Shown: positions 1-35,780 of the stretch, piece by piece | How the letters are laid out: each line of letters starts with the position of its first letter | Position numbering within the stretch: the stretch's first letter is position 1 | NCBI GenBank assembly: GCA_024276305.1 | Contig: JAJRXK010000059.1 | Span: 1-35,780 of the forward strand | Direction of reading: 5' to 3' | From: Candidatus Krumholzibacteriota bacterium | GTDB lineage: Bacteria; Krumholzibacteriota; Krumholzibacteriia; JAJRXK01 | DNA length: 35,780 nucleotides | Made by a program: the position numbers and the translations under genes | The notes under the pieces: generated by a model | The model's input: only the letters and a program-made list of their open reading frames with translations | Database searches by the model: none | Told to the model about the DNA's origin: nothing

Positions 1-21
1 AACAATTTCGGAGACACAACT
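1..21. repeat. Left copy of a 21-nt inverted repeat
   Basis: Bases 1-21 are the exact reverse complement of bases 35450-35470; identity stops at base 22. In both places the repeat starts within three bases of a stop codon, in the same orientation relative to the gene it follows: the minus-strand barrel gene here and the dihydroorotate-dehydrogenase-like gene on the right. It may be an insertion-sequence end or a shared 3'-UTR element. How far it extends beyond the window is unknown. Confidence 0.6.
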
Positions 22-1324
22 AAATGATTTGCAGGACCGCATTCTCACCGCCGAAACCGTCGGACACGGTCCGTTCGGCTTCGGCCGGAAGGACCCAGGC
101 GCCGTCCACGACGAGCTTGTACTGGTAGACTCCGGGCTCGAGGTCGAGGCGGATCTCCCACCACCCCTTTCCGACCTGGACCAGGGGATCTCGGGAGATA
201 TTCCACCCATTGAAGTCGCCCACCAGATGGATCGAGGTCGCGTCGGGGGCGTAGATCCGCACCACCGCGCCATCGACCAGGCCGGTCGACGCCGCCGCCA
301 CCGACTGGATCGCCGGCTCGGTCGACCGCGACCGGGGCCTTCGAGGACCGCCGAAGCGACGACGCATCCCGAACTCCACCCGCTGAGTGTCGAGTTCCTC
401 CCCGGTGGTCCGGGTGTAGCGGACGAAGCTCCACCTGGCGAGGATTCCGGTATCCGCACCCATGGTGTAATCCATTCCCACCCCACCCTGGACGTATTCA
501 TCTTGGTCCTCTCCCGCCAACCTCTGGGCGAAGTCGCGCTGCTCGGATGTCGCGGATGCCACGAGGGTCAGACTTCTTCCCAACCCGAGATTCGCTCGAA
601 GACCCAGAACCGTAGAGGTCGATTCGAAGAGGGGATCCCTCGCGTCCGTGCTCTGGTACCCGACTTCGGGACGCAGGTACAACCGTCCCAATCTCAGAGT
701 GGCATTGGCCCCCACACTCCAGCTCGACTCGGAGTAAGTGCCCAGAACTCCGTTCCGGTCCTCGGTGCTGAGGTGAGGATAGCGTTTGGCCTGCACCGCG
801 CCGGTGGCTTCGAAAACCCATCGTCCCCGCACCATCCCCACTGCACCCCCGAGATTCCCGCCCAACCGCCGAACGGTGGACCGCCGCGAGTCATCGAAAT
901 AGCTGCCCGAGAAGAAGGCCCTCGTGCGCAGCCCATTTCGACGATAGTGCACGAGCTCCCCGCCCGCGGACTGCGCATAGATGAGCCGAGCGTCGTCGTT
1001 GAGATAGCGCTCGAACACTCCCTGGGTGGAAAAACGCAGCCTCGCGGATCGTCCCAGGCGACGGGACATCTCCAATTCGGGACGGAGATCCACAAACCCC
1101 CCGGCATCGACGACGGCGCCGTCGATCTTCGGGTCGAGGATCAAGTCACTCTCGCTGCCTCCGGTCACCGAGAGCCGCGGAGTGAAGTCCCACTCCGCGG
1201 CTCGGGAGGGGGCGCCGAGGTCCACGACGGCGATCAACATCAGTGAGCCCGACAGGATCGCACGGCGGGAAGCCCCTCGGCACCCTTTCCCCTGAGGTTC
1301 AGATTCGAAGATCGAGAACTGCAT
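20..1324 (-). CDS. Outer-membrane beta-barrel protein with C-terminal CBM48-like domain
   Basis: This is a 434-residue exported protein. A twin-Arg-containing N-region precedes a hydrophobic segment and a likely signal-peptidase site near residue 43 (APSRAA). Residues about 45-330 alternate polar and hydrophobic residues in short Gly-rich strands, with many Tyr, Arg and Phe, as in an outer-membrane barrel. After a basic linker, the last 80 residues form a glycogen-binding-like (CBM48/AMPK-beta type) domain with the motif VGDFNGWN and the end DGFGGENAVL. I chose the ATG at 1322-1324 because GGAGG lies just upstream; an in-frame GTG at 1348 is the alternative. The gene overlaps the end of the anti-sigma gene by 26 bases, so the two are probably translationally coupled. 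Its ligand is unknown. The domain calls are by eye. Confidence 0.75.
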   Translation of the reverse strand: MQFSIFESEPQGKGCRGASRRAILSGSLMLIAVVDLGAPSRAAEWDFTPRLSVTGGSESDLILDPKIDGAVVDAGGFVDLRPELEMSRRLGRSARLRFSTQGVFERYLNDDARLIYAQSAGGELVHYRRNGLRTRAFFSGSYFDDSRRSTVRRLGGNLGGAVGMVRGRWVFEATGAVQAKRYPHLSTEDRNGVLGTYSESSWSVGANATLRLGRLYLRPEVGYQSTDARDPLFESTSTVLGLRANLGLGRSLTLVASATSEQRDFAQRLAGEDQDEYVQGGVGMDYTMGADTGILARWSFVRYTRTTGEELDTQRVEFGMRRRFGGPRRPRSRSTEPAIQSVAAASTGLVDGAVVRIYAPDATSIHLVGDFNGWNISRDPLVQVGKGWWEIRLDLEPGVYQYKLVVDGAWVLPAEAERTVSDGFGGENAVLQII

Positions 1325-1994
1325 TGCGCCCTCCAAAGCCGTCGTCACGAGTCACCACCGCGGTTGGATCCGCAACCCAACGCTGTCCGTCTTCGATGAA
1401 CATGTACTCGTGGCTACGACGTGGCAGGACGACCACGGCGGTCCACAGCGCTCCCTCGCGATGCAACGGGATCTCCGAAGGATTCCATTCGTTGAAGCTC
1501 CCGGCAACGGTGACCGAACGCAGGTCCGGACGAGAGGCGGGGTAGACGAAGCGCACGGCCACCAAGTCCTCGGCCCCTTCGAGGCCCGCCACCCAACTCG
1601 CGGGCATCACTCCTACCCCCGCGGCCTCCTCCTCCGTGAGCGTGGGGGAAGTCGCTTCCCCGCTCTGCTTCCCGGGATCGGCGACCTGCCATCCCAGGCC
1701 GAAGAACAGCACCATCGACGCCGCGGCCGCCAGCCAGGTCGCTTCTCTGCGACGGAACCAGGGCAAGGTCGCAACGGAAGCATTCCCCTCCGCGCTGCGC
1801 AGGCGGTCCATCACCGACGCGGTGAATCCCTCGGGAGCGCGGGAGGACGGAAGCTGCGCGCTGAGGGCCATGAGCCGCTCGTGCTCTCGTAGTTCGGCTT
1901 CCAGAGCGGAGTCCCGATCCAGTGCCTCGAGAAACTCCACCGCCTCGGCCGAACTCAACTCTCCGTCCAAATAGCGGGCCAGCAAAGCGTTCAT
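1299..1994 (-). CDS. Anti-sigma-factor-like membrane protein with C-terminal CBM48-like domain
   Basis: This 231-residue protein starts with a helical segment typical of anti-sigma N-termini (ARYLDGELSSAEAVEFLEAL). I see no HxxxCxxC zinc motif. One transmembrane segment lies at about residues 90-107 (WLAAAASMVLFFGLGW). The C-terminal 85 residues, predicted periplasmic, form a CBM48/isoamylase-N-like beta-sandwich with VAGSFNEWNP and the ending DGFGGRNAVL. The same signature closes the next gene's product. The start codon lies 22 bases after the sigma-factor stop, with GAGGA upstream. Order and spacing argue that it holds the sigma factor inactive at the membrane. The CBM48-like domain could be the signal sensor, which is inference. 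Confidence 0.75.
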   Translation of the reverse strand: MNALLARYLDGELSSAEAVEFLEALDRDSALEAELREHERLMALSAQLPSSRAPEGFTASVMDRLRSAEGNASVATLPWFRRREATWLAAAASMVLFFGLGWQVADPGKQSGEATSPTLTEEEAAGVGVMPASWVAGLEGAEDLVAVRFVYPASRPDLRSVTVAGSFNEWNPSEIPLHREGALWTAVVVLPRRSHEYMFIEDGQRWVADPTAVVTRDDGFGGRNAVLDLRI

Positions 1995-2016
1995 GGGATT
2001 CCTCTCTCTCTCTCCG

Positions 2017-2610
2017 TCACCGACGGTGCAAACGCAGCACCGACGGCTGCTCTTCTTCCCTCAATCGATCGAGCAACCACTTTCGCGCCCGATGGTTGCG
2101 AACCTTGAGGGCTCCAACGCTCACCCCGGTGAGCTCTGCAATCTCTTCGTAAGTGCGTTCGTCGATCTGACGCAGCACGAAGACTTCACGATAGTCCGAG
2201 GGCAGCTGCGAAATCGCGCGGGTCAGCCGTTCCTGGAGATCTGTCGCGATCACCGTCTCCAGCGGATCTGCCGACGCCGCGGCCAGGGATGGGGATCCGC
2301 CCTCCCCTTCATCCGCGGTCTCGAGGGGAACGATCTGCGCCCGCTGCCGTCGGCGATGATCGTCCCTCGCGAGGTGGATCGCGATCTGGGTGACCCAGGT
2401 CGAGAAGCTGGCCTGCTGACGAAAGGTTGCCAAGCCCTGAAAGGCCTTCAGAAATGCCGTCTGGGCCAGGTCCTCTGCCGTCTCCGCATCGCCGACCAGA
2501 CGACGGAGCACTCCGTAGACTTGGTCCTTGTGGCGGTCCACGAGAAGGCCGTAGCTCTCGACATCGCCACCGCGGATCCTCTCGATGATCGTATTCTCGG
2601 ATTCACTCAC
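2017..2610 (-). CDS. ECF (sigma-70 family, group IV) RNA polymerase sigma factor
   Basis: This 197-residue protein has the two ECF domains. Region 2 is near residues 10-75 (VDRHKDQVYGVLRRLVGD, then DLAQTAFLKAF). Region 4 is near 125-190 (LPSDYREVFVLRQIDERT followed by the helix-turn-helix EEIAELTGVSVGALKVRNHRA). A GTG at 2608-2610 matches the usual ECF start; the longer open frame to 3042 is antisense to the thioredoxin gene and unlikely to be coding. It heads a sigma/anti-sigma/outer-membrane-protein operon. A GTAACC-like sequence about 55 bases upstream of the start (minus strand, 2665-2670) could be an ECF -35 box for autoregulation, but this is weak. Confidence 0.9.
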   Translation of the reverse strand: MSESENTIIERIRGGDVESYGLLVDRHKDQVYGVLRRLVGDAETAEDLAQTAFLKAFQGLATFRQQASFSTWVTQIAIHLARDDHRRRQRAQIVPLETADEGEGGSPSLAAASADPLETVIATDLQERLTRAISQLPSDYREVFVLRQIDERTYEEIAELTGVSVGALKVRNHRARKWLLDRLREEEQPSVLRLHRR

Positions 2611-2786
2611 GGATCCAACCCCGATTGGAGGACTTCGAAGGGTTGGAGTCTCCGCAGAAGCGAAGGTTACGCAAAATCTTCCCTCGCAGGAGTGACGGGC
2701 GACGGAGACTCCCCCACTCCTGCCAAGAAAAGGCCTTTCAGCGTCGATCGTCAAAAGCTGAATCGGGGGGAAGGCCGAGGGCCGGG

Positions 2787-3515
2787 TCAGTACCCTCCGG
2801 AGGCAAGACGCTTCACCAATTCCAGGAACGGTTCCCATTCCATGGGTCCGACCTTTCGAAACACCTGCCGGCCTTCGCGATCGAGGGCGATCAGCGTGGG
2901 AAGGGCGGTGACCCGAAAGTATTGGGCGGCCTCCGGCGATTCGTCGGTGTCGACTTTCAGAAAACGAAGGGCCGCCAGGACCCGCTGGACGTCCTCCCGA
3001 GCCAAGACCTCGCGGTCCATCTTCTTGCAGGGCCCACACCACGTGGCGTGAAAGTCGATCAACAAGATCTTGCCATCGGCGGCAGCCTTCGCGAGCTCCT
3101 CGGAGACCGGGGCTGGAATCACCGGACCTGCGGTGGAATCTGCGGTCGCGATCTCTTCACCGCTGGCCGGGACCTCGTCGGTCACCACCCGGGGGACGTA
3201 GCCGAGCTTCTCGATGGTCTCGAGAATCTCCTCGACCGATGAACGGTCGGGATCATGGTACAGATCGAAGGAATCATCGATGGGATGAAACTCGACCTGG
3301 AATACACCTGGCAGCTCTTCCAGAGCCGCTCGGACCGCATCGGGTCAGCCGAATCAGGTCGCGCCGCTGCGGCTCTTCATCATGCCTCCGACGTGGAGGT
3401 GCAGAGATTCCGTCGCCGCTGCGCTCAGCTGCGCGGCACTGACCAAGATGGCCGCAATCCCCAGGGCCATTGCCCATGATGGTCTGATGTTTCGGCCTTG
3501 CCCTCGAACCCTCAC
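2787..3515 (-). CDS. Predicted selenoprotein: exported HMA domain (Sec-x-x-Sec) fused to thioredoxin
   Basis: A GTG at 3513-3515 has a perfect AGGAGG six bases upstream and starts a 242-codon frame interrupted only by two in-frame TGA codons, 3354-3356 (residue 54) and 3345-3347 (residue 57). The order is a signal peptide (about residues 14-34, ALGIAAILVSAAQLSAAA), an HMA-like fold (about 36-108), and a thioredoxin domain (about 125-242) with WCGPCKKM (Cys160, Cys163) and ALPTL as the cis-Pro region. The TGAs sit exactly where HMA proteins carry CxxC: the reading is U-F-G-U followed by PDAVRAALEELPGV, and HMA has CxxCxxxVxxAL. A hairpin with a GGA loop follows (see the SECIS entry). The likely role is binding of Hg(II) or another soft metal in the periplasm, with the thioredoxin domain reducing or releasing the site. 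An automatic annotation would see only the thioredoxin part (from about 3188). The alternative is a pseudogene with two nonsense mutations, but placement at both metal-ligand positions makes that unlikely. Confidence 0.8.
3307..3333 (-). promoter_or_regulatory. Candidate bacterial SECIS hairpin
   Basis: On the minus strand, GAGCGGCTCT pairs with AGAGCTGCC around a GGA loop (loop at 3319-3321). This gives eight consecutive pairs including one G-U, then a 2x2 mismatch, then two more G-C pairs. The loop begins 23 bases after the second TGA and 32 after the first. Both distances fall inside the published bacterial SECIS window (about 16-37 nt), and the loop starts with G as that consensus requires. 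It is unusual that one hairpin could serve both codons. The region is GC-rich, so some hairpin is expected by chance. Confidence 0.55.
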
Positions 3516-3537
3516 CCTGGTCCTCCTGATAGGATGG

Positions 3538-4050
3538 TCATTCTTCGGCGGGAGAGTCCTCGACCGCATCTTCCAATTCTCGGACGACGTCGATGACTGC
3601 GCCGAGGCAGCACTTGCCCGCGGGGTTGGCAACTTCGCAGCGACAGCGCCCCGCGGCAATCTCCGCTCGAATCTCCTCGACCACCTTGGTGCGGCCGAGC
3701 TCGGCGATCTCGACCGAGATCGATCCGCGGGTGTGCCCGAAGCAGTAGCACACCGGAATCGGATCCTCGGACTCCTTCACCCCTACCCGGATGCTCAGCT
3801 CGGCCCGTGAGAAGCTTCGTCCCGACGCAGGCGCGAAGTAGACCACCTCGCAGCCCGGTTCTGAGCAGAAGTAGTGCTGCTCCTCCGTCACGCCCTGGGC
3901 CAACGAAGGAAGCACCAGGCTCCGCACGGTGCGCAACCCCACCTTCGATGCCACCACCGAGCATTCTGGGCATCGCCCAGTGGCGGTGGCCTCGCAGGCC
4001 CCCTCCGACGGACTCCCGCCGCAACAATCTTCACCTTTGGACCCGGCCAT
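3538..4050 (-). CDS. CopZ N-terminal-domain-like Zn/[2Fe-2S] protein
   Basis: This 170-residue Cys-rich cytoplasmic protein has no signal peptide. The N-terminus carries CC and a CPEC pair (about residues 10-30). The centre has YFCSEPGCEVVYF. The C-terminal half has CYCFGHTRGSI and later GRCRCEVANPAGKCC, a BFD-like four-Cys pattern. This arrangement matches the N-terminal domain of Archaeoglobus-type CopZ, which binds zinc and a [2Fe-2S] cluster. Here no HMA domain is attached; HMA domains are encoded in the flanking genes instead. I chose the ATG at 4048-4050 because of the AGAGGA upstream. It is the first gene of the minus arm, 22 bases before the selenoprotein start, behind a mer-type promoter. 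It may supply electrons or act in metal transfer. That role is inference. Confidence 0.75.
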   Translation of the reverse strand: MAGSKGEDCCGGSPSEGACEATATGRCPECSVVASKVGLRTVRSLVLPSLAQGVTEEQHYFCSEPGCEVVYFAPASGRSFSRAELSIRVGVKESEDPIPVCYCFGHTRGSISVEIAELGRTKVVEEIRAEIAAGRCRCEVANPAGKCCLGAVIDVVRELEDAVEDSPAEE

Positions 4051-4076
4051 CGCTGTCCTCTGCTTTCGTTCTTTGC

Positions 4077-4108
4077 AGACTAGGCCTTGCACCCCGGTGC
4101 AAGGTCAA
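4077..4108 (-). promoter_or_regulatory. MerR-type promoter for the CopZ-like/selenoprotein operon
   Basis: Minus strand: -35 TTGACC (4103-4108), a 20-nt spacer, -10 TAGTCT (4077-4082). The spacer holds a near-perfect dyad with nine-base arms, CCTTGCACC and GGTGCAAGG (4085-4093 and 4096-4104), separated by two bases. Overlong 19-20 nt spacers with a central dyad are the hallmark of MerR-activated promoters. The nearby MerR gene (6710) is the obvious candidate regulator. Confidence 0.8.
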
Positions 4109-4170
4109 GGGAGGAACTGGGCCCCTGACCCTGACGAAAGGGAGCGGAGTCCAATAGTCGACGAAGTGTC

Positions 4171-4202
4171 TTGACACTGTACCCGGGTGCAACGCGTAGC
4201 TT
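4171..4202 (+). promoter_or_regulatory. MerR-type promoter for the HMA/channel/NHL operon
   Basis: TTGACA (4171-4176), a 20-nt spacer, TAGCTT (4197-4202). The spacer contains ACCCGGGT and a GGGTGCAA half site that matches the other two MerR-type promoters of this region, although the dyad is less perfect. It is divergent from the minus-arm promoter 60 bases away, so one regulator could switch both arms. Confidence 0.7.
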
Positions 4203-4235
4203 CTGCAGATGATCCTCGAGACCAGGAGTGTTCCA

Positions 4236-4772
4236 GTGTCGCCCAACCGAAGAATCCTTTGCCGCCTCGCGATCGCTTCGACCATCGCACTGCTCGTCGT
4301 GTCGGCCCCTTCCGCCAGAGCCGAAGTCGAGGAAGTCACCCTGCGCGTCGACGGCCTTTCCTGCCCCTTTTGTGCCTATAGTCTGGAAAAGAAGTTGGCC
4401 GCGGTTCCCGGGGTGACCCAGCTGACCATCAACGTCGCCGAGGGCACGGCCACCGCCGTCCCCCAGACCGACATGACCATCGAGTGGAGGGACCTGCGCA
4501 GCGCGGTGAAAGCGGGGGGATTCACGCCTCGCGAATTCCGCGTCCGCGGAAAGGGTCTGGTGAGTGCCCGCGACGACACCTTCCGACTGACCGCTCTGGA
4601 CGGCACCCCCCTCTTCGAAATGGATGCCTCGACGCTCGCTCGACAGGCAGCGCGCAGCGCCACTCCCATTTCCTTCGCGGGGACTCTGACCGCGGAGTCG
4701 ATCGAAGGCGATGCGCTACCACGGTTGGTGCCCACTCTCCTCGAGGCGACTTCCGGCGACGAGGAGAACTGA
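4236..4772 (+). CDS. Exported heavy-metal-associated (HMA) domain protein
   Basis: This 178-residue protein has a signal peptide at about residues 1-29 (SAPSARAE) and then an HMA domain with GLSCPFC (Cys43, Cys46), followed by AYSLEKKLAAVPGV in the expected helix. It is MerP-like in position and motif. The C-terminal 80 residues (about 95-178) are not part of the HMA fold and I do not recognise them. I chose the GTG at 4236 because AGGAG lies seven bases upstream and it leaves a compact signal peptide; an ATG at 4209 is possible. It is the first gene of the plus arm. It probably binds soft metal ions in the periplasm. The next gene begins four bases after its stop. Confidence 0.85.
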   Translation: MSPNRRILCRLAIASTIALLVVSAPSARAEVEEVTLRVDGLSCPFCAYSLEKKLAAVPGVTQLTINVAEGTATAVPQTDMTIEWRDLRSAVKAGGFTPREFRVRGKGLVSARDDTFRLTALDGTPLFEMDASTLARQAARSATPISFAGTLTAESIEGDALPRLVPTLLEATSGDEEN

Positions 4773-4776
4773 TCCC

Positions 4777-5670
4777 ATGCTGAAGCGACGGATCTGCCTT
4801 GGCGCCTGCACCGCTCTCTCCCTGTGGGCCGGGACTTCCTTTGCCCAGGGTCCGCCGATTCACACCGACACTCCGATCATGCTCGGCATTGAGGGACGGG
4901 GACTACGAAGCTTCGTCCAGTCCGTCCAGCGCCACGATCTTCGGCGCGATGGACGCACGATCGACGACCCCCTTCATCGCTCCGCCTCTGCCACCATCGT
5001 CCCCCTCATCCTCCCCTACAATTTCTCTCCGACCCTCCAGGTGGGGGCCGCCATCCCCTTCGTCTCGAAAGAAATGACCTCGGATTCGAGGACCCTCCGG
5101 CAGAGCGGATTGAGCGACCTCAGCCTCTGGGTCAAGAAGCTCCTGCTGCAGGTCGACGGAAGGGCCAAGACCTTCCGCATCGCCGGCAAGTTCAGCGCCC
5201 GTCTCCCCACGGCGGATTCGGATGCAGCTCTGCCTCTGGGATCCGGCTCCACCGATTTCGGGGGGAGCGTGGTCGGAGGATGGATCGAAGGACGTTGGGG
5301 CACCTACGCCGAAGTGGGCTACTGGAGGACCGGAACCCGCGGCGAGGTTTCCTACGGGGACCGCGTCTTCTGGAATCTGGCCCTGGGATTCCGAGCCATC
5401 CCCACAGTCTATCGGACCTACCCGTCGAAGCAGCTCAATCTCTTCGTCGAACTCAACGGCTCCACTTCCGGCCGCGACCGCATCGCGGGCGCCTACGATC
5501 CCGACCGCGGAGGAACCCTGGTCTTCCTCTCTCCCGGAATCCAATTCGTGGGGGGACGACGATGGCTGGTGGAATCTTCGGTCCAGCTTCCCGTCCTTCG
5601 CGACCTCCACGGGACTCAGCTCGCGACGAGCTGGGCGGCCACCATCGGTGGCCGCTGGCTCATCTTTTGA
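4777..5670 (+). CDS. Outer-membrane channel-like protein (transporter/MetA-like barrel)
   Basis: This 297-residue protein has a signal peptide ending near FAQG (about residue 24). The rest alternates short beta strands, for example SGLSDLSLWVKKLLL, FRIAGKFSARLPT and DFGGSVVGGWIEGRW, and ends in an aromatic residue (GGRWLIF), as outer-membrane barrels often do. The pattern resembles the family loosely annotated as putative MetA-pathway or transporter barrels. The ATG at 4777 follows GAGGAG by ten bases and sits four bases after the HMA stop, so the genes are coupled. Its place in a metal-response operon suggests passage of metal or metal complexes across the outer membrane, but no substrate can be read from the sequence. 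Confidence 0.7.
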   Translation: MLKRRICLGACTALSLWAGTSFAQGPPIHTDTPIMLGIEGRGLRSFVQSVQRHDLRRDGRTIDDPLHRSASATIVPLILPYNFSPTLQVGAAIPFVSKEMTSDSRTLRQSGLSDLSLWVKKLLLQVDGRAKTFRIAGKFSARLPTADSDAALPLGSGSTDFGGSVVGGWIEGRWGTYAEVGYWRTGTRGEVSYGDRVFWNLALGFRAIPTVYRTYPSKQLNLFVELNGSTSGRDRIAGAYDPDRGGTLVFLSPGIQFVGGRRWLVESSVQLPVLRDLHGTQLATSWAATIGGRWLIF

Positions 5671-5683
5671 CGGGGAGACAAGC

Positions 5684-6658
5684 TTGACTTCGAAGACCCA
5701 GACCGAGCCCCAAGCCAACGCCCCACGTCGCTTCCGGGAGACCCTCCTCGTTCTCGCCTTGGTCTTCGTGGCGATGAATTCGGGGTGCGCGTCGCGGGAG
5801 CGCGGATATGAAGTGATCGCCTCCTGGCCGATGCCCGAGTCCGATGCGGATTCTCCCGGAGAACCGATGGGAGTCGCGGTCGGCCTCGACGGCTCGGTCT
5901 ACGTGGTGGACTCCCGACGGGCGGAAGTGCTGCACTTCGATCGACGGGGAAGTCTCCTCAACCGATGGACGGCCACCCCCCGCCGCGGACAGCCACTCTC
6001 CAGGCCCATCGACATCGCTACGGACCACAGCGGAACGCTCTACGTCGTCGACTTCGACCTCGATGCCGTCTTCGCCTACTCCGGCGACGGGCAGCCCCTG
6101 GCCGAGTGGGGAAGCGCGGGTTCGGAGCCCGGCCAATTCTCCTCTCCCTCGGGAATCGGGGTCGGATCCGATGGCCTGATCTACGTGGCCGATTTTCAGA
6201 ACCATCGCATCCAATCCTTCGAGGCCGACGGGAATCTGGTCGAAGTGATCGGAAGCGAAAGCCACTCCCAGAACCAACTCTACTATCCCACGGATGTCCT
6301 CCCGCTCCCTTCGGGGACCCTCTGGATCAGCGATGCCTACAATCACCGGCTGAGCCGCTTCGCCCGCAGCCCGGATCGGTGGTCCAGTCTGGGCACCGAA
6401 GGCCCCGACGAGGATCGCCTCCAGGTCCCGGTGTCGGCGGTTCGCAGCGCCGATCGCGTTCTCCACGTGGCCGACAGCGGCCACCGACGCCTCATCGCCA
6501 TTTCACCCACCGGCCGAAGGCTCGCGGTCATCGCGATTCCCGACGGTCCAGGTCGGGGAATCAACTCTCCTGGACACATCGCGATCTCCGACCAGGGACT
6601 CCTCTACCTCTCGGATCCATCCCACGGCCGAATCCTCGTCCTGAGGTGGCGGCCCTAG
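5684..6658 (+). CDS. NHL-repeat beta-propeller lipoprotein
   Basis: This 324-residue protein is read from a TTG with GGGGAG six bases upstream. The signal peptide ends in a lipobox (AMNSGC, residue about 35), so it is likely lipid-anchored. From about residue 50 onward it carries repeated NHL blades: GVAVGLDGSVYVVDS, DIATDHSGTLYVVDF, GIGVGSDGLIYVADFQNHRI and so on to HIAISDQGLLYLSDPSHGRI, about six blades in all. NHL propellers usually bind proteins or ligands. It follows the channel gene by 13 bases and completes the plus-arm operon. I know of no NHL lipoprotein in standard mer operons, so a role in metal handling here is inference. Confidence 0.85.
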   Translation: MTSKTQTEPQANAPRRFRETLLVLALVFVAMNSGCASRERGYEVIASWPMPESDADSPGEPMGVAVGLDGSVYVVDSRRAEVLHFDRRGSLLNRWTATPRRGQPLSRPIDIATDHSGTLYVVDFDLDAVFAYSGDGQPLAEWGSAGSEPGQFSSPSGIGVGSDGLIYVADFQNHRIQSFEADGNLVEVIGSESHSQNQLYYPTDVLPLPSGTLWISDAYNHRLSRFARSPDRWSSLGTEGPDEDRLQVPVSAVRSADRVLHVADSGHRRLIAISPTGRRLAVIAIPDGPGRGINSPGHIAISDQGLLYLSDPSHGRILVLRWRP

Positions 6659-6673
6659 GAGAAGATCCCCCCC

Positions 6674-6703
6674 TTGCCCGCATTCGCCCACTGGGCCTAG
6701 ACT
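6674..6703 (+). promoter_or_regulatory. Probable promoter of merR, giving a near-leaderless transcript
   Basis: TTGCCC (6674-6679), an 18-nt spacer, TAGACT (6698-6703). The ATG of merR starts only seven bases after the -10 box, so transcription would begin at or next to the start codon. No ribosome binding site is visible before that ATG. The spacer is ordinary in length, unlike the three regulated promoters. Confidence 0.5.
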
Positions 6704-6709
6704 CCAACC

Positions 6710-7123
6710 ATGAATGCCTCCATCACCATCGGGGAACTCTCCCGGCAGAGCGGAGTCCCCACCTCGACCATCCGTTACTACGAGCGAGAGGGACTTCTCC
6801 GGGCGGAGGGACGCAATGCCTCCAACTACCGGGTCTACACTTCGACCTCGGTCGACCGACTCCACTTCATCAAGGCGGGACAGCAGAGCGGCCTCTCGCT
6901 CTCGGACCTGCGCATTCTCTTGGACTTTCGCGAGGGAGACCGGAGCTCCTGCGAGCAGGTGAGCGAGATCCTCGAGAGGCGCCTGGAACAGATCGAGGCC
7001 AAACTGGAGCAACTGGCCACCATGCGCGGCACTCTGCAGGGACTGCTCGAGACCTGCCACCGCACCAATCCCGCCGACGAATGCCCCGTCCTACGGGACC
7101 TCGATGCTCCCGAAGAGGCCTGA
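6710..7123 (+). CDS. merR: MerR-family regulator, mercury-type
   Basis: This 137-residue protein has a MerR winged helix-turn-helix at about residues 5-75 (IGELSRQSGVPTSTIRYYER), then a dimerisation helix (about 82-112) and a short metal-binding tail. Its only three cysteines are at 81, 116 and 125. In Tn501 MerR the Hg(II) ligands are Cys82, Cys117 and Cys126, so all spacings are identical. The tail reads ETCHRTNPADECPVL. This supports Hg(II), or a close soft-metal relative, as the effector. It sits between the two regulated plus-strand transcripts and probably controls all three long-spacer promoters at 4077, 4171 and 7136 by underwinding DNA. Zn(II)- or Pb(II)-sensing relatives cannot be excluded. 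Confidence 0.9.
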   Translation: MNASITIGELSRQSGVPTSTIRYYEREGLLRAEGRNASNYRVYTSTSVDRLHFIKAGQQSGLSLSDLRILLDFREGDRSSCEQVSEILERRLEQIEAKLEQLATMRGTLQGLLETCHRTNPADECPVLRDLDAPEEA

Positions 7124-7135
7124 CTCCCTCCGCTC

Positions 7136-7167
7136 TTGACCTTGCACCAAGGTGAAAGCCTTAGGTT
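7136..7167 (+). promoter_or_regulatory. MerR-type promoter of merTP
   Basis: TTGACC (7136-7141), a 20-nt spacer, TAGGTT (7162-7167), with an imperfect dyad CTTGCACC-AA-GGTGAAAG centred in the spacer. The half site TTGCACC is shared with the minus-arm promoter. This fits control by the MerR encoded immediately upstream. Confidence 0.8.
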
Positions 7168-7249
7168 GAATCCGGATCTGGACGCGGGCCTGCAGGTCTT
7201 TGCATTCCCTGAGCCCTGCCCCACCGCGGTACCGAGACGAGAAGAGACA

Positions 7250-7858
7250 ATGAAAGCACCCCAGTGGACCTCTTTGGGATCGGTGGTTTCCGCTGCCGCC
7301 GCGTCGGCCTGCTGTTGGCTTCCCCTGGTGATGGTGGCCACGGGCTTTTCCGTGGTGGGCCTCTCGACCTTCTTCCAGGCCTACCGCCCCCTCTTTCTCA
7401 CCGTCGCCGCAGTGCTGCTGGGGGCGGGATTCTACCTGAACTACCGGCCGCAGAGTCGGCACTGCGCCGCCGACGCTTCCTGCTCTGCCGCCGACCGTCG
7501 GCTTCGTCGGTGGAATCTGACCATGCTCTGGATCTCGACCGCATTGGTGATCGCCCTGGCGATGTTCCCCCACTACGTCTCCTCACTCATGCCGACGAAT
7601 GCGGCCACCTCGGGCCCGGAGCTGGCGCGGCGGGAACTCACCCTGGACATCGACGGCATGACCTGCGAGGGCTGCGAGATCGCAGTCGAAGGCGTACTCT
7701 CCGAACTTCCCGAGGTCGAGACCGTCGACGCCGACTATTCCACCGCTTCGGCCAAGCTCACCCTCGGTCCCGGTGGACCTCCATCGCGCGAAGCTCTCGA
7801 GAGGGCCCTGGGGCGAGCGGGCTATTCCCTCGGAGAGATCCGCCCCCCGAAGCCATAG
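7250..7858 (+). CDS. merT: Mercuric transport fusion protein MerTP
   Basis: This 202-residue fusion has a MerT-like membrane part (about residues 1-112) with three transmembrane segments. The first holds the vicinal pair Cys21-Cys22 (SACCWLPL). A cytoplasmic loop carries Cys72 and Cys78 (HCAADASC), with the same six-residue step as Cys76/Cys82 of classic MerT. After the third segment, an HMA/MerP-like domain (about 128-195) has GMTCEGC (Cys139, Cys142). In known systems MerP passes Hg(II) to MerT for import to the cytosolic mercuric reductase. No reductase is encoded in this window. The ATG at 7250 follows a GAGAAGAGA stretch and lies 82 bases after its own MerR-type promoter. Confidence 0.9.
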   Translation: MKAPQWTSLGSVVSAAAASACCWLPLVMVATGFSVVGLSTFFQAYRPLFLTVAAVLLGAGFYLNYRPQSRHCAADASCSAADRRLRRWNLTMLWISTALVIALAMFPHYVSSLMPTNAATSGPELARRELTLDIDGMTCEGCEIAVEGVLSELPEVETVDADYSTASAKLTLGPGGPPSREALERALGRAGYSLGEIRPPKP

Positions 7859-7962
7859 CGATCCCGTGACCTCGCCTGGCACGGCCTCCGGCGAATCCTA
7901 TCTTCGGGTGTGATTCCAACCTGTACCAGAATCGGGATAGCGACCGAGAATGGACGGATCCG

Positions 7963-9021
7963 ATGATCTCGAAGACCGGCATCCACGCCGTCCGCGCCAT
8001 GATCGCCTTGGCCGAAGTCCCGCCCGATTCCTACCGCGGCGCTGGCGCGATCGCAGACGCGGTGGGCGCCCCCCGCAACTACCTGGGAAAGCTGCTGCAG
8101 CAACTGGCGCAGGGTGATCTCCTCGTCTCGCAGAAGGGCGCCGGCGGGGGCTTCGCCCTGGTCCGAGATGCGGATGCGATCACCGTCTTCGATGTTCTGG
8201 AACAAGTCGAAGACGTGAGTGCGTGGGAGAACTGTTTTCTGGGCAAAGCGGAATGCAGCGACGAGAATCCCTGTCACGTACACGAGCGATGGCGTCCGGT
8301 GCGCGCCGCCTATCTCGACTTTCTTCGCGGTTTCACCCTTGGAGACCTGGCTCGGGCAGGAGGACTCTCCCGACTCGAAGCCCTCCTCGACGAGGACGCC
8401 GCGGCCGTCCTTCCCCCCACTTCCCCGTCAAGGAGCGATGACATGCATCCGACCCAGACCCTGATGGACGAGCACCAGACCATCCTGCGCGTACTCCGTT
8501 GCGTGGAGGAATTGCTCACCAACGACACCCACGCCGACGAGCCGCGGGAAACCTTCGTCTCGGTGGTCGACTTCATCCGCACCTACGCGGACCGGCTCCA
8601 CCACGCCAAGGAAGAGGATCTGCTCTTCCCCGCGATGGAGGCCCGAGGAATCCCGGCCCAGCAGGGTCCCACCGCAGTGATGCGCCACGAGCACGAGATC
8701 GGACGCAACTTCGTGGCCCGGATGGCCACGCTCACCGAGGATGAGGACAACTTCGACCGGGCGGCACTCCGGGAACCGGCGCTGGGCTACGTGGAGCTGC
8801 TGCGGAGCCACATCGCCAAAGAGGACCACATCCTCTACCCCATGGCCGACCGCCTCTTCGACGAAGCCACAGTGGCTCAGCTGGCCGAGGACTATGCCGA
8901 GGCCGAGGCCGATCGCTTCGACGAGGACATCCACTCCCGCTACGAGAATTGGGCCAAGGACCTCGCGCTTCGCCTGGGGGTGGACCAGGACCGCTACGAC
9001 GTGACTCCCGCCTGCGGCTGA
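7963..9021 (+). CDS. Rrf2-family regulator fused to a hemerythrin domain
   Basis: This is one uninterrupted 352-residue frame. Residues 1-135 form an Rrf2 winged-helix regulator with a helix-turn-helix (RNYLGKLLQQLAQGDLLVS) and three cysteines, Cys91, Cys98 and Cys104 (CFLGKAECSDENPCHVHERW), close to the [2Fe-2S] pattern of IscR and NsrR. Residues 161-330 are a hemerythrin HHE domain with histidines in EHQTI, LHHAKEED, MRHEHEIG and SHIAKEDHILYP. Fusing a likely Fe-S sensor to a diiron domain suggests sensing of NO, O2 or peroxide. AAGGAG lies seven bases before an internal in-frame ATG at 8443, so a separate hemerythrin may also be made. The start is the ATG at 7963. Target genes are unknown. 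Confidence 0.85.
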   Translation: MISKTGIHAVRAMIALAEVPPDSYRGAGAIADAVGAPRNYLGKLLQQLAQGDLLVSQKGAGGGFALVRDADAITVFDVLEQVEDVSAWENCFLGKAECSDENPCHVHERWRPVRAAYLDFLRGFTLGDLARAGGLSRLEALLDEDAAAVLPPTSPSRSDDMHPTQTLMDEHQTILRVLRCVEELLTNDTHADEPRETFVSVVDFIRTYADRLHHAKEEDLLFPAMEARGIPAQQGPTAVMRHEHEIGRNFVARMATLTEDEDNFDRAALREPALGYVELLRSHIAKEDHILYPMADRLFDEATVAQLAEDYAEAEADRFDEDIHSRYENWAKDLALRLGVDQDRYDVTPACG

Positions 9022-9113
9022 TCCCGGGAAGGGCTGCGGTAGGGAGGAGGGGCTTGCGTCCACGCGTGGGCCCTGTACCTTCCTGAGTCTCCACCGACCC
9101 GAGGCCCATTCCC

Positions 9114-10724
9114 ATGTCCCAGAGCATGTCCCAGAGTCCGCTCGCCGCGGAGATCCACCGTGAAGTGGCGAGGCGCCGGACCTTTGCGATCATCTCGCAT
9201 CCAGATGCCGGCAAGACCACGCTGACCGAAAAGCTCCTGCTCTACTCGGGAATGGTTCGCACCGCGGGGATGGTCGGAGGCCGCAAGACGAACAAGAATG
9301 CGGCCAGCGACTGGATGTCGATGGAGCAGGAGAGGGGAATCTCGATCACCGCCTCGGCGATGCAGTTTCCCTACAAAGATGTCGTGATCAACATCCTCGA
9401 CACGCCCGGGCACCAGGATTTCAGCGAAGACACCTACCGCACCCTCACCGCTGCGGACAGCGTGATCATGGTCATCGACGGAGCGAAGGGGGTGGAGACG
9501 CAGACCCGCAAGCTCTTCGAGGCCTGCCGACTCCGCGGCACTCCGGTCTTCACCCTCATCAACAAATGGGACATGCCCGGGCGCGATCCCATCGACCTCA
9601 TGAGCGAAGTCGAAGAGACCCTGGGAATCGCCGCCAGTCCGCTCAACTGGCCCATTGGATCGGCCAAGGAGTTCCGGGGCATCGTCCGGGTGGCGGACCG
9701 TCAGGTCGAACTCTACGAGAAGCAGGCCAGTGGCGGAGCCGCGATTCCCAAGACCACCCGACTCGGCCTTCACGAAGCCGCCGACCTCCTGGGTCCGAAC
9801 CACTGCGAAGAGATCGACCAGGAACTGATGCTCCTCGAAGAGGCAGGCAATCCCTTCAGCCGGGAGGCCTTCCTCGCGGCCGAGGTCACTCCGATCTTCT
9901 TCGGCTCGGCGCTGACCAACTTCGGGGTCGAACCTCTCTTCGACGCCTTCGTCGACCTCGCTCCACCTCCTGGACCGAGGATCATTCGGCGGGGCGACCA
10001 AAGCGATCTGCTCGAACCCACGGACCTGTCCTTCTCGGCCCATGTCTTCAAGCTCCAGGCCAATATGAACCCCCGCCACCGGGACTGCGTGGCCTTCCTC
10101 CGCATCAACAGCGGCAAGTTCACCCGCGACATGCAGGTAGTCCACCAACGACTGCAGAAGAAGGTCCGCCTCGCCCGACCCCACACTCTACTGGTGGCCG
10201 AGCGCGAGACTCTCGAGGCGGCCTATCCAGGGGACATCATCGGGGTGATCAGCCCGGGGAATTTCTCCATCGGCGATACCCTGAGCGCCGAAGGTGGCTT
10301 CGAATTCGAAGCCCTCCCCCAATTCCAACCGGAGCACTTCGCCCGCCTCGAAGCGGTCGACATGGCCAAACGCAAGTCTCTCGACAAGGGCATCGAGCAG
10401 CTCGCGGGAGAAGGAGCGGTCCAACTCCTCTGGGAATGGAAACAGCCGGAGAGCTTTCCCTTCCTTGCGGCGGTGGGAAGGCTCCAATTCGAAGTGATGC
10501 AATACCGCCTGCGGGACGAATACGGCGTAGAGGTCCGGCTCTCTCCCCTGCCCTACCAGAGTTCGGCGTGGCTGGAGGGCGACGTGGAGACCTTCGAAAA
10601 GGGCTCCCGATCCCGTCTGGTCCAAGACCGGCAGGGAAGGCCGATGGTGCTCTTCGCCACTCCCTGGGAGAAGAACCTGGCCCGGAAGAACAATCCCGAC
10701 CACCGCCTCTTGGATTTCGCCTGA
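9114..10724 (+). CDS. prfC: Peptide chain release factor 3
   Basis: This 536-residue translational GTPase is near the usual RF3 length. It has a G1 loop in SHPDAGKTTLTEK, switch I with QERGISITASAMQF (a typical RF3 sequence), G3 DTPGHQDFSEDTYR, and G4 NKWD. Domains II-III follow, with MNPRHRDCVAFLRINSGK and the C-terminal RLQFEVMQYRL. RF3 removes RF1 and RF2 from ribosomes after termination. It starts at the ATG at 9114; the second Met at 9126 is an equal alternative. It stands alone, 92 bases after the Rrf2-hemerythrin gene. Confidence 0.95.
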   Translation: MSQSMSQSPLAAEIHREVARRRTFAIISHPDAGKTTLTEKLLLYSGMVRTAGMVGGRKTNKNAASDWMSMEQERGISITASAMQFPYKDVVINILDTPGHQDFSEDTYRTLTAADSVIMVIDGAKGVETQTRKLFEACRLRGTPVFTLINKWDMPGRDPIDLMSEVEETLGIAASPLNWPIGSAKEFRGIVRVADRQVELYEKQASGGAAIPKTTRLGLHEAADLLGPNHCEEIDQELMLLEEAGNPFSREAFLAAEVTPIFFGSALTNFGVEPLFDAFVDLAPPPGPRIIRRGDQSDLLEPTDLSFSAHVFKLQANMNPRHRDCVAFLRINSGKFTRDMQVVHQRLQKKVRLARPHTLLVAERETLEAAYPGDIIGVISPGNFSIGDTLSAEGGFEFEALPQFQPEHFARLEAVDMAKRKSLDKGIEQLAGEGAVQLLWEWKQPESFPFLAAVGRLQFEVMQYRLRDEYGVEVRLSPLPYQSSAWLEGDVETFEKGSRSRLVQDRQGRPMVLFATPWEKNLARKNNPDHRLLDFA

Positions 10725-10839
10725 TCGCAGGGCTCTCGAGCTGGTCCGCTGGCGGATCACAGCTTCACCTTGTGGTGGTCGCGGTCTTGGTTTTCTCTGT
10801 GGGCGACATCGAACGCTCCCTTCGGCGAAAGGCCATCCC

Positions 10840-11586
10840 ATGAATGCGCGACGGCGCCTGCGTTCCCTCCCTCTGTTTCTCGGTCTGTGGCTCGCCCTGG
10901 GCTGCACTGCACAGGATCAGGCCACGGCTGAAGAGACGGCCACCCCGGCCGAAATCCCGGGCACGGTGGCAGGTCCGGTCGTCCAGACCCTCGATGCGGG
11001 GGGCTACACCTACGTCGAGCTCGAAACCCCCCAGGGCAAGGTGTGGGCCGCAGGCCCCAAGACCACGATCCAGGTGGGACAGACCTTGAGGATCAGCACC
11101 CAGATGCCCATGCAGGAATTCCACAGCGATGCCCTCGATCGAGACTTCGACCGGGTCTACTTCGTGGGATCGCTCCTGCCCGCAGGAGGCGACAATCCCG
11201 CCGCCACCGCCAAGCTCATCCAGGAGAGCCACGCGAAGAAGGCTCCCGCCGTCGACGAGAGCATCGACTTCGGGAACATCGCTCCCGCGGACTACACCGT
11301 AGCGGACCTCTACGCGAAGAGCGAGAAGCTCGGCGGTCAGACCGTGAAGATCCGGGCCAAGGTGGTCAAGTCCCTCTCGGAAATCATGGGCCGCAATTGG
11401 CTCCACATCCAGGACGGGACCGGCACCGAGGACACCCGGGATCTGGTGGTCACCACTGACGGCACCGCCCAAGTGGGCCAGACCGTGCTGGTGACGGCCA
11501 AGGTGGCCCTGGACAAGGACTTCGGCATGGGATACCGCTACGACCTCCTCCTGGAGGATGCCGAGATCTCCGTCGAGTCCGACTGA
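10840..11586 (+). CDS. OB-fold (NrfJ-like) lipoprotein
   Basis: This 248-residue protein has a lipobox (WLALGC, Cys22) and is probably lipid-anchored. It appears to hold two related beta modules. The first is at about residues 43-115, with GYTYVELETPQGKVWAAGP and VGQTLRISTQMPMQEFHS, as in NrfJ-like proteins. The second is at about 150-245, with GQTVKIRAKVVKSL, NWLHIQDGTG and VGQTVLVTAKVALD, an OB-fold of the nucleic-acid-binding type. The role is unknown; relatives occur beside cytochrome c and nitrite-reduction genes. The ATG at 10840 has GAAAGG upstream. It is followed after 115 bases by the histidine kinase and may be co-transcribed with it. Confidence 0.75.
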   Translation: MNARRRLRSLPLFLGLWLALGCTAQDQATAEETATPAEIPGTVAGPVVQTLDAGGYTYVELETPQGKVWAAGPKTTIQVGQTLRISTQMPMQEFHSDALDRDFDRVYFVGSLLPAGGDNPAATAKLIQESHAKKAPAVDESIDFGNIAPADYTVADLYAKSEKLGGQTVKIRAKVVKSLSEIMGRNWLHIQDGTGTEDTRDLVVTTDGTAQVGQTVLVTAKVALDKDFGMGYRYDLLLEDAEISVESD

Positions 11587-11701
11587 GGGCCTTTCCGCAC
11601 TCGACCCTCAAGCCAACCCCGGATGCGGCCGAAACTGGTGGAAGGTCGGTCTCTCTGCCCCCGGGTGGGGAGACCCCTCCCATCCTCAAGCCGGAGCCCG
11701 G

Positions 11702-14059
11702 ATGATGCTCGACCTGCGGGACACTTGTTCCAGATCGCTCAAACTGAGGCTGATCCTGCCCATGTGCCTTGCGCTGGTAGGAGTCACCGCGGGATTCGCG
11801 ACCTGGGACTATGTCCACACCCGGGATCAGCTCATCGCCCGGACCGCCGACGAAGCCCGGCGTTTCGCGAACAGTCTCCGGAGCTCGATTCTCCACGCCA
11901 AGGACATCTCCGAGATCCAGCGCCTGGTCGACGCGACCGCCGATCCGAATCCTGCGATTTCCCTGATCGTGGTCACCGTCGGAGGCGATGCGCGCATCAT
12001 CGCCTCGAGCGACCCCGCAATCCTCGGAATGAGAGCAGAGGATGCCGGACACCCCGACCTCACCGAGAGCACCCGCGATCAAGTGGATCGCGCCGTGATC
12101 CACACCAAGCTCGGGGCCGTCGATCACACCACGAGTTTCGTCTACCGCGCCGATCAGTCCATCCCCGCCAGCTCGCCGGTCGGCGCGGTCATGCTCCACT
12201 ACAGTGTTCCGCAGCTCCATGCCCGCGCGCGAGCAGAATCGATTCGGAGCGCAGGGACCATGCTCATGCTGGTGGTTCTCTTCGCCGGGGGGGGATTATG
12301 GGCCCTCGACCAACAGATCCTGAGTCGGCTCTATCGCCTGCGCGAAGCGGTGCAGAAATTCGGCCAGGACCGCACGATTGCGGATCTGCAATTGGGACAG
12401 GACGAGATCGGGGATCTGACCCAACAGATCCTCCGCAGTCAGCGGGAATTCGCAAGCCGGGAGCTCCAACTCGAAACCATTGTGAGCGCAGCCGGAGACG
12501 GAATCATCTTTCTGGATCCCGAGGGACGAATCATCCAATTCAATCGCGCCGCCGAAGAGATCTTCGGCTACGAAGCCGCCGAAGTCCTGGGTGAGAGCGT
12601 CGGCATGCTCATGGTCGCGCCCCACGACACCGCCCACGACGCCCATGTCCGTCGCTATGTCGAAGGAGGCGAGGCGCATATGGTCGGCCGCATGCGCGAG
12701 GAGACCGGGCGCCACCGCGACGGCCACACCATCCCTCTGGTGATCTCCGTGGCCGATGTCATCACCCCCACCGGGCGCGTCTTCGTCTCGGTGATCCGGG
12801 ACCTCACCGAACAACAGCGCGCCGAGAGCAATCTGAAGGCCTATGCCACGGCCCTGGAATCGGCCACCATGCGGGCCGAGTCCTCGGCCGAAGCCAAGGC
12901 CGAATTCCTGGCCAACATGAGCCACGAAATCCGGACCCCGATGACCGCCATTCTCGGTTACGTGGACTTGCTCATGGATCCCCACACTTCCGAGGACGAT
13001 CGGCGAGCCTATCTCAAGACCGTCAAGACCAACGGCGAACACCTCCTCTCGTTGATCAACGACATCCTGGATCTCTCCAAGATCGAGGCGGATCGCGTGG
13101 AAATGGAGAAACGTCCCACCGAGGTGGTCGAGGTGGTGGGATCGGTCGTCGACCTCCTCCACTTCCGCGCCCGGGAGAAGGGGATTCGCCTTCAGGCCAC
13201 CAACGAGGGACCCATCCCCAGGCGAATCATCACCGACCCCACGCGTCTGCGGCAGATTCTGGTGAACCTCGTGGGCAACGCCATCAAGTTCACCTCCCTC
13301 GGCGGAGTCACCTTGCGAGTGCGCTATCCCATCGACGGCCAACAGATCCACTTCGACGTCGAGGACACGGGGATCGGTATGGAGGCCGACAAACTCGAGC
13401 AGATCTTCGAAGCCTTCGGCCAAGCCGAGGCTTCCACCACCCGCAACTACGGCGGGACCGGACTGGGCCTGACCATCTCACGCAAGCTCGCCCACAAACT
13501 CGGCGGGGAGATCCACGTGCGCAGCACTCCCGACGTGGGCAGCGTATTCACGGTGAGTCTCCCTCTCGCCGAAGTCGAAGAGGTGGACTGGATCGACGAC
13601 CTCGGACCGGAGATCGCCCAACGCTTTGATCATGAGCTCGTCGCGGAAGTCACGGAGGACGAAGTCCTTCCCACCGGGGGACGTGTGCTGCTGGCCGAGG
13701 ACAATCCGGTGAACCAGAAGCTCATCCAGCGTTTTCTGGAGAGGGAGGGAGTCGAGGTCTTCGTCGTGGACGACGGTTCCCAGGCCTGCACCGCAGCTCT
13801 GGATGAAGGGGAGGCGGGGCCCTTCGATCTCATCCTGATGGACATGATCATGCCCACCATGGACGGCTACCAGGCCACCGCCTTCCTGCGCGAGCAGGGA
13901 TACGAGGGCACGATCGTGGCGCTGACCGCGAATGCGATGGAGGGAGATCGCGACAAGTGCCTGCAAATCGGATGTGACGACTACCTCACCAAACCGATTC
14001 AGCACGAGGAATTCCGCCGGGTCCTGCGTACCTACATTCACAGCGGCGCCGAAGTCTGA
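11702..14059 (+). CDS. Hybrid sensor histidine kinase with receiver domain
   Basis: This 785-residue membrane kinase has a transmembrane helix at about residues 17-36, then a periplasmic sensor region of about 140 residues. A second helix is at about 185-203 (LMLVVLFAGGGLWAL), followed by a HAMP-like linker. A PAS domain lies at about 255-370 (VSAAGDGIIFLDPEGRII). HisKA follows with MSHEIRTPMTAILGY (His408). HATPase_c has NLVGNAIKFTS, DTGIGM and GGTGLGLTIS. A C-terminal receiver has VLLAEDNPVNQKL and LILMDMIMP, with phospho-acceptor Asp714. The ATG at 11702 has GGAG nearby; the open frame upstream to 11558 overlaps the previous gene. No response regulator with an output domain lies next to it, so its target is elsewhere. 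Confidence 0.92.
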   Translation: MMLDLRDTCSRSLKLRLILPMCLALVGVTAGFATWDYVHTRDQLIARTADEARRFANSLRSSILHAKDISEIQRLVDATADPNPAISLIVVTVGGDARIIASSDPAILGMRAEDAGHPDLTESTRDQVDRAVIHTKLGAVDHTTSFVYRADQSIPASSPVGAVMLHYSVPQLHARARAESIRSAGTMLMLVVLFAGGGLWALDQQILSRLYRLREAVQKFGQDRTIADLQLGQDEIGDLTQQILRSQREFASRELQLETIVSAAGDGIIFLDPEGRIIQFNRAAEEIFGYEAAEVLGESVGMLMVAPHDTAHDAHVRRYVEGGEAHMVGRMREETGRHRDGHTIPLVISVADVITPTGRVFVSVIRDLTEQQRAESNLKAYATALESATMRAESSAEAKAEFLANMSHEIRTPMTAILGYVDLLMDPHTSEDDRRAYLKTVKTNGEHLLSLINDILDLSKIEADRVEMEKRPTEVVEVVGSVVDLLHFRAREKGIRLQATNEGPIPRRIITDPTRLRQILVNLVGNAIKFTSLGGVTLRVRYPIDGQQIHFDVEDTGIGMEADKLEQIFEAFGQAEASTTRNYGGTGLGLTISRKLAHKLGGEIHVRSTPDVGSVFTVSLPLAEVEEVDWIDDLGPEIAQRFDHELVAEVTEDEVLPTGGRVLLAEDNPVNQKLIQRFLEREGVEVFVVDDGSQACTAALDEGEAGPFDLILMDMIMPTMDGYQATAFLREQGYEGTIVALTANAMEGDRDKCLQIGCDDYLTKPIQHEEFRRVLRTYIHSGAEV

Positions 14060-14138
14060 ATTCCCCCACGACGCCACCTCGGATCGCCGTTAGAATCGCG
14101 CCGAGTCTGCTCTCCTTCCTCCACCTCTCGCGGATCCA

Positions 14139-15290
14139 ATGTCCGAAGCCCCTCCCCGTCTCTCGTTGATCGGTCCGCTTCCGCCCTACCGGGGGGGAAT
14201 CGCCCACTTCTCCACCACCACCGTCCGTGGCCTTCGGGCTCGCGGTCACGAGATCCAGGCCCTGACCTTTTCTCGGCAGTATCCCTCTCTGCTCTTTCCC
14301 GGGCGGAGTCAGTTCTCCGAATCCGGAGAGGACCCCGTCGGCGCCCTCCGATGTCTGGACACCTTGAATCCCTGGACCTGGGAGTCGACGGCCCGGCGCA
14401 TTCGGGACTTCGACCCTCAGGTGTTGGTCTTCAATCACTGGATGCCCTTCTTCGCACCGGCCTACGGCACGGTGGCCCGACGCATCGATTCCCGGCGTAC
14501 CCGTCGCATCTGCCTGACTCACAACGCCATCCCTCACGAAGATCGTCCAGGAGACGCACTGCTCTCGCGCTACTTCTTCCGAGCCTGCGACGGCTTCATC
14601 ACCCTCAGTCGTGAAGTGGAAAACGATCTGCGGAGCCTGGGCATCGACGCGCCCCTGCGCTGCATCGACCATCCCATCTACTCTCTCTTCGGCGAGGGGC
14701 TGGCCCGCGATCGCGCCCGAGACCAACTGAAGCTCGACCCCGACCGTCCGATTCTGCTCTTCTTCGGATACATTCGGCCTTACAAGGGACTCGACCTGTT
14801 GATCGAGGCCTTTGCGCAGGCCCGCGAACGCCGTCCCGACTTGCAACTACTGGTGGTGGGCGAATTCTACGAGGGGGAGGAGCGCATTCGATCCCGGGTC
14901 AGCGAACTGGGATTGGGAGAGAGTCTGCGACTGGTCGCCGAATACGTCGCCGACGAAGAGGTGAAGCTCTGGTTCTCGGCCTGCGATGTGGTGGTCCAGC
15001 CCTATCTCTCGGCCACTCAATCGGGGGTGGCCCAGATCGCCTTTCAATTCGGCCGTCCGATGATCCTCACCGACGTGGGGGGTCTAGCCGAGGTCGTTCC
15101 CCACGAACAGGCCGGCTTCGTCGTCCCTCCCCACGATCCCACCGCCCTGCGCGAGGCGATCCTGCGCTTCTTCGAAGAAGGTTGGAGCGGTCGACTGGAA
15201 GCCGGCGTGGCCCGAGCCCGCGGGCGCTTCTCCTGGGACCGTCTCTACGAAGCGGTGGAAGATCTGGCCGATCTCCGACCCCCGGGATGA
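14139..15290 (+). CDS. GT4-family glycosyltransferase
   Basis: This 383-residue GT-B-fold enzyme has an N-terminal acceptor half opening with SLIGPLPPYRGGIAHFS. The C-terminal donor half starts near residue 203 (RPILLFFGYIRPYKGLDLL). Near residue 290 is the GT4 signature region (QPYLSATQSGVAQIAFQFG), where the usual first Glu is replaced, followed by VGGLAEVV. It probably transfers a sugar from a nucleotide donor in glycan or exopolysaccharide synthesis. Four bases separate its stop from the next glycosyltransferase gene, so they form one operon with the membrane protein that follows. Confidence 0.88.
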   Translation: MSEAPPRLSLIGPLPPYRGGIAHFSTTTVRGLRARGHEIQALTFSRQYPSLLFPGRSQFSESGEDPVGALRCLDTLNPWTWESTARRIRDFDPQVLVFNHWMPFFAPAYGTVARRIDSRRTRRICLTHNAIPHEDRPGDALLSRYFFRACDGFITLSREVENDLRSLGIDAPLRCIDHPIYSLFGEGLARDRARDQLKLDPDRPILLFFGYIRPYKGLDLLIEAFAQARERRPDLQLLVVGEFYEGEERIRSRVSELGLGESLRLVAEYVADEEVKLWFSACDVVVQPYLSATQSGVAQIAFQFGRPMILTDVGGLAEVVPHEQAGFVVPPHDPTALREAILRFFEEGWSGRLEAGVARARGRFSWDRLYEAVEDLADLRPPG

Positions 15291-15293
15291 ACC

Positions 15294-16532
15294 ATGCGCA
15301 TTCTCCTCGTCAACAGTGCTTTCCATCCTCGCCTCCTCGGAGGCGCGGAATTCGCGACCTGGATCCTGGCCCGTGCCCTCAGCCGACGAGGCCACGAAGT
15401 CTCGGTGCTGGCCACCACCGCACGACGGGACGAGGGGCGCCGTGACGGTCTGGAGACGCGGTCCTGTGAGGGGGTGAGCGGCCGGGTCTTCGAGGCCAGC
15501 AGCGGCGGATGGCAGAACCTCTTGGTCCGAGAAGGCGAAAGGCGGCCGAGCCTCCTCCGGCGCGGAGGTCATCACTTCACCCAGGTTTACGATCGACGGT
15601 GGCACCGCCTGACCGAAGTCGCCATCGAGGAATGTGCAGCCGAGGTGGTCCACTCCAACACCCTCGTGGGACTGAGTCTGGCGGTGTGGACCGCGGCCAG
15701 ATCGCGGGGCGTTCCAGTGGTGCACACCCTCCACGACGCCTTCTTGGCCTGCCCCCGCACCACTCTTCTGCGGAGCACCGGCCAGCCCTGCAGCGGCGGC
15801 CCTCTGCCCTGTCAGGTTCTGCGTGGTCTCAAACGTCATCGCAGTCGGGGAATCCAAGCCGTCACCGCGCCCTCCCACTTCACTCTGCGCCGCCACCTCG
15901 ACTTCGGCTTCTTCACCGGATTGCCCGCGCATGTGGTTCCCAACGCTCTCGAGGGAGAGCTCCCTCCCCCCACGCCACCCCCCACCGCCGATGGGCGCGG
16001 GCTCTTCCTGGGAGCCCTCGAATCCCACAAGGGGGTCGACCTCCTGTGCGAGGTTCTGGATCGATTCCTGGCCGAACCCGGCCTCGACTTCGGTTTCGAC
16101 TTCGCCGGCGACGGAGGGCTGCGTCCGCGAGTCGAAGCGCTCGCCGCGAAGAGTGACGGTCGGGTTCGCTACCACGGAGTAGTGCACGGCGATCCCAAGG
16201 CCTCTCTCCTGGAAGGCTGCTCCTTCGTGGTGGCTCCGTCCCGTTGCGAGGAGTCCTTCGGCCGCACTCTCATCGACGCCTACGCCCATGGACGAGCAGT
16301 GGTCGCATCCACGCGCGGCGCCATGCCCGAGGTCGTGGAGGATGGCGGCTCGGGATGGTTGGTCGAACCCGAGGTGGAAGCCCTCGATGCCGCATTGCGA
16401 TCGATTCTCTCCAGCCCCGAGGAGCTGCGGCGACGCGGAGCGCGGGCCCGCCAATTGGCGTCGCGCTACTCCCTCGACCGGCACGGCGAGGACTTCGAGA
16501 AGATCTACGCCGAGGTGGTCCGAAGAGGATGA
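15294..16532 (+). CDS. GT4-family glycosyltransferase
   Basis: This 412-residue GT-B enzyme opens with MRILLVNSAFHPRLLGGAE, the Gly-rich loop common in GT4. The donor domain starts near residue 235 (GLFLGALESHKGVDLLCEV). The EX7E motif near residues 318-326 (EESFGRTLIDAYAHG) is complete, followed by RGAMPEVVEDG. It lacks a signal peptide and membrane helices. Its stop codon overlaps the start of the next gene (ATGA at 16529-16532), which indicates translational coupling. The sugar and acceptor cannot be read from sequence. Confidence 0.9.
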   Translation: MRILLVNSAFHPRLLGGAEFATWILARALSRRGHEVSVLATTARRDEGRRDGLETRSCEGVSGRVFEASSGGWQNLLVREGERRPSLLRRGGHHFTQVYDRRWHRLTEVAIEECAAEVVHSNTLVGLSLAVWTAARSRGVPVVHTLHDAFLACPRTTLLRSTGQPCSGGPLPCQVLRGLKRHRSRGIQAVTAPSHFTLRRHLDFGFFTGLPAHVVPNALEGELPPPTPPPTADGRGLFLGALESHKGVDLLCEVLDRFLAEPGLDFGFDFAGDGGLRPRVEALAAKSDGRVRYHGVVHGDPKASLLEGCSFVVAPSRCEESFGRTLIDAYAHGRAVVASTRGAMPEVVEDGGSGWLVEPEVEALDAALRSILSSPEELRRRGARARQLASRYSLDRHGEDFEKIYAEVVRRG

Positions 16533-17998
16533 GCCTCTCTCGTTCCGAAATCGGGTGGGCAGTGGGGTCGGCCGCAGTGGCGGGCGCGATCGTCGTCGGC
16601 CTTCCGGTGTGGGTCTCCTCCGACAGTGTGGCTTATGTCTCCATGGCGCGGTCTCTCCACCAATCCCTTCGTCTGGACCTGTGGGATGGGCAGGCCTGCG
16701 GATGGTGGCCGCCGGGATACTCCGCCCTGCTCAGCCTTGCGTCGCCGCCTCTGGGCCGAGTGCCCGGATGGCTCCCCGGTCTCAACGCCGTCCTCGCCGC
16801 CCTTGCGGCGATGGCCGCCACTCAGCTCAGTCGGAACCTGCGCCCTCCGCTACGGGTGGTCGCGGTGGGAGGAATCCTCGGCTCGGCCGCCACCCTCTCG
16901 GTGATGCGCGCCTACCTCTCCGATGGACTGTTTCTGGTCCTGTGGATCTGGTTGCTCGTCGCCCTCGACCGCAGTCGGGCCCAGCGATCCCCCACCCCAC
17001 AGGCGGTGGTCCTCGCCGCGCTGCTCCCCCTGGTGCGCAGTGTGGGAGTGTCGGCCTGGGTGGCCGTGGGCTGGTCTCTTTGGGTCGCGGTGCGGAGAGG
17101 GCGGGTCGATGCCCGGCGCGGCGGTGCCGCAGTCGTCGTGATGACCGCGCCCTTCCTGGGGTGGGGCGCGAGGAATCTCCTGGTCTTGGGCAGTGCTCTC
17201 CCCTCCTACCCCGGCCAGCCCCGAGACTTCGAGGGCACTCTCCGCCGCAGCATCGAAGTGCTGGCGGGAAGTTGGGTGCCCCGGGTGGGTTCGACCGACC
17301 TCCTGATCGCAAGCTTCGGACTGGGGGCGATCGCCCTGCTGCTCTGGACCCGCCGCCCCCGAGAGAGCTGGCCGGCGTGGGGACGCCGTCTCGTGGCGAC
17401 CGCCTCCACCGATTTCGTCCTCGTGGCCATCCTGGCCTTCCTCGCGATCTTCCTCTACGGCTCGGCCACCCGGCTGGTCGATCGACCCGATCCACGGCTG
17501 CTCGCGCCCCTGATCGTCGGAGGGTGGGTGCTGGTCCTGCGAAGTCTCCGCTCCCTCGACCGCGGTCCCCGTTCGCGGTGCGCGGCCACGCTGGCAATGA
17601 GTCTGTGGATGGTCCACTCCTGGGTCGGAGCCCGCCCCGAATTCGTCGAGGGCATCCCGAAGGCGGATGTCGAGCGCCGTTCGCTACTGGCGTCCACGGA
17701 ACTCGCCCGCGAGATCGTGCGCGAGCTGGAGGAGTTCGAGCCCGCCGGAGAGGTGTTGTCGACCAATGTGCCCGCGCTGGTCTACTGGCTCAGCGGCCGC
17801 CCCGCGAGCTGGGACCGATTGCTTCGGTCTCCGGGCCCGAATCCGCGCGGGACCCCGGAGAGAATCTACTATCGCCAAGAGTTCGTGCGGCCCTTCCTCC
17901 GGCCCTTCTCCGGCGTGGCCGAGGGTGAGGACTTCACCGCCCTCTGCCACCACTGGTGGCAGAGAAGGAAGCCGGCCGAAGGCCGCACTTCACCCTGA
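16529..17998 (+). CDS. Multi-pass membrane protein, GT-C glycosyltransferase-like
   Basis: This 489-residue hydrophobic protein has about ten predicted membrane segments. The first (AVGSAAVAGAIVVGLPVWV) is followed by SSDSVAYVSMARSL. An acidic residue in the first external loop is typical of GT-C enzymes such as the PMT/ArnT group, which use polyprenyl-phosphate sugars. The C-terminal part from about residue 370 is soluble. ATGA overlap with the upstream glycosyltransferase shows it belongs to that operon. Identification as an enzyme rather than another polytopic protein is tentative. Confidence 0.7.
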   Translation: MSLSRSEIGWAVGSAAVAGAIVVGLPVWVSSDSVAYVSMARSLHQSLRLDLWDGQACGWWPPGYSALLSLASPPLGRVPGWLPGLNAVLAALAAMAATQLSRNLRPPLRVVAVGGILGSAATLSVMRAYLSDGLFLVLWIWLLVALDRSRAQRSPTPQAVVLAALLPLVRSVGVSAWVAVGWSLWVAVRRGRVDARRGGAAVVVMTAPFLGWGARNLLVLGSALPSYPGQPRDFEGTLRRSIEVLAGSWVPRVGSTDLLIASFGLGAIALLLWTRRPRESWPAWGRRLVATASTDFVLVAILAFLAIFLYGSATRLVDRPDPRLLAPLIVGGWVLVLRSLRSLDRGPRSRCAATLAMSLWMVHSWVGARPEFVEGIPKADVERRSLLASTELAREIVRELEEFEPAGEVLSTNVPALVYWLSGRPASWDRLLRSPGPNPRGTPERIYYRQEFVRPFLRPFSGVAEGEDFTALCHHWWQRRKPAEGRTSP

Positions 17999-18020
17999 GC
18001 GGACCCACCCAGAGCGATCT

Positions 18021-18824
18021 TCAGAACTGGGCCTTGATGCTCCCGAAGGTCACCTGCTCGGTGCTCACCGGAGTCGAGGCTCTCAGACTCATGGTCGTGG
18101 TGATGGATTCGAAGATCTCTGGCGGACAACCCGGACAGTCGATCGTCGCCGGCCCGTAGCTCTCCTCAGATGCCACCGGCCCCACATCGGGGACGAAAGC
18201 GATCCAACCCACCGTCTCGAAACGAGCGGTGCCGATCACTCCCAGAGTGGCGTCCACGATCTCGGACTGTCCCAACTCCACCACGTAGTCCACGATCAAC
18301 GCATTGGTGAACGATCCGGCGGGAGTGGTCACTGCGGCTGCAGTCGACCGCACCACGCCGTTCACAAAGGCATCGTTGGAGATCCCAGTTCGAATCGGCA
18401 ATCGAAAGGACGCCCCGGGCGCCGGATTCGTCGGGATCCACCACCAGGACCAATCCGATTGCGCGTCGCTCCAGACCCCCAAAGCAACCGGGTCGTCGGC
18501 CAGAACCCCCACGTCGAATTCGCAGTCCGGAACGGCGAGGAGGAGCGAGGGCAACGGGCCCCGTGGAGATCCTCCCAACCCCGTCGACTGAACGCTGAAG
18601 CAAGAAGCCACCACCCCCGAGGGAAGACTCCGCTCGCTCACCACGCTTTGGGTAAGGGTGCCGATCTCGATCTGGCCGAAAGGGCCTTCGACGCGGACAT
18701 CGAATTCCCATTGGCGACCGAGGTCGACGGGCCAGAGGTTGGAAAGATTGGACTGAGCCATTGCGGACGCGGCGACGAACAACAGGAACAATGCCACCGC
18801 GGCGCTGGGCGGGAAACGTCTCAT
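18021..18824 (-). CDS. Secreted hypothetical protein
   Basis: This 267-residue protein has a clear signal peptide cut near SAMAQS (residue about 23). It starts with an ATG seven bases after AAGGAG. The mature part opens with LWPVDLGRQWEFDV, a start seen in many uncharacterised secreted proteins of this kind, and is rich in beta-type segments. Four cysteines include CPGC near the C-terminus. I recognise no family. It is convergent with the membrane-protein gene, with 22 bases between the two stops. Confidence 0.75.
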   Translation of the reverse strand: MRRFPPSAAVALFLLFVAASAMAQSNLSNLWPVDLGRQWEFDVRVEGPFGQIEIGTLTQSVVSERSLPSGVVASCFSVQSTGLGGSPRGPLPSLLLAVPDCEFDVGVLADDPVALGVWSDAQSDWSWWWIPTNPAPGASFRLPIRTGISNDAFVNGVVRSTAAAVTTPAGSFTNALIVDYVVELGQSEIVDATLGVIGTARFETVGWIAFVPDVGPVASEESYGPATIDCPGCPPEIFESITTTMSLRASTPVSTEQVTFGSIKAQF

Positions 18825-18954
18825 CGCGTACTCCTTTTCACTCTGTTTGGAGTTCAGATCGAACGAGGGTCAAGTGTCTATGGATCGAAGCTACGAAAGT
18901 GGAGGATCGGGTGTCAAGGTGGGGAACCCGTCTTCCCCTGCCACAGTTACCGTC

Positions 18955-19520
18955 CTCCTCCGAGACTGGACAGCTGCCAGAGTAGCAGGGACCAATCATT
19001 GGAGGGTAGGGGAGCTGGTCTTGGACCGGGACGTTCTGAAAGAAAAGCAGAAATCCAATCTCGAGAGAAGAAGTCTTGAGGACGAAGACCGAGCTGGAGG
19101 CCGAAGATCGGCGGGTGACGCTCAGCCAGGTGTGTCGGGTCCAGGGGGGTGCCTCGGTCGACGGTGTACTACTGACCGCAGCGGAAGGCTCCACCGTCGA
19201 TGGACGAGGAGATGGCCTGCCAGATCTGGACGGTCATCCAGGAGAATCCAGGCTATGGGATTCGCAAGGTGTGGGCAGTGCTCGCGCGGATGGCAGCCGT
19301 GCGCGAATGCTTCGCCTTCGCCACCAGAGTACAGCAACGAAGAGAGGCAGATCTACGTAGCTCAGCTTCAGCCCCGCCGCGTAGAGCCATCGGAACCGCG
19401 ACGGACGGTTCACGTCCGAATCCCTTGCGCGATCACCGAGCTGTTGTCCTCCAATCATGGTGGGCTTGCCATCTGCGCCCTCGACTCGTTGCGCGGGGCC
19501 GCAAGCACAATGCAGATTGA
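18955..19520 (+). mobile_element. Decayed IS3-family insertion sequence
   Basis: Fragments of an IS3-type orfA/orfB pair can be read on the plus strand in shifted frames. Near 19007 is VGELVLDRDVLKEK, like the leucine-zipper end of OrfA. Near 19106 is RRVTLSQVCRVQG, like the start of OrfB. From about 19200 runs DEEMACQIWTVIQENPGYGI followed by RKVWAVLAR, a conserved OrfB helix. Near 19380 is RRVEPSEPRRTVHVR, resembling the region just before the catalytic core. Frameshifts and loss of most of the DDE domain show it is dead. I could not define its ends or target duplication. Confidence 0.6.
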
Positions 19521-19887
19521 AAACGTCCGAGCTCTTGATGAATCCGATGTCGTCTCCCAGGCCACCCTCGTCTACTCCATTGCGACCAAGGGAGTAGAGA
19601 TCGAATCTCGCCGATCCGTGGATCGCTGGATAGTTGTCGACAAATGGAATTGCCCAGCGATCGTACATGTCGATCAGTCGTAAGCGGATACTGGAATGCA
19701 GGGCTACAGAGATCGTGTCATTTGGAGTCGGGAATTCGCAATGTCGAGCGGCGAAGTGAAGGGTCTGGTCATCGACCTGCTGGACCGTCATCTCTTGGGG
19801 AGCGTGAGAGAGCGTCTGCGACCCTGCTGAAAGAATCGATTGAGCAATTGTCAGTATCCACGCTGACGCCATGAGTATTCGGATCAT
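19234..19887 (-). CDS. Secreted pseudopilin-like (GspG C-terminal-like) fragment, disrupted 3' end
   Basis: The first 120 residues look like a real secreted protein: a hydrophobic leader (about residues 4-21), then a region at 76-115 containing DRWAIPFVDNYPAIHG and FDLYSLGRNGVDEGG. That second region closely resembles the calcium-binding end of type II secretion major pseudopilins (DPWGNPY...HG..DLYSLGADG..GG). The usual N-terminal prepilin helix is absent. From about 19527 leftward the frame runs antisense through the IS3 remnant, so the last 100 residues are probably read-through caused by that insertion. The start is uncertain (ATG at 19887 or 19902). Confidence 0.45.
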   Translation of the reverse strand: MIRILMASAWILTIAQSILSAGSQTLSHAPQEMTVQQVDDQTLHFAARHCEFPTPNDTISVALHSSIRLRLIDMYDRWAIPFVDNYPAIHGSARFDLYSLGRNGVDEGGLGDDIGFIKSSDVFNLHCACGPAQRVEGADGKPTMIGGQQLGDRARDSDVNRPSRFRWLYAAGLKLSYVDLPLFVAVLWWRRRSIRARLPSARALPTPCESHSLDSPG

Positions 19888-19959
19888 CTCGGTGGGCCCC
19901 ATCCCGCATCTTGCGGAAATTCTCTGACCTAGCGGGGTGCGGATTGCCAAGCTAGCGCA

Positions 19960-20223
19960 TCACGCAGCCTGGCCCAACATCTCTGCGACCTTCGGCGTGT
20001 CCTTCCAGCCGACGATCTTGCGACACTGGATGGGACCGAGGGCAACGAGAGCCCACAGCAGCACCAAGACCGATATCTCGTCGCTGAACGATCCCTGCGA
20101 CTTCGGAGAACCGTAGATGGTCAGCAGATCTTGCCCGGTCTCCCGGAGCTTCAAGGAAAGGGCCTGACGAAGAAGATCAACTGCGGATTCCCTGCTCGGC
20201 AGGGCTCTGATATGGTCTTGCAT
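19960..20223 (-). CDS. Small hypothetical protein
   Basis: This 87-residue frame starts with an ATG about ten bases after GAAGGA. The N-terminal half is helical and charged (SAVDLLRQALSLKLRETG). The middle has a hydrophobic stretch (EISVLVLLWALVALGPI) that could be one membrane segment or a buried helix, followed by KIVGWKDTPKVAEMLG. I do not recognise it. It reads in the same direction as the disrupted secreted gene next to it. Confidence 0.4.
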   Translation of the reverse strand: MQDHIRALPSRESAVDLLRQALSLKLRETGQDLLTIYGSPKSQGSFSDEISVLVLLWALVALGPIQCRKIVGWKDTPKVAEMLGQAA

Positions 20224-20535
20224 CTTGGCGTCGTCCTTCGGGTTAGCCCGTTTTGGCGTTCTTCGTATTCACCCAGAGACTACGCCAACGCCTTTTCCAC
20301 AACAGTCGGGACATTGTCGCGGTTCTCCGGACCCTTCGGTGGGCTGCGTCCCACCAGCTAGTCCAGAACCGGGGGGAAATGGCCCCGAATGCGCGTCCAC
20401 GGTCTTTCAGCTTGGGGTGCGGCCCCTGGGACGCACAGAATCTTCGGGTGGTCCTTGACTCTCCCCTAGGGGAAGACCCCAGAATTCGTGCGGGAGGTTG
20501 GTCAACCTCGATGATCTCATCAGCGGGAGTGGGTT
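20224..20535. other. Intergenic region, 312 bases
   Basis: No convincing gene is visible. The left end holds the upstream region of the minus-strand small ORF. The right end holds the long-spacer promoter and ribosome binding site of the MerR/GyrI-like gene. Between about 20250 and 20440 I see nothing I can name. Confidence 0.5.
20455..20486 (+). promoter_or_regulatory. MerR-type promoter of the GyrI-domain regulator
   Basis: TTGACT (20455-20460), a 19-nt spacer, CAGAAT (20480-20485). The spacer holds the dyad CTCCCCTAGGGGAAG, which resembles operators of BmrR/Mta-type MerR regulators and is unlike the TTGCACC sites of the mercury-type regulon. It lies 50 bases before the regulator's start, which implies autoregulation. 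Confidence 0.7.
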
Positions 20536-21345
20536 ATGAGATTCAGTATCGGTGAGTTCTCTCTCATCACATCCCTGTCGATCAAGACGCTTCGTCTGTA
20601 CCACGAGAAGGGGATTCTGGTACCCGCAGAGGTGGGCACTTCGTCGGGTTATCGCTACTACGACCAGGCAAACTACGACACTGCCAGAAGTATCAGCGTT
20701 CTCAAGGAATTCGATTTCTCGTTGGCGGAGATCAAAGAGCTCCTTGATGCATGCGATGACGAATCCGACATGCTCGGGCAGCTCGAAGAAAAGCTCGAGC
20801 GAGTGCAGGGAACGATCGATCGGTACAAGGACATATCTCGCTCCATTCAATCCATCATAGAAATCGAGAAGGAAAGTGCCATGAACAAGACCCGAGAGTT
20901 CGAAATCGAGGAGAAGGAACTGGACACCGTGTTGATCGCCGGCCATCGCATGAAGGGCAAGTACGAGGATGTCGGCAAGGGACTGGGACTCATCTGCAAG
21001 AAGATGGGTCGTCACGCGAACGGCAAGCCGATGACTCTCTACTACGATGGCGAGTACAAAGAAGACGATGCAGACTTCGAGCCATGTGTTCCTGTTCGTA
21101 AAGGCAGAAACGCAGATGGGATTGCGATTCGGGAGCTGAAGGGCGGCCGGTGTGTCTCCCTGATGCACAAAGGGCCGTACGAGACGCTCCGCGACTCGTA
21201 CAAAAAAGTCTTCGGTTACATCAACGAAAGGGGATACAGGACGGTGATCCCCATCCGAGAAGTGTACAGAAAAGGTCCCGGCATGATCTTCAAGGGCAAT
21301 CCCAAGAACTACCTGACCGAGATCCAGATCATGATCGAAGACTAG
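20536..21345 (+). CDS. MerR-family regulator with GyrI-like effector-binding domain (BmrR-type)
   Basis: This 269-residue protein has an N-terminal winged helix (about 1-70: FSIGEFSLITSLSIKTLRLY, then GYRYYDQ), a coiled-coil linker (about 80-115), and a C-terminal GyrI/AraC-E-type domain (about 120-268). The C-terminal domain has GGRCVSLMHKGPYETLRDSY and ends with LTEIQIMIED. BmrR-type regulators bind bulky cationic or hydrophobic drugs in this domain and activate efflux genes. No efflux pump is adjacent here; the next gene encodes a HEAT-like protein. It starts with an ATG six bases after GGGAG. Confidence 0.88.
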   Translation: MRFSIGEFSLITSLSIKTLRLYHEKGILVPAEVGTSSGYRYYDQANYDTARSISVLKEFDFSLAEIKELLDACDDESDMLGQLEEKLERVQGTIDRYKDISRSIQSIIEIEKESAMNKTREFEIEEKELDTVLIAGHRMKGKYEDVGKGLGLICKKMGRHANGKPMTLYYDGEYKEDDADFEPCVPVRKGRNADGIAIRELKGGRCVSLMHKGPYETLRDSYKKVFGYINERGYRTVIPIREVYRKGPGMIFKGNPKNYLTEIQIMIED

Positions 21346-21350
21346 TCGGA

Positions 21351-22037
21351 ATGTTCATCGCAGGCGCTGGCTGTGACCTGGAGGCGATCGTGAGCGAATC
21401 GAAGTCCATCTACATCGAATTCAGGAGCAGGGGTGGCAAGGCGTCCCAGGACGTCGCGTTGATGGCCATCAAGAACCACAGATTGCTGGAGATGCTCATA
21501 GAGGGCGCAGCGGCGCCGGAGAAGAAGGTGAAGAACGCCGCAGCGAAGGCGTTGAGGATCGTCAGCGAGATGGACCCCGAAACGCTTTACCCGCGTCTGA
21601 GATTCTTTGTCCGAGCGATCGATGGAGAGGAGACGATTCTGAAGTGGATCGGGATGGATATCGTAGGCAATCTGAGTTTCGTCGACCGAGAGAAGAAGAT
21701 CGACAAGAGAGTCCTCGACAAGTATTTCGCCCTGCTCGCCGACGAGTCGCTCGTCAGCGCCGCCCACGCCGTGGACAATCTCTGGAAGATCGCCGTCAAT
21801 AAGCCTCGCCATCGGGCACTGATCACCGAGCAGCTGCTCGAGGCCGACTCGGTCAAGAGGACTGCGGATTGTTGGGCCATTCTCGCCGGCAAGGTCATTC
21901 TTGCGTTCGGTAGGTACTTCGATCACATGAGAACGCGGGATCGTGATGCGGTCATCGCCTTTGCCCAGCGGCAGCTCGACAGCCCGAAGAAGCCCACGCG
22001 GAAGAAGGCCGAAGCGTTTCTCGAGAGATTTGCCTAG
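21351..22037 (+). CDS. HEAT-repeat-like helical protein
   Basis: This 228-residue protein is read from the ATG at 21351, five bases after the regulator's stop; a GTG at 21390 is an alternative. From about residue 25 it is a run of paired helices (SQDVALMAIKNHRLLEMLIE, EKKVKNAAAKALRIVSEM, DESLVSAAHAVDNLWKIAV) with the Ala/Leu/Val spacing of HEAT or ARM repeats. It ends in a basic segment (SPKKPTRKKAEAFLERF). Such solenoids bind proteins or, when basic, DNA, as in AlkD-like folds. Coupling to the MerR/GyrI-like gene suggests common regulation. Function unknown. Confidence 0.7.
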   Translation: MFIAGAGCDLEAIVSESKSIYIEFRSRGGKASQDVALMAIKNHRLLEMLIEGAAAPEKKVKNAAAKALRIVSEMDPETLYPRLRFFVRAIDGEETILKWIGMDIVGNLSFVDREKKIDKRVLDKYFALLADESLVSAAHAVDNLWKIAVNKPRHRALITEQLLEADSVKRTADCWAILAGKVILAFGRYFDHMRTRDRDAVIAFAQRQLDSPKKPTRKKAEAFLERFA

Positions 22038-22741
22038 GATGCGCGGAGGTGATGCAGCACGTCACTTTCGATCGCTTCATCATTCCTCGCGAAGCCGTTG
22101 CAGCTACTGTTCGCAGGGTTGACCAAGATCTTGCTCTCCGCGCCCTTCTTCTGATTCGGACTGGCTATCGCATTGTTGTTCACGCGGGGAACCCACGAAG
22201 TCGGACGTTCGTTCGCGGCCGATCTGGTGGGCGCAGGAGCCGGATGCCGCGATGATCTCAATGGCCGGTTACACAGAATCGTGGACACTCCCCACTGTAG
22301 TTGACCACACAACCACGGCCTAAGACAGGACGAACCGCCGCCCATTCCCGTCTGTCCCACGCCGATCACGACGTCGCACGGACCGAGTTCTCACCCTTCC
22401 TGGCTCGCCGAACCCCCGAAACGAGCGAGCGTCTCGCCCTTGAAGCGCTTGAGAAGCTCGACTAGATCCAGAAGCGATGGACGTCATCAATTGTAGCGCG
22501 ACAGTGTAGTCTGGACTTAAGGCGACATCCAGATTTACGCACTCCTTCTTCCTGCCACAGTGCTGCACCCGAATCTGCTCGGATCGCGGCCGGAATAGGT
22601 CCTGACAGCAGCTTCGACTCGTGCTAGCCTGAGAGAGTCTTGGACGCTCACCCGTTTCACTCGACACCGACAGAACCCGATGGGTTGGGTCTCCACCGAG
22701 TTCGCTCACTTTTCATGCGTCCGAAAACAGGACGAACAATC
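22038..22741. other. Intergenic region of about 700 bases, probable insertion debris
   Basis: No frame here looks like a real protein on either strand. At about 22262-22300, GGCCGGTTACACAGAATCGT is followed by GGACACTCCCC. This resembles terminal inverted repeats of IS256/Mutator-type elements, but no transposase is present. The right end precedes the small Cys-rich protein. Confidence 0.4.
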
Positions 22742-23020
22742 GTGCAGAAACTCGTGGTGAGGCTATCAATCGCACTAATCTTTGGGGTACTTGGCATGCA
22801 AACCACCCTTGCCGGTGCAACTCAATCCAGTGAAGAAAACTCATCCAACCGATTCTGTTTTCAAAACTTTCGAGCTTGTCGCCAAGGATGCATCACTCAG
22901 GACACCCGTTACTTCATGGGAGGAGTCATAGACTGGGATACCAACATTTGCCTGTTGGACTGTGATCTCGCGGTGCTCGGCTGCATCGCCACCACGATTG
23001 CTCCCATCCTCGAGGATTAG
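22742..23020 (+). CDS. Small secreted six-cysteine protein with mirror-symmetric spacing
   Basis: This protein has about 92 residues. The signal peptide is KLVVRLSIALIFGVLG followed by MQTTLAGATQ. I prefer the GTG at 22742 with AGGA upstream; an ATG at 22715 is possible. The mature part of about 65 residues holds six cysteines spaced C-x6-C-x3-C-x19-C-x3-C-x6-C, the same read from either end. Twin C-x3-C motifs separated by a linker suggest two antiparallel helices clamped by disulfides, as in alpha-hairpinins. Its stop overlaps the GTG of the permease gene, and the cluster goes on with a lipoprotein and an ABC ATPase. It may be the exported substrate or a partner of that transporter. I recognise no family. 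Confidence 0.65.
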   Translation: MQKLVVRLSIALIFGVLGMQTTLAGATQSSEENSSNRFCFQNFRACRQGCITQDTRYFMGGVIDWDTNICLLDCDLAVLGCIATTIAPILED

Positions 23021-23748
23021 TGGAGATCGGCGAGGAGTCCGCATTCGTGCCCAAAGCGGGCGTCCATGTGCGGCCGCTTTACGCTTTCTTTCTCCGTAGG
23101 CTGTCTCGGGAACAATCGCTGCTGTGGGTCATCCTCGTTGTCCTGGGGGTCTATTTGACCTTCGTCAGCCCCTACTACGCCCGGAGCGGTGAGTTGCGCT
23201 TGCTGCTCTTCAACATGGGACCCATCGCTATCTTCCCATTGTTGCTCGTGGATCCCGAGTTTCGGCCCCAGGGTTGGATCCGACTCCTGCTTTCAGCCCG
23301 GCCTTCCGTTCGAGAGCTCTTTGTTGCCTACGCTGCCGCCCGGGTAACTCAAGCGCTCCTCGTGGGAACGATCTTCGCACTCCTCGTCGGAGTCGTGTCT
23401 TTCGACGCGATGACTCCCGCGCGCGCCGCACACCTGTGGTTGGGAAGTTCGGGTTTTGCGATCTGGGTGGCCGCGGTTGCCAGCTTGGCCTCGCAGCTTG
23501 CGAAAGGAAAAGCAGGTATCCTCCTCACTTATCTGCTGATCGCCTCCGCCGCATTGATATCCCTGAAGGCCCCCGCCGGAGGAAGGTTGTTGGTCGAGTT
23601 CGTATGGGCGACGGTCTCGCTGGCCTCGATCGAATCGGCGGCTCGCAGCATCGGTCACAATCCGTGGATCGCGGTGGCCTGCATCCCCGCATCGGTGATC
23701 TGGTGGCTGTCCGCGTATTCGGTATTCCGTTGGAAGTGTGGTCGCTGA
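23020..23748 (+). CDS. ABC-2-like membrane permease
   Basis: This 242-residue protein has about six hydrophobic helices (for example LLWVILVVLGVYLTFV, ALLVGTIFALLVGVVSF, GILLTYLLIASAALISL and the C-terminal IAVACIPASVIWWLSAY). It looks like an ABC-2-type permease, and its ATPase partner is encoded two genes downstream. It starts at a GTG overlapping the previous stop, with GAGG just upstream; a GTG at 23047 after GAGGAG is the alternative. It may export the six-Cys protein or an unrelated compound. Confidence 0.65.
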   Translation: MEIGEESAFVPKAGVHVRPLYAFFLRRLSREQSLLWVILVVLGVYLTFVSPYYARSGELRLLLFNMGPIAIFPLLLVDPEFRPQGWIRLLLSARPSVRELFVAYAAARVTQALLVGTIFALLVGVVSFDAMTPARAAHLWLGSSGFAIWVAAVASLASQLAKGKAGILLTYLLIASAALISLKAPAGGRLLVEFVWATVSLASIESAARSIGHNPWIAVACIPASVIWWLSAYSVFRWKCGR

Positions 23749-23770
23749 TGCGATCGCGGAGTAGGTTCCG

Positions 23771-24850
23771 ATGACCATTCGGAGATCATCTATTGCGACG
23801 GGACTCTTGGCGCTCATCCTAGCCGCCTGTGGATCAACACCACCGGATCCGCCATTGGACTTTCCAGATCAGAGCCTCTCCGTACGGGAGCTTCTCGACG
23901 GTCGTGACTTCGGATCCGAGATCTCGCGGGTCGCAGTCATCGGTGGAGAACGTTGCGTGATCCTGGAGTCGAATCCTGCCCGCCTGCTCATGTACTCCGC
24001 AACGGAAGGACTCTCGATCGTCGCGTCGGACGGACCGGGGCCGGCCGAACTGGGTGGGAATCGATTCACCCTGTCTCGGATTCCCTCCCCGCGATTCGAT
24101 GGCTATCTGCCGATCTTCTTGCACTCGATACGTTCACCGATCTCGTTGGCGGTTCCCCCGCCTGCGACCGATGCTGAGATCCTGCGCTTCCGACATGACC
24201 GACCCCTCGTATCCATCGCGGCGCTTGACCATGTGGATGTAGCCGCGATTTACACGTCTTCGGATCCGCACGCAGCTCTAGCACTGGGAGGAGTATCTGA
24301 TCTGGCGACTCTCCTGGGACCAACATCGGCTCGGGGCAAACAGACTTGGCCCTGCGATCGAACTCTTGGAGCCTTTCGCTTCTTTGGCGATCCGGCTCTC
24401 GACATCGCTAGGTCTTACTACACGCGATTGCTGCGCCGAGACGCGGATTCTTTCTACAGAGTGCGGCTCTTCGGCGAACCTGAGGTGATGGTCTTGGGCT
24501 CGGATGCCAAGCCCCGATTCGAGTTCCATATCACTCGAGGCGGCCTCGAACCGATTCGGCCCAGCGACGGGTCGGACCTACGAGCGTGGCGAGTCCTTCA
24601 AGACGTGGACGTGGATGCAGGCGGACGTCTGCATGCTCTCCGCGGCGTCTATGTTGACGATGACGCGAGAGAGAGGTATGCGAACGAGATCCTCGTATAT
24701 GAGATGGATGGGGCTCTGTCCAGGCGCTTGCATCTTCCCACGGCACTCGTGGCATTTGGAGTGGATGTCAGTGGGAACCGGTACTTCGGCGTCGAAGCGA
24801 ATTCGCATCGCCTTCTCCAACTCGACATCAACGCAGGAGCGCCGAGGTGA
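23771..24850 (+). CDS. Lipoprotein, propeller-like
   Basis: This 359-residue protein has a lipobox (LILAACGS, Cys near 20). The body has spaced segments of beta-propeller style (SRVAVIGGERCVILESNPAR, LQDVDVDAGGRLHALRGVYV, VAFGVDVSGNRYFGVEANSH), consistent with a 6-bladed propeller but divergent. It lies between the permease and the ATPase genes and overlaps the latter by four bases, so it is a component of the same system. A role as surface receptor or chaperone for the transported molecule is inference. Confidence 0.7.
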   Translation: MTIRRSSIATGLLALILAACGSTPPDPPLDFPDQSLSVRELLDGRDFGSEISRVAVIGGERCVILESNPARLLMYSATEGLSIVASDGPGPAELGGNRFTLSRIPSPRFDGYLPIFLHSIRSPISLAVPPPATDAEILRFRHDRPLVSIAALDHVDVAAIYTSSDPHAALALGGVSDLATLLGPTSARGKQTWPCDRTLGAFRFFGDPALDIARSYYTRLLRRDADSFYRVRLFGEPEVMVLGSDAKPRFEFHITRGGLEPIRPSDGSDLRAWRVLQDVDVDAGGRLHALRGVYVDDDARERYANEILVYEMDGALSRRLHLPTALVAFGVDVSGNRYFGVEANSHRLLQLDINAGAPR

Positions 24851-25563
24851 TGGACGACATCCTGGTCGCCACCCAGCTCACCTATTCCTATGGTGGCGGT
24901 CGCAATGCCATCGACGGAGTTGACCTGCGGGTCCGCAGAGCCTCGATCCACGGGCTTGTGGGAGACAACGGATCCGGCAAATCGACCACTCTCGCGATTC
25001 TGGCCCGACATCGGCGGCTGCAATCCGGTCGACTCTCCGTTGGTGTCGATGGCGACTGGCGGTCTCTCCGACTCGGATGGATGGCGAGTGACGATTCGGC
25101 TCTTCCCCGTGGCCCGGTCGGAAGCTTCCTCGCCAAGGTTCTGGGACCATGTCTAGGGCTCAATGAACGGCACGCCGCCCAGCGAACGGCAGCGTTCGCG
25201 GAGCGATTGGGGGTGGCGGAGCTCCTCGGTCGCGATTCTCAGAAGCTGTCTCACGGGCAACGAGTCCGCTTCTCGATTCTGGCGGCCTTCCTGGAAACCC
25301 CGGACCTCGTGCTCCTGGACGAACCATTCCAGGGGCTCGACCCCACCGCAACCGACCGCGTGAGGGCGTTCCTGCTCCTGCAACAGCGCGAATCGGGAGT
25401 ATCGATTCTCGTCTCTGACCACCGGCTCGAAGTCCTCGACGGCATGTGCGATGCTTGGACCTTCCTGAGAGAGGGACGCTCGGTGGGTCATCTCGACCGT
25501 GAAGACCTCGGCGAAGATGCCAGCCTCGCCTCGGTGTATCGAGATCTCCAAACGCGATCGTAG
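24847..25563 (+). CDS. ABC transporter ATP-binding protein
   Basis: This 238-residue ATPase has Walker [10 protein letters not shown] (about residue 40), a signature LSHGQRVRF (about 137), Walker B LVLLDEP (about 155) and an H-loop in [12 protein letters not shown]. The signature is LSHGQ rather than LSGGQ, a common variant. It starts at a GTG at 24847 or the next codon, ATG at 24850, overlapping the lipoprotein stop. It should energise the permease encoded at 23020. The gene ends the accessory block; tRNA-Pro begins 45 bases further. Confidence 0.9.
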
Positions 25564-25606
25564 TGCCCTTGGGTCTACTGTACGAATCGGAACAATTCGA
25601 GCGAGT

Positions 25607-25674
<68 letters not shown>

Positions 25675-25684
<10 letters not shown>

Positions 25685-26295
25685 ACCAGATATTCTCTGA
25701 GCTTCTCCCGCATCGCACGGGCCGCCCGGGCCCGATGACTGATGCGGTTCTTCTCTTCCAATGAGATCTCGGCCAGACTTCGGTCCAGATCTGCGGTCCA
25801 AAATAGCGGATCGTAGCCGAATCCGCGATTCCCTTTTGGCTCGACGAGGATCCGGCCCTCGAGCACCCCGTCCACGGTGCACTCCCAGCCCTCGCCCCGA
25901 GGGTCGACCGCCGCCATCACGGTGCGGAAGCGCGCCCCCCGGCGCGAGACCCCGACGCCCTCGAGCTCCCGCAGGAGCTTGGCGCAATTGTCGGCATAAG
26001 TGGCCTCCTCGCCGGCATAGCGGGCGGCGTAGATGCCGGGAGCCCCACCCAGAGCATCCACCTCCAGACCCGTATCGTCGGCCAGGCAGAGCTCTCCGAG
26101 GGCCTCGGCCACAGTCCGAGCCTTCTTCAGGGCATTCTCCCTCAGGGTGGTCCCATCTTCGATGACTTCCGCCAAGTCCGCGATCTCCTCGACTCCCACG
26201 ACCTCGGTCACCGGCAGCGAAGAGAAGAGCTTGCGCATCTCCCGAATCTTGTCCGCGTTGCGGGTGGCCAAGACGATGCGCTCGGTCGGTGTCAA
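25675..26295 (-). CDS. rdgB: XTP/dITP diphosphatase (Ham1/RdgB family)
   Basis: This 206-residue housekeeping enzyme hydrolyses non-canonical purine nucleoside triphosphates (XTP, dITP, ITP) to monophosphates and so protects DNA. Family motifs are present: [14 protein letters not shown] at the start, [28 protein letters not shown], and SHRARA near the end. Its start overlaps the rph stop by four bases. Its stop codon TAG lies inside the tRNA-Pro acceptor/D region, with the last codons shared with the tRNA 5' end. Confidence 0.95.
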
Positions 26296-27029
26296 TCCAT
26301 GGCCTCCACGGCGCGGGCGCAGGCTTTGGTCTGCACCTCATTGAGGATCCGCGCGGCCCCTTTGCCCAGAGCCAGCATCGCGTGGAGCTGGGCGTCGTCG
26401 AAGGTCTGACCTTCGGCGGTCCCCTGCAACTCGACGAATTCGCCATGGGAAGTCAGGACGACGTTCATGTCCACATCGGCCGCGGAGTCCTCGACATATT
26501 CGAGGTCCAGGCGAGTCTCTCCATCGACGACCCCCACACTGATGGCTGAGACGTGCCCGCGCATGGGATGGGCGGGCATGTCGAGACGTCGGCGCATCCG
26601 TTCGAGGGCGATCCACAGGGCCACGCTGGCCCCGGTGATCGACGCGGTGCGGGTTCCCCCATCGGCCTCGAGAACATCACAGTCGACGGTGATGGTGAAC
26701 TCTCCCATCTGCACCATGTCCACCACGGAACGGAGACTGCGACCGATGAGGCGCTGGATCTCGCTGGTGCGCCCGGAGATGTTTCCGCGCCGGCCATCCC
26801 GTTGAGTCCGATCGTTGGTGGCGCGAGGCAACATGGCATATTCGGCGGTGATCCACCCCATGCCACTCTCGCGTCTCCACCGCGGAACTCCGCTCTCGAT
26901 GGAGGCGCTGCAAATGACCTTGGTCTGCCCCATCTCGATGAGGGCGCTGCCCTCGGGATGCCGCTGATAGTGCGGGGTGATCTTGATGGCGCGCATGGCG
27001 TTGGGCTTGCGCCCACCGGGTCGACTCAT
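26292..27029 (-). CDS. rph: Ribonuclease PH
   Basis: This 245-residue phosphorolytic 3'-5' exoribonuclease trims tRNA 3' ends. It has the family's N-terminal sequence (RPGGRKPNAMRAIKITPHY), VICSASIESGVPRW, the phosphate-site region GRRGNISGRTSEIQRLIGRS, and DCDVLEADGGTRTASI. The ATG at 27029 fits the usual start; the TTG at 27035 is less likely. Twelve bases separate it from murI. A tRNA-processing enzyme directly before a co-directional tRNA gene is a sensible pairing. Confidence 0.96.
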   Translation of the reverse strand: MSRPGGRKPNAMRAIKITPHYQRHPEGSALIEMGQTKVICSASIESGVPRWRRESGMGWITAEYAMLPRATNDRTQRDGRRGNISGRTSEIQRLIGRSLRSVVDMVQMGEFTITVDCDVLEADGGTRTASITGASVALWIALERMRRRLDMPAHPMRGHVSAISVGVVDGETRLDLEYVEDSAADVDMNVVLTSHGEFVELQGTAEGQTFDDAQLHAMLALGKGAARILNEVQTKACARAVEAMD

Positions 27030-27041
27030 GGACAACCTGAC

Positions 27042-27875
27042 CTAGGGAAGGGAAGAACTGAAGGCTTCGAGGTCGACGACCTCCACGTCGTCGAGCCGCA
27101 ACGAAAGAAAGATCTCGCTCAGCCGAGCGAAGCGCTGGGGCACGTCGGTGACCAGAACCTCGACCCTGCCCTCTCGCTCTCTGGAGGAAGTCTCGCATCT
27201 CTCCTCGAGAAGGCAAGCCACCGCATCGGCCAGAACCTCCGCGGAGTCCACGAGGCCCACTCCAGAGCCCATCACTCGGCCGATGATTCCCTTGAGCAGA
27301 GGGTAGTGGGTGCAGCCGAGGATCATGGTCTCGGCGCCCCACTCCAAGAACTCCTCGAGGTAGCGCTGGGCGACGGATTCGGTGATGGGGTCCTCGACCC
27401 AACCCTCCTCGGCCAAGGGCACGAAGAGGGGGCAGGGGCGCGAGAGCACCTCCACCGCGGGATCGAGGGCTCGCAGACGCTGGGCGTAGCGATCGCTGCC
27501 GACGGTCGCGGTGGTGCCGATGACTCCCACTCGTGAGCCCTTGCGGGCGAGGGCCGCGCGCACCCCGGGTTCGATGACTCCGAAGACGGGAACCGGAGAC
27601 CGAGCTTCGAGGAGATCGATGGCCAGGGCGGTCGCGGTATTGCAGGCAACGACCACGGCCTTCACCTCTCGATCGTTCAGGCAGGCCAGCGCCTCGAGGG
27701 CGAAGTGGCGGACCGTCTTCTCCCCCTTGGTGCCATAGGGAACCCGGGCACTGTCGCCCAGATAGACGAAGTCCTCCCGGGGAAGGCGACGGCGCAATTC
27801 CCGCAGGACGGTGAGTCCGCCGATGCCGCTGTCGAAGACTCCGATGGGACGCTCACAGGCGACGGACTCGTTCAC
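27042..27875 (-). CDS. murI: Glutamate racemase
   Basis: This 277-residue enzyme makes D-glutamate for peptidoglycan. Motifs are IGVFDSGIGGLTVLREL, YLGDSARVPYGTK, the first catalytic Cys in VVACNTATA, and the second in LGCTHYPLL. The start is the GTG at 27875, with GGAG seven bases upstream, overlapping the GerMN stop by four bases; the longer open frame up to 28529 is antisense-like read-through. It sits with an amidase and the GerMN gene, so the operon mixes cell-wall and RNA functions. Confidence 0.95.
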   Translation of the reverse strand: MNESVACERPIGVFDSGIGGLTVLRELRRRLPREDFVYLGDSARVPYGTKGEKTVRHFALEALACLNDREVKAVVVACNTATALAIDLLEARSPVPVFGVIEPGVRAALARKGSRVGVIGTTATVGSDRYAQRLRALDPAVEVLSRPCPLFVPLAEEGWVEDPITESVAQRYLEEFLEWGAETMILGCTHYPLLKGIIGRVMGSGVGLVDSAEVLADAVACLLEERCETSSREREGRVEVLVTDVPQRFARLSEIFLSLRLDDVEVVDLEAFSSSLP

Positions 27876-28414
27876 AGCCAATCTCCGGGACGGAGGGGGT
27901 GGGTGAGATCGATGTGACCGGCAAGGGTCTCGACTTCGAGGCCGTCGACCAGGATCTGCGCGCCCTCGATGTCGGGGAATGCCACCGCCAAAGTACGCAG
28001 AAGCGAGGTGAGCACCATCATCTCGGTGGCGGAGCCGCCACGCAGACCGGCCACGAGATCCTGGCTGAAATCGAGGTAGATCAGCCTCTGACGGTCGTCG
28101 AAGTAGGCGTGCCACAACCGGGTCCCCGGCGGAATGGCCGAGACCAGGTGACTCGCCCGGGGCCCGGCCAAGAGCTGGGTGATCACCGCCTCGACCTCCT
28201 CGTCTCGGTGAGGATGGGCAGCAATGGTCCGGGTCTCTCCTCGCACTCCCTGGGCGTCGCGGGTGGCGAAGTAGAGGGTCACCGAACGGGTGCCCAGCGC
28301 CCTCGCCTCCTCGACCTCCACCGGCACTTCCTCCACCCGGGGCTGCGGCCGCCACCACCACCACGCACCGGCCGCGAGGATCACCAAGAGAAGAGCGACG
28401 ACCGCGCGTCTCAT
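27872..28414 (-). CDS. GerMN-domain membrane-anchored protein
   Basis: This 180-residue protein has an N-terminal membrane anchor (residues 4-21, AVVALLLVILAAGAWWWW). A GerMN domain spans about 45-165 with VTLYFATRDAQGV, EAVITQLLAGP, LIYLDFSQDLVAGLRGGSA and VDGLEVETLAGHIDLTHPL. In spore formers GerM acts beside the peptidoglycan; in Gram-negatives such genes commonly follow an amidase, as here. It overlaps both neighbours by four bases. An envelope role in cell-wall remodelling is likely. Confidence 0.88.
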   Translation of the reverse strand: MRRAVVALLLVILAAGAWWWWRPQPRVEEVPVEVEEARALGTRSVTLYFATRDAQGVRGETRTIAAHPHRDEEVEAVITQLLAGPRASHLVSAIPPGTRLWHAYFDDRQRLIYLDFSQDLVAGLRGGSATEMMVLTSLLRTLAVAFPDIEGAQILVDGLEVETLAGHIDLTHPLRPGDWL

Positions 28415-29928
28415 CGTGAGCCCTCGCGGATGGCATCCATGCGCGCCCGAAAATCGACGATGGCATCGGCCAGAGCTCGGGCGATGCGCCGCTGCTGCTT
28501 GCGGTCGGTGAGTGCGCGCGCGTCGTCACTGTTGGAGATGAATCCCATCTCGACGAGGATGGCGGGCATGAAGGCCCCGACCAATACCCGAAAGCCGGCC
28601 TGCTTCACTCCCCGATCTCGCAATCCGGTGTCCTCGACCAGCCCGGCCTGCACCGCCTCGGCGAGAGTGGCGCTTTCCTGGATGTAGGCGTTCTGCACCA
28701 GATCCCAGAGAATGAAATCGAGGTCGTCGCTGTGTCCGGCGGCGATGTTCTCCTTGCGCGCCACGTCGGCATCCCACTCGCTCTTCGCCGGCGACAGGAA
28801 GTACGTTTCGACTCCCTGCGCAGCAGGATCGAACCAGGCATTGCAGTGCAAGCTCACGAAGAGATCCGCGCCCTCACGATTTGCGTATTCGGTCCGTTCG
28901 ACCAGGCCGAGCGACGAATCATCCGCTCGAGTGAGGACCGCGGCAATGTCATCCCGCTCCCTCAAGATCCTCGCGAGTTCTCGAGCCACGGCCAGAGTGA
29001 TGTCCTTCTCCCGCACGTCGGCGCGACCCGTCGCTCCCACGTCGACTCCTCCGTGGCCGGGATCGATGACCACCTTCCGCACATCGACCCGCCGGCTGCG
29101 CGCCTGGGGCGGAAGAGTCTGCACCAGATGCGGTCCGCGAGGCTGTGGCTCGGGAATGGTGGTGACCGGCAACGGCTCGATCCGCAGAAGGATGCGGCGC
29201 CCCTCGGCTTCGGCCGACGACGAGTATCTCTGCGCGAGTTCTCCGAGCTGGACGTCGACCAGCGCAAAGCCCTCTTCCTGCCTCGAAGTCACCGCATCCA
29301 CGAGCCCTCGTGGACGGGACAACGCGATCCGGCTGGGATCGAGAACCCCACCGTAGATCTTGACCACCAAATGCCGCACCCGGCTGTCATCGACTCGAAA
29401 GGCCAGTACCTCCCCGAGGTCCAATCGCAGCTCGGTGGCCTCGGCGGTGGACTCGATCCGCAGTGCCTGCACATTCGTTGGCCGCTCCCCGATCCGGAGA
29501 CGTTGGTCCTCGGGATCGTAACGCACCGCGATGTCCGTTAACTCGGGCAAGATCTGGGTCAGGAACTCCAGCGGAATCCAGGGCTGTCCCCCGTGGAAGA
29601 GCACCGGCTGGTGGAGGAGAATCGTGCGCGAGGCGCCCACCACCGACCGTGCGCCAACGGTGAAGGTGAGCCGTTGGCCGCGGACTCGCAGCACGAGCTT
29701 GCGCACGTCGCTCCGCCAGAAACGACCGGCCTGCAGCATCTCGGCCACCTCTCCTCCGGAGAGGTACCAGTCCTCGGTGTCGGAGAGCTGCCGCATTTCG
29801 ACTTGCAACTCGAGTTGCCCATCGCCCGGCCGCACGTGAAGAACCGAGGTGGGGCCCTGCGCCGCTGCTGCGGTCGGCAGGAGACTGAGCAGGAGGAGCC
29901 GAAGCGCGAGCCGGGAGAGAGCCCGCAT
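28411..29928 (-). CDS. N-acetylmuramoyl-L-alanine amidase (Amidase_3, AmiC-like)
   Basis: This 505-residue secreted protein has a signal peptide ending near AAAAQG (residue about 24). The N-terminal half (about 30-270) consists of beta-rich modules like those of AMIN or copper-amine-oxidase-like wall-targeting domains. The catalytic zinc domain (about 283-500) has VVIDPGHGGVDVGATG, VERTEYANREGADLFVSLHC and the catalytic Glu in ILVEMGFISN. It cleaves the peptide stem from MurNAc during cell separation. The ATG at 29928 overlaps the smpB stop by one base. Confidence 0.93.
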   Translation of the reverse strand: MRALSRLALRLLLLSLLPTAAAAQGPTSVLHVRPGDGQLELQVEMRQLSDTEDWYLSGGEVAEMLQAGRFWRSDVRKLVLRVRGQRLTFTVGARSVVGASRTILLHQPVLFHGGQPWIPLEFLTQILPELTDIAVRYDPEDQRLRIGERPTNVQALRIESTAEATELRLDLGEVLAFRVDDSRVRHLVVKIYGGVLDPSRIALSRPRGLVDAVTSRQEEGFALVDVQLGELAQRYSSSAEAEGRRILLRIEPLPVTTIPEPQPRGPHLVQTLPPQARSRRVDVRKVVIDPGHGGVDVGATGRADVREKDITLAVARELARILRERDDIAAVLTRADDSSLGLVERTEYANREGADLFVSLHCNAWFDPAAQGVETYFLSPAKSEWDADVARKENIAAGHSDDLDFILWDLVQNAYIQESATLAEAVQAGLVEDTGLRDRGVKQAGFRVLVGAFMPAILVEMGFISNSDDARALTDRKQQRRIARALADAIVDFRARMDAIREGSR

Positions 29929-30467
29929 CAATCGTCACCTCCGTGGCGGCGCAGCCCTCCGCGCATGGCCTGCTGCATCTTGCGCTGGACATCTCGGTCG
30001 GCCGTCGCGGCCCTCTTGTCGTGGAGCTTCTTTCCCCGAACCAGGGCGAGCTCACATTTGGCCCACCCTCGCTTGAAGTAGAGCTTCAGCGGCACCAGAG
30101 TCAGCCCGCGCTCGGCGGTCTTCCCGATCAACCTGCGAATCTCCTTCTTGTGCATCAGAAGTTTGCGGGGCCGGGTGGGCTCGTGATTGAAGAGATTGGC
30201 CTGTTCGTAGGGGCTGATGTGAAGGTTGCGGAGGATCACCTCGGCCCCCCGCACCTCGGCGTAGGAATCGACCAGACTCGCACGTCCCGCTCTCAAACTC
30301 TTCACCTCGCTCCCGGTGAGGGCCATTCCAGCCTCGAAGGTCTCCAGAATGGTGTACTCGTAGCGGGCCTTCCGGTTCTGGGCGATGAGCTTGATCTCGG
30401 AAGCATCCGCCTTCTGGCCCTTCTTGCCCTGCTTCTTCGGCGCAGATGATTTCTTGGCAGCGCCCAT
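29928..30467 (-). CDS. smpB: SsrA-binding protein SmpB
   Basis: This 179-residue tmRNA partner works in ribosome rescue. It has NRKARYEYTILETFEAG, LTGSEVKSLRAGRASLVDSY, HISPYEQANLFNHEP, PRKLLMHKKEI and GLTLVPLKLYFKRG, all family hallmarks, and ends with a basic tail. An extra Lys/Ala-rich N-terminal stretch of about 25 residues makes it longer than the usual 150-160. The ATG at 30467 has AGGA five bases upstream. It is the first gene of the minus-strand operon; tmRNA itself is not in the window. Confidence 0.95.
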   Translation of the reverse strand: MGAAKKSSAPKKQGKKGQKADASEIKLIAQNRKARYEYTILETFEAGMALTGSEVKSLRAGRASLVDSYAEVRGAEVILRNLHISPYEQANLFNHEPTRPRKLLMHKKEIRRLIGKTAERGLTLVPLKLYFKRGWAKCELALVRGKKLHDKRAATADRDVQRKMQQAMRGGLRRHGGDD

Positions 30468-30556
30468 GGCATCCTAGCGGGTGGGGTCGGAGCGCCCCAA
30501 ACTAGCACGCCCCCCACGGCCCGGCAACCGCGTGCCTCCTTGCGCTTTCCGTTGGC

Positions 30557-30585
30557 TTGACAGCCCCTCGGGCCATGACTAGACT
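30557..30585 (+). promoter_or_regulatory. Promoter of tRNA-Leu
   Basis: A perfect -35 TTGACA (30557-30562), a 17-nt spacer and -10 TAGACT (30580-30585) stand 27 bases before the tRNA-Leu gene. The same -10 (TAGACT) precedes merR, so TAnnnT with GACT seems to be a normal housekeeping form in this genome. Confidence 0.75.
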
Positions 30586-30612
30586 CCCTCCTCTGCGCTC
30601 CACGCGCCCATG

Positions 30613-30699
30613 GCCCGGGTGGCGGAATTGGCAGACGCGCTACGTTCAGGTCGTAGTGGGGGTAACCTCGTGCGAGTTCGAGTCTCGCCCCGGGCACCA
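30613..30699 (+). tRNA. tRNA-Leu (anticodon CAG)
   Basis: This class II tRNA has an acceptor stem GCCCGGG paired with CCCGGGC. The anticodon stem is CTACG/CGTAG around the loop TTCAGGT, so the anticodon is CAG. A long variable arm (TGGGGGTAACCTCG) is as expected for leucine. The T arm has GTTCGAGTC. Discriminator A and an encoded CCA end the gene. Confidence 0.95.
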
Positions 30700-30824
30700 G
30701 TCTTCCCATCTCACAGTTTCGCTCTGGCCCGAGGATGCCCTCGGGCTTGTACTGATACGTAGCATTCTCCCGCGCATTCTCGATCACGGGCACATTTCAA
30801 CTTTGGAGACGCCAGGAGGCAGTC

Positions 30825-33800
30825 ATGGCGAGACGTTTTCTTTCCCTCGATGGGAACGAAGCTGCGGCAAGGATGGCGCACCGGACCAATGAAGTCATCG
30901 CCATCTATCCCATTACGCCCTCTTCCCCCATGGGAGAGCATTCGGACGCCTGGTCGGCGCAGGGCCAGAAGAACATCTGGGGCGCGGTCCCCGAAGTGGT
31001 CGAGATGCAGAGCGAGGGAGGCGCCTCGGGAGCGGTTCACGGCGCCTTGCAGGGAGGCGCCCTGACCACGACCTTCACCGCATCGCAGGGCCTGCTCCTG
31101 ATGATCCCGAATATGTACAAGATCGCCGGAGAGCTCACTTCGACGGTCTTCCACGTCGCGGCCCGGGCGTTGGCGACCCATGCTCTGTCGATTTTCGGAG
31201 ATCACACCGATGTGATGGCCACCCGGTCCACCGGCTGGGCGATGCTCGCCTCTGCTTCGGTGCAGGAATCGCAGGACTTCGCCCTCATCGCTCAGGCCGC
31301 CACCCTCCGTGCACGCGTGCCCTTCCTCCACTTCTTCGACGGCTTCCGCACCTCCCACGAACTCAACAAGATCGAGGTCATCGACGACGACGTGATCCGC
31401 GCCATGATCGACGAAGAGGCGGTGCGAGCCCACCGCCTCCGCGGCCTCAGTCCCGAGCATCCGGTGCTGCGGGGCACGGCTCAGAATCCCGATGTCTTCT
31501 TCCAGGCCCGCGAGGCGGTCAACGCTTACTACCCGGCGACGGTGGAGATCGTGAAAGAAGAGATGGCCCGCTTCGCCCAACTCACCGGACGAGACTACCA
31601 CCCCTTCGACTACGCCGGGGCTCCCGACGCCGAGCAGGTCGTCGTTCTGATGGGTTCGGGTTGTGGAGCGGTGAAGGAAGCGGTGGAGCGCCTCCTCTCC
31701 GAGGGTCAGAAAGTGGGCATGCTCACCGTGCGCCTCTACCGTCCCTTCTCGGCCGAAGACCTGATCGCCGCCCTTCCCTCCACGGTGCGTCGAGTGGCGG
31801 CCCTCGACCGGACCAAGGAACCGGGCTGCGAAGGAGAGCCCCTCTATCTGGACCTGGTCAGCGCCTTCGGACGGCGGTGGAAGGACCTGCAGGGCACCGA
31901 GCTGCCCGAGGTATTCGGCGGTCGCTACGGCCTGGGTTCGAAGGAATTCACCCCGGCCATGGTGAAGGGGATCTTCGACGAGCTGTCCACCGATTCCCCC
32001 CGACACGGGTTCACGGTCGGCATCGTAGACGACGTCACCCACACCAGCCTCGACTGGGATCCCACTTGGTCCACGGAGAAGGATGATGTCACTCGGTGCA
32101 TGTTCTACGGACTCGGCGCCGACGGGACGGTGGGCGCGAACAAGAACAGCGCGAAGATCATCGGAGGGAATACCGATCTCTACGCCCAGGGATACTTCGT
32201 CTACGACTCGAAGAAATCCGGATCGGTGACCATCTCCCACCTGCGCTTCGGACCGCGTCCCATCGACTCGACCTACCTCATCAACCACGCCAACTTCATC
32301 GCGGTACACCAATACAACTTCGTGGAAAAGATGGACGTCCTCGAGGCCGCGATCGACGGCGGCATCTTCCTGCTCAACAGCCCCTACTCCAAGGACGAAG
32401 TCTGGCAGCACCTTCCGGCCCGGGTGCGAGCCGAGATCGCCCGACGCAAGCTGCGCTTCTACGTGATCGATGCAGGAGCAGTGGCCGAAGCCGCGGGAAT
32501 GGGCGGACGGATCAATACCGTCATGCAGGCCTGCTTCTTCGCCCTGAGCGAGATCCTTCCGCGCGATGAGGCAGTGGATCAGATCAAGACGGCCATCGAC
32601 AAGACCTACGGAAAACGGGGCCGGGCCATCGTGGAGAAGAATTGGGCGGCGGTGGACGCGGCCATCGAGAACCTCCACGAAGTCTCCGTGCCTTCGGAAA
32701 CGGTCGAAGTGGCCGATGAAGCTCTGGCCCTGGTCGGGGCCGACGCTCCCGACTTCGTGCAGAAAGTCACGTCGGTGATGATGGCCGGAAAGGGAGACCT
32801 CCTTCCGGTGAGCGCGATGCCCGTCGATGGGACCTTCCCCACCGACACCGCCCGTTACGAAAAGCGCAGCGTGGCCCGCGAGATCCCGGTGTGGGATGGC
32901 GACATCTGCATCCAGTGCGCGATCTGCGCCTTCGTCTGCCCGCACACTGCCATTCGGATGAAGGCCTTCGCTCCGGCTGCGGCCCAGGCCGGTCCGGCAT
33001 CCTTCGACACCCAGACCTGGCGTGGCAAGGAACTCCCCGACCACGAGATGCGCATTCAGGTGGCGCCCGACGACTGCACCGGCTGCGGGGTCTGCGTCGA
33101 TGTGTGCCCGGCCTTCAGCAAGGAAGACCGTTCGCACAAGGCCATCAACATGGTTCCCAAACTCGATCACCTCGAGACCGAGCAGAAGAACTTCGATTAC
33201 TTCCTGTCCATTGAAGAACTCGATCGCACCGAAGTGAAGCTCGACACGGTGAAGGGCTCCCAACTCCTCCAGCCGCTCTTCGAATTCTCGGGAGCCTGCG
33301 CGGGTTGTGGAGAGACTCCCTACATCAAGTTGCTCACCCAGCTCTTCGGGGATCGAATCGTGGTGGCCAATGCCACCGGATGTTCCTCGATCTACGGCGG
33401 CAACCTCCCCACCACCCCTTGGACCAAGAACGCCCAGGGACGCGGACCCGCGTGGTCGAATTCGCTCTTCGAGGACAATGCGGAATTCGGAATGGGGATG
33501 CGGCTGGCTACGGATCACCAGCTCCGCTACGCGACCCAGCTCCTGGCGGAGGTCGGGGTCTCGGATTCGGAGATCCGCGCTCTCCTCGAATGCGACCAGA
33601 GCACCGAGGAGGGGATCCGCGCCCAGCGAGCCCGTCTCGATGCCCTCCGCGAGAAGTTGAGCGGACGGGACGAGGACGAGGTGAAGGCCCTCCTGGGCAT
33701 TCTCGATGTGCTCGGCCGTCGCGGAGTATGGATCATCGGCGGAGACGGCTGGGCCTATGACATCGGCTACGGCGGCCTCGACCATGTGCTGGCGTCGGGA

Positions 33801-34343
33801 AGAAATGTCAACATTCTGGTCCTCGACACCGAGGTCTACTCGAATACCGGAGGGCAGGCTTCGAAGGCCACACCCATGGGAGCGGTGGCGAAGTTCGCGG
33901 CGAGCGGTAAGCCCAGTGGCAAGAAGGACCTCGGGATGATCGCCATGGCCTACGGCAATGTCTACGTGGCCCAGGTCGCGATCGGCGCCAATCAGCGCCA
34001 GACGCTGAAGACCCTGCTCGAAGCCGAAAGCTACGATGGACCATCGCTGATCATCGCCTACAGCTCCTGCATCGCCCACGGAATCGACATGACCACGTCG
34101 ATGTCTCACCAGAAGGAAGCGGTGAACAGCGGCTACTGGCCCCTCTATCGCTTCGATCCACGGCATGGAGAAACGGATCACCTTCCCTTCCAGCTCGACA
34201 GCAAGAAGCCCAAGATCGCCTACCGCGAGTTCGCATCGAAGGAGGCCCGCTTCGCCATGCTCGAGCGCAGCGACCCCGAAGCCTACGCCCACCTCATGAA
34301 GCTCGCTCAAGCGGGCATCGACGAGCGTTGGCACCTCTACTAA
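30825..34343 (+). CDS. nifJ: Pyruvate:ferredoxin (flavodoxin) oxidoreductase
   Basis: This 1172-residue single-chain PFOR is of the usual length. It oxidises pyruvate with CoA to acetyl-CoA and CO2, reducing ferredoxin or flavodoxin. The order of domains is pyrimidine-binding half (IYPITPSSPMGEHSD), middle gamma/CoA domains (about 415-600), then two [4Fe-4S] motifs, CIQCAICAFVCPH from residue 695 and CTGCGVCVDVCPAF from 751. The thiamine-diphosphate domain follows with CAGCGETPY, GDGWAYDIGYGG and EVYSNTGGQASKATP. It indicates fermentative or ferredoxin-dependent carbon metabolism. The next annotated frame starts four bases downstream. Confidence 0.97.
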   Translation: MARRFLSLDGNEAAARMAHRTNEVIAIYPITPSSPMGEHSDAWSAQGQKNIWGAVPEVVEMQSEGGASGAVHGALQGGALTTTFTASQGLLLMIPNMYKIAGELTSTVFHVAARALATHALSIFGDHTDVMATRSTGWAMLASASVQESQDFALIAQAATLRARVPFLHFFDGFRTSHELNKIEVIDDDVIRAMIDEEAVRAHRLRGLSPEHPVLRGTAQNPDVFFQAREAVNAYYPATVEIVKEEMARFAQLTGRDYHPFDYAGAPDAEQVVVLMGSGCGAVKEAVERLLSEGQKVGMLTVRLYRPFSAEDLIAALPSTVRRVAALDRTKEPGCEGEPLYLDLVSAFGRRWKDLQGTELPEVFGGRYGLGSKEFTPAMVKGIFDELSTDSPRHGFTVGIVDDVTHTSLDWDPTWSTEKDDVTRCMFYGLGADGTVGANKNSAKIIGGNTDLYAQGYFVYDSKKSGSVTISHLRFGPRPIDSTYLINHANFIAVHQYNFVEKMDVLEAAIDGGIFLLNSPYSKDEVWQHLPARVRAEIARRKLRFYVIDAGAVAEAAGMGGRINTVMQACFFALSEILPRDEAVDQIKTAIDKTYGKRGRAIVEKNWAAVDAAIENLHEVSVPSETVEVADEALALVGADAPDFVQKVTSVMMAGKGDLLPVSAMPVDGTFPTDTARYEKRSVAREIPVWDGDICIQCAICAFVCPHTAIRMKAFAPAAAQAGPASFDTQTWRGKELPDHEMRIQVAPDDCTGCGVCVDVCPAFSKEDRSHKAINMVPKLDHLETEQKNFDYFLSIEELDRTEVKLDTVKGSQLLQPLFEFSGACAGCGETPYIKLLTQLFGDRIVVANATGCSSIYGGNLPTTPWTKNAQGRGPAWSNSLFEDNAEFGMGMRLATDHQLRYATQLLAEVGVSDSEIRALLECDQSTEEGIRAQRARLDALREKLSGRDEDEVKALLGILDVLGRRGVWIIGGDGWAYDIGYGGLDHVLASGRNVNILVLDTEVYSNTGGQASKATPMGAVAKFAASGKPSGKKDLGMIAMAYGNVYVAQVAIGANQRQTLKTLLEAESYDGPSLIIAYSSCIAHGIDMTTSMSHQKEAVNSGYWPLYRFDPRHGETDHLPFQLDSKKPKIAYREFASKEARFAMLERSDPEAYAHLMKLAQAGIDERWHLY

Positions 34344-34346
34344 CAG

Positions 34347-34439
34347 ATGACCGACGTCGAACGCGCGAAGCCCGTGGTCGACGACGAAGAAGCCGAATCA
34401 CCAGCCGTGACCGTCGTCGACGGTGGGGAGGAGAAGTAG
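34347..34439 (+). CDS. Possible 30-residue acidic peptide
   Basis: A short ATG frame fills the gap between nifJ and the dihydroorotate-dehydrogenase-like gene. It begins three bases after the nifJ stop and ends one base before the next ATG. It encodes a very acidic, disordered sequence (VVDDEEAESPAVTVVDGGEE). GGGGAGGAG inside its end serves as the next gene's ribosome binding site. It could be a translational spacer for coupling rather than a functional peptide. Confidence 0.3.
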   Translation: MTDVERAKPVVDDEEAESPAVTVVDGGEEK

Positions 34440-34440
34440 G

Positions 34441-35448
34441 ATGGGTGTGGATCTCAAGACCGAATACCTCGGACTCCAGCTGCGGAATCCGCTGGTGGCG
34501 GGAGCCTCTCCCCTCACTGCGAGTCTCGCCAACCTGAAGGCCCTCGACGATGCCGGGATCGGGGCCATCGTCCTGCCCTCTCTCTTCGAGGAACAGATCG
34601 TTCACGAAGAATCGCAGGTCGGCGGCCTCGGCGACATCGGGGCAGAGAGCTACGGCGAGGCCCTCGGCTACTTCCCGCCCATGGACAACTACAACACCGG
34701 GACCGATCACTACTTGGAACTGGTGCGCTCCGCCTCCGAAAGCCTGAGCACTCCGGTCATCGCCAGCCTCAATGGCACCACCGACCGAGGGTGGGTCCGC
34801 TACGCGAAATGCCTGGAAGAAGCGGGAGCGACCGCCCTCGAGCTGAACATCTACCTGTTGGCGACCGACGCCGCGGTGACCGGGGCCGAAATCGAAGAGC
34901 GCTGCCTGAATGTGGTGCGTGCGGTACGCGCCGAGATCTCACTGCCGCTGGCCGTGAAGATCGGCCCCTTCTTCAGCTCGATCGCAAACATGGCCCGCCG
35001 CTTCGAGGAAGCGGGAGCGAATGGTCTGGTGGTGTTCAATCGCTTTCTCCAGCCCGACATCGACCTCGAGTCTCTCACCGTGGTTCCGGGCCTGGAGTTG
35101 AGCCACTCCTTCGAGAGTCGGCTCCCCATGCGCTGGCTGGCCATCCTCCGCGATCAGGTGAAGTGCTCATTGGCCGCGACCACGGGAATCTACTCGGTCG
35201 AGGACGTGATCAAGCAGATTCTGTGCGGGGCCGATGCGGTGATGCTGGCCTCGCTCCTCCTGCGTCACGGCCCCGATGCGGTGGCGGGCCTGCAGAGGCG
35301 CCTGTCGGCCTGGCTCGAGGAGAACGAGTACCGCGGAGTGCGGCAGATGAGGGGCAGCATGAGCCTGGCCAAGGTTCCCGATCCCTCGGCTTACGAACGA
35401 GCCAACTACGTCAAGAATCTGGTCGCCTATTCGGGACCGCATATCTGA
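34441..35448 (+). CDS. Dihydroorotate dehydrogenase-like FMN protein
   Basis: This 335-residue TIM-barrel flavoprotein of the DHOD-like group starts VDLKTEYLGLQLRNPLVAGA. It has VIASLNGTTDRGWVRYA, ALELNIYLLATD and LAVKIGPFFSSIANMARRFE. In place of the canonical DHOD active-site Asn/Cys motif it shows NIYL. The C-terminal FMN region has TTGIYSVEDVIKQILCGADAVMLAS. Genes of this type are often found after nifJ, so the enzyme may act in electron transfer rather than pyrimidine synthesis. The ATG at 34441 follows GGAGGAG. Confidence 0.9.
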   Translation: MGVDLKTEYLGLQLRNPLVAGASPLTASLANLKALDDAGIGAIVLPSLFEEQIVHEESQVGGLGDIGAESYGEALGYFPPMDNYNTGTDHYLELVRSASESLSTPVIASLNGTTDRGWVRYAKCLEEAGATALELNIYLLATDAAVTGAEIEERCLNVVRAVRAEISLPLAVKIGPFFSSIANMARRFEEAGANGLVVFNRFLQPDIDLESLTVVPGLELSHSFESRLPMRWLAILRDQVKCSLAATTGIYSVEDVIKQILCGADAVMLASLLLRHGPDAVAGLQRRLSAWLEENEYRGVRQMRGSMSLAKVPDPSAYERANYVKNLVAYSGPHI

Positions 35449-35449
35449 A

Positions 35450-35470
35450 AGTTGTGTCTCCGAAATTGTT
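35450..35470. repeat. Right copy of a 21-nt inverted repeat
   Basis: Exact inverted match to bases 1-21, starting one base after the stop codon of the dihydroorotate-dehydrogenase-like gene and ending 14 bases before the terminator hairpin. See the left copy. Confidence 0.6.
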
Positions 35471-35484
35471 GATGATCGAGTGCG

Positions 35485-35520
35485 AGAAGACCCCGGCTGC
35501 GTGAGCAGCCGGGGTCTTCT
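35485..35520. terminator. Strong hairpin terminator
   Basis: A perfect 16-bp stem (AGAAGACCCCGGCTGC with its complement) around the loop GTGA. The outer bases give a short, mixed T run on either strand, so it could end transcription from both sides. It closes the nifJ operon and meets the stop codon of the convergent zinc-ribbon frame. Confidence 0.85.
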
Positions 35521-35780
35521 ACTCGGCGGGTAGGGTACTCTGGAGCGGCTCGAGCATGCCCTTCTCCATGGCCTCGGGGTCGGGGCGATCGGGGCGTTTC
35601 TGCCAGTAGGTGGTCGAGAAGGACTGTGTCGACATCGTGACACCACATGCCCGGCAATGGAAACGCGGTACGGATCTCCGGTCACTCTTGCGGGTGTAGA
35701 AGCCGGCCCTGCGGACCGGCCAGGGACCGCCCATGTGATTGTGGTACTTGCACTTGGGGTTGGTGCAGTGGGGTGGAAGC
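35519..35780 (-). CDS. Partial zinc-ribbon, transposase-like protein
   Basis: This minus-strand frame runs off the right edge, so its N-terminus is missing. It has two Cys pairs of a zinc ribbon, HCTNPKC and HCRACG, separated by GFYTRKSDRRSVPRF and followed by STQSFSTTYWQKRPD. This layout is common at the N-terminus of some DDE transposases. It then stops after another 25 residues, too early for a full transposase, so it is either a short orfA-like protein or a truncated copy. Confidence 0.45.
   Translation of the reverse strand, partial: LPPHCTNPKCKYHNHMGGPWPVRRAGFYTRKSDRRSVPRFHCRACGVTMSTQSFSTTYWQKRPDRPDPEAMEKGMLEPLQSTLPAE

Follow-up and report, generated by a model that had tools for sequence, protein, structure and literature searches.

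A predicted exported HMA-thioredoxin fusion with a probable two-selenocysteine metal site in a MerR-type operon of Candidatus Krumholzibacteriota

Introduction

Why should a reading frame be interrupted by UGA codons at precisely the two positions where an HMA domain carries its metal-binding cysteines? To our knowledge, nearly all well-studied selenocysteine (Sec) residues of bacteria are catalytic. A classic metal-binding motif in which both ligand positions appear to be Sec, and in which Cys almost never substitutes among the 31 members found, would provide a testable case for selenium in metal capture, here in a mer-like setting with no recognizable mercuric reductase. The question also bears on annotation, as a gene family present in 29 of 392 sampled Planctomycetota genomes would be truncated by standard procedures. 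Here, we analyze such a frame in a stretch of 35,780 nucleotides (the window) from a Candidatus Krumholzibacteriota bacterium.

Results

Located on the minus strand (3515..2787), the frame runs from a GTG start (3515-3513) to a TGA stop (2789-2787) and would encode 242 amino acids. A Shine-Dalgarno sequence, AGGAGG (3522..3527, minus), is found 6 nt ahead of the GTG, and the only in-frame interruptions are two UGAs, both at the HMA CxxC positions: UGA1 (3354..3356), corresponding to Sec54, and UGA2 (3345..3347), corresponding to Sec57. All of these elements had been described in the initial annotation, which left the strand unstated, and all were verified. The predicted protein consists of an N-terminal signal peptide (3414..3515, minus; hydrophobic stretch AMALGIAAILVSAAQLSAAA), an HMA domain (3195..3407, minus; ...HVGGMMKSRSGATUFGUPDAVRAALEELPGV..., with the metal-site loop GM-MKSRSGAT-UFGUP), a linker, and a thioredoxin domain with a WCGPC active site (2829..3077, minus). 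When TGA is read as Cys, Pfam HMA (PF00403) scores 28.3 bits against a gathering score of 24.8 over residues 50-106, the alignment beginning only at residue 50, and thioredoxin (PF00085) scores 54 bits against a cut-off of 23.5 over residues 147-229. Since both domains exceed their cut-offs, the residues upstream of the second UGA are protein. Under the normal code (table 11), the sole thioredoxin open reading frame listed at this site is a leaderless one of 133 amino acids (3188..2787), bearing out the earlier prediction that gene callers would miss the HMA half. An AlphaFold model of the single window sequence had a pLDDT of 41 and was set aside, and Rfam gave no match above the gathering score at the selenoprotein site.

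The first relative came from a Planctomycetota metagenome-assembled genome (locus L017), with GMKKTKSGATUMGUP at the metal site and the same thioredoxin tail. Searching 392 genomes of Planctomycetota with a two-row HMA profile (E <= 1e-6) identified a UGA-bearing HMA in 29, with two UGAs within the match in 28 of them. The complete HMA-thioredoxin fusion was found at 30 loci in 28 genomes, and one additional locus (L223) has a UxxU HMA without thioredoxin. In an alignment of the 30 homologous loci and the window, the first position is U in 31/31 proteins and the second in 30/31, the exception being a Cys in locus L219. The two TGAs thus occupy the HMA ligand positions in register, as had been proposed, and the protein upstream of the second TGA is kept in relatives. 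The UGAs align to Cys of homologous domains with both flanks conserved, as in bacterial selenoproteins. Thirty loci sharing this architecture, with their UGAs in register, are more than a chance occurrence of the window's layout and, together with the Pfam domains, uphold the earlier description of a periplasmic thioredoxin fused to HMA. Export of the family proteins is supported by their N-termini: 29/31 members have a hydrophobic segment there, and 20/31 match a strict lipobox pattern. Two further observations concern individual members. In loci L220, L221 and L222 the thioredoxin part contains one more UGA (IPDTUILG), which brings each of these genes to four in-frame UGAs. In locus L216 the frame runs on past the thioredoxin into a second HMA (GMTUPDGUGTPV; after 7645, plus).

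Within the window's own phylum, the full profile (A3) run against 80 genomes returned, among the matches listed, the fusion only in the window's genome; the others aligned to the thioredoxin part, and no Cys-only form of the fusion was seen. In the tree, the branch leading to the window sequence is long and unsupported. This branch, together with the occurrence of the fusion in one of the 80 genomes (again among the matches listed), agrees with horizontal acquisition without proving it. Searches with a GATUxGUP DNA pattern were discarded as a source of further members: in the own phylum only the match in the window's genome was real, two more being noise without HMA context, and none of 24 matches in viral contigs had an HMA context. 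Among the matches listed, the HMA half found only ordinary HMA domains on plasmids.

The initial annotation had made the selenoprotein claim depend on the Sec machinery, and all four genes were found in the window's genome, which is 97.9% complete: selC (tRNA-Sec; 72 bits, cut-off 47), selB (350), selA (448) and selD (328), all above cut-off. SelD of this genome is itself a selenoprotein (locus L225, C42:67487-68416), with the UGA in AAGUAAKIAPGDLE.

A hairpin of 8 bp with a GGA loop, common to 32 sequences, lies 3' of the UGAs (3311..3329, minus, in the window). Its loop is 32 nt from UGA1 and 23 nt from UGA2, distances that presumably fall within bacterial SECIS rules for both, so that a single hairpin could serve the two codons. 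A short conserved helix of 4 bp over UGA2 in the homologues (3333..3346, minus) is absent from the window's minimum-energy fold. Since the hairpin overlaps the codons of an ALEGL motif and is thus under protein constraint, its stability was compared with synonymous recodings using family codon usage. The mean z was -2.08, with 27/32 sequences below -1; for the 48 nt from UGA1 it was -1.90, whereas eight control windows of the same genes gave -0.64 to +0.14, little or no excess of stability. The p-values of this test count related sequences as independent and are not to be read at face value; the argument is the contrast with the controls. Covariation within the hairpin was 0.238 versus 0.115 +/- 0.012 in shuffled alignments (0/500 as high), slid versions reaching at most 0.060, and double changes in its pairs numbered 22 versus 6.4 +/- 2.0 in shuffles. 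The window retains 8/8 pairs, two of them through compensatory change. Its own single-sequence z is about -1.1 to -1.4, mildly better than random; because this signal is weak, the case for an RNA element depends on the family as a whole, in which a SECIS-like hairpin downstream of the UGAs is found.

The frame continues past both UGAs, all four Sec genes are present in the genome, and the RNA downstream has a conserved hairpin; the reading of both codons as Sec is thus strongly supported at the level of sequence. The leaderless 133-residue frame of the normal code is what would be expected of a pseudogene, a sequencing error or an ordinary stop, with the HMA half untranslated and thioredoxin alone produced. 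We consider this extremely improbable given the UGAs in register across homologous loci, the protein conserved on either side of them, the RNA covariation and the complete Sec machinery; maintenance of the UGAs in homologues led us to reject both decay of the gene and sequencing error. An alternative genetic code was also rejected, as the adjoining genes terminate in TGA and the homologues retain their UGAs. The metal-gripping site of the exported protein is therefore probably built from two selenocysteines.

The selenoprotein gene shares an operon with a gene for a CopZ N-terminal type Fe-S/Zn metallochaperone (3538..4050, minus), located 22 nt upstream and matching NF047645 at 118.5 bits (cut-off 100) and zf_CopZ at 59.5 bits. 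Ahead of this operon is a MerR-type promoter/operator (TTGACCTTGCACCGGGGTGCAAGGCCTAG; 4080..4108, minus). A divergent one (4171..4199, plus) precedes a gene for a second exported HMA protein (4209..4772, plus; CPFC, Pfam HMA 38.3 bits), which is followed by an outer-membrane-type protein (4777..5670, plus; Pfam Phenol_MetA_deg). A third (7136..7164, plus) precedes a MerT-HMA (MerTP-like) transporter fusion with CEGC (7250..7858, plus; Pfam MerT 49.3 bits, above cut-off, and HMA 42.9 bits; NF033556 at 88.6 against a cut-off of 180). The window thus combines a MerT transporter with the MerR-type operator of classical mer operons. The three transcription units share the operator pattern TTGACnnTGnACCnnGGTGnAAnnCnTAG, which matches the window exactly three times and 100 shuffles not once; because the pattern was written from these same sites, the matches show likeness and are no independent test. 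Among the 31 loci, window included, MerR was found near the selenoprotein gene in 14, CopZ in 8 and MerTP in 7, counts taken from contigs of which several end early. All three accompany the selenoprotein in six loci (L199, L201, L209, L220, L221 and the window).

Additional UGAs were seen in genes near the homologues, and candidate Sec residues thus occur in the MerR of two loci and the MerTP of one. In loci L214 (8013-8378, minus; LVDSURANRSGRCRFL) and L215 (6444-6815, plus; LVKTUESTRSGRCNFL), a MerR beside the selenoprotein has a UGA at a metal-binding Cys position and is a candidate Sec metal sensor. A MerT-HMA fusion in L205 (4942-5571, minus) has one in-frame UGA in its HMA site (GMTUPQSC). 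The gene downstream in L017 (4857-6247, plus), a likely selenoprotein, carries a duplicated domain with two in-frame UGAs (LLSPTUGGCIHGA and LLSPTUGACLNGA). The window itself encodes an Rrf2 regulator in one frame with a hemerythrin-like/Fe-S repair (YtfE-like) domain (7963-9021, plus).

No MerA was found above the family cut-off in the window's genome, where the best match scored 322 against 454 bits. This match was rejected as MerA since it resembles dihydrolipoamide dehydrogenase and directly precedes a dihydrolipoamide acyltransferase gene. Nor did any MerA exceed the cut-off in 29 homologue genomes, in which weaker flavoprotein matches reached up to 417 bits. Any imported mercury would thus lack the classical reductase, a point against a mercury-trapping role.

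The MerR-family regulator of the window (6710..7123, plus; cysteines SCEQV ... TCHRTNPADECP) falls below the cut-offs of the three family models compared: it scores 104 with TIGR02051 (Hg; cut-off 150.85 bits), nearly tied with 102.6 for NF007069 (Zn-responsive) and 100.8 for CadR-PbrR (Cd/Pb). The same selenoprotein could therefore serve copper, silver, zinc, cadmium or lead as its physiological metal. The CopZ-type chaperone next to it, the second HMA protein of the window, which is nearest to CopZ models, and the lack of a MerA above cut-off all agree with such a metal, and we regard it as a real possibility, if one short of an even chance. Arguments against it are that seven loci have a MerT-type transporter nearby, that selenium has an affinity for mercury and that the cysteine spacing is MerR-like. 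Mercury is favored because of MerT, selenium chemistry and these cysteines; we infer the identity of the metal from this context.

Discussion

Based on these observations, we think it somewhat probable that an exported HMA domain with two Sec ligands, together with its thioredoxin, acts as a soft-metal trap under MerR control. With both metal-ligand cysteines apparently replaced by Sec, a periplasmic diselenolate would capture a soft, thiophilic metal, with Hg(II) as the most likely one. As the Sec pair would readily oxidize to a diselenide in the periplasm, the CGPC thioredoxin may keep it reduced; alternatively, it may assist metal release. The MerR-type regulator would induce the operon together with the genes for the CopZ-type chaperone and for the MerT-HMA transporter, and these two proteins may pass the metal onwards. 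Hg(II) binding with recycling by thioredoxin had been proposed in the initial annotation and is plausible; the MerR/CopZ/MerTP regulon speaks in its favor.

In their thioredoxin, 15/31 members, the window among these, have CxxC and 16/31 have UxxC. Sec in this domain in half the family suits a purely redox role as well. UxxU might then be the diselenide/diselenol catalytic site of a periplasmic enzyme acting, for example, on oxidized metal or metalloid species or on peroxides, with thioredoxin as an electron relay and no metal carried. Bacterial Sec is mostly catalytic, UxxU is present in a Prx-like family as well, the loop ahead of the first ligand exceeds that of the usual GMxCxxC of HMA domains by about 7 residues, and the absence of MerA above cut-off points the same way. 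The HMA fold and the MerR, CopZ and MerT neighbors, however, belong to metal-trafficking families, and we view a redox enzyme as less probable than the soft-metal trap, while treating it as a serious rival.

The soft-metal trap could be part of something wider. Selenium-based handling of soft metals (mercury) without MerA may be organized in a MerR-controlled operon in which Sec replaces Cys in the exported trap and, in half the members, in the attached thioredoxin as well; in some loci it would also do so in the MerR sensor and the transporter. Such a system would be spread across Planctomycetota and reach at least one genome outside that phylum. We put this forward tentatively, as an idea that is less likely than not to hold.

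How much of this is new? As far as the accessible portion of a 2026 review (PMC13188914) goes, it lists NF041115 as "Metal-binding protein (putative mercuric reductase), UxxU, 2 Sec", attributes the UxxU metal-binding protein to Zhang and Gladyshev 2007 and includes MerT, P-type ATPase and CopZ-type proteins that carry Sec; the HMA-thioredoxin fusion was not found in that portion. Sec-containing MerP had also been seen in the GOS survey (two sequences; PMC2398784). In NCBIfam 20.0, the window protein reached no model's cut-off among the matches listed. The term "unannotated" used for this locus at the outset therefore seems right for the HMA-thioredoxin architecture and was too strong for the UxxU HMA family, for which NF041115 already exists. 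Judging from NCBIfam and the available part of the review, the UxxU HMA selenoprotein is known, while the exported fusion to thioredoxin, like its operon, seems not to have been described before.

The closest known model is NF041115 (UxxU_metal_bind), which shares an HMA-type domain with Sec at both ligand positions and matches 31/31 members at E <= 0.01. The window protein scores 39 bits against its curated cut-off of 95, and, unlike this model of 74 positions, the window's family adds a signal peptide or lipoprotein leader, the thioredoxin fusion and a longer site loop. MerP and MerTP (TIGR02052, NF033556) resemble the window in the exported HMA, the MerT transporter of the regulon and the MerR-type operator, but the window has UxxU for CxxC, an attached thioredoxin, a separate MerTP gene and no MerA above cut-off. 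In the MerT/CopZ fusion-like heavy metal transport selenoprotein (NF045683) and in CopZ_Nterm_CU (NF045877), Sec likewise occurs in MerT/CopZ-type metal proteins, whereas the MerT and CopZ genes of the window have Cys and the Sec is located in the HMA-thioredoxin. Finally, thioredoxin and DsbD C-terminal type domains (PF00085, PF13899) have the WCGPC active site and export in common with the window protein, in which the domain is fused behind an HMA.
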